Origin: Pseudomonas sp. R76
GTDB taxonomy: Bacteria; Pseudomonadota; Gammaproteobacteria; Pseudomonadales; Pseudomonadaceae
DNA: 64,000 bases
Reading direction: 5' to 3'
Assembly (NCBI RefSeq): GCF_009834565.1
Contig: NZ_CP019428.1
Location: forward strand, 4,030,001-4,094,000
This document shows, one piece after another, positions 1-64,000 of the stretch (its first letter is position 1; every line of letters starts with the position of its first letter). A program made the translations under genes and the position numbers. The notes beneath the pieces are model-generated. The model ran no database searches, was not told the DNA's origin, and was given only the letters and a program-made list of their open reading frames with translations.

Positions 1-3000
1 CAGTGAACCCACCGTCAGGCCGTTGTCGGTCAAGCTGCCGCCGTAGCGGAACAGTTGGTAAACGCCGATGCCGAAGCCGCCCGCGTCCGTGACATTGAGC
101 GTGCCGTCCAGGGTCAGGTTGCCCGCGACATTCACTGCCGTGGTCGATGCACCCGGTGCGCCGAGGGCGAAGTCCAGGCTGGTGCCCGACGACAACGCCA
201 GCGAACCCACCGACAGCGGCGTCGCGGAGCCGGCCTTGAGGATGGCGCCATCGGCCATGTTCACTGCACCGCCCAAGGTGCCGCTGCCGCCAAGGGTCGC
301 GCCATTGGCCACTTGGACTGTCGCACTGTTCAACGTGCCGTTGACCAGCAGGCTGCCGGCGTTGACGTTGGTGTTGCCGGTGAAGGTGTTGTTGCCGCTC
401 AGCAGCAATTCGCCGGTGCCGGTTTTATTCAGCACGCCTGCGCCGGTCAGGTTGCCGGTGTAAGTGCCGTCGGCGGCCTGCTCAAAGGTCAGGGTCGCGT
501 TGTTGGCAATCGCGCCTTGCAGGCTGGAGGTGTTGCCGGTGGTGGTGCCGCCGTTGAGGGTGGTGCCGCCGCTGTAGGTGTTGGCGCCGGTCAGCAGCAG
601 CGCGCCGTTGCCATTTTTCACCAGGCTGCCGGTGCCGCTGACCACGCCGTTGAGCGCCAGGTCATGGCTGCCGGCCAAGGTCAGCGGGCCGCCGAGGTTG
701 ATGGCATTGGCCAGTTGCAGGTCGGTGCTGCCGTCCAGTTGGGCGGCGCCGCCTACGCTGAGCGCACCGGTGCCCAGGGCAGCGTTGTTGCCGAGGATCA
801 ATTGACCGGCGTTCAAGCCCGTGCCGCCGCTGTAGGTATTGGCGCCGTTGAGGGTCAAGGTCGATGGGCCTTTTTTCAGCAGGCTGCCGGTGCCGCTGAT
901 GCCGCCGTTAAGTGTCAGCGCGCTGCTGCCACCAATAGTCAACGCACCATTGAGTACCGTGGCGTTGACCAATGAGACGGAGCCGTTGCTGTCCAGGGTG
1001 GTGCCGTCGGCCGCGGTCAGCACGCCCATACCGAGTGCACTGTTGCTGCCGACCACCAAGGTGCCGCCATTCAGGGCGGTGCCGCCGGTGTAGGTGTTGT
1101 TGCCGTTGAGCACCAGGGTGCCGCTGTCGAGTTTGGCCAGGGTGCCGGTGCCGGCGAGCTTGACGCCCAGGGTGGCGGTGGCGTTCGGGTCGACACGGAT
1201 CGCGGTGTTGCCGGTGCCGCCATTCACCAGGTTAAGCACGCCCGCCGTGCCGGAAGCCAGGTTATAGCCATCGGTGACGAACTGCAGGCCGGTGGTGTTT
1301 TGCGTACCGTCCACGGTCACCGTGCCGGCCGCGCCCTGGAACACTGCGAAACTGCTGGCCCAGCTCTGGTTGAGGCTGCCGTCGACGTTGGTCCAGTTGG
1401 TGAGGCCGCTGCCCCAGGTGCCGCTGCCGCCGTCGATGGCACCGTTGCCGAGCAGGTTGGCGCCGTCCCAGAATTGCACGGTGGTGTTGGGCGCCGTCAC
1501 CAGCAGGTTGACCTTGTTGCTGATCGCGGTCTGCACCTGCAGGTCGCCTGGGGTGACACTACCTGGCAGGGTGCCGAGGGTCAGGCCGTTGTCGGTCAAC
1601 GCGCCGCCGTAGTTGATGAGGTTATAGACGCCGGTGCCAAAGCCGCCGATATCGGTGACATTGAGGTTGCCGTCCAGGGTCAGGTCGCCGCCGACGTTCA
1701 GCAACCCGCTGCCACCGCCGACCACGGGCGCGCCGAGGCCGACGTCCAGGTTGGAATTGCCGCCCAGCACCAGCGAACCCACCGACAGTGTGCTGCCGGT
1801 AGCCAGGCCGATATGCCCACCGTCGGCCACTGTCACCGCGCCCGCCAGGGAGCCGCTGCCGGTCAAGGTCGCACCGTTATTCACCGCCACGGTGCCGCTG
1901 GCCAGCGAGCCGCTGACATTCAAGGTGCCGCCGTTGACGTTGGCGGCGCCGCTGATGCCACTGACACCACTGAGGTTGAGCACACCGCTGCCGTTTTTAT
2001 CCAGGTTGCCGGCGCCGTTCAGCGCACCGTCAAAGGTGTTGTTGAGGTTGCTGCCGCCCACCGCCAGCGTACTGCCGCCCGCTACCTGGACCACGCCATT
2101 CCCCGCCAGCGTATTGAGGTTGGCGTTGCCGCCCAGGTTGAGGCTGGCGCCCGTGCCCACGGTGACGCCGGAGGTATTGCCGAGCGCATTATTGCCCAAG
2201 GTGGTCAGGCTACCGCCCAGCACGCTCAATGGGCCGGTGAAGGTATTGGTGCCACTCAAAAGCAGGTCCGCTGCGCCGTTCTTGATCAGCGCCGCGTTGC
2301 CGGCGAGCACGCCGGTCAAGGTCAGGTCATTGTTGCCGGCCACACTCAGGTCGGCGTTGAGGTTGACGGCATTGTTCAGTGTCGCTTGAACACTGTTGTC
2401 GAGCGTGGCGGCGCCGCCGACGGTCAGCGCGCCCGAGCCCAGCGCGCTGGCGGTGCCCAGGGTCAGCGTGCCGGCGTTCAGTGTTGTACCGCCGCTGTAG
2501 GTATTGAGGCCATTGAGGGTCAGGGTGGCCGCGCCGTTTTTAGCCAGGCCACCGGCGCCGTTGACGACACCGGTCAGGGTCAAGTCGTTATTGCCGGCAT
2601 ACGCCAGGTTGGCGTTCAACACCAGGTTGTTACCCACGTTAAGCAAGGTGGTGTTGTCCAACGTCGACGTACCGCCGACCGTGAGGCTGCCCAGGCCCAA
2701 CGCCGAATTACTGCCCAGGGTCAGTGTGCCGGCGTTCAATGTGATGCCGCCGAGGAAGGCATTCGGACCGCTGAGGATCAGGTTGGCCGCGCCATTTTTG
2801 CTGAGGCTGCCGGCGCCATTGATCGCGCCGCCCAGCGCCAGGTCAGCGGTGCCGCCAATGCCCAGGTTGCCCGCCAGGTTGACTGCGTTAGTGGTGCTGA
2901 CGCTGCTGCTGGCGTCCAGCCTGGTGCCGTTCGCCGCATTCAACGCAGCATTGCCCAACGCCGTATTGCTCGCCAGGATCAGCCCACCTGCGTTCAAGGC

Positions 3001-6000
3001 CACGGGGCCGAGGAAGCTGTTATTGCCGCCCAGCGTCAAGGTGGCCGCGCCGTTCTTGATCAGCCCGCCGGTGCCGCCAATCGCACCATTGAGGGTCAGC
3101 GCATTGCTGCCCGCGACCGCAAGGTTGCCGTTCAGTGTGACGCCATTGCCCAGCGTAGTCGCCGTAACACTGTCGAGGGTGGTGCCCGCTGCGGCCGTCA
3201 GTTGGCCGGTGCCCAGGGCCGTGTTGCTGCCCACCACCAGCGTGCCGCCATTGAGCAAAGTACCGCCGGTGTAGGTATTGGCGCCACTGAGTAACAAGGT
3301 GCCGGTGTCCAGTTTGGCCAAGGTGCCCGCGCCGTCGATATTCACGCCGATGGCCGCCGTGGCGCCCGGATCGACACGCAGCGCCACGTTGCCACCCGTG
3401 CCGTTGACCGCGGTCAATTGCCCAGCCGCGCCGTTGACGAGGTTGTAGCCGTCGGTGACGAACTGCATACCGGTAAAGGTTTGCGTGCCGTTCACAGTGA
3501 CGGTGCCCGCCGCGCCCTGGAACACTGCGAAATCGCTGGCCCAGGGTTGATTGACCAAGCCGTTGGCATCGGTCCAGTTGGTCCCCACGCTGTTCCACGT
3601 GCCGCTGCCGCCATTCACGACGCCATTGGCGATGGTCTGGCTGCCGTCCCAATAACGCAGCGCGGCATTGGGCGCCGAGACTTCGATGTTGATCTGGTTC
3701 GCCACGCCAGTCTGCACCACCAGGTCGCCCAGGGCGTAACCCACCGGCACTCCGGCCACGTTGAGGCCAAGGTTAGTCAGGGCGCCGGTGTAATTGAACA
3801 GGCGGTAGACGCCGACGCCAAACCCACCGGCATCCGTCACGTTCAGGTTGCCGGCGAGCGTCAGGTTACCGCCCACATTAAACAAGGACGTGGTGGACGG
3901 TGTGCCCAGGGCCACGTCCACATTGGCGCCCGCCGCCAATACCAGTGAGCCGGCCGACAAGGTATTGCCGCTGCTCAGCGCCAGGTGCCCGCCATTGTTG
4001 ACATTCACCTGCCCCAACGCCGCGCCGGTGCCGGTCAGCGTACCGCTGTTGTTGACGTTGAGCTGGGCGCTGGCCAGGGAACCGCTGAGGTTCAAGGTGC
4101 CGCCATTGATGGCGGTGTTGCCGGTGAGGCCGTTGATACCGGTGAGGTTGAGCGTACCGGTGCCGACTTTGATCAGCCCACCCGTACCGCTGATGCCGCC
4201 GTCAAAAGTGCTGGTGCTGTTGTTGGCGCCAACGGTCAGGAGGTTGCCGCCGACCGCCACATCACCTGCACCGCTCAAACTGGCGACGTTGGCGTCAACC
4301 CCCAACTGCAGGCTCGCGCCCGCACTGACGTTGGCGCCGGGGCCGTTGCCCAGGGCGTTGGCGTTCAACAGCGTGAGGCTGCCGGACAGCACATCCACGC
4401 CCCCGGTGAAGGTATTGTTGCCAGCCAAGGTCAGGTCAGCCAGGCCAGTTTTGATCAGGTTACCGGCGCCGCTGATCACGCCGTTCAGGCTCAGGTCGTT
4501 GTTGCCGGCGAGGCTCAGGTCGGCGTTGAGTGCAATCGCATTGCCGATGCCGAAGGACGCGCTGTTGTCCAGCGTCGCCGCGCCGCCGACGGTCAAAGCG
4601 CCGCTGCCCAGGCCATTGGCGTTGCCGAGGGTCAAGGTGCCGGCATTCAGTGTGGTGCCGCCGCTGAAGGTGTTGTTGCCGTTAAGCGTCAGGTTGGCCG
4701 CGCCGTTCTTGGTCAAGGTGCTGGCGCCGCTGATCAGGCCGCCGAGGGTCAGGCCATTGCTGCCGCCCACGTTCAGGCCGGCATTCAAGGCCAGGTTATT
4801 GCCCAGGGTGACGGGCGCGTTGCTGTCCAGGGTGGCCGCGCCGGCAACGATCAGGTTGCCGAGGCCCAGGGCCGTGTTGCTGCCGACGGTCAGGGTGCCC
4901 GCATTGAGGGTGGTGTCGCCGACAAAGCCATTGTTGCCATTGAGGATCAGGTTGGCCGTGCCATTTTTGCTCAGGCCGCCTGCGCCATTCACCCCACCTG
5001 CGAGTGTCAGGTCGGCAGTACCGCCGATGTTCAGGTTACCGGCAAGGTTTACCGCATTGACCAAGCTGACCGCCGCATTGGCATCCAACGTGGTGCCCGC
5101 CGCGGCATTCAACGCACCGTTGCCCAGCGCGCCCGCAGCGCCGACCACCAGCTTGCCGGCATTCAGCGCGGTGTTGCCCAAATAACTGTTTGCGTGGTTG
5201 AGGACCAGGTCGGCCGCGCCACTCTTGACCAAGCCACCGATGCCGGCGATGGCACCGCCCAAGGTCAAGGCGTTGGTGCCTGCAATCGTCAGGTTGCCGC
5301 CCAGATTGATGTTATTGGAAAGGCTTGCCGCCGTACTGGCATCCAGCGTGGTGCCCGCCGATGCGTTTAACGCCCCGGTGCCCAGCGCCGTGTTGGAGCC
5401 GACGATCAGCGTGCCGGCGTTAAGCGCGGTGGCGCCGCTGTAGGTGTTGGCGCCACTGAGCGTGAGGCTCGCCGCACCGGTTTTGATCAAACCCGACGCA
5501 CCACTGATGAGGCCGCCAAGGGTCAGCGCATTGGCGCCGCCTGTGGTCAGGTTGGCGTTGAGGGTGATCGCATTATTCACGGCGAGCGCCGCACTGCTGT
5601 TTAAGGTCGCTACGCCGCCCACGGTCAGGGCACCGGTGCCGAGCGCGGCGGCGTTGCCCACTGTGAGGGCGCCGGCGTTCAGGGTGGTGCCGCCCTGGAA
5701 GGTGTTGGCACCGCTGAGCACCACGCTGGAGGTGCCGTTTTTGATCAACGCGGCGGCGCCGTCAATCACCCCGTTCAGGCTCAGCGGGTTGGTGCCGGCC
5801 AATGTCAGGTTGGCCCCCAGGTTGATGGCATTGGCCAGGTTGATGCCGGCACTGTTGTCCAGCGTCGACGCGCCGGTCACGCTCAGCGTGCCCGTGCCCA
5901 GGGCCAGATCGTTGCCGACATTCAAGGTGCCGCCGTTGAGCGTGGTGCCGGCAATAAAGCTGTTGGCGCCGCTGAGAATCAAGCTGGCCGCACCGCTCTT

Positions 6001-8256
6001 GGTCAAACCGCCTGCGCCGCCGATAGCGCCGGTCAAGCCAAGGTTACTGGTACCGGCAATATTCAGATTGCCGCTCAGGCTCAGCGCGTTGTTGAGGCTG
6101 ATCGCAGTGCTGGCATCCAGTGTGGTGTTGTCGGCGGCGGTCAGCGTGCCGGCGCCCAATGCCGCGTTGTTACCCAGAATCAGCGAACCGGCATTCAGGC
6201 TGGTGTTGCCGGAGAAGGTGTTGGCACCGCTGAGGGTCAAAGCGGCGACCCCGTTTTTGATCAGCCCGCCCGTGCCGGAAATGATGCCATTCAGGCCCAG
6301 CGCCTGAGTGCCGCCGAGCGTCAACGCGCCCGTCAGCGCGACGGCATTGCCAAGGCTGACCGCAGTGCTCGCATCCAGAGACGTGCCCGCTGCGGTATTC
6401 AGCGCGCCCGTGCCCAGTGCGGTGTTGGAACCCACCACCAGGCCACCGGCGTTGAGCGAGGTAATCCCGCTGCGGGTGTTGTTGCCGGTTACGGTCAGCA
6501 GGCTTGCGCCGGTTTTGATCAAGCCACCGGCACCCGACATCACGCCGCTGAGGGTCAGCGGGTTGGTGCCGGTCAGGGTGAGGTTGCCGGTCAAGACCAG
6601 GTTATTGCTCAACGCAGGCGCGCCGCTGGCGTCCAGGTTGGCGGCGGCGGCAACAGTCAGCGCGCCGCTGCCCAGGGCATTGCTGCTGCCCAGCACCAAG
6701 GTGCCGGCGCCCAGGCTGGTAGCGCCGGTATAGCCGCTGTTATTGCCGCTGAGGGTCAGGCTGCCGCTGCCGGTTTTGCTGATGCCCGCAGCGCCAGTGA
6801 TTGCGCCCGCGAGGGTCAGGGCGCCGGTGCCGGTGGTGGTCATTGCACCGCCAAGGCTGATCGCGTTGTTCAGGCTGATCGTGCCGGGTGCCGACAGCGA
6901 TGTCGCACCCGTGAAGTTAATCGTGCCGGTACTCAAGGCCTGGTCGTTGCCCAGTTGCAGCGTGCCGCCGTTGAGCGTGGTGTTGCCGAGGTAGGTGTTG
7001 GCGTTTGTCAGCAACAGTTGGCCGCTGCCCACTTTGGTCAAGCCGCCTGCGCCTGAGATCACCCCGGACAAGGTGGTGGCGTTGGTGCCTTGTACGGTGA
7101 GGCCGCCAGCGCCGACGGACACCAGGTTAGCGATGTTCAAGCCCGCGTTACTGGCCTGCAGAATACCGCCGTTGGAGGTCAGCACGCCGGAGCCGAACGT
7201 CGCATTGTTGTTGAACTGCGCAACCCCGCCATTGAGCGTGGTGCTGCCGGAGACGACCGGGCCTTGCAGGGTCCAGGTGCCGCTGTTGAGGGTCAGGTTG
7301 TTGAAGTTGATATAGGTGGCGCTCGATACCGTGCCAGTACCGGTAGTGCCGCCGCCAACGCCGATCGGGTTCTGCAGGATCAGCGAGTTGGTGCCCCCGG
7401 CCCCGCCATCGACTGTGCCCGTAGGGCCAAAGGTCAAATTGATGCCAACCAGCCCGCCCAAGCCCACGCTGACTTGCACACCGTCACCGACGCTGACGCT
7501 GGAGCCGGTAATCGCGGTAAACGTGTTGGTGCTGCTCGCGCCCATCGACACGCCGCCGGTGATTGCACCGGCGTTGGTAAAGGTGTTGCCCGCGGCGGAG
7601 GTTTCGAACGCGACCCGCCCGTTGATAACCCCGGTACTGCTGTTGGTCATGTTGACCTGGGAGCCGCCGTATATGCCCACCACCGGTGTGTCAGCCAGCG
7701 TGATGCCGCCCACCGATAAACCGGTGGAGGTAATCGTGCCGTTGTTGGTGATGCTGGTGGTGCCGGCCGCCGCGTTGTTGACCGCCAGTGCCAGGCCGTC
7801 GATGCTCGTCAGGTTGAGCCCAAGCAACATGCCGGTGCCGCGCATGATCCCGCTGGCATTGTTGAGGACGCTGACCGTGCTGGTGGCGCCCGTACCGATA
7901 AAGGCCCCGCCGCTCAGTACCGACACCAGGCCCAACAGGGCTGGGTCGAGGGTGCCGGAGTTGTTCAAGCTGATGTTGACGCCGGTGAGGTCCATCACAT
8001 GGCCGCCCAGCGTCGCGTTCATCTGCGCGCCGGAGTTGACGTTGACGGTCAAGCCGTTGGTGGCACTGCTGAAGTTATTCAGAAACAGCGGCAGGGTCGG
8101 CACGCCCGTACAGGTCACGGTAGACCCGGCCGTGGAACACGTGGCCAATGCCTCGGGACTTGCCAGGCCCATCATCAACCCCACAATCCCCATGCGAATC
8201 GCCATATTCAGCGGGGCAATACGCGACACACCGGCAGCAGCAAGTCTTCTTTCCAC
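1..8256 (-). CDS. Giant autotransporter-type adhesin with beta-strand repeats (N-terminal part, 3' end outside window)
   Basis: The minus-strand frame from a GTG at 8256 stays open to the window edge, giving 2752 codons with no stop or net frameshift; I checked the frame near residues 1, 1217 and 2745. GGAG lies just upstream of the GTG. Residues 1-38 form a long signal peptide (charged N-terminus, core IVGLMMGLA, cleavage after ALA). From about residue 320 on the protein is a ladder of 50-80 residue repeats of the form NTYSGGTTLNAGTLTLG...ALGSGALTVGG...GAGGLTKNGAATLTL, the autotransporter-associated beta-strand repeat. Two or more larger modules carry WDG, GSGTW, NWT and FAVFQGAAGTVTV blocks. 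Such proteins form surface beta-helices used in adhesion or biofilm. The C-terminal beta-barrel would lie beyond the left edge. Family is clear; ligand unknown. Confidence 0.85.
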   Translation of the reverse strand, partial: MERRLAAAGVSRIAPLNMAIRMGIVGLMMGLASPEALATCSTAGSTVTCTGVPTLPLFLNNFSSATNGLTVNVNSGAQMNATLGGHVMDLTGVNISLNNSGTLDPALLGLVSVLSGGAFIGTGATSTVSVLNNASGIMRGTGMLLGLNLTSIDGLALAVNNAAAGTTSITNNGTITSTGLSVGGITLADTPVVGIYGGSQVNMTNSSTGVINGRVAFETSAAGNTFTNAGAITGGVSMGASSTNTFTAITGSSVSVGDGVQVSVGLGGLVGINLTFGPTGTVDGGAGGTNSLILQNPIGVGGGTTGTGTVSSATYINFNNLTLNSGTWTLQGPVVSGSTTLNGGVAQFNNNATFGSGVLTSNGGILQASNAGLNIANLVSVGAGGLTVQGTNATTLSGVISGAGGLTKVGSGQLLLTNANTYLGNTTLNGGTLQLGNDQALSTGTINFTGATSLSAPGTISLNNAISLGGAMTTTGTGALTLAGAITGAAGISKTGSGSLTLSGNNSGYTGATSLGAGTLVLGSSNALGSGALTVAAAANLDASGAPALSNNLVLTGNLTLTGTNPLTLSGVMSGAGGLIKTGASLLTVTGNNTRSGITSLNAGGLVVGSNTALGTGALNTAAGTSLDASTAVSLGNAVALTGALTLGGTQALGLNGIISGTGGLIKNGVAALTLSGANTFSGNTSLNAGSLILGNNAALGAGTLTAADNTTLDASTAISLNNALSLSGNLNIAGTSNLGLTGAIGGAGGLTKSGAASLILSGANSFIAGTTLNGGTLNVGNDLALGTGTLSVTGASTLDNSAGINLANAINLGANLTLAGTNPLSLNGVIDGAAALIKNGTSSVVLSGANTFQGGTTLNAGALTVGNAAALGTGALTVGGVATLNSSAALAVNNAITLNANLTTGGANALTLGGLISGASGLIKTGAASLTLSGANTYSGATALNAGTLIVGSNTALGTGALNASAGTTLDASTAASLSNNINLGGNLTIAGTNALTLGGAIAGIGGLVKSGAADLVLNHANSYLGNTALNAGKLVVGAAGALGNGALNAAAGTTLDANAAVSLVNAVNLAGNLNIGGTADLTLAGGVNGAGGLSKNGTANLILNGNNGFVGDTTLNAGTLTVGSNTALGLGNLIVAGAATLDSNAPVTLGNNLALNAGLNVGGSNGLTLGGLISGASTLTKNGAANLTLNGNNTFSGGTTLNAGTLTLGNANGLGSGALTVGGAATLDNSASFGIGNAIALNADLSLAGNNDLSLNGVISGAGNLIKTGLADLTLAGNNTFTGGVDVLSGSLTLLNANALGNGPGANVSAGASLQLGVDANVASLSGAGDVAVGGNLLTVGANNSTSTFDGGISGTGGLIKVGTGTLNLTGINGLTGNTAINGGTLNLSGSLASAQLNVNNSGTLTGTGAALGQVNVNNGGHLALSSGNTLSAGSLVLAAGANVDVALGTPSTTSLFNVGGNLTLAGNLNVTDAGGFGVGVYRLFNYTGALTNLGLNVAGVPVGYALGDLVVQTGVANQINIEVSAPNAALRYWDGSQTIANGVVNGGSGTWNSVGTNWTDANGLVNQPWASDFAVFQGAAGTVTVNGTQTFTGMQFVTDGYNLVNGAAGQLTAVNGTGGNVALRVDPGATAAIGVNIDGAGTLAKLDTGTLLLSGANTYTGGTLLNGGTLVVGSNTALGTGQLTAAAGTTLDSVTATTLGNGVTLNGNLAVAGSNALTLNGAIGGTGGLIKNGAATLTLGGNNSFLGPVALNAGGLILASNTALGNAALNAANGTRLDASSSVSTTNAVNLAGNLGIGGTADLALGGAINGAGSLSKNGAANLILSGPNAFLGGITLNAGTLTLGSNSALGLGSLTVGGTSTLDNTTLLNVGNNLVLNANLAYAGNNDLTLTGVVNGAGGLAKNGAATLTLNGLNTYSGGTTLNAGTLTLGTASALGSGALTVGGAATLDNSVQATLNNAVNLNADLSVAGNNDLTLTGVLAGNAALIKNGAADLLLSGTNTFTGPLSVLGGSLTTLGNNALGNTSGVTVGTGASLNLGGNANLNTLAGNGVVQVAGGSTLAVGGSNLNNTFDGALNGAGNLDKNGSGVLNLSGVSGISGAANVNGGTLNVSGSLASGTVAVNNGATLTGSGSLAGAVTVADGGHIGLATGSTLSVGSLVLGGNSNLDVGLGAPVVGGGSGLLNVGGDLTLDGNLNVTDIGGFGTGVYNLINYGGALTDNGLTLGTLPGSVTPGDLQVQTAISNKVNLLVTAPNTTVQFWDGANLLGNGAIDGGSGTWGSGLTNWTNVDGSLNQSWASSFAVFQGAAGTVTVDGTQNTTGLQFVTDGYNLASGTAGVLNLVNGGTGNTAIRVDPNATATLGVKLAGTGTLAKLDSGTLVLNGNNTYTGGTALNGGTLVVGSNSALGMGVLTAADGTTLDSNGSVSLVNATVLNGALTIGGSSALTLNGGISGTGSLLKKGPSTLTLNGANTYSGGTGLNAGQLILGNNAALGTGALSVGGAAQLDGSTDLQLANAINLGGPLTLAGSHDLALNGVVSGTGSLVKNGNGALLLTGANTYSGGTTLNGGTTTGNTSSLQGAIANNATLTFEQAADGTYTGNLTGAGVLNKTGTGELLLSGNNTFTGNTNVNAGSLLVNGTLNSATVQVANGATLGGSGTLGGAVNMADGAILKAGSATPLSVGSLALSSGTSLDFALGAPGASTTAVNVAGNLTLDGTLNVTDAGGFGIGVYQLFRYGGSLTDNGLTVGSL

Positions 8257-8560
8257 GTGACACTCCTTCGTGGTTCAAGCCTTTCATCCATGAATGCGCA
8301 GCAGCCCTGCACTAGTGACCCACACGCATCGAATTCGAAATACCTGACCGTGGCGACAACTGATCTAGTTTGTCGAAACGGTAGTAGACCTACAGAAAAG
8401 TCATTGAATTAAATGGTATTAATACTTTCGTAAACACCGCGTAAGAATGGGATTACAGCCAACATTCATTGACTTTCGCGACATAAATACAAGTTTCAAA
8501 ATGTAAAAAGGCGCTCTAATAGCGCCCTGTCGATTCGCTTTAAAGATCCTGGAGTTCGCA
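8257..8560. other. Divergent AT-rich intergenic region between adhesin and antiporter
   Basis: This 304 bp gap must carry promoters for the adhesin (leftward) and antiporter (rightward). It is clearly AT-richer than its flanks, especially 8400-8510. The only firm structure is the hairpin at 8500-8526, listed separately. I see no convincing gene; short frames crossing it lack ribosome sites. Confidence 0.6.
8500..8526 (-). terminator. Intrinsic-terminator-like hairpin in the adhesin leader region
   Basis: Read on the minus strand, arms GGCGCT and AGCGCC (8526-8510) flank a 5-nt loop and are followed directly by CTTTTTACAT. This is a compact intrinsic terminator pointing toward the adhesin, about 245 bp before its start codon. 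No minus-strand gene ends here, so it could be a leader attenuator or stop antisense transcription from the antiporter gene. Confidence 0.5.
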
Positions 8561-10369
8561 ATGCCCCATGAAGGCAACCTGTTACAAGCAGCCGTGGTGT
8601 TCCTGCTCGCCGCCGTGCTCACCGTGCCGTTGGCCAAGCGTTTGCAACTGGGCGCAGTGCTGGGCTATCTGTTCGCCGGCGTGATCATCGGCCCGTCGGT
8701 GCTGGGCCTGATCGGCAACCCGCAAAGCGTGGCGCAGTTCTCTGAACTGGGCGTGGTGTTGCTGTTGTTCATCATCGGCCTGGAGCTGTCGCCGAAACGT
8801 TTATGGGTGATGCGCAAGGCGGTGTTCGGCGTCGGTTTGGCCCAGGTGTTGCTGACGGGGCTGGTGATGGGCGTGGTCGCGCTGTGGCTGTTTGGCCAGG
8901 CGTGGAACAGCGCAATTGTGCTGGGCCTGGGCCTGGCGCTGTCCTCCACGGCGTTTGGCCTGCAAAGCCTGGCCGAGCGCAAGGAGTTGAACCAGCCCCA
9001 CGGGCGCCTGGCGTTTGCGATTCTGCTGTTCCAGGACATCGCCGCGATCCCGCTGATCGCCATGGTGCCGTTGCTGGCCGGCAGCGATCACCCGACCACC
9101 GAAGCCCAGGGCCTGCAGCACGTGCTGCAAATCCTCGGCAGCATCGCCGTGGTGATCATCGGCGGGCGCTACCTGTTGCGCCCGGTGTTTCGCATCGTCG
9201 CCAAGACCGGCCTGCGCGAAGTGTCCACCGCCACCGCGCTGCTGGTGGTGATCGGCACCGCCTGGCTGATGGAACTGGTGGGCGTGTCGATGGCCCTGGG
9301 CGCGTTCCTCGCCGGGCTGCTGCTGGCCGATTCGGAATACCGCCACGAGCTTGAATCGCAGATCGAGCCGTTCAAGGGCCTGCTGCTCGGGCTGTTTTTT
9401 ATCAGCGTGGGCATGGGCGCCAACCTCAGCCTGCTGCTCAGCTCGCCGCTGGTGGTGATTGGCCTGACCTTGTTGCTGATCGGCTTGAAGCTGCCGCTGC
9501 TGTACGCGGTGGGCCGGCTGGTCGGTGACCTTAATCGCGAAAGCGCGCTGCGCCTGGGTGTGGTGTTGGCCGCCGGCGGTGAGTTCGCCTTCGTGGTGTT
9601 CAAGATCGGCCGCGATCAGGGCTTGTTCGAGCCGCATCTCTACGATGTGCTGGTGCTGACCATCACCCTGTCCATGGCCGTGACGCCGCTGCTGCTGTTG
9701 GTATGCCCGAAGCTGTTCAAGCCCAAGGTCAAACCGGTGGAAGTGCCCGAGGAATACCGCGCCATCGAGAGCGATGCGCCGCGCGTGGTGATTGCCGGCA
9801 TGGGCCGAATGGGCCAGATTGTGGCGCGGATCCTGCGCGCGCAAAACATCTCGTTCATCGCCCTCGACACGTCAGTGGAAACCATCGAACTGACCCGCAG
9901 TTTCGGTGGCATGCCGGTGTTCTACGGCGACCCGCAGCGCCCGGAAATCCTGCACGCAGCCAAAGTCGATCAAGCCGAGTTCTTCGTGATCGCCATGGAC
10001 GACCCGGAGATCAACATCAAGACGGCCGAGCTGGTGCGCAACCTCTACCCGCACATGAAAATCATCGCCCGCGCACGTAACCGCCAGCACGTCCACCGCC
10101 TGGTGGACCTGGACGCGTCACCGGTGCGCGAGACGTTTTACTCCAGCCTGGAAATGAGCCGCCGCACCCTGGTCGGCCTCGGTTTGAGCCAGGCCCAGGC
10201 CGATGCGCGCATCAACCGTTTCAAAAACCACGACCTGCAAGTACTCGCCGCGCAGCACGCGGTGTATGACGACGCCGCCAAAGTCATGCAAACCGCCCAG
10301 GAAGCCCGTACCGAACTGGCGCGGCTGTTTGAGATGGATCGGCTCGAGGAAGAGTCCGACAAAGTGTGA
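8561..10369 (+). CDS. KefB/KefC-type monovalent cation:proton antiporter (CPA2) with RCK domain
   Basis: 602 residues, the usual length for KefB/KefC. Residues 1-390 are a polytopic CPA2 exchanger with about 12 hydrophobic segments. Residues 407-525 form a TrkA-N/RCK nucleotide-binding domain with the Rossmann motif GMGRMG at 413-418, and a charged tail follows. Family members exchange K+ or Na+ for H+ across the inner membrane, and the RCK domain gates flux in response to nucleotide or glutathione adducts. GGAG lies about 9 bp before the ATG. It is divergent from the adhesin and about 70 bp before the next gene, so it is probably transcribed alone. Ion and ligand cannot be told from sequence, so I give no symbol. 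Confidence 0.9.
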   Translation: MPHEGNLLQAAVVFLLAAVLTVPLAKRLQLGAVLGYLFAGVIIGPSVLGLIGNPQSVAQFSELGVVLLLFIIGLELSPKRLWVMRKAVFGVGLAQVLLTGLVMGVVALWLFGQAWNSAIVLGLGLALSSTAFGLQSLAERKELNQPHGRLAFAILLFQDIAAIPLIAMVPLLAGSDHPTTEAQGLQHVLQILGSIAVVIIGGRYLLRPVFRIVAKTGLREVSTATALLVVIGTAWLMELVGVSMALGAFLAGLLLADSEYRHELESQIEPFKGLLLGLFFISVGMGANLSLLLSSPLVVIGLTLLLIGLKLPLLYAVGRLVGDLNRESALRLGVVLAAGGEFAFVVFKIGRDQGLFEPHLYDVLVLTITLSMAVTPLLLLVCPKLFKPKVKPVEVPEEYRAIESDAPRVVIAGMGRMGQIVARILRAQNISFIALDTSVETIELTRSFGGMPVFYGDPQRPEILHAAKVDQAEFFVIAMDDPEINIKTAELVRNLYPHMKIIARARNRQHVHRLVDLDASPVRETFYSSLEMSRRTLVGLGLSQAQADARINRFKNHDLQVLAAQHAVYDDAAKVMQTAQEARTELARLFEMDRLEEESDKV

Positions 10370-10441
10370 GAGCACGGATGAACGATCTTGCGAAATTTCT
10401 GACAGAATACGCCGCAATTTCGTTCATGCCTGGAGCGCTTC

Positions 10442-10999
10442 ATGGCCACTTTCACCAAGACCGCCGTCCTGCTGGCCCTCGCGCTCACCGCCGGTAGCGT
10501 GTTCGCAGCAAGCAAGCCGAGCAGCACACAGACCATCTCGACCTTGGGCGGCAAGTTCACGTTCAGCTTGCCCAAGGCCTACATCGCCGACACGCTGCCC
10601 ACCGGCAAGGTTGAAGATGGCACCGCCGACACCCAAGGCACGCTGTACGCCAACTCGACCACCAAGAGTGTGGTGATCGTCGCCGAAACCGTGCGCAACG
10701 ATGGCGCTACGATCAAAGACAATGACCCCCAATTCCTCGATGGCGCCGTGGCGGATTTCGTCAAGGACCAGAGCGCCGCCCTGCCCGACTTCAAGAAGCT
10801 CAACGAGAAAAAACTGACCTACAAGGGCCTGGGCCTGCGCCAAGTCGACAGCACCGCCACCCAGGGCGGCGGCAAGACCTTGAACTCGACCTTCCTCGGC
10901 GGCTCGGGCAGCCACTTGCTGGTGATCCAGGCCATTTCGCGGGCGGATGATGTGAAGGGCCATGCTGAGCTGGTGAAGCAGATCACTGGCGGCAAGTAG
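10442..10999 (+). CDS. Small exported protein, DcrB-like in appearance
   Basis: 185 residues with a classical signal peptide (MATFTKTAVLLALALTAGS, cleavage after VFA near residue 22). The mature part starts with a Ser/Thr-rich stretch, then alternating beta and alpha segments including GGKFTFSLPKAY and HLLVIQAISR, recalling DcrB/DUF1795-type periplasmic proteins. There is no lipobox and no catalytic motif. GGAGCG precedes the ATG. It stands alone after the antiporter and before a REPIN. The exact function is unknown; I am confident it is a real secreted protein, not of the family name. Confidence 0.75.
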   Translation: MATFTKTAVLLALALTAGSVFAASKPSSTQTISTLGGKFTFSLPKAYIADTLPTGKVEDGTADTQGTLYANSTTKSVVIVAETVRNDGATIKDNDPQFLDGAVADFVKDQSAALPDFKKLNEKKLTYKGLGLRQVDSTATQGGGKTLNSTFLGGSGSHLLVIQAISRADDVKGHAELVKQITGGK

Positions 11000-11027
11000 C
11001 TCAATCGCCCAAGCAACACAAAACCAA

Positions 11028-11117
11028 TGTGGGAGCGGGCTTGCTCGCGAAAGCGGTGGATCAGTCGACTAATTCAGTGACTGACACACTGCATTCGCGA
11101 GCAAGCCCGCTCCCACA
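11028..11117. repeat. REPIN (subtype GCGGGCTTGCTCGCGAA)
   Basis: Two inverted REP units, TGTGGGAGCGGGCTTGC and its complement, enclose about 40 bp and can fold into one long hairpin. It lies between the convergent ends of the exported-protein gene and the esterase gene. Confidence 0.9.
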
Positions 11118-11131
11118 TTTTTAAACCGTGT

Positions 11132-11851
11132 TTACTTCAGGCTTTTCTCCAGCCAAGCCTTCAGGTCCTGCACCTCTGCCTCACTCACGGTATGCGGCAT
11201 GCCCGGATAACCATGAAACTCCGGCTTCAACCCCAACCCCACCAACACCTCATTCGCCCGTGTCGCCGAGTTATACGGCAGCGCCTGGTCCAACGTGCCG
11301 TGGCCGATAAAAATCGCCAGCTTGCCCAGTGATTCGCTCGGCTTGAGCTCAGCCTTGAGCACCGGCAACACACTGCCACTCAACGCCGCAATGCCGCGCA
11401 CCAACTCAGGCTGTCGCAAGCCCACCTCGTAGGACATGATCGCGCCCTGGCTGAACCCCACCAGAAACACCCGATCGCTTTGCGTGTGGTATTTGGCCGT
11501 GGCCTGGCCGACAAAGTCTTCAATCAGCTTGGCGCTGCGTTGCAGGTCGGCGGTTTCGCCATTGTAATCGCCGTCACCCGGCGTCTTGGTAAACCAGCGA
11601 TAGCCGTGCGGGTCCACCGGCATCGGCGCGCGTGCCGACAGGTAAGTCCAGGTCGAGGGCAGCGCGTCCTTGATGCCAAACAGGTCTTCCTCGTTGCTGC
11701 CAAAACCGTGCAGGAAAATCACCAACGGCTGATTACGCGCATCGCCCTGGGTCTGTTCCAGGTACGACAGCGGCAAGTCCGTGTGCAAGGTGGAATCGGC
11801 GTGGGCGGCACCGGCCACCAGGGTCAGTGCCAGGGCAAACAGTTTGAGCAT
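11132..11851 (-). CDS. Exported carboxylesterase/phospholipase-family serine hydrolase
   Basis: 239 residues. A signal peptide (MLKLFALALTLVAGAAHA) directs it to the periplasm or outside. The alpha/beta-hydrolase core shows the oxyanion motif FLHGFGSNEED near 46-56, nucleophile Ser134 in GFSQG, and likely acid Asp188 (HGTLDQALP) and His220 (GMPH). This matches the YpfH/carboxylesterase group that cleaves short-chain esters. GAGG lies 7-8 bp before the ATG. It follows cobF by 12 bp on the same strand, so the two are probably co-transcribed, although no functional link to cobalamin is evident. Confidence 0.85.
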   Translation of the reverse strand: MLKLFALALTLVAGAAHADSTLHTDLPLSYLEQTQGDARNQPLVIFLHGFGSNEEDLFGIKDALPSTWTYLSARAPMPVDPHGYRWFTKTPGDGDYNGETADLQRSAKLIEDFVGQATAKYHTQSDRVFLVGFSQGAIMSYEVGLRQPELVRGIAALSGSVLPVLKAELKPSESLGKLAIFIGHGTLDQALPYNSATRANEVLVGLGLKPEFHGYPGMPHTVSEAEVQDLKAWLEKSLK

Positions 11852-11863
11852 GGGGAAGTTACC

Positions 11864-12619
11864 TCAGGGTTTGCGCAACAGATAGGTGTCCATGATCCAA
11901 CCATTTTCCAGGCGCGCCGCCTTGCGCACCCGTTCGATTTCTTCAGCCACTTCACTGACTTTGCCGCTGATAAGGATTTCGTCCGGCGTGCCCAGGTAGG
12001 CGCCCCAATAGATATCCAGGTCCTGATCGGCCACGGTGCGGTAGGAATCTTCGGCGTCGAGCATTACCACCAAGGTGTCGGCATCACTCGCCTGCCCTGC
12101 CGCCAAACGGCGCCCGGTGGTGATCTCGATGGAACGGCCGATGCGGTTCAGCGGCACTTTGTGCTGGGCCGCCAGCGCCTGCACGCTGGTGATACCGGGA
12201 ATGACTTCGAACTCGAATTCGCTGCGGCCACTGGCGAGGATCGCCTGCAGGATACGGATGGTGCTGTCGTACAGCGCGGGATCGCCCCAGGCCAGGAAAG
12301 CGCCGACTTCGCCGTCAGCCATTTCCTCGTTGATCATGCGCTCGAAGGTCTGCTGCTTGTCGCGGTTGAGGTCTTGCACGGCGGTGGTGTAGTCGATATC
12401 GCCGCGCACACGCTCGGGGCAATCGGCCTCGACGAAGCGGTAGCCGGGCTCGGTGATGTAGGTCTCGCAGATCTCGCGGCGCAGGTCGATCAGCTTGTCT
12501 TTGCTCTGGCCCTTGTCCATCAGGAAAAACACGTCGGTGCGGTTCAGCGCTTTCACGGCCTGCATCGTGATGTAGTCAGGGTTGCCGGCGCCAATGCCGA
12601 TGATCAGGATGCGTTTCAT
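11864..12619 (-). CDS. cobF: Precorrin-6A synthase (deacetylating) CobF
   Basis: 251 residues, full length for CobF. In aerobic cobalamin synthesis CobF uses S-adenosylmethionine to methylate C-1 of precorrin-5 with loss of acetate, giving precorrin-6A. The tetrapyrrole methylase fold is visible: the N-terminal glycine-rich loop IGIGAGNPDYITMQA, the WGDPALYDST motif near 112-120 and the PGITSVQALAA segment. It sits between a histidine-phosphatase gene and an esterase gene in one minus-strand run, away from other cob genes in this window; orphan placement of cobF is common in Pseudomonas. The 45 bp gap upstream is compatible with an operon. Confidence 0.93.
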   Translation of the reverse strand: MKRILIIGIGAGNPDYITMQAVKALNRTDVFFLMDKGQSKDKLIDLRREICETYITEPGYRFVEADCPERVRGDIDYTTAVQDLNRDKQQTFERMINEEMADGEVGAFLAWGDPALYDSTIRILQAILASGRSEFEFEVIPGITSVQALAAQHKVPLNRIGRSIEITTGRRLAAGQASDADTLVVMLDAEDSYRTVADQDLDIYWGAYLGTPDEILISGKVSEVAEEIERVRKAARLENGWIMDTYLLRKP

Positions 12620-12664
12620 GGGTTGCTCTCATTGCGGGGCGTGAATTTTGCCATGTTCAGGCAC

Positions 12665-13219
12665 TCAGGCGTGAGTTTCCAGGCGCAGGCGCCAAACGTT
12701 GTTGAAGCGCAGTTCAGTGGCGGACAGCGGCTCGACGTCGATCCGGTAGAATATCGACATCGGGAACTGCAACACGTACAGCATCGCGGCGCGAATCACA
12801 AAGGGGTGGGTGATTGCCACTACGTGACCGGGTTGGGTTTCGAGGGTTTTCATCCACTGCCCGACGCGTGCGCAAAGCTGCTCCACCGACTCGCCGCCAT
12901 GGGGCGCACGGGTGCTGTCGGTCATCCAGGCGGTTAATGGGTCAGCGTCGAGCTGGCTGAGGGCCTGGCCTTTCCAATCGCCGAAATCAGCGTCGCGCAG
13001 GGCTTCCTCGATCTGCGCGTTATCGCCAAACAGCCCCGCTGTTTGCCGGGTTCTGGCCTCGGGCGCGCACACCAGGCGCGGGTTTTTCTTGAAGCGCCCG
13101 GCGTGGGACAACGCCGCGCTCTGCCAATCCATCGCGACGGATTCATCATCGGGAAACCGCCCCTGTTTTTGCAGCGGCGTGGCGGCGTGGCAAATCAGGG
13201 TCAAACGGGTGGCGAGCAT
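12665..13219 (-). CDS. Histidine-phosphatase-superfamily protein with altered RHG motif
   Basis: 184 residues from the ATG at 13219; a GTG one codon upstream is the alternative start. The fold is that of phosphoglycerate-mutase-like phosphatases: start TRLTLICHAATPLQ, a PEARTRQTA segment, AHGGES-like APHGGESVEQL, and AITHPFVIRAAM near the C-terminus, which supplies the second histidine. In the signature the usual Arg-His-Gly is Cys-His-Ala, so one phosphate-binding arginine is missing. Its place before cobF suggests a role linked to cobalamin, such as a CobC-like step, but the altered motif makes the activity uncertain. Confidence 0.75.
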   Translation of the reverse strand: MLATRLTLICHAATPLQKQGRFPDDESVAMDWQSAALSHAGRFKKNPRLVCAPEARTRQTAGLFGDNAQIEEALRDADFGDWKGQALSQLDADPLTAWMTDSTRAPHGGESVEQLCARVGQWMKTLETQPGHVVAITHPFVIRAAMLYVLQFPMSIFYRIDVEPLSATELRFNNVWRLRLETHA

Positions 13220-13349
13220 CACAATTCACTCTGTTTCGATACGCAGCCAGCGTAGACTGCTGAAGCTATTTCAACATGTTACAACGAACATGAATGAGAA
13301 AGCCGGTTCAATGCTTCGGCCTTTCCACGGGCTCGGTTCAACTCCTGAG

Positions 13350-13898
13350 TCAAATGCCGGGGCGGGCCAGGTAAAACACCTGATAGCCCATCCCGGGATG
13401 CTCCGCGCTCAACGCCTGGCCCGATAAAGTGATACGAATCAGGCGCCACGCCTGCACATCCAGCGCCAAAAATACTGCGAAGGTATCAGGGCTATCAGCC
13501 AACTGCTGATTGCGCCGTTTGCCCTCGGCCAATGCCCCGGCGCGATCCACGCCAGGCTCCAGCGCCCACTCTTCTCGATACAGACTCAATGCGTTCTGCG
13601 CCGGCCCGCGCTGCACGTCCAGCGGCAGCCAGCTCTCGATATGCGGCCGGCCAAAGCTGTCGAGCACCTTCTGAAAACGCTCGCCGAGCAAAAAATCGGC
13701 GGCCTGCAACGGGTCGGCCCACAGGTACACCGAGGCGTACACATTGCCCGCCGCCTGCCCAAGTTCCTGGGCAATGAACGCCTTGAACAGCAACCCTTCG
13801 GCGTGATCCCACAACGGCCCCAACTGCGCGGCGCGGCGGCGAATCACGCTCATGTCGTAGTCGGCCGGCAGGCGGTGTGAATACTGTTTGGCAAACAT
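13350..13898 (-). CDS. DUF4865 family protein
   Basis: 182 residues from the ATG at 13898, chosen because AGGAG lies 7 bp before it; an in-frame ATG at 13916 would place this ribosome site inside the gene. The opening FAKQYSHRLPADYDM and the segment VYASVYLWADPLQAADFLLG fit the DUF4865 family of small soluble proteins that resemble tautomerase-linked or monooxygenase-like folds. No catalytic residues are established. It is divergent from a LysR regulator 94 bp away, the usual arrangement for a regulator and its target. Confidence 0.75.
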   Translation of the reverse strand: MFAKQYSHRLPADYDMSVIRRRAAQLGPLWDHAEGLLFKAFIAQELGQAAGNVYASVYLWADPLQAADFLLGERFQKVLDSFGRPHIESWLPLDVQRGPAQNALSLYREEWALEPGVDRAGALAEGKRRNQQLADSPDTFAVFLALDVQAWRLIRITLSGQALSAEHPGMGYQVFYLARPGI

Positions 13899-13991
13899 GG
13901 CAATGCTCCTGTGCAAGATGAGGTTAGAGCTTGCGCAGTGGCGATGATTTCAACAAGATATGAACAGATATAGGTGCGATAAGAATTTGAT

Positions 13992-14858
13992 ATGACTGAC
14001 GCGCTCAAACCCCTGGATATCGACACCGTACAGGCCTTCGTGCTGGTCGCCGATTTCGCCAGTTTCACCCGCGCCGCCGAAGCCCTCGACACCTCCCAGG
14101 CCGCCATCAGCCTCAAGCTCAAACGCCTGGAGGAACGCCTCGGTTATCGCCTGCTTGAACGCACCCCACGGCATGTGCGGCTGTCGCCCCAGGGCGAGCA
14201 GTTTATCGTCGCTGCCCGCGCCCTGCTCAACGCCCATGAGCGCGCACTCGGTGACATGGGCACCCACGCACCACGGCGCCTGGTGATTGGCATCAGCGAC
14301 CACGTGGCCGGCCCGGACCTGCCCACCTGGCTCAGCCGCCTCGCGGCCTACGACCCGCTGGTGATTCTTGAAGTGCGCATCGCCTCGTCCCGCGACCTGA
14401 TGGCTGCGTTCGACCGCAACGAGCTGGACGCCGTGATCGTGCGCAACGAAGGCGACCGCCAGGACGGCGATGTGTTGGCGGTGGAACGGTTTGGCTGGTT
14501 CGCTGCGCCGACCTGGCAACACAGCCCCGGCACACCGTTGCGCATGGCAACCATGGCAGCGCCGTGTGGCGTTCGGCATCTGGCGGTGAGGGCTTTGGAC
14601 GCGGCGCGTATCGACTGGACCGAAGTGTTTGTCGGCGGTGGCGTGATGGCGGTGGGAGCAGCCGTGAGCGCCGGATTGGGCGTGGCCGCCCTCGCCCATC
14701 GCGTGGCCCCGGCCGGGGCGGTGGACGTGAGCGAGCAAGACGGTTTGCCCGCCTTACCGGTCAGTGAAGTGGTGCTGCACAGCCGGATCAGCGACGCGCG
14801 GTCCCGCGAAACATTGCGCGCCTTGAGCGCAACGTTTCGCGGTGCCCTGCAGCGCTGA
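13992..14858 (+). CDS. LysR-family transcriptional regulator
   Basis: 288 residues. Residues 8-65 contain the winged helix-turn-helix, with the helix pair SFTRAAEALDTSQAAISLK and a LEERLGYRLLER wing. Residues 95-285 are the substrate-binding domain that would sense a small inducer. It is divergent from the DUF4865 gene and probably controls it and itself from the shared 93 bp region, where an ATG-rich AT stretch precedes the start. Its stop is 1 bp from the stop of the convergent ybjN-like gene. The inducer is unknown. Confidence 0.9.
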   Translation: MTDALKPLDIDTVQAFVLVADFASFTRAAEALDTSQAAISLKLKRLEERLGYRLLERTPRHVRLSPQGEQFIVAARALLNAHERALGDMGTHAPRRLVIGISDHVAGPDLPTWLSRLAAYDPLVILEVRIASSRDLMAAFDRNELDAVIVRNEGDRQDGDVLAVERFGWFAAPTWQHSPGTPLRMATMAAPCGVRHLAVRALDAARIDWTEVFVGGGVMAVGAAVSAGLGVAALAHRVAPAGAVDVSEQDGLPALPVSEVVLHSRISDARSRETLRALSATFRGALQR

Positions 14859-14859
14859 C

Positions 14860-15327
14860 TCAGGCGACAGGTGCTTCCTCGCCGACAGCCGCCGCTTGCG
14901 TTTGCAACTGCGCGGCCTGCTGGCTGTAGTCACGCAGGTAGACGATGAACTCCTGCAACAGGCGATCCCACAATTCCAGTTGGCTGCGCAGGTGCAGGGT
15001 GCCGACACCGGCCACCACCACGTCCATTTCCATCAACAAAAACTCGCCCTGCAGCGACAACCGCGCAAAGCGTCGCGATGCGTTCCACACCTGGGCCAGG
15101 CCTTCGGGCAGTTCACCTTGCACGCGCAGGGCGCAGCTGTAGGTGAAGTCCACGTAACTGCCCTGCTCCGCCGCCGAGTTGCCGAAGCGCACGGCAAAGC
15201 CGATGCCCTGGCTGGCACTGAGCAATTGCACGATGCCGTTCTGTTCGGTCTGGTTGACGCGGTAGCCGGCCTCTTGCAGCAATTCGGTGAGGCTCTTGGG
15301 GGTAACGCTGTTGATCAGTTCACTCAT
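14860..15327 (-). CDS. YbjN domain-containing protein
   Basis: 155 residues from the ATG at 15327, which has AAGGA upstream; a longer version to 15366 lacks a ribosome site. It fits the YbjN/type III chaperone-like family: SLTELLQEAGYRVNQTE, then a beta-sheet segment with SYVDFTYSCALRV and a final helix with WDRLLQEFIVYL. There is no signal peptide, so it is cytoplasmic. YbjN proteins are conserved but poorly understood and linked to stress and motility in enterics. The C-terminal 20 residues are Ala/Gln-rich. Confidence 0.8.
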   Translation of the reverse strand: MSELINSVTPKSLTELLQEAGYRVNQTEQNGIVQLLSASQGIGFAVRFGNSAAEQGSYVDFTYSCALRVQGELPEGLAQVWNASRRFARLSLQGEFLLMEMDVVVAGVGTLHLRSQLELWDRLLQEFIVYLRDYSQQAAQLQTQAAAVGEEAPVA

Positions 15328-15399
15328 GGTCAGTCTTCCTTGTTGATCAATGAAATGCGCCTGCAACAGCGTAGTCGGATTTTTAGCCTGCGTAATCGA

Positions 15400-16728
15400 T
15401 CAGGCGGCTGGCGCCAAATCGGCCCCCAGCGGCGTCGTCACCGGGTTGCCACTGGCAACAAAATCTTCCTTGCGCAGCACCACCAGGGCAATCAACGACA
15501 CCACGCCGGTCGCCACGTAGAAGTACCACGGCGAGGTGATGTCGCCGGTCACCTTGATCAGCCACGTGGAGAACAGCGGCGCGCTGCCGCCGAACACCGC
15601 AACCGGCACGTTGTACGCCACGGCAATCCCGGTGGAACGGATGCGCGTCGGCAGCAGTTCACTCATCAGCGCGTAAGTGGACGAGGCATACAGCCCGAAC
15701 AGAATCGCCACCGCCATCAACGGCGCAAAGAACGTCGCGGGTGTAGCGGTCGGCGCCGACTTGAACAGCCAGAACATCGCCAAGGTGGCCAAGGTGCCGA
15801 TCACCATCAGGAACGGTTTGCGCCCGTATTTATCCGTGAACGCGCCGCCGAACGGCATCACGAAGGCCGCCGAAAAACTCGCGACAAACACGTAGAGCAA
15901 AGTGGTGCCGCTGTCGAACTTGAGGATCTTGGCCATGTAGGTCGAGGCGAAGGTCAGCACCAGGTAAAAGATCGAGCTGTGCAAGGTGATGATAAAAAAC
16001 ACCAGGGCAATTGCGCGCTTCCACTGCCAGACTTCGCGCAGCGGCGCGCGGGAGGTTTGGCCGGCACGTTGCAGGGCGAGAAACTCCGGGCTGTCTTCGA
16101 GCTTGAGGCGGATGTACATCGAGATAAAACCCAGCGGTGCGGCGATCAGGAACGGCACGCGCCAGGCCCATTCCTGCATCAGGTCGGCGCCCAGGATCCA
16201 GGTCATGCCATTGGCCACGGCGCCGCCAAGCACCAGGCCGAGCACGGCGGTGACCATCAACCAGCAGGTGGCAAAACCGCGTCGGCCGGGGCCGGCGTAT
16301 TCGGAGATAAAACTGGTCACCGTGCCGATCTCGCCACCGGCCGAGAAACCCTGTACGCAGCGCACCAGGATCAGCAGGATCGGCGCGGCGATGCCGAGGG
16401 TGGCGTAAGTCGGCAACAGGCCCAACAACACCGTGGAGCCGGTCATCATCACCAGCGCCATGATCAGGGTTTTTCGGCGGCCGATCTTGTCCGCCAACGG
16501 GCCGAAGAACAGCCCGCCCAGTGGCCGGATAAAGAAGCTCAGGGCAAACGCGGCGAAGCTCGCCAGCAGGCTGGTGGTGGGGTCATCGGAGACGAAAAAA
16601 GCCTGGCCGATGTACACGGCGAGAAAGCCGTAGACGCCGTAGTCGTACCACTCGATCAGGTGGCCGGAAGTGGCACCGAGAAACGCACGGCGCCGCTTGC
16701 GAACCGTGTCTTGCGCGTGATTGCCCAT
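15400..16728 (-). CDS. MFS transporter, metabolite:H+ symporter (MHS) family
   Basis: 442 residues with 12 predicted membrane segments. The MFS loop motif GPLADKIGRRKTL follows the second segment near residue 78, and the N-terminus SGHLIEWYDYGVYGFLA is the hallmark of the KgtP/ProP/ShiA group, which import organic acids, betaines or shikimate with protons. AAGGAG lies 7 bp before the ATG. It is the last gene of a minus-strand set with acyl-CoA ligase and thiolase genes, so it probably imports the acid that the ligase activates. The substrate cannot be read from sequence. Confidence 0.9.
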   Translation of the reverse strand: MGNHAQDTVRKRRRAFLGATSGHLIEWYDYGVYGFLAVYIGQAFFVSDDPTTSLLASFAAFALSFFIRPLGGLFFGPLADKIGRRKTLIMALVMMTGSTVLLGLLPTYATLGIAAPILLILVRCVQGFSAGGEIGTVTSFISEYAGPGRRGFATCWLMVTAVLGLVLGGAVANGMTWILGADLMQEWAWRVPFLIAAPLGFISMYIRLKLEDSPEFLALQRAGQTSRAPLREVWQWKRAIALVFFIITLHSSIFYLVLTFASTYMAKILKFDSGTTLLYVFVASFSAAFVMPFGGAFTDKYGRKPFLMVIGTLATLAMFWLFKSAPTATPATFFAPLMAVAILFGLYASSTYALMSELLPTRIRSTGIAVAYNVPVAVFGGSAPLFSTWLIKVTGDITSPWYFYVATGVVSLIALVVLRKEDFVASGNPVTTPLGADLAPAA

Positions 16729-16771
16729 CGAAGGGACTCCTTGTCTGATGATCTGTCCATGAAAAACGGGT

Positions 16772-18307
16772 CTAGGGAAGCGCGGCGATACTCGCTGCTT
16801 TCAGCCACTGCCGCAAGTCAGTCTTGAGGATTTTGCCGTAACTGTTCTTCGGCAGCTCGCCTGGAAACAGGTACTTTTTCGGTTTTTTGAACGAGGCCAT
16901 GCGCTGCACAAACCACGCCGTCAGCTCGGCTTCATCGAGGGGCTGGCCGCTGCGCGTCACCACAAACGCCACCACTGATTCGCCCCATTGCGCATCCGGC
17001 TCGCCCACCACACACACCTCGAACACTTCAGGATGCTGCGCCAGGACTTCCTCGACTTCACGCGGGTACACGTTGCTGCCACCGGTGATGATCACGTCCT
17101 TGGAGCGGTCTGTCAGCGTCAGGTAGCCGGCCGGGTCGAGAAAACCGATGTCGCCGGTCAGCAACCAGCCCTCCACCAACGTCTGGCGCGTGGCCTCGGG
17201 GTTGCGCCAATAGCCTTGCATCACCGTGGCGCCGCGCACGGCAATTTCGCCGCGCTCACCGGTGGGCACCGGTTGGTGCCGGGCGTCGAGAATGCGGATT
17301 TCCACACAGGCTTGCGCGTGCCCGACCGAGGCGGCCAGGGTGGCCCAGTCGGCGCGTTGGCGGTCGGCGATCAGCGCGCGAGGCAATACGCTGATGGTCA
17401 TCGGGCTTTCGCCCTGGCCGTAGATCTGCACCAGCCGCGGGCCGAAGGTGTCGACGGCCTCACACAAATCGGCCAGGTACATTGGGCCACCGCCGTAGAC
17501 GATGGTCTTGATGCCTTCGCCTGCATAGCCCTGAACGCGCGCCTGTTCAACCATGCGCTTGACCATGGTCGGCGCAGCAAACAGCGAAACATTGCCCAAT
17601 TCGGCGGCCAGGCCGAACAGCTCGGCGGCGTCAAAACCCTGGGACGCCGGCACCACATGGCGTGCGCCGCAGCGTACATGAATGAAGTTGTAGAGCCCGG
17701 CGCCATGGGACATGGGCGCGGCGTACAGCACCGCGTCATCGCGGCTGACCGAATCGACGTCGGTGGTGTAACACAGCGACATCGCGACCAAATTGCCGTG
17801 GGACAGCATCACGCCTTTGGAGCGCCCGGTGGTGCCGGAGGTGTAGAACAGCCACGCGAGGTCCTGGTCCTGGCGCGGCACCGGCTGCTCCAGGGTCGGC
17901 CAGCCACGGGTTGGCGGCCGTGTGTGGCCGTCCAGTTCCTTGCAGCGTTGCGGCAAGTCCCGCGATGCCGAAAACACCCGGCCGCCATCGGTAAAGATCA
18001 AACGCGCCTCGGCATTATTCGCGATCCACGCGGCTTCGGCCGGGTGCAATTTGGCGTTGATCGGCACCACTACGCCGCCCATCCACCAGATGGCGTAGAG
18101 CAACTCGAGGTAATCACAGCTGTTCTTCATCAGCACGGCGACCGCATCACCCGCCACCAGCCCATGCTGGTCGACCAGGTGCGCGGCGCGTTGGCGAACA
18201 TGCGCGGCAAAGGTGGCGTAATCGGCCACCTGCCGCGTGCCTTCGAACAACGCCGGGCGTTGCGGGTGGCGACGCTGGGTGTCGTGCAACCAGTTGGCAA
18301 TGTTCAT
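16772..18307 (-). CDS. AMP-forming acyl-CoA ligase
   Basis: 511 residues, complete ANL-superfamily enzyme that activates a carboxylic acid with ATP and joins it to CoA. The P-loop-like motif FYTSGTTGRSKG is near residue 150, the adenine motif IYGQGES near 295, TGDIGFLD near 395, the hinge region DRSKDVIITGG near 410, and the catalytic lysine in PKNSYGKILK near 495. Its start is 3 bp from the thiolase stop, so translation is probably coupled. Sequence suggests a medium-chain or aromatic acid ligase rather than acetyl-CoA synthetase, but the substrate is open. Confidence 0.9.
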   Translation of the reverse strand: MNIANWLHDTQRRHPQRPALFEGTRQVADYATFAAHVRQRAAHLVDQHGLVAGDAVAVLMKNSCDYLELLYAIWWMGGVVVPINAKLHPAEAAWIANNAEARLIFTDGGRVFSASRDLPQRCKELDGHTRPPTRGWPTLEQPVPRQDQDLAWLFYTSGTTGRSKGVMLSHGNLVAMSLCYTTDVDSVSRDDAVLYAAPMSHGAGLYNFIHVRCGARHVVPASQGFDAAELFGLAAELGNVSLFAAPTMVKRMVEQARVQGYAGEGIKTIVYGGGPMYLADLCEAVDTFGPRLVQIYGQGESPMTISVLPRALIADRQRADWATLAASVGHAQACVEIRILDARHQPVPTGERGEIAVRGATVMQGYWRNPEATRQTLVEGWLLTGDIGFLDPAGYLTLTDRSKDVIITGGSNVYPREVEEVLAQHPEVFEVCVVGEPDAQWGESVVAFVVTRSGQPLDEAELTAWFVQRMASFKKPKKYLFPGELPKNSYGKILKTDLRQWLKAASIAALP

Positions 18308-18310
18308 GGT

Positions 18311-19489
18311 TCAGTACCGGCGCGCGTGCAGGACCGAGGCGTAGTTGGCGACGGCCATGCCGCCCATGTTGAACACCAGGCCGAACTCCGGGTTGGGCGC
18401 CGCCAGGCCGATGGGTTCGCCGGTCAACTGCCGGAACGCCAGGGCATGCATCGACACACCGGTGGCGCCTACCGGATGCCCCTTGGCCTTGAGCCCGCCG
18501 GACAAGTTCACCGGCAAGCGCCCGCCTGCGCGCACCACGCCGCTGTCGAGCACGCGGTGGCCCTCGCCTTTGGGTGCAAGGCCCATGGCTTCGTAGATCA
18601 GCAGCTCGGCGATGGTGAAGCAGTCGTGCACCTCGGCGAAACTCAGGTCGGCCAGGGTGATATTCGCCCCGCGCAGGGCGGCGTGGATCGCCCGTTGCGG
18701 GCCTTCAAAAGCGAGGATGTCGCGCTGGGCAATCGGCAGGAAGTCGTTGACCTGGGTCATCGCGCGAATCTGCACATCACGGCGAAACGCCCGCGCACGC
18801 TTGGGCGAAGCCAGGATGATCGCGGCGGCGCCGTCGCTGATCAGCGAGCAGTCGGTCAGGCGCAGGGATTCGGCCACAAACGGGTTGCTCTTGGACACAT
18901 TGTTGCAGTGCTCGAAATCCATCACCCGGTGCATCTGCGCCAACGGGTTGGCCATGGCATTGGAGTGGTTCTTGGTGGCGATGGCCGCCATTGAGCCCAG
19001 CGGGCAGTGGTAGCGCTCGGTGTATTGGCGCGCCGCGCGGCCGAACAACTGCGGGAAACTCAAGCCGGCTTCGGCCGGGTCATTCTGATAACCGGCGCCG
19101 GCCAACGCCTGGGTAACCTCGGCGGTAGACGTGTGGGTCATTTTCTCGGCGCCCACCACCAGCACCAGCTCGGCGCTGCCGGACAGGATCGCATTGACCC
19201 CGGCCTGAATCGCCGCCGAGCCGGACGCGCAGGCGTTTTCACAGCGCGTGGCCGGCTTGAAGCGCAGGCCGGGGTCGGCCTGCAGCAGCAATGACGCCGC
19301 AAACCCGTCGGGCACCAGCCCCGCGTTGAAATGGCCGAGGAACAACGCATCGATTTCTGACGCATCAATGGCCGCGTCCGTCAGGGCTTCGCGGGTGACC
19401 TGCACGATCAGGTCCTCAAGGGTGGTGCCTTCCAGGCGACCAAAACGCGAATGACCGGCGGCAACAATGGAGACGCAATCAGCTGGCAT
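18311..19489 (-). CDS. Thiolase-family acetyl-CoA acyltransferase (SCP2-like)
   Basis: 392 residues from the ATG at 19489; a TTG two codons upstream is the alternative. The nucleophile is Cys87 in ENACASGS, with EVHDCFTIAEL near 290 and the C-terminal GLKAKGHPVGATG loop carrying the catalytic His. The NACASGS and HDCF motifs place it among SCP-x/SCP2-type thiolases, which cleave branched or bulky 3-ketoacyl-CoA, rather than FadA-type enzymes. It leads the minus-strand operon with ligase and transporter and is divergent from a PAS-LuxR regulator. No hydratase or dehydrogenase accompanies it. Confidence 0.9.
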   Translation of the reverse strand: MPADCVSIVAAGHSRFGRLEGTTLEDLIVQVTREALTDAAIDASEIDALFLGHFNAGLVPDGFAASLLLQADPGLRFKPATRCENACASGSAAIQAGVNAILSGSAELVLVVGAEKMTHTSTAEVTQALAGAGYQNDPAEAGLSFPQLFGRAARQYTERYHCPLGSMAAIATKNHSNAMANPLAQMHRVMDFEHCNNVSKSNPFVAESLRLTDCSLISDGAAAIILASPKRARAFRRDVQIRAMTQVNDFLPIAQRDILAFEGPQRAIHAALRGANITLADLSFAEVHDCFTIAELLIYEAMGLAPKGEGHRVLDSGVVRAGGRLPVNLSGGLKAKGHPVGATGVSMHALAFRQLTGEPIGLAAPNPEFGLVFNMGGMAVANYASVLHARRY

Positions 19490-19558
19490 AATCAATTTTC
19501 TTCTGTTTTTGATGCGGACATTTACCTACAATGACGCACCGCTGGGCGCTCGCCAATT

Positions 19559-19585
19559 CGTGTAACTACTTACACGGATAAGTAG
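19559..19585. promoter_or_regulatory. Overlapping inverted repeats in the thiolase/LuxR divergent region
   Basis: Two inverted repeats share sequence: CGTGTAA-N4-TTACACG at 19559-19576 and CTACTTA-N6-TAAGTAG at 19566-19585. They lie 74-97 bp before the thiolase start and 36-62 bp before the regulator start. They are candidate binding sites for the PAS-LuxR protein; pairing of the two as DNA or RNA structures would be mutually exclusive. Confidence 0.5.
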
Positions 19586-19620
19586 CCCCACGTGAGAAAA
19601 GCAACGAGGCAGGATGCCCA

Positions 19621-20208
19621 ATGAACGCGTTTACACAGCCATTCCCCGACATCGAACGCCTGGCGTTCCAGCTCTCCCCCGCCCCGCAACTGGTCACGCG
19701 CAACCGCGTGATGGTCGATTGCAATGAGGCCTTCCTGCAGTTGTTCGGCTATTCGCGCGACGAATTGGTCAACCAGCTGACCCTGCTGATCTATCCGTCC
19801 CAGGCCGACTATCACGCCATCGGCAAGCGTAGCCACGACTGGCTGCTGGAGAGCGAAAACGGCTTCTATTCCGACGAACGCTTCATGCAGCACAAAAACG
19901 GCGAAGTGTTCTGGGCCAAGTCCCACGGCTACACCCTCACGCCTAAAGACCCGTTCAAGCTGATGATCTGGCACTTCGAGCGCCTGGACCGCACCCACCA
20001 AGGCACCGGCGACCTGACGCCACGGGAGCGCGAGGTGGCGATGCACATCGTCAACGGCCTCAAGTCCAAGGAAATCGCGCAACGCCTGGGCATCTCGCAC
20101 CGCACGGTGGAAGTGCACAGGGCACGACTGATGAAGAAACTTGAGGTCAAAAACATTGTGGAGCTGGTGTCGAAGATGATTTTCGTCGGCGGACGCGCCT
20201 GGTTGTAG
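19621..20208 (+). CDS. PAS-LuxR transcriptional regulator
   Basis: 195 residues. Residues 10-115 are a PAS sensor domain (VMVDCNEAFLQLFGYSRDELV, RFMQHKNGEVFWAKSHGY). Residues 130-190 are a LuxR/FixJ helix-turn-helix beginning LTPREREVAMHIVNGLKSKE. There is no receiver domain and no autoinducer domain, so it probably senses a small ligand directly. It is divergent from the thiolase-ligase-transporter operon with inverted repeats between them, making that operon its likely target. AGGATG lies just upstream of the ATG. Confidence 0.88.
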   Translation: MNAFTQPFPDIERLAFQLSPAPQLVTRNRVMVDCNEAFLQLFGYSRDELVNQLTLLIYPSQADYHAIGKRSHDWLLESENGFYSDERFMQHKNGEVFWAKSHGYTLTPKDPFKLMIWHFERLDRTHQGTGDLTPREREVAMHIVNGLKSKEIAQRLGISHRTVEVHRARLMKKLEVKNIVELVSKMIFVGGRAWL

Positions 20209-20264
20209 CTCAACTTTTAACGGGCGTTGACGGAATTTTCATATTCGGCTGTCTATCCTGCGCA

Positions 20265-20430
20265 CCTTCGTTGGGGAGTAACCGGCTTCTGACCCGCTCA
20301 GAAGCGTTCGTATCAACATATTCGGCAACCTGCCGTGGTACGAACACCGTTGAGGTTGGTGAGACCAGCGACACATCCATGCCTAAAGTCGGGCGTGTGG
20401 TTGTGTCGTTGACTCATACAGCCCGACTGG
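20265..20430 (+). ncRNA. yybP-ykoY manganese riboswitch upstream of mntP
   Basis: The two conserved blocks of this class are present: GGGGAGTAACC at 20273 and GGTGAGACC at 20358-20366, separated by stem-loops (CTTCTG...CAGAAG and GTTCGTA...TACGAAC). An expression-platform stem pairs AGTCGGGC (20387-20394) with GCCCGACT (20421-20428). It ends right before GGAAG, the ribosome site of the GTG start at 20441, so control at translation is likely. This class senses Mn2+, and the gene it precedes is a manganese exporter, which fits well. Confidence 0.92.
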
Positions 20431-20440
20431 AAGCCTTACC

Positions 20441-21004
20441 GTGAACCCCATTTCCCTTATCTTTCTCGCCCTTGCCATGTCCACGGACGCCTTTGCGGCG
20501 GCCATCGGCAAAGGCTCCAGCCTGCACAAACCACGCCTGACCGAAGCCCTGCGCGCAGGCCTGATCTTTGGCGTGATCGAAGCCATTACGCCGATGATCG
20601 GCTGGGCCATCGGCCATGCGGCCACCCGCTGGGTGGAGGATTGGGATCACTGGATCGCCTTTACCCTGCTGGTCGCGCTGGGTTTGCACATGATCTACAA
20701 CGGGTTGAAGGCCGACGATGACGAGGTTGAAAAACCGACGCAGCATTCGTTCATGATCCTGGCGGTCACCGCCTTTGCCACCAGCATCGATGCGTTGGCA
20801 GTCGGCGTGGGCCTGGCGTTTGTGGATGTGAACATCCTGATCGCCTCGGCGGCGATTGGCCTGGCGACCATGACCATGGTGACCATCGGCATGATGCTCG
20901 GTCGCGTATTGGGGACGGTGGTGGGCAAACGCGCCGAGATGGTCGGCGGCGTGGTGTTGATGCTGGTGGGTGCGACGATTCTTTACGAGCACTTGTCGGC
21001 TTAA
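20441..21004 (+). CDS. mntP: Manganese efflux pump MntP
   Basis: 187 residues, six membrane segments, start codon GTG with GGAAG 7 bp upstream. MntP exports Mn2+ from the cytoplasm. The two internal half-repeats each carry an acidic residue in a membrane segment: [14 protein letters not shown] near residue 12 and [15 protein letters not shown] near 115. A charged cytoplasmic loop ([12 protein letters not shown]) joins them. A manganese riboswitch directly precedes the gene, and a REPIN follows it by 18 bp. Confidence 0.95.
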
Positions 21005-21022
21005 CGGCCCGCACTGAACAAA

Positions 21023-21112
21023 TGTGGGAGCGGGCTTGCCCGCGAAGGCGGAGTGTCATTCAACAGACTCATTGACTGATCCACCGCTTTCGCGGGCAAG
21101 CCCGCTCCCACA
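21023..21112. repeat. REPIN (subtype GCGGGCTTGCCCGCGAA)
   Basis: Inverted REP pair enclosing about 45 bp, between the convergent mntP and alcohol dehydrogenase genes. It can fold into a long hairpin and may serve both as mRNA 3' ends. Confidence 0.9.
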
Positions 21113-21128
21113 TTAGGTCTGCGGCGTT

Positions 21129-22196
21129 TTAAGCCGCGTGGCTTTCCTTCTTCAAACTTTCCATATCAATCACGAAGCGATACTTCACGTCGCCCTTGAG
21201 CATCCGCTCATACGCCTCGTTGATGCCCTGGATATCGATCATCTCAATGTCCGAGACAATCTTGTGCTTGGCGCAGAAGTCCAGCATCTCTTGGGTTTCC
21301 TGGATACCGCCGATCAACGAACCGGCGAGGCTGCGGCGTTTGAAGATCAGGTTGAACACCGTCGGCGACGGGTGCGGGCTGTCGGGGGCGCCGACCAGGG
21401 TCATGGTGCCGTCGCGCTTGAGCAGGTTGAGGAAGGCATCCAAGTCGTGCGGCGCGGCCACCGTGTTGAGGATGAAGTCCAGGCTGTTAGCGACTTTGGC
21501 CATTTCGTCCGGGTTCTTCGACACCACCACTTGGTCGGCGCCCAGGCGCAGGCCGTCTTCGCGTTTGTTCGGCGAGGTGGTGAACAGCGTCACATGCGCG
21601 CCCATCGCATGGGCGATCTTCACCGCCATATGCCCGAGCCCGCCAAGGCCAACCACGCCAACCTTTTTACCCGGGCCGACCTTCTAGTGGTGCAGCGGCG
21701 AATAGGTGGTAATCCCGGCGCACAGCAGCGGCGCCACGGCCGCCAGGTTCGCATCATCGTGGGAGATGCGCAGCACGAACTTCTCCTTGACCACGATGTT
21801 GTCCGAATAGCCGCCAAAGGTATTTTCGCCACCGAACACCGGGCCGTTATAGGTGCCGGTAAAGCCGTTCTCGCAGTATTGCTCCTCGCCCTCGGCGCAG
21901 GAGGCGCAGTGCTGGCAGCTGTCGACCATACAGCCGACGCCAGCCAGGTCACCCACTTTGAATTTACTCACATTGGCACCGACCGCCGTGACACGGCCGA
22001 CGATTTCATGGCCCGGCACCGACGGGTACAAGGTGTTGTGCCACTCGTTACGCACGGTGTGCAGGTCGGAGTGGCACACGCCGCAATACAGAATGTCGAT
22101 CTGCACGTCGTCCGCCCCCGGCGCACGGCGCTCGAAGGTGTAAGGCTTGAGCGCATCCTTGGAATCCCGAGCGGCGTAGCTGTAAGTCTTGGCCAT
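21129..22196 (-). pseudogene. Zinc-dependent alcohol dehydrogenase interrupted by an in-frame amber codon
   Basis: The frame from the ATG at 22196 (AGGTGA upstream) encodes a YahK/cinnamyl-alcohol-dehydrogenase-type NADP enzyme. It shows catalytic-zinc ligands in CGVCHSDLH and GHEIVG, four structural-zinc cysteines in CQHCASCAEGEEQYC, and a Rossmann motif GLGGLGHMAVK. At 21684-21686 the codon reads TAG between SPLHH and KVGPGKK, where this family has a conserved Trp (TGG). The same frame resumes to a normal end at 21129. A single G-to-A change explains it. It is either a recent null mutation or a sequence error. Read-through would restore about 354 residues; without it only the catalytic domain is made. 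Confidence 0.85.
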
Positions 22197-22344
22197 TTGG
22201 TTCACCTGTTGAACTGACGGTAGAGGTCAGTGGACCAATATAGACACTGAACCGTTCAACCGAGCACATCCGTACAAGCCCTTCGTCGGGTTTGACGCAA
22301 TAGTGAGGCTGAGCCTTTTGCCCCCTGAACCCAAGGAGTTTTCG

Positions 22345-23163
22345 ATGAGCACATTTGTTGCCAAAGACGGTACCCAGATCTACTTCAAGGACTGGGGCAG
22401 CGGCAAGCCCGTGCTGTTCAGCCATGGCTGGCCGCTGGATGCCGACATGTGGGAATACCAGATGGAGTACCTGAGCAGCCGTGGCTTTCGCACCATCGCC
22501 TTCGACCGCCGTGGTTTCGGCCGCTCAGACCAGCCGTGGACCGGTAACGACTACGACACCTTCGCCGATGACATCGCCCAACTGATCGAACACCTGGACC
22601 TCAAGGACGTGACCCTGGTGGGCTTCTCCATGGGCGGCGGCGACGTGGCGCGCTACATCGCCCGCCATGGCACGTCGCGCGTGGCCGGCCTGGTGCTGCT
22701 GGGCGCGGTTACGCCGATCTTCGGCCAGAAACCCGACTACCCGCAGGGCGTGCCGGCCGCCACATTCGACGGCATCAAGGCCGGGCTGCTGAAGGACCGC
22801 GCGCAATTTATCAGCGACTTCAACACGCCGTTCTATGGCATCAATAAAGGCCAGAAAGTCTCGGAAGGCGTGCTGACCCAAACCCTGCAAATCGCCCTGC
22901 TCGCCTCTCTCAAGTCGACCGTGGACTGTGTCACCGTGTTCTCCGAGACCGACTTCCGCCCGGACATGGCCAAGATCGACGTGCCGACCCTGGTGATTCA
23001 CGGTGACGGCGACCAGATCGTGCCATTCGAGACCACCGGCAAAGTCGCGGCCGAGATGATCAAGGGCGCGCAACTGAAGGTCTACAAGGATGCACCGCAC
23101 GGTTTTGCGGCCACCCATGCCCAGCAGCTGAACGAAGATTTGCTGGCGTTCCTGAACCGCTGA
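22345..23163 (+). CDS. Non-heme chloroperoxidase/arylesterase-family alpha/beta hydrolase
   Basis: 272 residues from the ATG at 22345, preceded by AAGGAG. Motifs match cofactor-free haloperoxidases: FSHGWPLDADMWEYQ near 25-38, FDRRGFGRSD near 53-62, nucleophile Ser95 in GFSMGG, acid Asp in HGDGDQIVP near 223 and His in APHGFAATH near 250. In vivo these are mostly esterases; peroxidase activity is a side reaction with peracids. It is divergent from the broken alcohol dehydrogenase with about 150 bp between them. Its substrate is unknown. Confidence 0.9.
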   Translation: MSTFVAKDGTQIYFKDWGSGKPVLFSHGWPLDADMWEYQMEYLSSRGFRTIAFDRRGFGRSDQPWTGNDYDTFADDIAQLIEHLDLKDVTLVGFSMGGGDVARYIARHGTSRVAGLVLLGAVTPIFGQKPDYPQGVPAATFDGIKAGLLKDRAQFISDFNTPFYGINKGQKVSEGVLTQTLQIALLASLKSTVDCVTVFSETDFRPDMAKIDVPTLVIHGDGDQIVPFETTGKVAAEMIKGAQLKVYKDAPHGFAATHAQQLNEDLLAFLNR

Positions 23164-23242
23164 AACGACTGAGTCACCCGCTCCTTGTTTGGCCGGGCTT
23201 GCCCTTTAAGCAAACGCAATGCTTAAAACAGCGAAGATCAAA

Positions 23243-23347
23243 TGTGGGAGCGGGCTTGCCCGCGAAGACGGCGGCGCAGCAACCATTGATATTGACTGAC
23301 CCACCGCTGTCGCGGGCAAGTCGAATCGTCGCACCGCCGCTCCCACA
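23243..23347. repeat. Rearranged REPIN
   Basis: The left unit is an intact TGTGGGAGCGGGCTTGCCCGCGAA. The right unit is split: CGCGGGCAAG and CGCTCCCACA are separated by about 17 extra bases (23321-23337), so the hairpin is imperfect. It lies before the quinone oxidoreductase gene. Confidence 0.8.
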
Positions 23348-23488
23348 GGGGGTTTGCGCTTAACTGAACGGCATTGGAGCTTGCCCGGCTTTTTTTCGTC
23401 CACTGCCAACCCTCGGTATGATGCCGCTGAACCGGCGACTGCCCGACGCGGTCCCAACTCATACGCTCATCGCTGCAGGTAAACGCAA

Positions 23489-24487
23489 ATGTCGCTCCCA
23501 AAAGAAATGACCCTGATCGAAATCACCGCTCCCGGCGGCCCTGAAGCGCTGCAACCGCGCCGGGCTGACGTGCCGGTGGCGGGGCCGGGTGAAATCCTGA
23601 TTCGCGTACACGCCGCCGGGGTCAACCGCCCGGATGCGTTGCAACGCGCCGGCAAGTACCCGATGAAACCGGGCATGAGCCCCATTCCCGGTTTGGAAGT
23701 GGCCGGTGAAGTGGTCGCATTGGGCGAAGGTGTCAGCGAGTACGCCATTGGCGATAAGGTCTGCGCCCTGACCAACGGCGGCGGTTATGCGCAGTTCTGC
23801 GCGGTGCCGGCCAGCCAGGCGTTACCCATTCCGGAAGGCATGGACTGGATTCAAGCCGCTGCCGTGCCGGAAACCTTCTTCACCGTCTGGGCCAACCTGT
23901 TCGGCCTGGGCGACGCCCACACCGGCCAGCGCGTGCTGATCCACGGCGGCACCAGCGGCATCGGCACCACCGCACTGATGCTGTGCCGCGAGTACGGAAT
24001 CCAGGCGTTCGCCACCGCCGGCAGCGCCGACAAATGTGCGGCGATTGCCAAGCTCGGCGCCGAGCCGATCAACTACCGCGAGCAGGATTTTGCCGAGGTC
24101 ATCGCGCAAAAAACCGACGGCAACGGCGTGGATGTGATCCTCGATATCATGGGTGCCTCCTACCTCAACAACAACCTCAAGGCCCTGGCCATGGACGGGC
24201 ACCTGGTGATGCTCGGATTCCTCGGCGGCGGCAAGGCCAATGACGTCGACCTGCTGACCATCCTCGGCAAACGCGCGGTCATCACCGGCTCGCTGCTGCG
24301 CGCCCGCACCAAGGACGAAAAGGCCGCCATCGCCGAACAACTGCGCGAGTATGTGTGGCCGGTGCTGTCAGCCGGGCGCTGCCTGCCGATGATCGACAAA
24401 GTGTATGAATACACCGACGCCGCCCAGGCCCATGCGCGGATGGAAGACGGCGACCATATCGGCAAGATTGTGTTGCGGGTGGAATAA
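23489..24487 (+). CDS. NAD(P)H-quinone oxidoreductase (PIG3/Qor type)
   Basis: 332 residues of the zinc-free MDR group. Features are VHAAGVNRPDALQRAGKYP in the catalytic domain, VIHGGTSGIGTTA-like IHGGTSGIGTTALML as nucleotide-binding loop near 150, and the PIG3-type segment YLNNNLKALAMDGHLVMLGFL. There are no zinc cysteines. Such enzymes reduce quinones or alpha,beta-unsaturated carbonyls with NADPH. It appears monocistronic, flanked by REP elements on both sides, and belongs by position to a group of redox and electrophile detoxification genes. Confidence 0.92.
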   Translation: MSLPKEMTLIEITAPGGPEALQPRRADVPVAGPGEILIRVHAAGVNRPDALQRAGKYPMKPGMSPIPGLEVAGEVVALGEGVSEYAIGDKVCALTNGGGYAQFCAVPASQALPIPEGMDWIQAAAVPETFFTVWANLFGLGDAHTGQRVLIHGGTSGIGTTALMLCREYGIQAFATAGSADKCAAIAKLGAEPINYREQDFAEVIAQKTDGNGVDVILDIMGASYLNNNLKALAMDGHLVMLGFLGGGKANDVDLLTILGKRAVITGSLLRARTKDEKAAIAEQLREYVWPVLSAGRCLPMIDKVYEYTDAAQAHARMEDGDHIGKIVLRVE

Positions 24488-24514
24488 CGCTTATCAGCCC
24501 CGCTGAAGATCAAC

Positions 24515-24624
24515 TGTGGGAGCTGTCGAGCCCCAGCGAGGCTGCGATGGCGGCGGCTCGGTCAACACTGTTGTTGCCTGACCCACCGCCATCGCGGCCT
24601 CGCTGAAGCTCGGCGGCTCCCACA
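24515..24624. repeat. Divergent REP-like inverted repeat
   Basis: Outer arms CTGTGGGAGCTGTCGAGC and GCTCGGCGGCTCCCACA with inner arms GCGAGGCTGCGATGGCGG and CCGCCATCGCGGCCTCGC form a long hairpin. It shares the TGTGGGAGC ends of REPINs but has a different core. It lies between convergent genes and could act as a bidirectional transcript end. Confidence 0.75.
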
Positions 24625-24652
24625 AGGGGATCTGCGCAGTGGCCTGGAGCAC

Positions 24653-25774
24653 TTATCCGGCGTACACCGGGTAATCGGTATAGCCCTGCTCCGAACCGCC
24701 GTACATGCCTTCAGCCCGCAGCGGGTTCAGCGGCCAGACGTTGAACAGGCGCTGCGGCAAGTCCGGGTTGGCAATGAACGGGCGACCGAAGGCAATCAAG
24801 TCCGCCAGCCCCGCCTCCAGCAGTTTTTCACCGCGCTCAGCGGTGTAGCGGCCGGCGTAGATGATCAGCCCGCTGAAGGTGCTGCGCACGGCCTGGCGGA
24901 AGGTCTCGGGCAAGTCCGGGGCGTTGTCCCAATCGGCTTCGGCGATGGACACATAGGCAATCCCCGACGCCTCAAGCACCTTGATCGCTTCAATGTAAGT
25001 GTGATGCGGGTCTTCCTCCACCAGGCCGATGTACACGCGGTCCTGGTCGGTGCCGCTGAACAACGGTGAAAAACGCACACCGAGGCGTTCCGGCCCGACC
25101 ACGGCGGTCACGGCTTCGACGATCTCGCGCAGGAAACGCAGGCGGTTGTGCAGCGAGCCGCCGTACTCGTCATCACGCTGGTTGGCGTGGGCCGAAATGA
25201 ACTGGTTGACCAGGTAACCATTTGCCGCGTGGATTTCCACCCCGTCAAAACCGGCGTCCAACGCATTGCGCGCCGCCTGGGCGTAATGCCCGACCAATTC
25301 CTCGATCTCAAGTACGCTCAAGGCACGCGGCACGGGCGGCTGCTTCAGCTCGCCGATGCCAGGCCCGGTTTCGATAAAGGCTTTGGCTTGCTCAGCGGCA
25401 ATTGCAGACGGTGCGACCGGCGCGGCACCCTCTGGCTGCAACGCGTTATGGGACACGCGGCCGACATGCCACAGTTGCGCAAAAATTACCCCGCCTTCGG
25501 CATGCACCGCTTCGGTGACGGTGCGCCAGCCGTCGATCTGCGCCGGTGTGTAGATGCCCGGCGTCCAGGCGTAACCCTGGCCGCGCGGCTCGATTTGCGT
25601 GCCTTCGCTGACCATGAAGCCGGCGCTCGCGCGTTGGCGGTAATACTCGGCCATCAGGCCGGTGGCGGTATCGCCAGGTTGCGCGCTGCGCTGACGCGTC
25701 AGAGGCGGCAATACAACGCGGTTGTTCAAGGTGTGATGCCCCAGTTTTACTGGGGTATTCAAACGACTGCTCAT
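24653..25774 (-). CDS. nemA: Old Yellow Enzyme family alkene reductase (NemA-like)
   Basis: 373 residues from the ATG at 25774 (MSSRLNTPVKLGHHTLNNR), preceded by GGAA; upstream in-frame codons lack a ribosome site. It is an FMN-dependent TIM barrel. FAQLWHVGRVSH, the substrate-binding His and Asn in VEIHAANGYLVNQF near 180, and FSGLIIYAGRYTAERGE and GRPFIANPDLP phosphate-binding elements are visible. These enzymes reduce activated C=C bonds of N-ethylmaleimide, quinones and nitro-compounds with NADPH. It is the third gene of a run with a DJ-1 protein and a TetR regulator, the arrangement of electrophile-response operons. Confidence 0.92.
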   Translation of the reverse strand: MSSRLNTPVKLGHHTLNNRVVLPPLTRQRSAQPGDTATGLMAEYYRQRASAGFMVSEGTQIEPRGQGYAWTPGIYTPAQIDGWRTVTEAVHAEGGVIFAQLWHVGRVSHNALQPEGAAPVAPSAIAAEQAKAFIETGPGIGELKQPPVPRALSVLEIEELVGHYAQAARNALDAGFDGVEIHAANGYLVNQFISAHANQRDDEYGGSLHNRLRFLREIVEAVTAVVGPERLGVRFSPLFSGTDQDRVYIGLVEEDPHHTYIEAIKVLEASGIAYVSIAEADWDNAPDLPETFRQAVRSTFSGLIIYAGRYTAERGEKLLEAGLADLIAFGRPFIANPDLPQRLFNVWPLNPLRAEGMYGGSEQGYTDYPVYAG

Positions 25775-25853
25775 GTGCAAATTTCCGAATTCAGGACGAG
25801 CCAAAGCGTTGGCGGCTCTTGAGAGCCGCCAATTCATACAGCGATTAGTTAAT

Positions 25854-26531
25854 TCAAGCGGTGAGTTTGAGCAGTGCTTTTGCCACATCGCTGGAGCTGG
25901 CCGGGTTCTGGCCGGTCACCAGCAAGCCATCTTCAAGCACAAAGGACTGCCAATCAGCGCCCTTCTCATAGTGGCCGCCGAGTGCCTTGAAATCATCTTC
26001 GATCAGGAACGGCACCACGTCGGTGAGGCCCACTGCGGCTTCTTCGGAGTTGGAGAAACCGGTGACGCGACGGCCCTTGACCAGCGGCTCGCCATTCACG
26101 GCCTTGACGTGACGCAGCGCGCCCGGTGCATGGCAGACAAAACCAATGGGCTTGCCGGCGCGCTCGAACGACTCGATCAACGCGATGGACACTGGTGATT
26201 CCGCCAGGTCCCACAGTGGCCCGTGACCACCTGGGTAGAACACCGTGTCGAAGTCGTCGGCGTTGACCGTGTCCAGCTTGACGGTGTTGGCCAGCGCCTG
26301 CTGCGCCGCAGGGTCAGTGGCGAAACGCCGGGTTTGCTCGGTCTGCGCGTCAGGCTGGTCGCTGACCGGGTCCAGCGGTGGTTGGCCGCCGGCCGGGGAT
26401 GCCAGCACCAGCTCGGCACCCGCATCTTTGAAGGTGTAATAGGGCGCAGCAAACTCTTCGAGCCAGAAGCCGGTTTTACGACCGGTAGTGCCCAGCTGGT
26501 CGTGAGAGGTCAGTACCATTAATACTTTCAT
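25854..26531 (-). CDS. DJ-1/PfpI family protein (Hsp31/glyoxalase III-like)
   Basis: 225 residues. Hsp31-type DJ-1 proteins convert methylglyoxal to lactate without cofactor or act on glycated proteins. The nucleophile is Cys133 in FVCHAPGAL followed by His134, with a Glu in FWLEEFAAPYY near 25 that polarises it. The segments FYPGGHGPLWDL and VTGFSNSEEAAVGL match the family. It overlaps the TetR gene by 4 bp, so translation is coupled, and the Old Yellow Enzyme gene follows 79 bp later. Confidence 0.9.
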   Translation of the reverse strand: MKVLMVLTSHDQLGTTGRKTGFWLEEFAAPYYTFKDAGAELVLASPAGGQPPLDPVSDQPDAQTEQTRRFATDPAAQQALANTVKLDTVNADDFDTVFYPGGHGPLWDLAESPVSIALIESFERAGKPIGFVCHAPGALRHVKAVNGEPLVKGRRVTGFSNSEEAAVGLTDVVPFLIEDDFKALGGHYEKGADWQSFVLEDGLLVTGQNPASSSDVAKALLKLTA

Positions 26532-27157
26532 TTTCCAGTGCCTCGATCGATGTGAATGTCAGTAGGTTCAGGGCAACCCAACAGCTGTCGGGTCAGCAGC
26601 AGCGCCTCGTCAAAAGGCGCGGATGTTCGGGTGATCTTGCTCATGACGCTGGTCCCCAACCACAACGCATACAGGCGTTGGGCCAGGCTTTCGGGAGTTT
26701 GTTGTACCGCCAGCGAGCCGTCTGCGACGCCGTGCTGCAACGCCTCGACCAGCAAGGCGATGGTGCGTGCAGTGCCGCGTTGCAGAGCCAGACGCATCGG
26801 CTCTGAAAGGTCTGACACCTCGGCGCCGAGTTTGACGGCAAGGCATTTACCCGCATCGGTGCAGCCGGTCTGGTTGTCGACCCAGGTGTGCCAATAACGC
26901 ATCAACTTGGCGGCCCCGGACAGTTCGGATTGCTGGAACAGCTGCTCCACGCCCTGCACGTAGTGGTCAAAATAGGTGTCGAGCAGAACAACGCCAAAGG
27001 CATCTTTGGAGCTGAAGTAGTGATAGAACGAACCTTTAGGCACATCGGCGGCTTGAAGTATTTCGTTCAACCCCACCGCAGAAAATCCTTTGCGGCTCAC
27101 AATCAATTGCGCCGTATCCAGAATGGTCTGCCGTGCACTTTTAGTGGCGTTAGTCAT
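26528..27157 (-). CDS. nemR: TetR-family regulator, NemR-like
   Basis: 209 residues. Residues 10-55 hold the TetR helix-turn-helix (FSAVGLNEILQAADVPKGSFYHYFSSKDAF). The region TGCTDAGKCLAVKLGAEVSDLSE carries Cys99 and Cys105; the latter aligns with the redox-active Cys106 of E. coli NemR, which releases DNA on contact with bleach, quinones or methylglyoxal. It is first in the operon with the DJ-1 and Old Yellow Enzyme genes, and a NemR-box-like palindrome lies 18 bp before its start. Autoregulation and induction by electrophiles are therefore likely. Confidence 0.85.
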   Translation of the reverse strand: MTNATKSARQTILDTAQLIVSRKGFSAVGLNEILQAADVPKGSFYHYFSSKDAFGVVLLDTYFDHYVQGVEQLFQQSELSGAAKLMRYWHTWVDNQTGCTDAGKCLAVKLGAEVSDLSEPMRLALQRGTARTIALLVEALQHGVADGSLAVQQTPESLAQRLYALWLGTSVMSKITRTSAPFDEALLLTRQLLGCPEPTDIHIDRGTGK

Positions 27158-27174
27158 GGTTCATCCCGTCCGAT

Positions 27175-27189
27175 TAGACCAGTCGTCTA
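27175..27189. promoter_or_regulatory. NemR-box-like operator
   Basis: TAGAC-CAGTC-GTCTA is a perfect 5+5+5 inverted repeat, centred about 25 bp before the TetR start. It resembles the TAGACC...GGTCTA box known for E. coli NemR. Its position fits repression of the regulator, DJ-1 and Old Yellow Enzyme operon. Confidence 0.7.
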
Positions 27190-27330
27190 GTTCGTTGAGG
27201 GGATGTTAGGCGTCGCGAAAAACTTCAACAATGTCATATCCGCAAGGATTTCGGACATGCGCCAAAGGCGGTTGCCGTTTGCCCGGTACACGCCGACAAT
27301 CCCCTCTCCCGCGCCCCTTGGAGAATGACG

Positions 27331-28272
27331 ATGCACAGCGTTGCGCTGATGGTTTACCCGAACTTCCAGTCCCTGAGCCTTAGCCTCGGCTCGGTGTTCG
27401 AGTGCGCGAACCTGCTGCGCGGCGAACCGGCCTATGAGTTTCACCTGGTCTCGGAAAGTGGCGGCGCGGTGATGACCTCCCAGGGCTTTTCGGTGAATAC
27501 CACGCCGATTCGCGCGCAAGGCTATGACACCCTGATCGTCAGCGGTTACCTGGAATTTCGCTTGCCCGAGGCCAATTTGCTCGAACTGGTCAAGGCGGCC
27601 TCCGCGCAGTCGCGACGGGTCGCCTCGTTGTGCATGGGCATTTTCGTATTGGCCGAAGCCGGTTTGCTCGAAGGCAAGCGCACCACCACCCACTGGATTC
27701 ACGCGCCGGCGTTTCGCAAGCGCTACCCGGCTATTCACCTGGAAGAAGACAAACTGTTTGTGGTCGACGGCCAGGTCTGGACCGGCGCCGGCATGAGCGC
27801 CGGTGTGGACATGGCCCTGGCCATGGTCGAGGCTGACTTGGGCAGCGACCTCGCCCGGCGCATTGCGCGCAAGTTGGTGATTGCCCAACGTCGCGGCAGC
27901 GAACAATCGCAATTGTCGGCATTGCTGGAACTGGACCCCAAGTCCGACCGCGTGCAACTGGCGCTGGCCTACGCCCGCGAGAACCTGACCCACGACCTGT
28001 CGGTGGAAGCCCTGGCCGACGTGGCGCGGCTGAGCCCACGTCAATTCAGCCGGGTGTTTCGTGAAGAAACCGGGCAAACACCGGCCAAGGCCATCGAGTC
28101 GCTGCGGGTAGAAGCGGCCCGGGCGATGATGGAAACCAGCCGTCACCCGGTCGAAGTGGTGGCCCGCGAAACCGGCTTCGGTGATCGCGAGCGCATGCGT
28201 CAGGCGTTTCTGCGCGCGTTCGGGCAGCCGCCGCAGGCGATGCAGCAGGTGCTGTTCAACGCGGGAGCCTAG
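27331..28272 (+). CDS. GlxA-type transcriptional regulator (DJ-1-like domain plus AraC DNA-binding domain)
   Basis: 313 residues from the ATG at 27331, which has GGAG 7 bp upstream; an ATG two codons earlier is too close to that site. Residues 1-190 are a DJ-1/PfpI-like sensor domain with MVYPNFQSLSLS and SLCMGIFVLAEAGLLEGKRTTTHW, where Cys sits at the nucleophile elbow. Residues 210-310 are an AraC HTH domain (LTHDLSVEALADVARLSPRQ, RQAFLRAFGQPP). It is divergent from the NemR-like operon. The ligand is unknown; relatives sense amines or aldehyde-related metabolites. Confidence 0.9.
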   Translation: MHSVALMVYPNFQSLSLSLGSVFECANLLRGEPAYEFHLVSESGGAVMTSQGFSVNTTPIRAQGYDTLIVSGYLEFRLPEANLLELVKAASAQSRRVASLCMGIFVLAEAGLLEGKRTTTHWIHAPAFRKRYPAIHLEEDKLFVVDGQVWTGAGMSAGVDMALAMVEADLGSDLARRIARKLVIAQRRGSEQSQLSALLELDPKSDRVQLALAYARENLTHDLSVEALADVARLSPRQFSRVFREETGQTPAKAIESLRVEAARAMMETSRHPVEVVARETGFGDRERMRQAFLRAFGQPPQAMQQVLFNAGA

Positions 28273-28535
28273 CGGCAGTGATAAGGGCTTTCGCTCTTGA
28301 GTTCTTCACCCGTGTCCAGGTCACGGATGGTCACCGTGCCCTTCGGGTTGTTCATGCAGAACGCATTGCGCACCGAGTAGATGCCGTGGCCTTGGGTGGT
28401 GAACACCATCTTGGCCGGCGTGCCGTTGGCGTCAACGGCGGTGACCTTGTAGTTACCCGACATCGTCAGGCAGCCGCCCAAGGTCAGGAAGACGCCAGCG
28501 CAAACAACGCGTTTGAATGAAGTGAAGGTGTTCAT
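28269..28535 (-). CDS. Small predicted lipoprotein
   Basis: 88 residues. The signal peptide ends in the lipobox LGGC, so Cys22 would be lipidated. The mature part includes GNYKVTAVDANGTPAKMVF and four cysteines in total, two near the C-terminus. Its 3' end overlaps the convergent regulator gene by 4 bp. AAGGATG lies upstream of the ATG. Homologues without known function occur in Pseudomonas; I cannot assign a role. Confidence 0.75.
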   Translation of the reverse strand: MNTFTSFKRVVCAGVFLTLGGCLTMSGNYKVTAVDANGTPAKMVFTTQGHGIYSVRNAFCMNNPKGTVTIRDLDTGEELKSESPYHCR

Positions 28536-28615
28536 TTCGCATCCTTGTGAAATTCAGGGCCAAACCGGCCGACGCGTCCAGGAGCCGCCGTGCCCGGTTA
28601 AGTTCAACGTTGTGT

Positions 28616-29122
28616 TTAATGCAGCGCCGCCCGCGTGATCAAGTAGCTCACCAACTGCGGATCATCCTCCAGCTCAATCATCTGCGCCGGGCGCGGCAGG
28701 TCATCCAGCACCGCACGCCAGAACGCCTGGGACACTTCGTCCTGGTCATAGAAACGCACCAGCCAATTCGCCTCGCCGCTGCTCAACACCTGGGTGGCGA
28801 TGGCGCGGCCGATGCCTTTGCGGCGGTAGCGCTTGAGGATGAACAGGTCGGCCAGCTCCAGCGCATCCATGCCCGGCAGTTCACTGCCTTCGATCAGCAG
28901 GAAGCCGGCGATATAGCCATCTACCAGCAGCAGATTTGCGCTCCATTGCGGGTCTTGCCAGTAGCGGGTCAGGTGTTCGTCATGGATGTAGAAACGGCCA
29001 TCCGCTTCGACATCTTCCTGTTCCCAATCCGAGGACTCGTAGGCGTAGTACTGGTAAAGATTACGGATCAGCTCAGACGCATCGGGGCCGGTCTGGATCA
29101 ATTCGACGGTGGTTTCAGGCAT
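28616..29122 (-). CDS. GNAT-family N-acetyltransferase
   Basis: 168 residues from the ATG at 29122. The acetyl-CoA loop YRRKGIGRAIATQVL (motif R/Q-x-x-G-x-G/A) is near residue 106, preceded by ALELADLFILKRY, the central beta-strand. It would transfer acetyl from acetyl-CoA to an amine. The N-terminal half is acidic (YESSDWEQEDVEADG). It is transcribed divergently from uppP. The substrate is unknown. Confidence 0.85.
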   Translation of the reverse strand: MPETTVELIQTGPDASELIRNLYQYYAYESSDWEQEDVEADGRFYIHDEHLTRYWQDPQWSANLLLVDGYIAGFLLIEGSELPGMDALELADLFILKRYRRKGIGRAIATQVLSSGEANWLVRFYDQDEVSQAFWRAVLDDLPRPAQMIELEDDPQLVSYLITRAALH

Positions 29123-29312
29123 TGGGCTCTCAGTGAAAATTACGCAAGGCCTCATTGTTCACAAAACCCGTACACACGCCAATACATTGCACAACCTTTC
29201 TGTTTGCTGAATCGATTGCGGATTTTTTTGGCTACGCCCAAAATCCTGAAACATTTAGAATAAACTTCGCTGAATAGTTCTTTTCTCACGCCCTTTTTCA
29301 AGGACACGCACT

Positions 29313-30185
29313 TTGACCAACGTCTGTTCCGCCGGCCTGGATGTGGGCTTTGCCTCCCTGGATTACCTGCAGATTTTCATCCTGGGTGTGATCCAGGGCA
29401 TTACCGAACTGCTGCCGGTGTCGTCCACGGCGCACATGCGCGTGGTGCCCGCCCTGCTCGGCTGGCAAGACCCCGGCTCGGCGTTTTCGGCGGCGATGCA
29501 GTTGGCGGCGCTGGCGGCGGTGGTCAGTTATTTCTGGCGTGATGTGCGCCAATTCACCACCGGAAGCATCGGCGCAGTGCGCCGGGGCGACTACAACGAC
29601 CCATGGTTCAAGCTGGCCGTGGCGATTGTGTTGGCAACCCTCCCGATTGGGATTGCCGGCCTGGCGCTGTCTTCGACCTTGAACACCTGCAACTCGCCAT
29701 TGCGCGGGCTGATGGTGATCGGCATTTCCTGCGTGGTCATGGCGGTGTTGCTGGCTGGCGCCGAGCTGCGCGCGCGCCACACCCGCGACATGAGCCAGAT
29801 GCGCCTGCGCGATGCGCTGATCGTCGGCATCGCGCAGATTGGCGCGCTGATTCCCGGCGTGTCGCGTTCCGGCTCCACGCTGACCGCCGCGCTGTTTCTG
29901 AACTTCAAGCGTGAAGAAGCCGCGCGCTTTTCCTTTCTGCTGGGCCTGCCCGCCATCGCCCTCGCCGGCTTGAAAGAGCTGTGGGTGCTGCTGCACGCCG
30001 ACATGCCCGCCCATGCCTGGTCGCACTTGATCTTCGGCCTGGTGGTCGCCAGCGTCTCGGCGTTCTTCGCCATCTGGGGCCTGATGCGCTTCCTCGAGCG
30101 GTTCTCCACCTGGCCGTTCGTGATCTACCGCGCGCTGTTGGGCGTGTTCCTGATCGTGGCGGTCAGCACCGGGTTGCTGAGCTAA
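29313..30185 (+). CDS. uppP: Undecaprenyl-diphosphatase UppP (BacA)
   Basis: 290 residues, start codon TTG with AAGGA 8 bp upstream; no ATG fits. UppP dephosphorylates undecaprenyl diphosphate at the membrane, recycling the lipid carrier for peptidoglycan and O-antigen and giving bacitracin tolerance. Catalytic motifs are GVIQGITELLPVSSTAH near 25-41 and PGVSRSGSTL near 187-196, with eight membrane segments. It is longer at the N-terminus than many BacA proteins. The 157 bp AT-rich upstream gap should hold its promoter. Confidence 0.93.
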   Translation: MTNVCSAGLDVGFASLDYLQIFILGVIQGITELLPVSSTAHMRVVPALLGWQDPGSAFSAAMQLAALAAVVSYFWRDVRQFTTGSIGAVRRGDYNDPWFKLAVAIVLATLPIGIAGLALSSTLNTCNSPLRGLMVIGISCVVMAVLLAGAELRARHTRDMSQMRLRDALIVGIAQIGALIPGVSRSGSTLTAALFLNFKREEAARFSFLLGLPAIALAGLKELWVLLHADMPAHAWSHLIFGLVVASVSAFFAIWGLMRFLERFSTWPFVIYRALLGVFLIVAVSTGLLS

Positions 30186-30209
30186 CCCTTCGGCTCGCTG
30201 GTTAGCCGA

Positions 30210-31235
30210 TCATGCGGGTCGGCACTCGACCAGCAACCCGCCCTCCTCGCGCACATGGCTTTCGATCACCACCGGCAGGAAGCGCTGGATCACGGTCATA
30301 TTGCTGTGCAAATGCTCGTTCATGTGCGGCGTGGTAAAGCGCCCGCCGCTGGCCAACGCCATCGGCAACAGCAGTTGATCCGCCAGGTGCTCGCCCACCG
30401 CCGTGTCGGTGCCCTGCCACTCCATGGCCGGGTCGATGGCCGCGTCAGCCACAGTCTCGGCCCGCACCGTGGCCATGCCAAACGCGCTGAACACTTCAGT
30501 GACATGCGCGTGGACGTACTCCAGCATCAACACATCGCCCGGCCCTTGCTGCGGGTCAATCTCGACCGGGAAGCACTGCGCCTCGGTGAAGCCCAGGCGC
30601 TGGCGAACACGCTTGAATTCCCGCGCGCTGACCTGGGCGGGCAGCCCGGCATTCAGCGTGGTAGCGCGCTTTTCCAGCAGCTTGCCGCGCTGCATCAGCT
30701 GCAACGGCAGCAGCTGCGATGGCTGGATAAATACCTCTATCTCACCCCCGCCCGCCGGGACGAAACCGTGGCGGTTCAGGTTCAATTCGACACACGCGCC
30801 CATGCGTCGCAACAACGGCAGCCAGGCACGCTGCAAAAAGTCCACCGGCGGCGCGAGCGGGTTGTGGGTGCCGCCGCTGATCGTCACGTGGCTGGCGGTT
30901 GGCGCGCGCAACAGCGCCGGTAACAGCGTTTGCAACACCAGCGTGCAGCTGCCGGCTGTGCCGATGGCAAAGCGGTACTCGCCGCCTTGAATCGGCCCGG
31001 GCTCGAACAGCAGGCTTTGCGACCCCAGCTCAGCGCCTTGCACCTTGGCGCCACAGACTTCGGCGGCCGCCAGCACGGCGGTCAGGTGCTGGCGCATCAA
31101 GCCGGGCCGGCTGCGTTTGGCGCGGATGTTTTTGATCTGCAAGGTCTGCCCGGTCACCATCGACAGGCTCAAGCCACTGCGCAACACCTGACCGCCGCCG
31201 ATGGCGCCGTCGAGTTCAATCACGTCCTGTTTCAT
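30210..31235 (-). CDS. rtcA: RNA 3'-terminal phosphate cyclase RtcA
   Basis: 341 residues from the ATG at 31235 (AAGGA five bases upstream; the ATG at 31241 overlaps that site). RtcA uses ATP to turn RNA 3'-phosphate into a 2',3'-cyclic phosphate. The family signature SGGTHNPLAPPVDF is near residue 137 and the C-terminal PHMNEHLHSNM carries the histidine that is adenylylated. It is the last gene of the sigma-54-controlled rtcB, nucleotidyltransferase, rtcA operon, with an 8 bp gap to the gene before it. It ends 24 bp from the convergent uppP stop. Confidence 0.95.
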   Translation of the reverse strand: MKQDVIELDGAIGGGQVLRSGLSLSMVTGQTLQIKNIRAKRSRPGLMRQHLTAVLAAAEVCGAKVQGAELGSQSLLFEPGPIQGGEYRFAIGTAGSCTLVLQTLLPALLRAPTASHVTISGGTHNPLAPPVDFLQRAWLPLLRRMGACVELNLNRHGFVPAGGGEIEVFIQPSQLLPLQLMQRGKLLEKRATTLNAGLPAQVSAREFKRVRQRLGFTEAQCFPVEIDPQQGPGDVLMLEYVHAHVTEVFSAFGMATVRAETVADAAIDPAMEWQGTDTAVGEHLADQLLLPMALASGGRFTTPHMNEHLHSNMTVIQRFLPVVIESHVREEGGLLVECRPA

Positions 31236-31243
31236 GTTCATCC

Positions 31244-32032
31244 TTATGCGTAGCGTTTGACGGTGTCCCGCAGGTAGTGGTCCAGCCGTTGTGAGTCTGC
31301 TTGCGTGCGTGGCAAAACCGGCGCCTGGCGTTCCAGTTCGCGCAGGATAAATTCATGCAACGCCGGGCGCCGTGGGCCGTAGGCGGCTTCACCGGCATTG
31401 CGTTTGAGCGCGAGCAGCGTTGCTACTTCATCCAGCAGTTGCGGGTCATCCACCGTGCCCAGCAGCTCGGCAAACGTCATCGGTGGCCGCCCCAGGCCCA
31501 GGTCGATCCAACGCACTGCCAGTAATGGCCGCAGCACATAGAAGTACTTCTTGAACCGCACCTCGTCGCCTTGCAGGTAACCGCGAAAATTCTTCTTGGC
31601 CATCGACAGGTAATGATTACGCGCCGCTGGCGGGCTGTAGAACGCCTCGGCCAAGGCACGCAGTTGCGCCGTCGTTTCAGTCTCCTGGCGATACACCAGC
31701 GGCGAGTCCAGCCACTCCAGCAAGGTGGGATTGGACTTGCGCAGCAGGCCGAGGGTCTTGCGCAGCTCCCAGCCACTCACGTCCAGTTCGTCATCCAGCG
31801 GGCGTTCGATCACGTCGCGGGGCGCATCCACCTGCACAAACCAATCCGGTTTCTCGACGTAGACAAAGCGCACGTCATAGTCGCTGTCGGTGGAGGCAAA
31901 ACCCCAGGCGCGGCTGCCGGACTCGCAGGCATACAGCACGGTCACATTGCGCTCGCGCTCTATGCGCGCCAACTCATCCAGCACCCGCGCGCGCATGGCG
32001 TCGCTCAATGGGTGTCGTTGTTGCTTTTCCAT
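31244..32032 (-). CDS. Predicted DNA polymerase beta-type nucleotidyltransferase in RNA repair operon
   Basis: 262 residues from the ATG at 32032, preceded by GGGGAG five bases upstream. Residues 30-60 carry the nucleotidyltransferase signature GSRAWGFASTDSDYDVRF: a Gly-Ser pair followed by two metal-binding aspartates. The rest is helical with basic patches (MAKKNFRGYLQGDEVRFKKYFY). It belongs to the YcgL-type predicted nucleotidyltransferases. It lies 13 bp after rtcB and 8 bp before rtcA, so it should be induced with RNA end-repair enzymes. Adding a nucleotide to a damaged RNA end is a plausible job but is inference. Confidence 0.85.
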   Translation of the reverse strand: MEKQQRHPLSDAMRARVLDELARIERERNVTVLYACESGSRAWGFASTDSDYDVRFVYVEKPDWFVQVDAPRDVIERPLDDELDVSGWELRKTLGLLRKSNPTLLEWLDSPLVYRQETETTAQLRALAEAFYSPPAARNHYLSMAKKNFRGYLQGDEVRFKKYFYVLRPLLAVRWIDLGLGRPPMTFAELLGTVDDPQLLDEVATLLALKRNAGEAAYGPRRPALHEFILRELERQAPVLPRTQADSQRLDHYLRDTVKRYA

Positions 32033-32045
32033 CACGTCTCCCCTC

Positions 32046-33272
32046 TTAACCTTTTACGCACACCACCTGACGCAGGGTGTGCAGCACTTCCACCAACTCG
32101 CGCTGGGCGTGCATGACCTTGTCGATGTCCTTGTAGGCCATCGGAATTTCATCAATCACATCGGCATCCTTGCGGCATTCGACGTGGGCCGTCGCGCGGA
32201 TCTGATCGGCGACGGTGAAGGTGTTCTTCGCCTTGGTGCGGCTCATGGTGCGGCCGGCGCCGTGGCTGCACGAGCAGAACGATTCTTCGTTGCCCAGGCC
32301 GCGCACGATGAAGCTTTTCGCGCCCATGGAGCCCGGAATAATCCCCAGCTCGCCCTTCTTCGCCGACACCGCGCCCTTGCGCGTCACCAGCACCTCTTGA
32401 CCAAAGTGCCGCTCTTTTTGCACGTAGTTGTGGTGACAGTTCACTGCCTCCAGCGCCACTTCAAACGGCTTGCTGATGACCTGGCGTGTGGCCTGGACCA
32501 CCGCGCGCATCATCAACTCGCGGTTCTGCCGGGCAAAATCCTGGGCCCAGCCCACCGCTTCCACGTAGTCATCGAAGTGCTGGCTGCCTTCTTCGAAATA
32601 GGCCAGGTCACGGTCCGGCAAGTTGGCCAGGTGCTGGCGCATGTCCGCCTGCGCCAGCTGGATAAACAGGTTGCCGATGGCGTTGCCGACGCCGCGCGAA
32701 CCGCTGTGCAACATGAACCAGACACGGTTGGCTTCATCCAGGCACACCTCGACAAAGTGGTTACCCGTGCCGAGCGTACCCAAATGCTTGCGGTTGTTGC
32801 TGTGCTCAAGCTTCGGGTATTTGTCGGTGATCGCCTTGAAGCGCGGGTGCAGCGCCGCCCATACCTGATCAGCCTGGGCCGGTACATTTTCCCAGGTACC
32901 TTTATCGCGACCCGCACGGCTGCGAGTGCGGCCATGGGGCACCGCGGCTTCGATGGCGCAGCGCAACCCGTGAAGGTTGTCCGGCAAATCGCTGGCGGTC
33001 AGCGTGGTGCGCGCGGCGATCATGCCGCAGCCGATATCCACGCCTACGGCCGCCGGAATAATCGCGCCCACCGTGGGGATCACGCTGCCGATGGTCGAGC
33101 CTTTGCCAAGGTGCACGTCCGGCATCACCGCGAGGTGCTTGAAGATAAACGGCATCTTCGCGGTGTTCATCAGTTGCTGGCGGGCTTCAGGCTCAACCGG
33201 CACGCCCTCGGTCCAGAGTTTGATCGGCTTGCCGTTGGCCACTTCCAGCAGTTGGTAGGTCTTCTCTTGCAT
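32046..33272 (-). CDS. rtcB: RNA-splicing ligase RtcB
   Basis: 408 residues from the ATG at 33272. RtcB joins RNA 2',3'-cyclic phosphate or 3'-phosphate ends to 5'-OH ends using GTP and Mn2+. The guanylylated histidine is His337 in SHGAGRTMSR. Metal ligands include Cys82 in VGVDIGCGM, HSGSRGVGN near 190 and the NHFVEV and NCHHNY blocks. It is the first gene of the operon with the nucleotidyltransferase and rtcA. A sigma-54 promoter precedes it by about 50 bp and the divergent rtcR encodes its activator. Confidence 0.96.
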   Translation of the reverse strand: MQEKTYQLLEVANGKPIKLWTEGVPVEPEARQQLMNTAKMPFIFKHLAVMPDVHLGKGSTIGSVIPTVGAIIPAAVGVDIGCGMIAARTTLTASDLPDNLHGLRCAIEAAVPHGRTRSRAGRDKGTWENVPAQADQVWAALHPRFKAITDKYPKLEHSNNRKHLGTLGTGNHFVEVCLDEANRVWFMLHSGSRGVGNAIGNLFIQLAQADMRQHLANLPDRDLAYFEEGSQHFDDYVEAVGWAQDFARQNRELMMRAVVQATRQVISKPFEVALEAVNCHHNYVQKERHFGQEVLVTRKGAVSAKKGELGIIPGSMGAKSFIVRGLGNEESFCSCSHGAGRTMSRTKAKNTFTVADQIRATAHVECRKDADVIDEIPMAYKDIDKVMHAQRELVEVLHTLRQVVCVKG

Positions 33273-33322
33273 GGTCTTGATTCTTTCTTGGTAGGCCGTC
33301 ACTGCGGCGTTGACAGGGCTAT

Positions 33323-33340
33323 AGCAGCGGGCGTGCCAGC
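33323..33340 (-). promoter_or_regulatory. Sigma-54 promoter of the rtcB operon
   Basis: The minus strand reads TGGCACG-CCCG-CTGCT with GG (33337-33336) and GC (33325-33324) exactly 10 bases apart, matching the -24/-12 consensus. Transcription would start near 33312, about 40 nt before rtcB. The AT-rich region 33350-33480 between it and rtcR is the expected place for RtcR binding. Confidence 0.88.
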
Positions 33341-33486
33341 TTTTTCAAAAGCCTCACAAAAAAACTATAACTCATTGTTTAATCTATGTTTTTTATAGAT
33401 ATTCAGATTTAAATCTCGAAAACCGATGACAAGCGCACTCGCCCATTCATATCCTTGTATATCGTTACTTATCTTTTGGTCTAGCC

Positions 33487-35085
33487 ATGAAACACAAGTG
33501 CACCGTCGCCATCGGGTTTATCGGTTCCAAACTGGATCGCGTCGGCAAGGGCGCCAACCGCTGGAACCACTGGCGCCCCAGCGTCGGCCTGTGCCAGCAA
33601 GCAGACGTGCAGATTGACCGCCTGGAGCTGATCCACGACGTCGACGCCCGCGACGTCAGCCTCGCTGAACGGGTGCGCGCCGACATCCTGCAGATCTCAC
33701 CGCACACCGAAGTGCGCCTGCACGCAATGGCGCTGCACAACCCATGGGACTTCGAAGAGGTCTACGCCGCGCTGCACGATTTCACCACCGACTATGCCTT
33801 CAATACCGAGCACGAGGACTACCTCGTGCACATCACCACCGGCACCCACGTGGCGCAGATTTGCTGGTTCCTGCTGACCGAGGCCCGCAACCTGCCGGCG
33901 CGCCTGATCCAGACCGCCCCGGCACGGCGCGGCAATGACGCCGCGCGTGCCACCGGCACCCACACACTGATCGACCTCGACCTGTCGCGCTACGATCGCA
34001 TCGCTTCGCGCTTTGCCCACAAACGCCTGGAAGGCCTGGCGTTTCTCAAGTCGGGGATCGCCACGCGCAATGCCGCCTTCAACAGCTCCATCGAACAGAT
34101 CGAACGCGTGGCCGTGCGCTCCAAGGCGCCAATGCTGTTGATCGGCCCCACCGGCGCCGGCAAGTCATTCCTCGCCCGGCGCATCTACGAACTCAAGCGC
34201 AGCCGCCACCAGGTGCAAGGGCGATTTGTCGAAGTGAACTGCGCCACCCTGCGCGGCGACGGCGCGATGTCGGCGCTGTTCGGGCACATCAAGGGCGCCT
34301 TCACCGGCGCGCAAAACGCCCGCGACGGCCTGCTGCGCGCGGCGGATGGCGGCATGCTGTTTCTTGATGAAATCGGTGAGCTGGGGTTGGACGAGCAAGC
34401 CATGCTGCTCAAGGCCATCGAAGAAAAACGCTTCTACCCACTGGGCGCCGACCAGGAAGTGGCCAGCGACTTCCTGATCATCGCCGGCACCCACCGCGAC
34501 CTGCGTGGGCGCGTGGCCCAGGGGCTGTTTCGTGAAGACCTGTATGCACGTATCAACCTGTGGACCTTTGACCTGCCCGGCCTGGCGGGCCGCCGTGAGG
34601 ACATCGAACCCAACCTCGATTTCGAACTGGAGCGCCACGCCCGCGAACAAGGCCGCCGCGTGCGCTTCAACCTGGAGGCACGGCGCCGCTACCTGGCGTT
34701 CGCCTGTTCGAGTGAGGCCGCCTGGCTGGGTAATTTTCGTGAGTTGTCTGCTTCGATCACACGCATGGCGACGCTGGCCGACAGCGGGCGTATTGATGAG
34801 GCCCAGGCTGAACAGGAAATTCAACGCTTGCGCTACGCCTGGGGTTTGTCTGCGCCGCAGGCTGAATGGCAAGCCTTGGTGCCTGCGGACCTGGACCTGT
34901 TTGACCAGCTGCAACTGAAAGCGGTGATCGAGGTGTGCTTGCAGGCCGATAGCCTGTCGGATGCGGGTCGCCGGTTGTTCGGGGTTTCGCGCCAGGCCAA
35001 GGCGCAACCGAATGATGCGGATCGTCTGCGCAAGTATTTGGGGCGGTTTTCGATTGACTGGAAGCAGGTGGTGGCGCTGAAGTAA
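33487..35085 (+). CDS. rtcR: Sigma-54-dependent RNA-repair operon activator RtcR
   Basis: 532 residues. Residues 1-180 are the RtcR CARF-like sensor domain, thought to detect damaged RNA termini or cyclic nucleotides. Residues 185-420 are the AAA+ ATPase with Walker A GPTGAGKS at 220-227, the sigma-54 contact loop GAFTGA at 270-275 and Walker [11 protein letters not shown]. The C-terminal part has a DNA-binding helix-turn-helix-like segment ([17 protein letters not shown]). It is divergent from rtcB, whose sigma-54 promoter it should activate. The gene is followed by a T-run and a large repeat region. Confidence 0.95.
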
Positions 35086-35102
35086 CGCTGGGTGTTTTTT
35101 TT

Positions 35103-35450
35103 GGGGGGCATAGCCGTTATTTGGGTGATGGCGGGTATTGGTTCCGCCCTTACGGCGGGTCACTTTGGAAAAGCCGGAATGCCGGCCCAGCCCAAAGTAA
35201 CCAAAGGGCTCTTGCCCCACCACTCGGCACCTCGCCTAGGCTCGGTGTGCCCTCACTCCGGCTTTGGAGCGGGGGCCGCCGCGATGGGCCATCCTTGGCC
35301 CAGCGCGGCTAAACCGGCGTCCTGCCGGTTTACCCCCGCTCCAAAGCCTGCGTTCGGCCAGCGTGGTTTAACGGGGCGCCTAAGATCAAAATCAAAAGCA
35401 GATCAAGATCAAAAGCAGAGCACGGCGGCCTAGTAGCCGACCTGAGTGGT
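35103..35450 (+). repeat. Left arm of large inverted repeat
   Basis: About 340 bp, roughly 80% alike by eye to the reverse complement of 35747-36087. Shared blocks include GGTTCCGC, GCGGGTCACTTT, GGAATGCCGGCCCAGC, CCACCACTCGGCACCTCGCC, GCGTTCGGCCAGCGTGGTT and GCCTAGTAGCCGACCTGAGT. Blocks between them are less conserved. Confidence 0.85.
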
Positions 35451-35516
35451 TGGATCAAAAGCACAGCAGAGGCGGCCTGACAGCCGACCTGATCTTGGAA
35501 GCTGAACTCAATCAAA

Positions 35517-35562
35517 TGTGGGAGCTGGCTTGCCTGCGATCGCAGGCAAGCCAGCTCCCACA
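35517..35562. repeat. Tight REP hairpin
   Basis: Two REP units of the TGTGGGAGCTGGCTTGCCTGCGA subtype abut directly, giving an almost perfect 46 bp palindrome without a spacer. Confidence 0.9.
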
Positions 35563-35605
35563 GAAAAGCAGAGCACAGAAGACTGGCGGCCGAACTCGGT
35601 TTAAT

Positions 35606-35694
35606 TGTGGGAGCGGGCTTGCTCGCGAAGGCGGTGGGTCAGTGACAGATGAATTGACTGACAAACCGCATTCGCGAGCAAGCCCGCTCCCACA
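35606..35694. repeat. REPIN (subtype GCGGGCTTGCTCGCGAA)
   Basis: Inverted REP pair with about 40 bp between, located in the spacer of the large inverted repeat. Confidence 0.9.
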
Positions 35695-35746
35695 TTTTGA
35701 ATCTCAGTACATCAGGTAGTTATGCTTTTGCTGTGCTTTTGCTTCT

Positions 35747-36087
35747 ACCACTCAGGTCGGCTACTAGGCCGCCGTGCTGTAGATCTTGATCTTGATCTTG
35801 ATCTGGGATCGCCCCATCAACCACGCTGGCCGAACGCAGGCTTGAAGCCGTGGGTAACCCGGCAGGACGCCGGGTTAGCCGCACTGGGCCATGGATGGCC
35901 CATTGCGGCGGCCCACGGATTCAAGCCTTCGTTCGGGCACACCGAGCCTAGGCGAGGTGCCGAGTGGTGGGGCGAGGACTTTTTGGTTACTTTTTGCTGG
36001 GCCGGCATTCCGGTCCCTCAAAAAGTGACCCGCTGTAAGAGCGGAACCATAAGCCGCCGTTACCGCAGCAACGGATATGCCCCCAAC
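35747..36087 (-). repeat. Right arm of large inverted repeat
   Basis: Reverse-complement partner of 35103-35450. It begins ACCACTCAGGTCGGCTACTA and ends near CGGATATGCCCCC. The core carries its own smaller palindrome around GGGCCATGGATGGCCC. Confidence 0.85.
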
Positions 36088-36167
36088 CAAAACCCAACGG
36101 AACTTTGCCAACAAATAACCGCCTGAATCCGGTAGGCTCACCCTTTTTATTCAAGGAGTTATTCCCC

Positions 36168-36449
36168 ATGGCCAAAGCCACCGCCCGTCACATCCTCGTT
36201 TCCACTGAAGACAAGTGCAACGAACTCAAAGCCCAGATCGAAGGCGGCGCCGATTTCGCAGAAGTCGCCAAAGCCAACTCCAGCTGCCCTTCCAGCCGTC
36301 AAGGCGGCGACCTCGGTTCGTTCGGCCCAGGCCAGATGGTTAAAGAATTCGACACCGTCGTCTTCAGCGCCCCGGTCAACACCGTACAAGGCCCGGTGAA
36401 AACCCAGTTCGGCTACCACCTGCTGGAAGTCACCAGCCGCCAGGACTGA
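36168..36449 (+). CDS. ppiC: Parvulin-type peptidyl-prolyl cis-trans isomerase (PpiC-like)
   Basis: 93 residues, a stand-alone parvulin domain without signal peptide, so cytoplasmic. It speeds cis-trans isomerisation at proline bonds. Motifs are ARHILVSTEDKCNELK at the start, CPSSRQGGDLGSFGPGQMVKEFD in the middle and GPVKTQFGYHLLEVT at the end, with the conserved His residues in RHI and YHL. AAGGAG lies 8 bp before the ATG. A strong hairpin follows. A second, similar gene lies at 50959. Confidence 0.93.
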   Translation: MAKATARHILVSTEDKCNELKAQIEGGADFAEVAKANSSCPSSRQGGDLGSFGPGQMVKEFDTVVFSAPVNTVQGPVKTQFGYHLLEVTSRQD

Positions 36450-36473
36450 TCCAGTCTGTGCTGATGCTATAAA

Positions 36474-36501
36474 CAACGGCCCGCCTCTTGGCGGGCCGTT
36501 G
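36474..36501 (+). terminator. Hairpin after ppiC
   Basis: Perfect 12 bp stem CAACGGCCCGCC / GGCGGGCCGTTG with TCTT loop, 24 bp after the ppiC stop. The following bases (TGCATG) are not a T-run, so it may need Rho or act as an mRNA-stabilising end. Confidence 0.65.
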
Positions 36502-36576
36502 TGCATGTGATGACTAGCGACGCTCAAGCCGTTAACGTACAAATCCCTGATCTTCACCCGGCGCTCAAGGCTGACA

Positions 36577-38439
36577 ATGCGATTGGCTTTTTCCACAACA
36601 TTCCTAAGCTCCGCCCTGGCCCTGCTGCTGGCCAGCACCGCCGTGAGCGCGGCCCCGCAGACCTACCTCACGGTCTACGGCGAACCGGCCAAATACCCCG
36701 CCGGCTTCACCCATTTCGACTACGCCAACCCCAACGCCCCCAAAGGCGGCAGCCTGCGCCGCTCGGCCATCGAGATCGGGCGTTTCGACCATGTGCTGCC
36801 CTATATCGACAAAGGCATCGGCGTCTCCCAGGTCGACGGCTGGCTCTACGCCCCGCTGGCCCAGCGTTCCCTGGATGAGCCCTATACCGTCTACGGCCTG
36901 GTCGCGGAAAAAATGGAACGCGCCGACGACGGCCTGTCGCTGCGCTTCTACCTGAACCCCAAGGCGCGCTTCGCCGACGGCACGCCAATCACCGCCGAAG
37001 ACGTGCGCTACAGCTTCGACCTGCTGATGACCCAAGGCAGCCTGCGCTTTCGCACCCTGTTCGCCGACGTCAAGCACGTCGAAGTCGAAGGCGAGCGCCA
37101 GGTGCGCTTCGATTTCTCCAGCAATGAAAACCGTACCCTGCCCCTGGATATCGCCACCCTGCCGGTGTTCCCCGAGCACTGGTGGAAAACCCGCGACTTC
37201 GCCAACGGCGGCGGCTACGAAGCCCCGCTGGGCAGCGGCCCGTACACGATCAGCAAGATCGACTCCGGCAGCACCATCACCTTTACCCGCGACCCCGACT
37301 GGTGGGGCAAGGACTTGCCCGTCAGCCGTGGCCTGTACAACTTCAATCACCTGAGCCTTGAGTACTTCGGCGACACCGAAGTGGCCCGCCAGGTGCTGCG
37401 CGGCGGCGCCTATGACTTCAACCGCGAGTTCTCCGCCACCGGCTATTCCATCGGCTACAACGGCCCGGCCCTCGACGATGGCCGCCTGCAACGTGCACAC
37501 CTGGCCAAAGAGATGCCGCAACCGGCCCAGGGCTATGTGTTCAACGTGCAAAAGCCGATGTTCAAGGACCGCCGTGTGCGCCAGGCCCTGGCGATGCTGT
37601 GGGACTTCGAGTGGGCCAACCGGCAGATGATGCGCAATCTGTACATCCGCCAGCAGAGCTACTTCTCCAACAGCCCGCTGGCGGCGAGCCAGTTGCCGAC
37701 GAAAGAGGAACTGGCGATTCTGGAGCCTCTGCGCGGGCAAGTCCCCGACGAAGTCTTCACCCAGGTGTTCAAGGCCCCGGTCACCGACGGCAGCGGCATG
37801 ATCCGCGACAAGCAGTTGCAAGCCCTGGCCCTGCTGGAAGAAGCCGGCTGGAAACCGGAGGGCGACAAGCTGGTGAATGCCCAGGGCGAACCGCTGGAGT
37901 TCACCTTCCTCAACGCCCAGGCGGGCCTGGAGCGGCTGTTACTGCCGTACAAGCGCAACCTGGCGCAAATCGGCATCACCTTGAATATCCGCCGCATCGA
38001 CTCCTCCCAGTACGTCAACCGCCTGATGACCCGTGACTACGACATGATCGTCACCGGCTTCCCGGTCACCACCTCGCCAGGCATGGAGCTGTACAACTAT
38101 TTCGGCTCCGCCGCCGCGTTCGACTCGGGCGCCAACAACTACATGGTGCTGCAGGACCCGGCCGTCGATACGCTGATCAAGGGCCTGGTCAAGGCCGACA
38201 CCCAGGCGCAGATGCTCACCTACGCCCACGCCCTGGACCGCGTGCTGCAATGGAATTACCTGTGGATTCCCAACTACTACCCGCCCGGCACCTCCGCCGC
38301 GTGGTGGAACCGCTTCGGCCGCCCGGCCATTGAGGCCAAGAACGACGAAGCGCTGGAAACCTGGTGGGAAATCAGCCCTACGCCCCTGACCAATGAGCAA
38401 ATGAACGCCGAGTTGAAAAAACGCGGAGGTACGCGCTGA
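36577..38439 (+). CDS. yejA: Extracellular solute-binding protein YejA (oligopeptide/microcin C-type ABC importer)
   Basis: 620 residues. Signal peptide to about residue 26 (cleavage after VSA), then a class-C (SBP_bac_5) periplasmic binding protein with the family segments [14 protein letters not shown] near 48-61, [11 protein letters not shown] near 88, [17 protein letters not shown] and [20 protein letters not shown] near 315-335. YejA delivers peptides, including microcin C in enterics, to YejBEF. Start ATG 36577 has AAGG upstream. The gene overlaps yejB by one base. Confidence 0.93.
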
Positions 38440-39500
38440 TGTTTGCCTATATCGTGCGGCGCCTGCTGCTGATCATCCCGACGCTGGTGATCATCCTGCT
38501 GGTCAATTTCGTCATCGTCCAGGCCGCGCCTGGCGGCCCGGTGGAGCAAGCCATTGCCCACCTGCAAGGCATCGGCGGCGGTGGCGTCGGCGGTTCATCC
38601 GGCGAAGGCATCAGCAGCGGCTCGCGGGCCAGCCGTGGCCTGGACCCGAAGCTGATCAAAGACATCGAAAAACAATACGGCTTCGACAAGCCCGCCCCGG
38701 AACGCCTGTGGCTGATGCTCAAGAGCTATGCGCAACTGGATTTCGGCAACAGCTTCTTCCGCGGCAAAAGCGTGATCGACCTGATCCTGGAAAAGATGCC
38801 GGTGACCATTTCCCTCGGTTTATGGGCCACCTTGATTACCTACCTGGTGTCGATCCCGCTGGGCATTCGCAAGGCGGTGCGCCACGGCAGCAGCTTCGAT
38901 GTGTGGAGCAGCACCGCCATCGTCATCGGCTACGCAATGCCGGCGTTCCTGTTTGCGATGTTCCTGATTGTGGTATTCGCCGGTGGCACCTCGCTGAACT
39001 GGTTCCCGGTGCGCGGGCTGGTCTCGGAGAACTTCGACGAGCTGAGCACCGTGGGCAAGGTTGCCGATTACTTCTGGCACCTGGTGCTGCCGGTTACGGC
39101 GTTGGTGATCGGCGGGTTCGCCACGCTGACCATCCTCACCAAAAACTCGTTCTTGAATGAAATCACTCGCCAATACGTGGTCACCGCCCGCGCCAAGGGC
39201 TTGAGCGAACGCCGCGTGCTTTACGGCCATGTGTTCCGCAACGCGATGCTGCTGGTGATCTCGGGGATTCCCCAGGCCTTTATCAGCGTGTTTTTCGCCG
39301 GTTCCCTGCTGATCGAAGTGATCTTCTCCCTCGATGGCCTGGGCCGCATGAGCTATGAAGCCGCCGTGTCCCGCGACTATCCGGTGGTGTTCGGCTCGCT
39401 CTTTATCTTCACCTTGTTCGGCCTCTTGATAAAACTCATCGGCGACCTTTGCTACACCCTGGTGGACCCGCGTATCGACTTCGCCGCGAGGAACGCCTGA
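38439..39500 (+). CDS. yejB: ABC transporter permease YejB
   Basis: 353 residues. Six membrane segments, with a long periplasmic loop after the first (residues 35-100, including a Gly/Ser-rich stretch [19 protein letters not shown]). The DppB/OppB permease EAA loop appears near 250 ([20 protein letters not shown]). The start overlaps the yejA stop (TGATG) and the stop overlaps the yejE start in the same way, so the three are translationally coupled. It forms half of the peptide channel. Confidence 0.93.
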
Positions 39501-40522
39501 TGCTTAACTTGTCTCCGGTGGCACGTCGGCGTTTCGAGCGCTTCAAGAAAAACCGTCGCGGCTGGTGGTCGCTGTGGTTGTTTATCGGCCTGTTTATCCT
39601 GACCCTTGGCGGCGAGTTGATCGCCAATGACAAGCCCTTGGTGCTCAGCTTCAAGAACGAGCTGTATTTCCCGGTGTTCAAGCGTTACACCGAGCAGCAG
39701 TTCGGCGGGCAGCTGCCGTTCCAGGCCGACTACCGCAGTGACTACGTGCAAAAGCTGATCAAGCAGGACGGCGGCTGGATGCTGTTCCCGCCGATTCCGT
39801 TCAGCGATGACACGCCCAATTACGAACTGACCCGCCCTGCCCCCATCCCGCCCTCGGCGGTGAACTGGCTGGGCACCGACGACCAGTCACGGGATGTACT
39901 GGCGCGGGTGATCTTTGGCGCGCGGGTGTCGATCCTGTTCGCCCTGGCCCTCACCGCGATCAGCGCCGCCATCGGCATTGCCGCCGGCGCCTTGCAGGGT
40001 TACTACGGCGGCTGGGTGGATTTGCTCGGCCAGCGCATTCTGGAAGTGTGGTCCGGGTTGCCGGTGCTGTACCTGCTGATCATCTTGTCGGGCTTTGTCG
40101 AGCCGAACTTCTGGTGGCTGCTGGGGATCATGGCGCTGTTTTCCTGGCTGGCGCTGGTGGACGTGGTGCGCGCCGAGTTCCTGCGCGGGCGCAACCTGGA
40201 ATACGTCAAGGCCGCGCGTGCCCTGGGCCTGGGCGACGGCAAGATCATTCGCCGGCATATCCTGCCGAATGCCATGACCGCCACATTGAGTTACCTGCCG
40301 TTTATTTTGACCGGGGCGATTTCCACCTTGAGCGCCCTGGATTTCCTCGGCTTCGGCATGCCCGCCGGCAGCGCGTCGCTGGGCGAACTGATCGCCCAGG
40401 GCAAGCAGAACCTGCAAGCGCCATGGCTCGGCCTGACGGCGTTTTTCACCCTGGCGCTGATCCTGTCGCTGCTGGTCTTTATCGGCGAGGCATTACGTGA
40501 TGCCTTCGACCCACGTTCATGA
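39500..40522 (+). CDS. yejE: ABC transporter permease YejE
   Basis: 340 residues from the ATG that overlaps the yejB stop. OppC-type permease: an N-terminal membrane segment (WWSLWLFIGLFILTLGGELI), a large periplasmic loop typical of YejE with LPFQADYRSDYVQKLI, and the EAA loop EYVKAARALGLGDGKIIRRH near 235. It partners YejB in the inner membrane. Confidence 0.93.
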   Translation: MLNLSPVARRRFERFKKNRRGWWSLWLFIGLFILTLGGELIANDKPLVLSFKNELYFPVFKRYTEQQFGGQLPFQADYRSDYVQKLIKQDGGWMLFPPIPFSDDTPNYELTRPAPIPPSAVNWLGTDDQSRDVLARVIFGARVSILFALALTAISAAIGIAAGALQGYYGGWVDLLGQRILEVWSGLPVLYLLIILSGFVEPNFWWLLGIMALFSWLALVDVVRAEFLRGRNLEYVKAARALGLGDGKIIRRHILPNAMTATLSYLPFILTGAISTLSALDFLGFGMPAGSASLGELIAQGKQNLQAPWLGLTAFFTLALILSLLVFIGEALRDAFDPRS

Positions 40523-40532
40523 GTGACTGCAG

Positions 40533-42104
40533 ATGAACCTGATCGAAATCCGCGACCTCAGTGTCGCCTTCAGCGGCCAGACCGTGGTGCGCAACCTGAG
40601 CCTGGACGTGCGCCCCGGCGAATGCCTGGCGCTGGTCGGCGAGTCGGGCTCGGGCAAGTCGGTGACGGCCCATTCGATTCTGCAACTGCTGCCCGAAGCC
40701 GGCACGCAAACCACGGGCTCGGTGAAGTACCGCGGCCAGGAGTTGATCGGCGCGTCTGCCGCCACGTTGCAGAAGCTACGTGGCAACCGCATTGCGATGA
40801 TCTTCCAGGAGCCGATGACCTCGCTCAACCCGCTGCACAGCATCGAAAAGCAGATCGGCGAAACCCTGCTGTTGCACAAGGGCCTGGGCGGCAAAGCGGC
40901 GCAGGCGCGCATCCTCGAATTGCTCGAAATGGTGGGCATTCAGAAACCCCAGGAGCGGCTCAAGGCCTATCCGCACCAACTCTCCGGCGGCCAGCGCCAA
41001 CGGGTGATGATCGCCATGGCCCTGGCCTGTGAGCCGGAACTGTTGATCGCCGATGAGCCGACTACCGCGCTGGACGTGACCGTGCAGCGCAAGATCCTGT
41101 TGCTGCTCAAATCCTTGCAACAACGCCTGGGCATGTCGCTGCTGCTGATCAGCCACGACCTCAACCTGGTGCGCAGCATCGCCCAGCGCGTGTGCGTGAT
41201 GCGTGCCGGGGAAATTGTCGAGCAGGCCGACTGCCAGACGCTGTTCAACGCACCGCAACACCCTTACAGCCGCCTGCTGTTGGACGCCGAACCCGCCGGT
41301 GATGTGCTGTGCAGCGATGAGCGCGAGACGGTATTGCAGGTGGACGACCTGACTGTGCAATTCCCCCTCAGTGGCGGCCTGTTCCGGCGTAAAACCTACT
41401 TGCGCGCCGTCGACGGCATCAGCCTCAGCGTGCAGCGCGGCAAGACCTTGGGGATTGTCGGCGAGTCCGGCTCGGGCAAGTCGACCCTGGGCCAGGCGAT
41501 CCTGCGCCTGCTCGACTCCACCGGCAGCATTCGCTTTCAGGGCGAAGCCCTCGACCCGCTCAACAACCAGCAAATGCGCCCATGGCGCAAGCAGATGCAG
41601 GTGGTGTTCCAGGACCCTTATGGCAGCCTCAGCCCGCGCATGTCGGTCGAACAGATCATCAGCGAAGGCCTGGAAGTGCACGCGCCGTGCAGCCTGGCTG
41701 ACCGCGACGCGCAAGTGATCCAGGTGCTCAAGGACGTGGGCCTCGACCCCGACAGCCGCCACCGTTACCCCCATGAGTTTTCCGGTGGGCAACGCCAACG
41801 CATCGCCATCGCCCGCGCCCTGGTGCTCAAGCCGGCGCTGATGCTGCTGGATGAACCGACCTCGGCCCTGGATCGCACGGTGCAGAAACAAGTGGTGGCG
41901 CTGTTGCGTGAGTTGCAGGAAAAGTACGGCCTGACCTACCTGTTTATCAGCCATGACCTGGCCGTGGTGCGGGCCATGGCCCACGACATGATAGTGATCA
42001 AGGACGGCAAGGTGGTGGAACGCGGCGCGAGCCATGAGGTGTTTGAAGCGCCGCAGCACGCGTACACCAAAGAGCTGCTAGCAGCGGCGCACCTCCCTTT
42101 GTAG
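40533..42104 (+). CDS. yejF: Double ABC ATPase YejF
   Basis: 523 residues with two complete ATPase domains. Domain 1 has Walker [11 protein letters not shown] near 35-44 and signature LSGGQRQRV near 150. Domain 2 has [11 protein letters not shown] near 310 and [15 protein letters not shown] near 415, each followed by Walker B with DEPT. It powers the YejABE peptide importer. It starts 10 bp after yejE and closes the operon, with a REP element after it. Confidence 0.95.
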
Positions 42105-42115
42105 GCGCCGAGATT

Positions 42116-42222
42116 GTTCCCACGCTCTGCGCGGTAACACCGCCTGGGACGCTCCGCGTCCCGCACGCCAAGTGACGCAGAGCGTCACGGGAGGCGTTCC
42201 CACGCAGAGCGTGGGAACGATC
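42116..42222. repeat. REP element of the GTTCCCACGC(T/A)GAGCGTGGGAAC family
   Basis: Composed of GTTCCCACGCTCTGCG, an internal GTGACGCAGAGCGTCAC palindrome and GCAGAGCGTGGGAACGATC. The same family recurs at 51236-51292 and 54421-54528. It lies between yejF and the regulator gene. Confidence 0.85.
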
Positions 42223-42245
42223 ACCGTTCACAGGATTCGGCACGC

Positions 42246-43643
<1,398 letters not shown>

Positions 43644-43657
43644 TCTCTATAAAGAGA
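43644..43657. promoter_or_regulatory. Upstream activator palindrome 1
   Basis: TCTCT-ATAA-AGAGA, directly after the regulator stop codon and about 220 bp before the sigma-54 promoter. It shares arms and spacing with palindrome 2; together they are likely HbcR-like binding sites. Confidence 0.65.
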
Positions 43658-43685
43658 CACAAATCTCAATATCAAGACACTTTCA

Positions 43686-43774
43686 TGTGGGAGCTGGCTT
43701 GCCTGCGATAGCGGTCTGTCAGCCCACACACCTGCAACTGAAACACCGCCTTCGCAGGCAAGCCAGCTCCCACA
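43686..43774. repeat. REPIN (subtype GCTGGCTTGCCTGCGA) between activator sites
   Basis: Inverted REP pair inserted between the two TCTCT-N4-AGAGA palindromes upstream of the permease gene. Confidence 0.9.
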
Positions 43775-43789
43775 TTGAATCTTCATTTG

Positions 43790-43803
43790 TCTCTAAATAG
43801 AGA
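43790..43803. promoter_or_regulatory. Upstream activator palindrome 2
   Basis: TCTCT-AAAT-AGAGA, centred about 72 bp before the -24 element, a normal distance for an enhancer used by a sigma-54 activator. Confidence 0.7.
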
Positions 43804-43865
43804 TAAAATTCAAAGCCCTCGCTTAACTACACAATAATTTCCTTATATATCAATTGGTTAAACAG

Positions 43866-43883
43866 TTGGCACAGATCTCGCTA
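43866..43883 (+). promoter_or_regulatory. Sigma-54 promoter of the 3-hydroxybutyrate operon
   Basis: TTGGCACAGATCTCGCTA, with GG at 43868-43869 and GC at 43880-43881 spaced by 10 bases. Transcription would start near 43893, about 48 nt before the permease start codon. Confidence 0.85.
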
Positions 43884-43940
43884 TAGCCCCTCTCCAAAGC
43901 CTCACCCCACAAAAATAACAATTCGATCTGGAGACACACC

Positions 43941-45332
43941 ATGAGTGTGATCATCGCCCTGGCAGCTCTCGCGCTGCTGATGCTGGCTGCCTACCGTGGC
44001 TACAGCGTCATCCTGTTTGCCCCCATCGCCGCCCTCGGCGCTGTCCTGTTGACCGACCCGTCCGCCGTCGCCCCTGCGTTTACCGGGGTGTTCATGGAGA
44101 AAATGGTCGGCTTTATCAAACTGTATTTCCCGGTGTTCCTGCTCGGCGCGGTGTTCGGCAAGCTGATCGAGTTGTCGGGCTTTTCGCGCTCGATTGTGGC
44201 CGCCGCGATCCGTTTGCTCGGCACGCGCCAGGCGATGCTGGTGATCGTGCTGGTCTGCGCCCTGCTCACCTACGGCGGCGTGTCGCTGTTTGTGGTGGTG
44301 TTTGCGGTATATCCGTTTGCAGCGGAGATGTTCCGCCAGAGCAATATCCCCAAGCGCCTGATCCCGGCAACCATCGCCCTCGGTGCGTTTTCGTTCACCA
44401 TGGACGCCCTGCCCGGCACGCCGCAGATCCAGAACATCATCCCCAGCACCTTCTTCAACACCACCGCCTGGGCCGCACCCTGGCTGGGCCTGATCGGCAC
44501 AATCTTCGTGTTCTGCACCGGCATGCTCTACCTGGCGCGCCAGCGCAACAAGGCCCAACGAGCCGGTGAAGGCTATGGCACCGAGCTGCGCAATGAGCCG
44601 GAAACCGCTGACAACCTCGCCCTGCCCAACCCATGGATCGCGCTGTCGCCGCTGATTCTGGTGGGCGTGATGAACCTGCTGTTCACCCACTGGATCCCGC
44701 AGTGGTACGGCAAGACCCACAGCCTCAGCCTGCCCGGCATGAGCGCGCCGGTGACCACCGAAATCGCCAAGCTCACGGCAATCTGGGCGGTGCAGGCGGC
44801 GTTGCTGGTGGGCATCGTGATGGTGCTGGTGTTTGGCTGGTCGGCGATCAAAAGCAAACTCGCCGAAGGCAGTAAAAGCGCGGTCAGCGGTGCGCTGCTG
44901 GCGGCGATGAACACCGCGTCGGAATACGGCTTTGGTGCGGTCATCGCCTCGCTGCCGGGCTTCCTGGTGCTGGCGGACTGGCTCAAGGGCATTCCCAACC
45001 CGCTGGTCAACGAAGCGATTACCGTGACCCTGCTGGCCGGCATCACCGGTTCGGCATCCGGCGGCATGAGCATCGCCTTGGCGGCAATGTCCGAGAGCTT
45101 TATTTCGGCGGCGCATGCGGCCAATATTCCCCTTGAAGTGCTGCACCGCGTCGCGGCCATGGCCAGCGGCGGCATGGACACCCTGCCCCACAACGGCGCG
45201 GTGATCACGCTGCTGGCGGTGACCGGGCTGACCCACCGCGAAGCCTACAAGGACATTTTCGGCATCACGATCATCAAGACCCTCGCGGTGTTCGTGGTGA
45301 TCGGTACTTTCTACGCCACCGGCATTGTGTGA
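43941..45332 (+). CDS. GntP-family permease, likely 3-hydroxybutyrate transporter
   Basis: 463 residues, 12 or more hydrophobic segments of the gluconate permease superfamily. Family blocks include FPVFLLGAVFGKLIELSG near 57-74, FTMDALPGTPQIQN near 152-165 and GITGSASGGMSIALAAM near 365-380. GGAG precedes the ATG. It is first in an operon with 3-hydroxybutyrate dehydrogenase 7 bp downstream and is driven by the sigma-54 promoter. Context makes 3-hydroxybutyrate, and perhaps acetoacetate, the likely substrate rather than gluconate. Confidence 0.87.
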   Translation: MSVIIALAALALLMLAAYRGYSVILFAPIAALGAVLLTDPSAVAPAFTGVFMEKMVGFIKLYFPVFLLGAVFGKLIELSGFSRSIVAAAIRLLGTRQAMLVIVLVCALLTYGGVSLFVVVFAVYPFAAEMFRQSNIPKRLIPATIALGAFSFTMDALPGTPQIQNIIPSTFFNTTAWAAPWLGLIGTIFVFCTGMLYLARQRNKAQRAGEGYGTELRNEPETADNLALPNPWIALSPLILVGVMNLLFTHWIPQWYGKTHSLSLPGMSAPVTTEIAKLTAIWAVQAALLVGIVMVLVFGWSAIKSKLAEGSKSAVSGALLAAMNTASEYGFGAVIASLPGFLVLADWLKGIPNPLVNEAITVTLLAGITGSASGGMSIALAAMSESFISAAHAANIPLEVLHRVAAMASGGMDTLPHNGAVITLLAVTGLTHREAYKDIFGITIIKTLAVFVVIGTFYATGIV

Positions 45333-45339
45333 GGTTTTC

Positions 45340-46113
45340 ATGACGACATTGAACGGCAAGACCGCCCTGGTTACCGGCTCCACCAGCGGCATCGGCTTGG
45401 GGATAGCCCTGAGCTTGGCAAAGGCCGGCGCTAACCTGATCCTCAACGGCTTCGGCGACGCCAGCGCGGTGATCGCGCAAGTGCAGGCGTTCGGCGGCAA
45501 GGTCGGCCATCACCCGGCGGACGTCAGCGACCCGGCGCAGATCGCCGACATGATCGCCTATGCCGAGCGTGAGTTCGGTGGCGTGGATATCCTGGTCAAC
45601 AACGCCGGCATTCAGCATGTGTCGGCGGTGGAAGACTTTCCGGCCGAGCGTTGGGACTCGATTATCGCGATCAATCTGTCGTCGGTGTTCCACAGCACGC
45701 GCTTGAGCCTGCCGGGCATGAAGGCCAAGGGTTGGGGGCGTATCGTTAATATTGCCTCGGTGCATGGCCTGGTCGGTTCGGTGGGCAAGGCTGCGTATGT
45801 GGCGGCCAAGCATGGCGTGATCGGTTTGACCAAGGTGGTCGGCCTGGAAACTGCGACCAGTAACGTCACCTGCAACGCCATCTGCCCGGGCTGGGTGCTG
45901 ACGCCACTGGTGCAGAAGCAGATTGATGACCGCGCAGCCAAGGGCGTCGATCCGCAGCAGGCACAGCATGACTTGCTCGCGGAGAAACAGCCGTCGCTGG
46001 AGTTTGTGACGCCGCCGCAGCTGGGTGAGTTGGTGTTGTTTTTGTGCAGTGAGGCCGGCGCGCAGGTGCGCGGGGCGGCGTGGAATATTGATGGCGGCTG
46101 GCTGGCGCAATAA
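45340..46113 (+). CDS. bdhA: D-3-hydroxybutyrate dehydrogenase
   Basis: 257 residues from the ATG at 45340 (GAGG six bases upstream). Short-chain dehydrogenase with NAD loop TGSTSGIGLGIAL near 12-24, NNAGIQH near 88-94 and the catalytic Tyr-x-x-x-Lys in AAYVAAKHG near 152-158. The IQH and TPLVQKQIDDRA segments are typical of BDH. It oxidises D-3-hydroxybutyrate to acetoacetate. It sits between permease and acetoacetyl-CoA synthetase genes, completing the route to acetoacetyl-CoA. Confidence 0.93.
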   Translation: MTTLNGKTALVTGSTSGIGLGIALSLAKAGANLILNGFGDASAVIAQVQAFGGKVGHHPADVSDPAQIADMIAYAEREFGGVDILVNNAGIQHVSAVEDFPAERWDSIIAINLSSVFHSTRLSLPGMKAKGWGRIVNIASVHGLVGSVGKAAYVAAKHGVIGLTKVVGLETATSNVTCNAICPGWVLTPLVQKQIDDRAAKGVDPQQAQHDLLAEKQPSLEFVTPPQLGELVLFLCSEAGAQVRGAAWNIDGGWLAQ

Positions 46114-46134
46114 ATACAGGCACTGAACATCAAA

Positions 46135-46223
46135 TGTGGGAGCTGGCTTGCCTGCGATAGCGGTGGGCCAGTTGACTCATTTGTCACTGATACACCGCTA
46201 TCGCAGGCAAGCCAGCTCCCACA
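46135..46223. repeat. REPIN (subtype GCTGGCTTGCCTGCGA)
   Basis: Inverted REP pair between bdhA and the ligase gene, inside what is probably one transcription unit; it may lower expression of the downstream gene. Confidence 0.9.
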
Positions 46224-46274
46224 GTTTCGACCTGTGTTGGCTGGGAGCCTGGTACAAGAACAAGAGACTCCCGC

Positions 46275-48227
<1,953 letters not shown>

Positions 48228-48370
48228 AGATGAAAGGTTTCAGCTCCCAAGCACTCATTTGAAGACAAAACCCCAATGCATGCTATTTTTCGAGGGGTAG
48301 TCAGCCGCTCCCGTCTCGCGGGATAATCGGATTTTGTTGTACTTAAAAGTGTCAGGTGTAGGGCTTTTTC

Positions 48371-50908
48371 ATGAATGGAACATCCACCGGTAGCGAAGCC
48401 GCTGCATTGATTGCGCGGCTGGACTGGGCGCAAAGCCCCCTCGGTGAGGCCAATGAATGGCCGCAAAGCCTGCGCACAGCCGTCGATATCGTGGTGCACT
48501 CACCGATGCCGATGCTGTTGCTGTGGGGCAGCCAACTCACGCAGCTCTATAACGACGGCTTCGCCAAGCTCGCGGGCAACAAACACCCCACCGCGCTCGG
48601 CCAGCCGGCGCATGAGAGCTGGCCGGAACTGGCAAGCTTCACTGCGCCGGTCTACGACGCGGTCCTCGGCGGCGAGGTGCGCACGTTCAGCGAGCAGCGC
48701 TTCGTGCTGCAACGCAACCATCGCGACACCGAGATCTGGCTCGACCTGACCTACAGCCCGGTCCGCGACGAAAGCGGCACGGTGGCCGGCATCCTGGTCA
48801 CCGCCATCGAAACCAACGAACGCCGCAGCAAAGCCCTGGAACTGCAGCAGCGCTCCGAAGACAGCCTCAAGGCCCAGCACAACAGCGAGCAGCGCCTGCA
48901 ACTGGCACTGGCGGCGACGGACGCAGTCGGCACCTGGGACTGGGATATCGGCGAAGACCGCTTTATTGCCGACGCTCACTTCGCCTACCTGCACGGCGTT
49001 GACCCGAGTGACGCGGGGCTCTTGCCGATCAGCGAGTACCTGCAAGGCGTGCACCCTGAAGACCGTGGCATGGTGGCGCGCAGCATCAAGCATTGCATCA
49101 CCTTCGGCACCGAATACGCCGAGGAATACCGCCTGCTGCAAGCCGATGGCCAGGTGCGCTGGGTGTTTGCCCGGGGCCGTTGCTACAAGGACCAACATGG
49201 CCGCCCGGCGCGCTTTTTAGGCGCCGCGCTGGACCTGACCGAGCGCAAGCACACCGAGCAGGCCCTGCGCCAAAGCCAGACCGAGCTGCAGTTGATCATC
49301 AACGCCATGCCGGTGCTGATCGGCTATGTCGATCACGAACAGCGTTTTCGCCTGAACAACAGCGCGTACCTGGAGTGGTACGGCATGACGCCGCAAGAGC
49401 TGTACGGCAAGAGCATCCGCGAAGTGCTCGGTGATGAGGTGTATGCCGGGCGCGCCGACAAGATCGCCGCCGCGCTGCGCGGCAAGGCCTGCAGCTTTAT
49501 GACCATCACGCCGCACCACGACGGCCGGCCGCGCCATGCGTTGATGAAGTACCTGCCGCGCTTCAGCAATGACGGCTCGGTGAACGGTTTCTACATCTTT
49601 GTGATCGATGAGACCGAACGCAAACTCACCGAAGAAGCCCTGCGCCACCTCAATGAAAACCTCGAAGAACGCGTGGCCCAGCGCACCCAGGCGCTGGCCG
49701 AGGCCAACCAGCGCCTGCAAAACGAGATGTTCGAACGCGAGCGCGCCGAAGACGCGCTACGCCACGCGCAGAAGATGGAAGCGGTGGGCCAGCTCACCGG
49801 CGGCATCGCCCATGACTTCAACAATATGCTCACCGGGATTATCGGCAGCCTGGACCTGATGCAGCGCTACATCGCGGCCGGGCGCAGCGACGAAATCGGC
49901 CGGTTTACCGACGCGGCGGTGTCTTCCGCCCACCGCGCGGCCGCCCTCACCCACCGGCTGCTGGCGTTCTCGCGGCGCCAGTCGCTGGACCGACGCCCGC
50001 TGGACCCCAACCAGTTGGTGGCCTCGCTGGAAGACTTGTTCCGGCGTACCAAGGGCGCGCACATCACGCTCAAAGTGGAACTGGGCCGAGATATCTGGGC
50101 GGTGAACACCGACGCCAGCCAATTGGAAAACGCCCTGTTGAACCTGGTGATCAACGCGCGCGACGCCATGCCCGACGGCGGCGAATTGCTCATCGAAACC
50201 GCCAACAGTTACCTGGACGGCACCGACATCACCACGCTGGAACCGGTCAAGGCCGGCGATTATGTGATGCTCGGCGTGAGTGACAACGGCAGCGGCATGG
50301 CGCCGAAGATTCTGGCCAAGGCGTTCGACCCGTTTTTCACCACCAAGCCCATAGGCCAAGGCACTGGCCTTGGGTTGTCGATGATCTACGGGTTTGCCCA
50401 GCAATCCGGTGGCCACGTGACCATTCAAAGCGAGCCCGGCAAAGGCACCAGCGTGCGCCTGTACCTGCCGCGCCTGCATGGCACTGCGCTGGAAAGCAGC
50501 CTGCCGGCGCACATGAGCGAAGCCCCGCTGGCCCTGGCTGGCGAAGCCGTGGTGGTGGTCGAGGACGACCCCGCCGTGCGCATGCTGGTGGTCAATGTGC
50601 TGGATGAATTGGGCTACACCGCGCACCAGGCGGCGGATGCACGCACGGCACTGCCGTTGCTGGAGTCGGATTTGCGTGTGGACCTGCTGGTGACCGATGT
50701 CGGCCTGCCGGGCATGAACGGCCGCCAATTGGCGGAAATCGCCCGCCAGCACCGGCCCGGCCTGCAAGTGTTGTTCATGACCGGTTACGCCGAAAAAGCC
50801 GCCGAACGCCAGGGTTTCCTTGAAGACGGCATGGACATGGTGGCCAAGCCGTTCTCCATCGACCTGCTGGCGACGAAAATCCGCAGCATGATCAACGTTG
50901 ACGAATGA
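48371..50908 (+). CDS. Hybrid sensor histidine kinase with PAS domains and receiver
   Basis: 845 residues, no membrane segments, so cytoplasmic. Residues 15-150 are a PAS-like domain starting with the [19 protein letters not shown] motif found in many soluble kinases. PAS domains follow at 175-295 and 305-420, then a coiled coil ([19 protein letters not shown]). HisKA has His481 in [10 protein letters not shown], and the ATPase domain shows [16 protein letters not shown] and GTGLGLSM. A receiver domain has acceptor Asp776 in [12 protein letters not shown]. No response-regulator gene adjoins it, so output is probably via phosphotransfer. The 143 bp before it holds only its presumed promoter. 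Confidence 0.93.
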
Positions 50909-50958
50909 GTTCAGGCATAATCGCGCGCCCTTCCGTTTGACCGTTGCAAGGTAACAAC

Positions 50959-51234
50959 ATGAAAGCCCAAGCCCGTCACATCCTGGTCAAGACCAGTGAA
51001 GAAGCCGAACAGCTCAAGCAGCGCATTGCCAAGGGCGAAGCGTTTGATGTGCTGGCCAAGAAATACTCGACCTGCCCGTCCGGCAAGCGCGGCGGTGATT
51101 TGGGTGAAGTGCGGCCAGGGCAGATGGTCGGGGCGATTGATGCGGTGATCTTCAAGAAGCCGGTGAAGGTGGTGCATGGGCCGATCAAGAGCAAGTTTGG
51201 GTATCACTTGGTGCAGGTGTTTTACCGCGACTGA
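50959..51234 (+). CDS. Second parvulin-type peptidyl-prolyl isomerase
   Basis: 91 residues from the ATG at 50959 with AAGG upstream. Single parvulin domain: ARHILVKTSEEAEQLKQRI, CPSGKRGGDLGEVRPGQMV and GPIKSKFGYHLVQVFYRD. It is about 45% alike by eye to the ppiC product at 36168 and more basic. Like that protein it lacks a signal peptide. It follows the sensor kinase gene by 50 bp and may share its transcript. Confidence 0.92.
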   Translation: MKAQARHILVKTSEEAEQLKQRIAKGEAFDVLAKKYSTCPSGKRGGDLGEVRPGQMVGAIDAVIFKKPVKVVHGPIKSKFGYHLVQVFYRD

Positions 51235-51235
51235 C

Positions 51236-51292
51236 CAGAGAGCGGACGCGGAGCGTCCGGTGAGGCATTCCCACGCGGAGCGTGGGAACGAT
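51236..51292. repeat. REP element, GTGGGAACGATC family
   Basis: Contains GCGGACGCGGAGCGTCCG and TTCCCACGCGGAGCGTGGGAACGATC-type hairpins, the same family as at 42116 and 54421. Confidence 0.8.
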
Positions 51293-51293
51293 C

Positions 51294-51371
51294 AAGCCAG
51301 CTCCCACAGTTGAGCGCATTTCAACTGGAGGAATGCAGTCAAATGTGGGAGCTGGCTTGCCTGCGAACCGC
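51294..51371. repeat. Outward-facing REP pair
   Basis: GCCAGCTCCCACA at 51296-51308 and TGTGGGAGCTGGCTTGCCTGCGAA at 51344-51367 enclose about 35 bp. The first unit is truncated at its junction with the preceding GTGGGAAC-type element. It is close to the end of the KDG kinase gene. Confidence 0.75.
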
Positions 51372-51384
51372 CGCAGGCGGCCAT

Positions 51385-52290
51385 TCACCGCGCAATCAAA
51401 GCCCCGGGCACCTGAATCACCCGGCTCGCCAACCGATGCCCAGCCAAGGCCGCCTCCTCAGGTGACTGACCTTTCAGCCGACTGGCCAGATACGCCGCAC
51501 TGAACGAATCCCCCGCCGCCGTGGTGTCCACCACCTTCTCGACCTTCAACGCCGGTACGGCAAAACGCTCGCCGTCACAGCGGATCAAGCATTCATCTGC
51601 ACCGCGCTTGAGTACCACTTCGGCAATCGCCGGGTACGCCGCAAACACCTGTTCGCTGTCGGCATAGCCAAACAACGCACGTTCGTCGTCTTCGGTCAGC
51701 AAGGCGATATCCACCTCGGCCAACACCGCGTGATACGCCGCGCGCGCCGCTTCGACGCTGGCCCATAAACGCGGCCGGTAGTTATTGTCGAACACCACCT
51801 TGCCGCCGCGCCGGCGGGTTTCGATCAGGGTGTGCAGTAAACGCGCGCGCCCGACTTCACCGAGTACCGCCAGGGTGATGCCGCTGAAATACACCACGTC
51901 GTAACCCGGCAAAGCCGCCAGGATCGGCTCGGCGGCCGGGGTGGTGAAGCAGTCGCGCACGGCGGCTTCGTTGCGCCAGTAGAGGAATTTGCGCTCGCCG
52001 TTGGCGTCGGTCTGGATGCAGTACAAACCGGGTAGACGGCCGGGCAAGCGTTGGACCATGCCCAGGCCGAGGCCTTCGTCGGTCCATTGTTGGCACATGG
52101 CATCGCTGAAGCTGTCATCGCCCAGGGCGGTGACGTAGTCGACCGTGCCGACGCTGCCCAATTCGCGGCGCAGGTAGACGGCTGCGTTGAGGGTGTCGCC
52201 GCCGAAGCTCTGCTGCAGGCTGCCGTCGGCGCGGTGTTGGAGTTCGATCATGCATTCGCCGATGAGGGCGATGCGCGGTTGTGTGTTCAT
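51385..52290 (-). CDS. kdgK: 2-keto-3-deoxygluconate kinase (PfkB family)
   Basis: 301 residues from the ATG at 52290. Ribokinase-like sugar kinase with N-terminal IALIGECMIEL, a substrate-binding SFGGDTLNAAVYLRRE near 28-43 and the C-terminal PfkB motif DTTAAGDSFSAAY near 255-267 holding the catalytic Asp. GECMIEL and GGDTLNAA are typical of KDG kinases, which make 2-keto-3-deoxy-6-phosphogluconate for the Entner-Doudoroff pathway. It is the last gene of a minus-strand set with a DSD1-family lyase and IclR regulator. Confidence 0.88.
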   Translation of the reverse strand: MNTQPRIALIGECMIELQHRADGSLQQSFGGDTLNAAVYLRRELGSVGTVDYVTALGDDSFSDAMCQQWTDEGLGLGMVQRLPGRLPGLYCIQTDANGERKFLYWRNEAAVRDCFTTPAAEPILAALPGYDVVYFSGITLAVLGEVGRARLLHTLIETRRRGGKVVFDNNYRPRLWASVEAARAAYHAVLAEVDIALLTEDDERALFGYADSEQVFAAYPAIAEVVLKRGADECLIRCDGERFAVPALKVEKVVDTTAAGDSFSAAYLASRLKGQSPEEAALAGHRLASRVIQVPGALIAR

Positions 52291-52320
52291 GCCTGGGTCT
52301 CTCGGTGTTCTGGAGGGCCT

Positions 52321-52404
52321 CTTCGCGAGCAAGCCCGCTCCCACATTTGATTGCATTTCAACTGAAGGAACTCGGTCGAATGTGGGAGCGGGCTTGCTCG
52401 CGAA
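52321..52404. repeat. Outward-facing REP pair
   Basis: TTCGCGAGCAAGCCCGCTCCCACA and its complement face away from each other across about 36 bp, the reverse arrangement of the usual REPIN. It separates the lyase and kinase genes. Spacer text TTGCATTTCAACTGAAGGAA resembles that of the pair at 51294. Confidence 0.85.
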
Positions 52405-52418
52405 GGGCGCGACGCGGT

Positions 52419-53627
52419 TTAGAAACAGGTATGCAAGGACTCGATCACCTGCAACTGCTCATCCACCAGGCAGCCCACTTGCCATTTGTCGAAGGTCAGG
52501 CACGGGTGCGAGGTGCCGAAGGAGATGATGTCGCCGATACGCAGTTCAACCCCCGGCGCCACGCTCATGAACGCGTGCTGGTCCATCACTGCCGTGACCT
52601 TGCACGCGGTGACGTCATCGCCTTCGGCCGGCAGAATCCCGGCCTTGTAGCGCTTGAGCGGCACCGGCAGGCCGGCGTCGTAGGCGACGTCGCGCTTGCC
52701 CAGGGCAATCACCGCAAAGCCCGGCTCTGGCAACGATTGCACATGCGCCCAGACTTCCAGCGCCGGGCGCAGGCCTTCGTTGAGGTCGCTGCGGCGGTCG
52801 AGCACGCAGCATTGCGCTTCTTTATAGATGCCGTGGTCGTGGGCCACGTAGCTGCCAGGTCGCAGCACACTGAGGAAGCGGCCGGCAGCGTTTTGTGCTT
52901 CAAACGACTCGGCGATCAGGTCATACCAGGCCGAGCCCGAGGCGGTGATGATCGGCTTGGGCAGGTCGAAAGAACCATTGTTTTGCAGGTCCACTGCCAG
53001 ACGCACCAGGCTGGCGGCGAAGTCGCGGATGCCGCTGACGGCGTGTTCGCCGTGGATCACGCCTTCGTAGCCTTCAATACCGGTAAGGGCCAGGGCTGGC
53101 TGGGCCTTGATCGCCTTGGCCAGCTCGCGCACTTCCTGCTCACTGCGGCAACCGCAACGGCCGCCGACCACGCCGTACTCGATCATCACGTTCAGGCGCA
53201 GGCCGCGGGCGGCGAAGAACAGACCGAGGTCGGCGACGTTGTCCGGGTGATCGACCATGCAGTGGAAGTCAAAATCCTTGTCGGCCAACAAATCGGCAAT
53301 CAACGCCATGTTCGGCGCGCCGACCAGTTGGTTGGCCATCAATACGCGGCGCACGCCACCGGCATAAGCGGCGCGGGTTTGCACCGCGTTAGCCAGGGTG
53401 ATGCCCCAGGCGCCGGCTTCGATCTGGCGTTGGAACAGTGCCGGCATCATGCTGGTTTTGCCGTGGGGCGCGAGTTCTGCGCCGCTGTTGCTGACGAATG
53501 CCTGCATCCAGCGAATGTTGTGTTCCAGGGCGTCGCGGTGCAGCACCAGGGCCGGTAGGCTGACGTCGCGGACCAGGTGGGCGCCAACGGCGGCGGCGCC
53601 TTTTTCAACGGCATTGAGGGCAGACAT
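52419..53627 (-). CDS. PLP-dependent DSD1/D-threonine aldolase-family lyase (candidate D-glucosaminate dehydratase)
   Basis: 402 residues. Alanine-racemase-type barrel with PLP lysine Lys57 in APHGKTSMMP, GIEGYEG near 190, the phosphate-contacting ASGSAWYDL near 235 and a C-terminal beta domain with metal ligands in SFGTSHPCLTFDKW. The family includes D-serine dehydratase, D-threonine aldolase and, from Pseudomonas fluorescens, PLP-dependent D-glucosaminate dehydratase. Neighbouring KDG kinase favours the last: D-glucosaminate to 2-keto-3-deoxygluconate plus ammonia. Eight bp separate it from the IclR gene upstream. D-amino acid deaminase is the alternative. Confidence 0.85.
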   Translation of the reverse strand: MSALNAVEKGAAAVGAHLVRDVSLPALVLHRDALEHNIRWMQAFVSNSGAELAPHGKTSMMPALFQRQIEAGAWGITLANAVQTRAAYAGGVRRVLMANQLVGAPNMALIADLLADKDFDFHCMVDHPDNVADLGLFFAARGLRLNVMIEYGVVGGRCGCRSEQEVRELAKAIKAQPALALTGIEGYEGVIHGEHAVSGIRDFAASLVRLAVDLQNNGSFDLPKPIITASGSAWYDLIAESFEAQNAAGRFLSVLRPGSYVAHDHGIYKEAQCCVLDRRSDLNEGLRPALEVWAHVQSLPEPGFAVIALGKRDVAYDAGLPVPLKRYKAGILPAEGDDVTACKVTAVMDQHAFMSVAPGVELRIGDIISFGTSHPCLTFDKWQVGCLVDEQLQVIESLHTCF

Positions 53628-53635
53628 AAAAACTC

Positions 53636-54400
53636 CTATTCGTTGATGCGACGGGCCAGGTTGTTGGCGCTGTCGATCAACACCCGGCGATAGTCGTTGT
53701 AATTTTTAATCGCGTCGGCGCGCGGGGCGACGATGCACAAGGTTGCGATGCTGATGCCTTGCGCGTCCCGCACCGGGGCGGCGAAGCAATGGGTAAAGGT
53801 GTCGGCCACACTGTCGAAAGAGAAGAACCCGTCGAGGGTGGCCTGACGGATTTGCGCCAGGAACGTTTCCAACGGCAGGCGCTGGCCGTCCGGCAGGATG
53901 AAGTCGTCGTAGTCGATCAGGTCGATGATTTGCTGGTCACTCAAGTGCCCCAGCAGCAGGCGCCCGGAAGCTGTCCACGGGATTGGCGCGTTTTCGCCGA
54001 TGTCCGACGAGATGCGAAAATGCCGCTCGCCTTCGCGCATCAGCGCCACCGTATATTTGCGCCCGTTGAGCAGGCACATCTGCGCGGTTTCGTGGGTTTG
54101 GCTGACGATTTCCTGCAAGGCGTGGTCGGCCTCGCGGGTCAGGTCGAAATGGCGCAGGTGCGCCTGGCCGAGGAAGTACAGCTGGCGGCCGAGGTAGACG
54201 TGGCCGTCCTTGCCCACCGTTTCGAGGATGCGCCGTTCAAGCAACGAGGCGACCAGTTCGTAGACGGTGGATTTGGGGCTGCCGATGCCGCTGGCAATAT
54301 CATTCGGGCGCAGGGGCTGGCCGATTTCCTTGAGAAAATCGAGGATATCGAATGCACGGTCCAGTCCTTTGGCGCGGCGTTTGATGGTGTCTTCGGTCAT
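53636..54400 (-). CDS. IclR-family transcriptional regulator
   Basis: 254 residues from the ATG at 54400. Residues 10-70 form the winged helix-turn-helix (LDRAFDILDFLKEIGQPLRPNDIASGIGSPKSTVYELV), residues 80-250 the GAF-like effector domain (MCLLNGRKYTVALMREGERH, IPWTASGRLLLGHL). It is followed 8 bp later by the lyase gene and probably controls the cluster of lyase, kinase, RidA and ABC importer genes. A palindrome before the binding-protein gene is a candidate operator. Confidence 0.9.
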   Translation of the reverse strand: MTEDTIKRRAKGLDRAFDILDFLKEIGQPLRPNDIASGIGSPKSTVYELVASLLERRILETVGKDGHVYLGRQLYFLGQAHLRHFDLTREADHALQEIVSQTHETAQMCLLNGRKYTVALMREGERHFRISSDIGENAPIPWTASGRLLLGHLSDQQIIDLIDYDDFILPDGQRLPLETFLAQIRQATLDGFFSFDSVADTFTHCFAAPVRDAQGISIATLCIVAPRADAIKNYNDYRRVLIDSANNLARRINE

Positions 54401-54420
54401 GGCAGTAGTCGGTCTCTGTT

Positions 54421-54528
54421 GATCGTTCCCACGCTCTGCGTGGGAACGCATACCGTGACGCTCTGCGTCACAGAAGCGGACGCAGAGCGTCCAGGGCGGC
54501 GTTCCCACGCAGAGCGTGGGAACGATCG
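54421..54528. repeat. REP element, GTGGGAACGATC family
   Basis: Begins GATCGTTCCCACGCTCTGCG and ends GCAGAGCGTGGGAACGATCG, with internal GTGACGCTCTGCGTCAC and CGGACGCAGAGCGTCC palindromes. It lies between ridA-like and iclR-like genes of the same strand. Confidence 0.88.
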
Positions 54529-54543
54529 TTTAGGCAGCCATCT

Positions 54544-54930
54544 TTACTTCTTCTTGTAGGCCACGCAATCGATCTCGACCTTGCAGTCCACCATCATGTT
54601 GGCCTGCACACAGGCGCGCGCCGGGGCGTGTTCGGGGGTGAAGTATTCGCCGAAGACTTTGTTGAAACTCCAGAAGTCCCGTGGGTCTTCCAGCCATACA
54701 CCGACGCGCACCACGTCTTTGAGTTCGTAGCCGGCCTCTTCCAGAATCGCCACCACGTTGCGCATGGTCTGGCGGGTTTGCTCGACGATGCCGCCGTTGA
54801 TGATTTCACCGTCGACTGCCGGCACCTGGCCCGAGACGTAGAGCCAGCCGTCCGCTTCCACCGCGCGGGCGAAAGGACGAGGTTGGCCACCGCCGGCGGT
54901 GCTGCCGGTGCCGTAACGAGTAATGCTCAT
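54544..54930 (-). CDS. RidA-family imine/enamine deaminase
   Basis: 128 residues, complete RidA/YjgF/UK114 domain, normally a trimer that hydrolyses reactive enamines and imines such as 2-aminoacrylate. The key Arg105 is present in HAPARACVQA, with WLYVSGQVPAVDGEI near 29-43 and the C-terminal VEIDCVAYKKK. It directly follows the ABC transporter genes and lies near a PLP lyase whose product leaves as an enamine, so it probably speeds release of ammonia and protects PLP enzymes. Confidence 0.92.
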   Translation of the reverse strand: MSITRYGTGSTAGGGQPRPFARAVEADGWLYVSGQVPAVDGEIINGGIVEQTRQTMRNVVAILEEAGYELKDVVRVGVWLEDPRDFWSFNKVFGEYFTPEHAPARACVQANMMVDCKVEIDCVAYKKK

Positions 54931-54944
54931 AAAGTTGCTCCTGA

Positions 54945-55727
54945 TTAAAAACGAATGTTCTTCAAAAATTCCGCCAGGCGCGGCGATTGTGGGCGTTCGA
55001 AGATGTCTTTCGACGTGCCCTGCTCTTCAATGCGGCCCTGGTTCATGAATACGATCTTGTCCGACACTTCGTAGGCAAAACGCATTTCGTGGGTGACCAG
55101 CAACATGGTCATGCCCTCTTCCGCCAAGCCCTTGATCACGCTGAGCACTTCACCCACCAACTCGGGGTCGAGGGCCGAGGTGACTTCGTCGAACAGCATG
55201 AGGCTGGGGTTCATCGCAATCGCACGGGCAATCGCCACGCGCTGTTGCTGGCCGCCGGAGAGCTGGCCCGGGAAGTGGTTGCGCCGCTCCAGCAGGCCGA
55301 CGCGGTCCAGCCATTTTTCCGCCAGGGCCACGGCTTCGTCCTTGCCCATCTTCTTGACCTTGAGCAAGCCGAGGGTGACGTTTTGCAACGCGGTAAGGTG
55401 CGGGAACAGGTTGAATTGCTGGAACGCCATGCCGGTCATCGCGCGGTGCTGGGCAATCACGCGCTCGGGGTGACGCACGCGCTTGCCGGCGATTTCGCTG
55501 TAGCCGATGGACTCGCCGTCCAGGGTGATCTGGCCGCCCTGGAATTCTTCCAGCAGGTTGACGCAACGCAGCAGCGTGGTCTTGCCCGAGCCGCTGGAGC
55601 CGATCAACGTCACCACGTTGCCGCGCTGCATGGACAGGTCGACGCCCTTGAGCACTTCTACCTGGCCGTACTGTTTACGCAGGCCGCGAATGTTCAGCAG
55701 CGGTTGGTTAGTTTGAGGTTGGTTCAT
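54945..55727 (-). CDS. Polar amino acid ABC transporter ATP-binding protein
   Basis: 260 residues. ATPase of the GlnQ/HisP group: Walker [14 protein letters not shown] near 38-50, signature [16 protein letters not shown] near 155-170, Walker [15 protein letters not shown] near 175-188 and switch His in VTHEMRFA. It energises the two permeases encoded upstream. The ATG overlaps the permease stop by 4 bp, and ridA-like follows after 14 bp. Confidence 0.95.
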
Positions 55728-56386
55728 GGCAAGGCCACCCGCTTTTCAATGTAGCGCCCGAATAACTCGATGGCGTAGTTGATGACAAAGAACAGAAACC
55801 CGGCGAACAGGTAGAACTCCAGGGTCATGAAGGTACGCGCGATCACTTGCTGGGTGCTCAGCAGCAATTCAGCCACGCCGATCACCGAGAGCAAGGTCGA
55901 GGCCTTGACGATTTCCGTGGAGGAATTGACCCAGGTCGGCAGGATCTGGCGCAACGCTTGAGGCAACAGCACGTAGCCCAGGGATTGGTAGAACGTCAGG
56001 CCAATCGCCTTGCCCGCTTCCAGTTGCCCGCGGGGAATGGCTTGCAGCGCACCGCGCACGATTTCCGAGACGTGGGAGCCGCAAAACAGTGTCAGCCCGA
56101 CGGCGCCAGCCTGAAACGCGGTGATCTGCCAACCCAGCGCCGGCAGCATGTAGAAACACGCCAACACCAGCACAAACACCGGCGTGCCACGGATCAGGTC
56201 GACATACAGACGAAACGGCGCGCGCATCCAGAACTTGCCGTAGGTCAGGATCAACCCGGCGACAATGCCGATCAGCGTACCGAATATAATCGCCAGCGCA
56301 GACACATACACGCTGGCCTGAAAGCCCGCCCACAGGGTGTCCCGGGCGATCCACAACTCATGCAACCAGCTGGGGGATTCGTACAT
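55724..56386 (-). CDS. Polar amino acid ABC transporter permease (second)
   Basis: 220 residues of the HisM/GlnP group with about five membrane segments. The [13 protein letters not shown] motif near 72 and the EAA-type loop [19 protein letters not shown] near 120-138 are typical. It pairs with the permease encoded 12 bp upstream to form a heterodimer in the inner membrane. Confidence 0.93.
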
Positions 56387-56397
56387 GGAAACCCTCC

Positions 56398-57060
56398 TTA
56401 ACGACGGATCGCCAGACGCTGTTCCAGGTAACGGAGCAGCATGGCAATGAGGTAACAGGCAGCCACGTAGAGCGCAGTCGTGACCAGCCAGGTTTCAATC
56501 ACCCGGTAGCTTTCGACGTTGATCTTGCGGGCGTAGTAGGTCAGCTCCGGCACGGCAATCGCAGCCGCCAGCGAGGTGTCCTTGAACAGCGAGATAAAGT
56601 TGTTCGACAGCGCCGGCAACACGTTGCGCAGCATCACCGGCACGGTGATATAGGCGCGGATACGCCACTCGCCCAAGCCAATCGCCAAACCTGCTTCACG
56701 CAAGCCCTTGGGGATATTCAACAGCCCGGCGCGGAACACTTCGGTGAGGTAGGCACCGGCGTACAGCGACAAGGTGATGATGAACGAGGGAATTTTGTCG
56801 AGACGAATCCCCAATGACGGCAGTGCAAAGTAGATCAACAAGATCAGCACGAGGATCGGCGTATTGCGGATCACCGTCACATACACCGAGGCGAAGACTC
56901 GCAACGCGCGGTGTTTGGACAACATGGCAAACGCCATCATCAAACCGATCACGCAGCCAATCGCGATCGACAGCAGCGCCAGCTCAAGGCCCAGGCCGAG
57001 CCCCGCCAGCAAGCTGGGGAAGTCACGCCACACGGCGGCAAAGTTCAACTGATAGTTCAT
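56398..57060 (-). CDS. Polar amino acid ABC transporter permease (first)
   Basis: 220 residues, five membrane segments, with VTVIRNTPILVLILLIYFALP near 60-80 and the EAA loop AGLLNIPKGLREAGLAIGLGE near 111-131. It lies between the binding-protein gene (52 bp upstream) and the second permease, in one minus-strand operon. Confidence 0.93.
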   Translation of the reverse strand: MNYQLNFAAVWRDFPSLLAGLGLGLELALLSIAIGCVIGLMMAFAMLSKHRALRVFASVYVTVIRNTPILVLILLIYFALPSLGIRLDKIPSFIITLSLYAGAYLTEVFRAGLLNIPKGLREAGLAIGLGEWRIRAYITVPVMLRNVLPALSNNFISLFKDTSLAAAIAVPELTYYARKINVESYRVIETWLVTTALYVAACYLIAMLLRYLEQRLAIRR

Positions 57061-57112
57061 GGTCGGCAGTACCTGATTGGGGCGCCGTCAGGGGCGCCCC
57101 AGGGTTTACGAT

Positions 57113-57961
57113 TTACTTGAACTCAACCGGGAAACCGATCGCTGGTTCTGGCAAATCCACGCCGAACCATTGCTTGAACGAGGCCTTGTAGGTGGGGAAT
57201 TCCACACCGGTCATGGCTTCATGCAACGCGGTGTTGACGAAGTTCAGCCAGTCCTGATCGCCACGCTTGACCGCGCACGCGTAGGTTTGCGGGCTCCAGG
57301 CGTAGGTCGGGCTGCGGTAGCGGCCGGGGTTCTGCACCATCAGGTACTTGACCGAGGATTGGTCGGTGGCGGCGGCATCGGCGCGTCCGGAGTTCACGGC
57401 CTGGTACATCAGGTCGACGCTGTCGTATTGGTCGACCTTGGCTTTGGGCAATGCCTGGTGCACCAGCTCTTCGGCGTAAACGTTTTGCAGCACGGCCACG
57501 GTGACGCTGTCGCCTGCGGCTTGCAGGTCTTCGATTTCCTTGTACTTGCTGTTGTTCGGCAACAGCAGGCCCACGCCTTCGCGGTAGTACGGCAAGGTAA
57601 ATGCAACTTGCTGCGCACGGCTGGCGGTGACGGTGATGAACTGGCAACTCATGTCGACCTTGTCGGTCAGCAGGTTGGGAATACGTGCGTCAGACGACTG
57701 CACCACAAACTCAACCTTGCTCGGGTCATTGAACAGACCCTTGGCGACGATACGGCCGATGTCGATATCAAAACCCTGCAACTTGCCATCCGCTCCCTGG
57801 AAGTGCCACGGCGCATTGGTACTGCCTGTACCCACGATGAGATGCCCACGCTTGAGCACATCATCGAGCTTGCTGTCCGCCGCCTGCACTACGCTTGCGA
57901 GGGAAGCCGATGCGGCGAAGAGAAAAACACACGCTTTGAACACGGAAGGTCGGTGATGCAT
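57113..57961 (-). CDS. Periplasmic amino-acid-type solute-binding protein
   Basis: 282 residues from the ATG at 57961 (GGAG upstream). Signal peptide to about residue 27 (cleavage after VQA), then a family 3 binding protein: LDDVLKRGHLIVGTGSTNAPWHF, GFDIDIGRIVAKGLF, FVVQSSDARIPNLLTDKVDM and PYYREGVGLLL. It would capture the substrate in the periplasm for the two permeases. It is the first gene of the importer, RidA operon; the context suggests an amino sugar acid such as D-glucosaminate, or D-amino acids. Confidence 0.9.
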   Translation of the reverse strand: MHHRPSVFKACVFLFAASASLASVVQAADSKLDDVLKRGHLIVGTGSTNAPWHFQGADGKLQGFDIDIGRIVAKGLFNDPSKVEFVVQSSDARIPNLLTDKVDMSCQFITVTASRAQQVAFTLPYYREGVGLLLPNNSKYKEIEDLQAAGDSVTVAVLQNVYAEELVHQALPKAKVDQYDSVDLMYQAVNSGRADAAATDQSSVKYLMVQNPGRYRSPTYAWSPQTYACAVKRGDQDWLNFVNTALHEAMTGVEFPTYKASFKQWFGVDLPEPAIGFPVEFK

Positions 57962-57985
57962 GACAAGCACTCCAGGAGTTGTGTA

Positions 57986-58001
57986 TTCCGCTATACCGGA
58001 A
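57986..58001. promoter_or_regulatory. Candidate IclR-type operator
   Basis: TTCCG-CTATAC-CGGAA is an inverted repeat of 5 bp arms, 25-40 bp before the binding-protein start codon; a further AACGGAATA half-site follows at 58014. Position and shape suit an operator for the IclR regulator encoded downstream. Confidence 0.5.
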
Positions 58002-58235
58002 CTTAGTATGTAACAACGGAATAGACAGCAGAAAGTGTGCCACACGGGGTAAGAGAAAAATATGATTGGGATAAATTCGTTTTGAATCAATTGGATGAGT
58101 ATTGGGAGGGAATGAGGCGCTGTGCCAGTAAGTGCAATGGTGTTGCTACTCAGGGCCACACAGTGGGGTGACAGAGTGAGGTGGCGCACCAGGGTGGCGT
58201 TACCGTGCACCGAAGCGGGGCTGTTATTGATTCCC

Positions 58236-58325
58236 TGTGGGAGCGGGCTTGCCCGCGATAGCGGTGGGTCAGTCAACATTGATGGTGGCTGAGCTGACGC
58301 ATTCGCGGGCAAGCCCGCTCCCACA
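58236..58325. repeat. REPIN (subtype GCGGGCTTGCCCGCGA)
   Basis: Inverted REP pair with about 45 bp spacer; an extra TTTCCCACAGGGG follows, repeating the end of the right unit. Confidence 0.9.
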
Positions 58326-58433
58326 GGGGAATTTCCCACAGGGGATTTTCGTTGCTTTTGAGCAGTGTGTGGGTGTGGATGATTTTTTGGGTTGGGCTAG
58401 GCTGGGGGTATCTGTGTGCAGGAGCCGGGCGTG

Positions 58434-58682
58434 ATGAAGGTAAGAATTTTGGTGGTTGTGTTGGGTTGTTTGGTGGCCGGTACGGCCTCGGCCAGTAATG
58501 ATCGGCGTGAATGCAAGGAAGAATTAACCAAGCTGAAAGAGGCTTTCAGCACCGATTACACCAGCCAGAACCATCACGGCTATCGCAAGGCGAAGGCGTC
58601 GCGGGACAATGAGGAATACAAGAAATGCGCGAGTCAGGCGCGCAAGGCCCGTGAACGCGTGGAACGTGACGCAGATGTGTAA
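58434..58682 (+). CDS. Small secreted basic protein of unknown function
   Basis: 82 residues from the ATG at 58434, with AGGAG about 10 bp upstream. A signal peptide (MKVRILVVVLGCLVAGTASA) is followed by a highly charged mature part rich in Lys, Arg and Glu with two cysteines (RRECKEELTKLKEAF and EYKKCASQARKARER) that could form a disulfide across a helical hairpin. I do not recognise the family. It is next to a small thioredoxin-like gene. Confidence 0.65.
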   Translation: MKVRILVVVLGCLVAGTASASNDRRECKEELTKLKEAFSTDYTSQNHHGYRKAKASRDNEEYKKCASQARKARERVERDADV

Positions 58683-58722
58683 GCGTGTCTACCTGTGAAG
58701 GTTGACAGTAGACGGGGGTGAT

Positions 58723-58760
58723 CTCTCGGCTTAGCGTTGGCAGAAACCGCAAGCCGAGAG
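58723..58760 (+). promoter_or_regulatory. Leader hairpin before thioredoxin-like gene
   Basis: CTCTCGGCTT and AAGCCGAGAG form a perfect 10 bp stem around an 18-nt loop, ending 10 bp before the ATG. The right arm contains part of the GAGAGGG ribosome site, so the fold would hinder translation. Confidence 0.55.
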
Positions 58761-58770
58761 GGATTTCATC

Positions 58771-59124
58771 ATGGCAACCACTAACGACGTCATTACCAGC
58801 CAGGCGGGCTATGAGTCCGCACTGAAACAGGGTCGAATCGTATTCACGCTATTTGTTTCAAAAAGCTGCCCGGCATGCGAGTACTACAGACCATTTTTTG
58901 AAAGCGCCGCCAAAGAGCATGATAGGTTTGTGGATAGCTATGTCATCGAGCCGACCGTTGCGCCTGAGCTGGGCAAGCCTGAACGCCGCAGTACTGAGAA
59001 GGTTACCGGCACACCTACGCTGGTAACGCATATCGACGGCGAGGTTCAGGAAGTCATCAGAGGGTTTGTAGACGAGAAAACTCTGACGCAAGAACTGAAC
59101 GATATATTCAGCCGCTATGCCTAG
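58771..59124 (+). CDS. Thioredoxin-like protein with CPAC active site
   Basis: 117 residues, cytoplasmic. The fold start [28 protein letters not shown] carries a redox CxxC pair at Cys33 and Cys36, and [20 protein letters not shown] supplies the cis-proline loop near 80. It should act as a thiol-disulfide oxidoreductase. Codon use is AT-richer than neighbours. A hairpin overlaps its ribosome site, and the last 17 bp overlap the convergent TerC-type gene. The CPAC dipeptide differs from canonical CGPC thioredoxin; its partner is unknown. Confidence 0.82.
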
Positions 59125-60676
59125 CTGTAGGCTCCAGACGAACTTGCGTCACCCGCCGCTCATCCACCGCTGCCACGGTAAGGCGCCAGCCTTCATGCTC
59201 AAGGCTGTCGCCGACCATCGGCAGGCGGTCCAGCAGGCTCATGACTAAACCTGCGAGGGTCTGATAATCGTCGGTGGCCACGGCCTTGAAGCCGGTGCGC
59301 TGGCGAATCTGGTTCAGGTTCACGGCACCATTGGCACGAAAACCCTCGCCGTCCTCGACAATATCCGGCCCTTCAATCTCGCTGGCATCCGGCAATTCAC
59401 CGGCGATGGACTCGAGAATGTCGGTCATGCTCAACACCCCCATAAAATCGCCGAATTCGTTGATCACGAACGCAATGTGGGTGGATTCCTGGCGCATCTG
59501 CTCCAGGGCGTTGAGGATCGAAAAACTCTCCAGCAGGTTGATCGCGCGGCGCGCCAAGTGCTCCAGGTTCGGCTCGTCGCCGGCCAGGTATTCCTTGAGC
59601 AACTCCTTCTTGTGCACGAAACCTAATGGCTCATCGATAGCGCCGTGGCGGATCAACGGCAGGCGCGAGTAGGACGAATGCATCAATTTCAGGCGAATAG
59701 TGTCGCGATCGTCCGACAGATCAATACAGTCGACCTTGGCCCGTGGCGTCATCAAGGTGCGAATCGGCCGCTCGGCCAATTGCAGCACGCCGCTGATCAT
59801 CACGCGCTCGCGTCGATCAAACAACGGGCCCTGGGCTGCATCCGGCTCGCCCATCAGGTCAGCAACGTCGTCATCCATGCCTTCGACGGCCAGGCTGCGA
59901 CCGCCGAGCAAACGCATCACCGCATGCGCGGTGCGCTGGCGCACCGGCAACGTGCCTTGCGCCGACTTCTTGCGGCGGGCGCGGGCAATCTGGTTGAACA
60001 CCTCGATCAGGATCGAGAAACCAATCGCCGCATACAGATAGCCCTTGGGAATATGGAAGCCCAAGCCTTCGGCAGTCAGGGCGAAGCCGATCATCATCAA
60101 GAAGCCCAGGCACAGCATGATCACCGTAGGGTGCGCGTTGACGAAGCGGGTCAGCGGTTTACTCGCCACGATCATCAAGCCGATGGACACGATCACTGCG
60201 ATCATCATCACCGCCAGTTCATCCACCATGCCCACGGCCGTAATCACCGCGTCGAGGGAGAACACCGCGTCGAGCACCACGATCTGCGCCACGATCGGCC
60301 AGAACATCGCATACGCCACATTGCCCGAGCGCTGGGCCACGTGGCCTTCCAGGCGCTCATGCAATTCCATGGTGGCCTTGAACAACAGGAACACACCGCC
60401 AAACAGCATGATCAGGTCACGGCCGGAGAAGCTCTTGTCGAACACCTCGAACAAGGGCTGGGTCAGCGTCACCAACCAGGAAATACTCGCCAGCAAGCCC
60501 AGGCGCATCAGCAACGCCAGGGACAAACCAATCAACCGCGCGCGGTCGCGCTGCTCCGGCGGCAACTTGTCCGCCAGGATCGCGATAAACACCAGGTTGT
60601 CGATGCCCAGCACCAGTTCCAGCACAATCAAGGTCAACAGGCCGAGCCAGGCCGTTGGATCCGCTAACCATTCCAT
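59108..60676 (-). CDS. TerC-family membrane protein with CBS and CorC/HlyC domains (YegH/YoaE type)
   Basis: 522 residues. Residues 1-235 form a TerC domain with about seven membrane segments and acidic motifs ([16 protein letters not shown] near 18-33, [21 protein letters not shown] near 133-153). Residues 300-425 are a CBS pair ([34 protein letters not shown]). Residues 440-520 are the CorC/HlyC transporter-associated domain. TerC-type proteins are tied to metal ion export, notably Mn2+ in relatives such as Alx. Its end overlaps the thioredoxin-like gene by 17 bp. Confidence 0.92.
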
Positions 60677-61052
60677 TTATAGAGTCTCGTAATAGATTTC
60701 AGAATGCCGGACACGGCAAAGCGCGGTCAGTGGACCGGGACAAGGTTAGCAGTCGGAATACGGGGTGCTTTAACGGGAACAGCAGCAAATGTCTTGGGGA
60801 AAGACGACTGGGAGGCTCCAAGAGGGTGTTCATGCAAGTCCTGAAATAACAAAAGGACTTGGATCGTACAGGCGAAACCAAAATTTCCCACAACGCAAAA
60901 CTATTACAAAATCTGTAATCAACGCTCTCAGCCCCCACAAAAAACCTGTGGGAGCCGGGCTTGCCCGCGATACAGGCGACTCGGTCTATCAACAAGGCCA
61001 AGGTGATGCCATCGCAGGCAAGCCAGCTCCCACATTTTTAATCCGTGTTGAA
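60677..61052. other. Intergenic region with one REPIN
   Basis: A 376 bp gap between the TerC-type start and the SorC-type stop. Apart from the REPIN at 60947-61034 I see no gene or clear regulatory site; the TerC-type promoter should lie in 60680-60800. Confidence 0.6.
60947..61034. repeat. Mixed-subtype REPIN
   Basis: The left unit TGTGGGAGCCGGGCTTGCCCGCGA belongs to the CGGG subtype with one extra C, while the right unit TCGCAGGCAAGCCAGCTCCCACA belongs to the CTGG subtype. Elsewhere in the window both units of a pair are of one subtype. Confidence 0.85.
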
Positions 61053-62033
61053 TCAAGACTTTCGCGTTGCATCATCCAGCGCCAAAATCGTGTGCGCATT
61101 CGTCACCGTCGTCGCCAGCGTATTAATCACCCCCGAGCGCAACGCCCCTAAGGTCGCCGCCGCCTTGGTGTTCTCACTGGCAATCGCCACCACATCCGGA
61201 ATGCGAAACAACTCCTGCACCGTCAGCCCGATCACCCGCCCCTGAATAGCGTTGACCGCCGGCTGCCCGTGTATGTCGATAAAGTCATAGCCCATCATGT
61301 CGCCCACCGTACCGGACAACCGCGCCTGGGCAATTTCCTGCGGCGAAAACCAGCCCATGCGCACCATGTTGCTGTTCTCGCTCATGTCACCAATGCCGAT
61401 CAGCGCAATGTCCGCCCGCCGCGCCCGATCCAGGGTCGAGCGCACCGTGTCATTGTTGATCAACACCCCACGCAATTCCGGGTTTGCCACCAGCGCCGGG
61501 GCGTACAGGCTTTCACTCTCGCCACCAAAGCGCAGGGCCAGGCGCCGGCAGATATGGTCGGGGTTCATGTACTCGCCAGCCTTGAGCGAACCGCCGATAG
61601 CACAGACAAAGGTACAATTGCGCGTTACCGGCAAAAACACGTTATCCGCTACCGCCCCGACGTTACGCCCCATACCGACAGCGACGATCATGCCGTCACT
61701 CAGGGTTTTATTCAGGTAGTTGGCCACCAGGCTGGCCACCGCCGAGCGCTGGGTGTCGGGGTCGCTGTGGTCGACGGCAATCAACGCGCGATCAAGTTTG
61801 AAACGCTGCACCAGCGCCTGCTCAAGCTCGTTGTTCATCGCCGGGTGCTGCAACACGCGCACCTCGACAATCCCTTCATCGCGCGCACGTTTGAGCAGGC
61901 GGCTGACTTTCGCGCGTGACAGGTCGAAGCGTTTGGCAATGGCCTCCTGAGTGACGTTCTCGAGGTAATAGAGCATCGCCACTTCGGTCATCTGATCGAT
62001 ATCGCTGGCGATGCGCTGGGTACTGTCACTCAT
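61053..62033 (-). CDS. SorC-family sugar-responsive transcriptional regulator
   Basis: 326 residues from the ATG at 62033. Residues 15-60 are the helix-turn-helix (MLYYLENVTQEAIAKRFDLSRAKVSRLLKRA). Residues 65-320 are the SorC/DeoR-type sugar-phosphate-binding domain with VAVGMGRNVGAVADN and DIALIGIGDMSENSNMV. It lies 63 bp after the RpiB-family gene on the same strand and divergent from a sugar ABC transporter, which it probably represses until its sugar phosphate appears. EryD of Brucella erythritol catabolism is of this family. Confidence 0.9.
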   Translation of the reverse strand: MSDSTQRIASDIDQMTEVAMLYYLENVTQEAIAKRFDLSRAKVSRLLKRARDEGIVEVRVLQHPAMNNELEQALVQRFKLDRALIAVDHSDPDTQRSAVASLVANYLNKTLSDGMIVAVGMGRNVGAVADNVFLPVTRNCTFVCAIGGSLKAGEYMNPDHICRRLALRFGGESESLYAPALVANPELRGVLINNDTVRSTLDRARRADIALIGIGDMSENSNMVRMGWFSPQEIAQARLSGTVGDMMGYDFIDIHGQPAVNAIQGRVIGLTVQELFRIPDVVAIASENTKAAATLGALRSGVINTLATTVTNAHTILALDDATRKS

Positions 62034-62096
62034 GGGGACGGGCTTCCGTTTCGGCGTCAAAGGCGCATTCTCCCGACTCTTGCCCCGTTCCGTCCA

Positions 62097-62558
62097 CTAT
62101 TGATGCCCATCGCGTTCGATCGCATTGATACGCGCCACCTTGGCCCCGGAACGCGCCGCCTCGAACTCAGAGGCCAGAAACGCGGTGACGATGCTTTTGG
62201 CCAGCTCGGCGCCGACCACCCGCGCGCCGATGGACAGGATCTGCGCATCGTTACTCTTGCGCGCGCGCTCCGCAGAATAGGTGTCATGCGCCTGCGCGGC
62301 GCGAATACCCAGCACTTTGTTGGCCGAGATGGCCATGCCAATCCCGGTGCCGCACACCAGCACGCCCAGGCGTTGCTGCCCGGCGTTAATGGCAGTGGCC
62401 ACGGCCAGGGCGATGTCCGGGTACAGCACCGGCGCCGTGGAGTGGGTGCCGAAGTCGGTCACCGGATAACCCAACGCCTCGATATGGCGCTTCAACAGCT
62501 CTTTGAGCTCAAAACCCGCTTCATCGCATCCGATAGCCACCGGGAAAGGTGTGTTCAT
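62097..62558 (-). CDS. rpiB: RpiB/LacAB-family sugar-phosphate isomerase
   Basis: 153 residues. The family interconverts aldose and ketose phosphates. N-terminal GCDEAGFELKELLKRH near 10-25 is the usual phosphate region, Cys69 in VCGTGIGMAIS is the catalytic base and HDTYSAERARKSNDAQILSIGARVVG follows. In E. coli RpiB the latter reads with His before NDAN; here Ser-Asn-Asp-Ala-Gln is found, as in members acting on tetrose phosphates. With a SorC regulator and a sugar importer beside it, an unusual sugar or tetritol substrate is as likely as ribose 5-phosphate. Confidence 0.88.
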   Translation of the reverse strand: MNTPFPVAIGCDEAGFELKELLKRHIEALGYPVTDFGTHSTAPVLYPDIALAVATAINAGQQRLGVLVCGTGIGMAISANKVLGIRAAQAHDTYSAERARKSNDAQILSIGARVVGAELAKSIVTAFLASEFEAARSGAKVARINAIERDGHQ

Positions 62559-62842
62559 GGCGTCTGGCTCCGCTGCCGTTATCCTACTTTACGACTGATC
62601 AATTGATCATTCAGTGAACTTTCGCTCAGTCATTTCGCGTGCATTCACACCCTCCTGTCAAGCGAGTTTTAACTGACCCGACAGTCAAAGCCCTTTAAAA
62701 GGGCATTCACTGTAAGCAAGGCGACATTTACAGCTTTTCACTGAAAGAGATTGACTGATCAGAATTTCATTTGGTACACATATGATCACAGCAAAACATG
62801 ACTGTGCGACCTAATAAGAATTCACAGCACGAGGACACGCCG
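62559..62842. promoter_or_regulatory. Divergent control region with four TGATCA sites
   Basis: This 284 bp AT-rich region separates rpiB-like and ABC genes. TGATCA occurs at 62596, 62604, 62756 and 62783; the first two form the perfect 14 bp palindrome TGATCAATTGATCA, and GACTGATCA is repeated at 62593 and 62753. These are candidate operators for the SorC regulator, one group near each start. Confidence 0.6.
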
Positions 62843-64000
62843 ATGGCCACGCCATTACTGCTCCAGGCTGAACACGTCGCCAAGGCTTACGCCGGGGTCC
62901 CTGCCCTGCGTGACGGGCGCCTCTCTCTGCGGGCCGGCAGCGTCCACGCGTTGTGCGGCGGCAATGGCGCCGGCAAGTCGACCTTCCTGAGCATCCTGAT
63001 GGGCATCACTCAACGTGACGCCGGGACCCTCCTGCTCAACGGCACCCCCGTTCAATTCAACCGACCAAGTGAAGCCTTGGCGGCGGGGATCGCGATGATC
63101 ACCCAGGAGCTGGAACCCATCCCTTACATGACCGTCGCCGAAAATATCTGGCTGGGTCGCGAACCGCGCCGTGCCGGTTGCATCGTCGACAGCAAGACCC
63201 TTAACCGCCGCACCCGCGAGTTGCTCGAAAGCCTGGAATTCGACGTCGACGCCACCAGCCCCATGCACCGTCTGAGCGTGGCGCAGATTCAACTGGTAGA
63301 AATCGCCAAGGCCTTCAGCCATGACTGCCAAGTGATGATCATGGACGAACCCACCTCTGCCATCGGCGAGCGCGAGGCAGAAACCCTGTTCAAGGCGATC
63401 CGACGCCTTACTGCGCGTGGCGCCGGCATCGTCTATGTGTCGCACCGCTTGAGCGAACTGGCGCAGATCGCCGATGACTACAGCATCTTTCGCGATGGCA
63501 CCTTTGTCGAAAGCGGGCGCATGGCCGATATCGACCGCAACCACCTGGTGCGCGGGATTGTCGGCCAGGAGCTGACTCGCATCGACCACAAGGTCGGCCG
63601 CGAATGCGCCGCCACCACGTGCCTGCAAGTCGACAACCTGAGCCGCACCGGCGAGTTCCACGACATCAGCCTGCAACTGCGCCAGGGCGAAATCCTCGGC
63701 ATTTATGGCCTTATGGGCTCAGGGCGCAGCGAGTTTCTCAACTGCATCTACGGCCTGACCGTGGCGGACTCCGGCAGCGTGACCCTGCAAGGCAAACCCA
63801 TGCCCATCGGCCTGCCCAAAGCCACGATCAACGCTGGCATGTCACTGGTCACCGAAGACCGCAAAGACAGCGGCCTGGTGCTGACCGGCAGCATTCTTTC
63901 CAATATTGCGTTGTCGGCCTACAAGCGCCTGTCGAGTTGGTCGCTGATCAACGCTCGCAAGGAAACCCAACTGGCCGAGGACATGGTCAAGCGCCTGCAG
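62843..64000 (+). CDS. Sugar ABC transporter ATP-binding protein, two-domain (RbsA/MglA type), 3' end outside window
   Basis: 386 codons from the ATG at 62843 (GAGGA upstream) to the window edge; full members have about 500. Domain 1 has Walker A GGNGAGKST at 39-47, Q-loop ITQELEPIP and a degenerate signature LSVAQIQLVEIAKA near 150, Walker B VMIMDEPTSAIGE. Domain 2 begins near 255 with GEILGIYGLMGSGRSEFLNC, the altered second nucleotide site typical of this group, and VTEDRKDSGL. It powers import of a monosaccharide or polyol with permease and binding-protein genes expected just beyond the right edge. Confidence 0.92.
   Translation, partial: MATPLLLQAEHVAKAYAGVPALRDGRLSLRAGSVHALCGGNGAGKSTFLSILMGITQRDAGTLLLNGTPVQFNRPSEALAAGIAMITQELEPIPYMTVAENIWLGREPRRAGCIVDSKTLNRRTRELLESLEFDVDATSPMHRLSVAQIQLVEIAKAFSHDCQVMIMDEPTSAIGEREAETLFKAIRRLTARGAGIVYVSHRLSELAQIADDYSIFRDGTFVESGRMADIDRNHLVRGIVGQELTRIDHKVGRECAATTCLQVDNLSRTGEFHDISLQLRQGEILGIYGLMGSGRSEFLNCIYGLTVADSGSVTLQGKPMPIGLPKATINAGMSLVTEDRKDSGLVLTGSILSNIALSAYKRLSSWSLINARKETQLAEDMVKRLQ

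Follow-up and report, generated by a model that had tools for sequence, protein, structure and literature searches.

Organization of the locus

The 64-kb stretch of Pseudomonas sp. R76 DNA analyzed here (the window) carries eight ORFs at positions 51385-57961, all on the minus strand; the gene set and single orientation proposed in an earlier sequence-only reading were recovered entirely (8/8 ORFs, each in its place). Four genes, assigned with Pfam and NCBIfam, encode an amino-acid ABC importer: the SBP_bac_3 periplasmic binding protein (57113..57961), two permeases of the polar amino-acid type (56398..57060 and 55724..56386) and an ATPase of the GlnQ/EhuA/HisP kind (54945..55727). The remaining four encode a RidA-type protein of 128 aa (54544..54930, PF01042), proposed to act as enamine/imine deaminase, an IclR-family regulator of 254 aa (53636..54400, Pfam), a DSD1/OngC-type PLP lyase of 402 aa (52419..53627, PF01168 and PF14031), proposed as a D-glucosaminate dehydratase (deaminating), and a PfkB kinase of 301 aa (51385..52290, Pfam PfkB), proposed as a 2-keto-3-deoxygluconate kinase.

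From the binding protein to RidA the genes are nearly contiguous (spacings of -4 to 52 bp) and 8 bp separate the IclR gene from that of the lyase. Gaps of 143 bp between RidA and the IclR start (54401..54543) and of 128 bp between lyase and kinase (52291..52418) each contain a repeat-type palindrome. The start codons of two genes were corrected, to ATG 54400 for IclR and ATG 52290 for the kinase; in the longer ORFs, the part 5′ of the corrected ATG is mostly palindromic repeat. The promoter scan returned 1 site, fewer than the 2.1 found in shuffled sequences, and the terminator scan 10 against 8.7, without clear excess. The eight genes would form one transcription unit. The IclR protein, which reached no NCBIfam equivalog cut-off, is likely the local switch of the locus.

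The lyase and its metal site

Both PF01168 and PF14031 were over the Pfam cut-off in the lyase, whose fold is that of the DSD1 / PLP lyases. The PLP lysine and SHPC metal site claimed beforehand are indeed present, as Lys57 and the metal pair of His374-Pro375-Cys376, and were invariant across 47 aligned sequences (that of the window and that of the Pseudoalteromonas cluster L171 among them). As comparison structures we used 3gwq of Burkholderia xenovorans, the D-threonine aldolases 4v15 and 7dib, and the chicken D-serine dehydratase 3anu. According to the accessible part of PMC4401734, the metal pair is His-Cys in dehydratases and His-Asp in D-threonine aldolase (4v15). A D-threonine aldolase identity was thus ruled out for the window lyase, which has the His-Cys pair; the equivalence of the metal residues is based here on the shared C-terminal PF14031 motif rather than on a measured superposition.

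Among the matches listed, named close relatives of the lyase are mostly labelled ‘amino acid deaminase’ or D-serine deaminase-like, and close relatives from P. chlororaphis are on record; 3gwq itself is a D-serine deaminase only ‘putative’ by its own title. The lyase had a match at 1e-20 in 7 of the 274 genomes of a class-wide survey. The preferred substrate of the window lyase would be D-glucosaminate.

Kinase, RidA and importer

The claim of KDG-kinase motifs stood in part. By similarity the kinase agrees with it (299 bits with 3lhx, named ketodeoxygluconokinase), but its score of 381.4 bits with the NCBIfam KdgK model NF052444 lies under the cut-off of 400, and a chain of 8iwl, named ‘uncharacterized sugar kinase YdjH’, matched almost equally (295 bits). 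With the same model, the kinase of a Pseudomonas cluster (L048) reached 403.5 and that of the ong-type Pseudoalteromonas cluster L171 only 244.7. The window kinase is the sole match at E<=1e-30 in its own genome.

RidA scored 97.2 bits with TIGR00004, below the cut-off of 106.25. It possesses the Arg105 pointed out earlier, which we take to be the catalytic residue. Similarly, the binding protein retains Arg115 and Asp200, residues that in the SBP_bac_3 family presumably bind the alpha-carboxylate and alpha-amino group of the ligand. From operon and family, the importer would carry glucosaminate.

A proposed route for D-glucosaminate

We consider the locus to be an operon for the uptake and catabolism of D-glucosaminate (2-amino-2-deoxy-D-gluconate), the acid that results when the chitin sugar glucosamine is oxidised, with a probability of roughly 0.8. 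The ABC importer would take up glucosaminate, treating it as an alpha-amino acid whose side chain resembles a sugar, and the PLP- and metal-dependent lyase would eliminate its 3-hydroxyl as water to give an enamine. RidA would then accelerate hydrolysis of the imine tautomer of this enamine to 2-keto-3-deoxy-D-gluconate (KDG) and ammonia, the chemical step that we infer for it in the window organism. Phosphorylation by the kinase would turn KDG into KDPG, to be split into pyruvate and glyceraldehyde-3-phosphate by Eda, the Entner-Doudoroff aldolase. The description of the locus as ‘complete’ therefore fails: the KDPG aldolase gene lies outside it (G000:C1:5351206-5351808), and any deacetylase is also encoded elsewhere in the genome. 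The reading of the genes as one route is in turn supported by a tested pathway using the same three core proteins, as the accessible part of PMC9537276 describes it, and by kinase-lyase coupling across the genus. Growth phenotypes are on record for the genus: in the portions available, PMC5817194 gives D-glucosamine and D-glucosaminic acid as substrates of P. canadensis, and PMC11372166 describes growth of P. chlororaphis S1Bt23 on D-glucosaminic acid, D-serine and D-threonine.

Conservation and coupling within the genus

Among 149 genomes of the genus, the lyase was found in 92, the kinase in 85 and both in 84. In 82 of these 84 the two genes share a strand and the kinase comes directly after the lyase, so the arrangement is not due to chance (the Fisher value of the survey, 5e-31, ignores genome relatedness and was set aside). 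In the sole genome with the kinase only (G035), the contig stops just past this gene. Conversely, 8 of the 92 lyase-bearing genomes had no kinase at E<=1e-30; two of the eight retain importer, RidA and IclR (L047, L146), and in two others the lyase has no adjoining RidA, importer or IclR (L145, L148). In Halomonadaceae and Rhodanobacter, KdgK was found within 9 kb of a related lyase in 0/26 loci at the threshold used. The PQQ dehydrogenase family (glucose/quinate enzymes) was unmatched in 5 of the 84 genomes with lyase and kinase, thus periplasmic glucosamine oxidation by such an enzyme cannot supply the substrate in all of them.

The kinase-less genomes speak for catabolism of D-amino acids, in which imported D-serine or D-threonine would be converted by the lyase to pyruvate or 2-oxobutyrate, RidA would clear 2-aminoacrylate and the kinase would be a bystander. 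The importer is of the amino-acid type, and a search of the window's genome gave no DsdA-type D-serine dehydratase over the cut-off, so that D-serine turnover in this organism could fall to the lyase. Moreover, no partner is tied more closely to the lyase than RidA, which lies near it in 59/61 window-type loci covered for 5 kb to either side; the kinase does so in 48/61, in a set that includes loci picked for their oddness. A bystander role is nevertheless judged unlikely, as the kinase follows the lyase immediately in nearly all genomes with both and the window's genome has no other such kinase. In addition, the lyase family is accompanied in other lineages by KDG or KDGal kinases and by aldolases, drawn from different families, a pairing that use of D-serine would leave unexplained. 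We regard D-amino-acid catabolism as an improbable account of the locus. Use of D-serine and D-threonine by the window lyase may exist alongside that of glucosaminate, because OngC, its counterpart in the tested pathway, deaminates both (PMC9537276, accessible part).

A possible supply from N-acetylglucosaminate

Glucosaminate might arise inside the cell through an OngB-like deacetylase working with a GntP permease, both encoded 1.6 Mb away, and the window locus would then finish an oxidative-chitin route split between two loci. Such an N-acetylglucosaminate (GlcNAc1A) route adds to the glucosaminate reading and does not exclude it. The OngB-like protein (G000:C1:5699110-5700531) is 61% identical to OngB of the L048 cluster, and its gene adjoins that of the permease, itself 72% identical to the permease of L053. 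It is also 72% identical to the deacetylase of P. oryzihabitans and Pseudomonas sp. EpS/L25 (L132, L122), which is found next to importer-RidA-IclR-lyase, and the window's genome encodes an AA10-type LPMO (LPMO_10, PF03067) at 4785788-4786378. We hold this route to be rather doubtful: the deacetylase lies outside the cluster, some of its relatives are D-aminoacylases acting on N-acyl-D-amino acids (PMC9537276, in the text available), and another substrate would have to be found for the importer that the window locus itself encodes.

A proposed exchange of kinase and aldolase around the lyase

Galactosaminate or mannosaminate, as a different 2-amino-2-deoxy-aldonate, is a very unlikely substrate for the window locus. 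The lyase would act at the C3 hydroxyl and presumably need not read C4, and galacto-type DgoK and DgoA accompany related lyases. Against this, the window kinase belongs to the KdgK (gluco) type, and lyases of the Pseudomonas sp. M30-35 type form a separate clade (support 100/100), of whose four tree rows three have DgoK and one ends at the end of its record. Both lyase kinds occur in one genome (G041; L049 and L050).

A phylum-wide survey with the M30-35 lyase as query gave matches in 44/398 genomes at 1e-60; the neighbourhoods covered are those of 33 of the 44, of four others and of the query itself, and loci L144 and L150 were left out of the comparison. Six related lyases occur together with a 2-keto-3-deoxygalactonate kinase and aldolase, in galacto-type clusters of Pseudomonas sp. 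M30-35, Klebsiella and relatives. The kinases of L154 and L162 fell into no NCBIfam family, and Pfam assigned them one. These six loci suggest a galactosaminate version of the pathway; none was found in print.

Taken jointly, the data leave somewhat under even odds for a broader proposal, in which lyase and RidA would be the constant core of modular 2-amino-2-deoxy-sugar-acid pathways, with importers, regulators, deacetylases, kinases and aldolases swapped around them. The kinase and aldolase would then tell the sugar (KdgK and Eda for glucosaminate, DgoK and DgoA for galactosaminate), and the window organism would have a split oxidative-chitin pathway. If this is true, the galacto version (lyase, deacetylase, RidA, symporter, DgoK, DgoA) would be an undescribed N-acetylgalactosaminate pathway. 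The proposed rule that kinase type predicts the sugar makes several clusters testable, including the possible galactosaminate one.

Comparison with known systems

Of the systems that have been tested, the nearest is the ong cluster of Pseudoalteromonas prydzensis ACAM 620, which serves oxidative chitin use. In the accessible part of its description (PMC9537276), OngC converts GlcN1A to KDG and ammonia and also deaminates D-serine and D-threonine, KdgK converts KDG to KDG-6-P, and deletion of ongB, ongC, ongD or kdgK abolished growth on GlcNAc1A; the RidA protein OngD is thus essential, its role being called unknown by the authors. Common to ong and the window are the DSD1/OngC lyase, RidA/OngD and the PfkB KdgK, for a route from glucosaminate through KDG to KDPG, and the RidA and KDG kinase genes lie close to the window lyase as in the ong-type core. 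The ong cluster has in addition a TonB receptor, the GH20 enzyme OngA, the sodium symporter OngIT, the RpiR-type OngR and the deacetylase OngB. At 1e-8, none of the 213 window ORFs of at least 85 aa matched the OngB, SSS symporter, RpiR, GH20 or TonB receptor proteins of L048 and L171, and the window locus has an ABC importer and IclR in place of the sodium symporter and RpiR.

A protein search for OngC of Pseudoalteromonas did not find it and plasmid records gave relatives (19 matched, 8 examined), so the P. prydzensis enzyme is represented here by lyases that other Pseudoalteromonas encode in co-linear clusters. Two such clusters, L171 and L152, read lyase-RpiR-deacetylase-RidA-symporter-kinase-GH20. 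Identities between the window and co-linear cluster members were 45% for the lyase (387 aa, L171), 56% for RidA and 37% for the kinase. In the tree, the ong clade is sister to the larger clade of the window lyase, at a fork of 93/80 that is not starred. A bridging Pseudomonas cluster (L048, L058, L059) carries symporter-RidA-OngB-RpiR and then lyase-kinase, with lyases 54-55% and kinases 55-59% identical to those of the window.

Further away, Vibrio, Cupriavidus and Klebsiella records (L153, L155, L154) show the same lyase family next to aldolases and to kinases for KDG or KDGal. In the Cupriavidus cluster, lyase, kinase and eda are consecutive; it differs from the window by this Eda, by GntP and RpiR instead of ABC importer and IclR, by a deacetylase and by a divergent kinase (29% identity to the Pseudoalteromonas kinase). 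From annotation only, a comparable set is given for Ralstonia eutropha H16_B1211-B1213 (PMC3734047), with a similar statement for Cupriavidus necator JMP134 (PMC2842291), both as far as the available excerpts go.

A known enzyme acting on phosphorylated glucosaminate also removes ammonia; since its product is already a phosphorylated keto acid, that route can do without a KDG kinase. Pseudomonas fluorescens reportedly has a D-glucosaminate dehydratase (EC 4.3.1.9) with the same reaction and PLP and metal dependence, in the genus of the window; our literature search found neither its sequence nor a report of it. P. fluorescens FW300-N2E3 carries the cluster (L087); barcoded-transposon pools of this strain are available (PMC9007349). 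For D-glucosamine, GapMind reportedly lists one of its ABC transporters (locus tags around AO353_21710 to 21725). Should that be so, fitness data would already have identified the importer, but the listing is not counted as evidence here. The tags were not found in the papers searched, and the accessible parts of the GapMind paper PMC9007349 and of PMC11378808 hold no account of such a D-glucosamine importer.

With the proposed route, a gene mostly labelled amino acid deaminase gains a likely substrate and pathway, and glucosaminate use would no longer be confined to chitin users of the ong type but would include many pseudomonads, as many as have both lyase and kinase (84/149 genomes). The glucosaminate chemistry itself has been described before, in marine bacteria that feed on chitin; the importer and the switch are what differ here.

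Organization of the cluster

The cluster comprises eight minus-strand genes (57961-51385), in the order binding protein, two permeases, ATPase, RidA, IclR regulator (start codon at 54400, minus strand), DSD1-type lyase (52419-53627) and PfkB kinase (start codon at 52290, minus strand), families being assigned by profile (Pfam, NCBIfam). The source genome comprises 6.83 Mb in 2 contigs. Among the 120 lyase matches listed, the close relatives that bear a name were Pseudomonas, as were the named loci sharing the cluster. Lys57 and the SHPC motif of the lyase and Arg105 of RidA, pointed out in the sequence-only reading, were found in the window proteins; the lyase residues were invariant in 47 aligned sequences, the window lyase among them. 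The binding protein retained an Arg and an Asp aligning with those of ancestral amino-acid binders, a pair which we take to hold the alpha-carboxylate and alpha-amino group.

Repeat-type palindromes were observed in the RidA-IclR (54401-54543) and lyase-kinase (52291-52418) gaps, and a similar repeat 3′ of the kinase, just past 51385. In the window, the sequence GTGGGAGC was present in 14 copies on one strand and 12 on the other. A PAS hybrid histidine kinase with a receiver domain (48371-50908, plus strand) is convergent with the cluster, and similar hybrid kinases adjoin the lyases of L055 and L056. A Sugar-bind (PF04198) regulator and a LacAB_rpiB isomerase (61053-62558, minus strand) mark a further sugar locus near the window end.

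Lyase and kinase in the genus

Of 149 same-genus genomes, 92 gave a lyase match (E<=1e-20) and 85 a kinase match (E<=1e-30): 84 carried both, 8 the lyase alone, 1 the kinase alone and 56 neither. In the sole kinase-only genome, the contig stops just beyond the kinase (L149). Where both were present, the kinase lay downstream of the lyase on the same strand in 82/84 genomes (median gap 127 bp), G051 and G131 being the exceptions. Inspection of all 8 kinase-less genomes showed importer, RidA and IclR kept in 2 (L047, L146), RidA alone in 4 (L045, L055, L056, L147) and all three absent nearby in 2 (L145, L148).

Window-type loci were defined by a lyase at least 70% identical; 66 were examined, 61 with 5 kb on either side. 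RidA was found in 59 of these 61, IclR in 53, the kinase in 48 and the importer in 47, in a set that is not a fair sample, as it includes loci picked as odd and at least one genome twice (L122, L159). This shows that importer and kinase can each be missing from the locus independently, RidA being seldom missing. The G052 kinase and G124 lyase copies may be broken, because the former match contains one in-frame TAG and the latter falls into two overlapping pieces. In L132 and L122 (P. oryzihabitans and Pseudomonas sp. EpS/L25), the window-type genes for importer, RidA, IclR and lyase are joined by one for an OngB-like deacetylase; no KDG kinase was found nearby.

Related lyases in other gene settings

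Among 145 lyase loci, KdgK lay within 9 kb in 65, the galacto-type kinase DgoK (2-keto-3-deoxygalactonate kinase) in 6 and neither in 74, by the thresholds used; RidA was found in 112. In four of the 74 (L155, L158, L187, L190), the immediate neighbor of the lyase is a divergent KDG-kinase-like gene, accompanied in three by the KDPG aldolase Eda; L155 kinase and aldolase were additionally scanned with NCBIfam. KdgK was found within 9 kb in 0/26 Halomonadaceae and Rhodanobacter loci at the threshold used, 8 of which carry symporter, RidA and deacetylase; these 26 loci speak against a pure rule of kinase type. Some loci encode a PfkB protein, 26-29% identical, at a position that does not adjoin the lyase. 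In L189, of the same order, the lyase stands with an IclR and an ABC importer 57-64% identical to the window's, and with RpiR, OngB, RidA and a symporter, both transport systems being present in one neighborhood.

The loci with DgoK, six in all, comprise L050 (Pseudomonas sp. M30-35), L154 (Klebsiella), L172, L173, L162 and L164. All their kinases matched Pfam DGOK far over its cut-off, and a DgoA-type aldolase was present in 6/6 by similarity, confirmed by NCBIfam in L050 and L154. M30-35-type lyases (L050, L172, L154, L170) formed a single clade (support 100/100), apart from those of L162 and L164, the latter a long branch. At L050:9223-16606, and in L154, L172 and L173, we observed a lyase relative, deacetylase, RidA, sodium symporter, DgoK, DgoA and RpiR. 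The L050-type cluster looks like the galactosaminate (N-acetylgalactosaminate) counterpart of the window cluster; G041 harbors both, a window-type cluster with KdgK (L049) and L050. A literature search on galactosaminate returned no work on bacterial catabolism, judged by title. Klebsiella ong clusters with a 'kdgA' are reported in PMC9537276 and may be of this galacto type.

Substrate supply and pathway exit

The sequence-only reading also called the locus complete. This was not supported, because the aldolase and any deacetylase are encoded outside the cluster: Eda at G000:C1:5351206-5351808, and an OngB-like deacetylase at G000:C1:5699110-5700531 (L142), which adjoins a GntP permease and is 61% identical to that of L048, 72% to that of P. 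oryzihabitans and 55% to that of L171. The genome further encodes an LPMO_10 protein (4785788-4786378, L194), which together with the deacetylase/GntP pair possibly represents remote parts of an oxidative-chitin route. A membrane PQQ dehydrogenase (1447077-1449443) of the glucose/quinate family, whose model does not separate the two enzyme types, could oxidize glucosamine in the periplasm; the family was matched in 79/84 genomes with lyase and kinase, and not in 5. No DsdA scored over cut-off in the source genome.

Comparison with the ong pathway

As the main function of the cluster, the route proposed from sequence (D-glucosaminate uptake, lyase action and phosphorylation of KDG) has good support. 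According to PMC9537276, Pseudoalteromonas prydzensis OngB deacetylates N-acetylglucosaminate, OngC converts glucosaminate to KDG and ammonia and also accepts D-serine and D-threonine, KdgK yields KDG-6-P, and the RidA protein OngD is essential, its role being called unknown there. The ong gene order is matched by two Pseudoalteromonas records, L171 and L152; against L171, the window proteins show identities of 45% for the lyase (387 aa), 56% for RidA (111 aa) and 37% for the kinase (299 aa). A bridge within Pseudomonas is provided by L048, L058 and L059, with symporter, RidA, deacetylase, RpiR, lyase and kinase. PMC9537276 further describes LPMO-containing ong clusters from terrestrial Pseudomonas; it required four or more ong genes to occur together, a threshold that the window cluster, having three, would not reach. 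For Cupriavidus-type bacteria, glucosaminate degradation was annotated by genome reading (PMC3734047, PMC2842291). The enzyme chemistry is already published. The arrangement in pseudomonads, with ABC importer and IclR and without an in-cluster deacetylase, was not found in the parts of the literature covered by our search; we therefore read the pseudomonad cluster as a variant of a known pathway.
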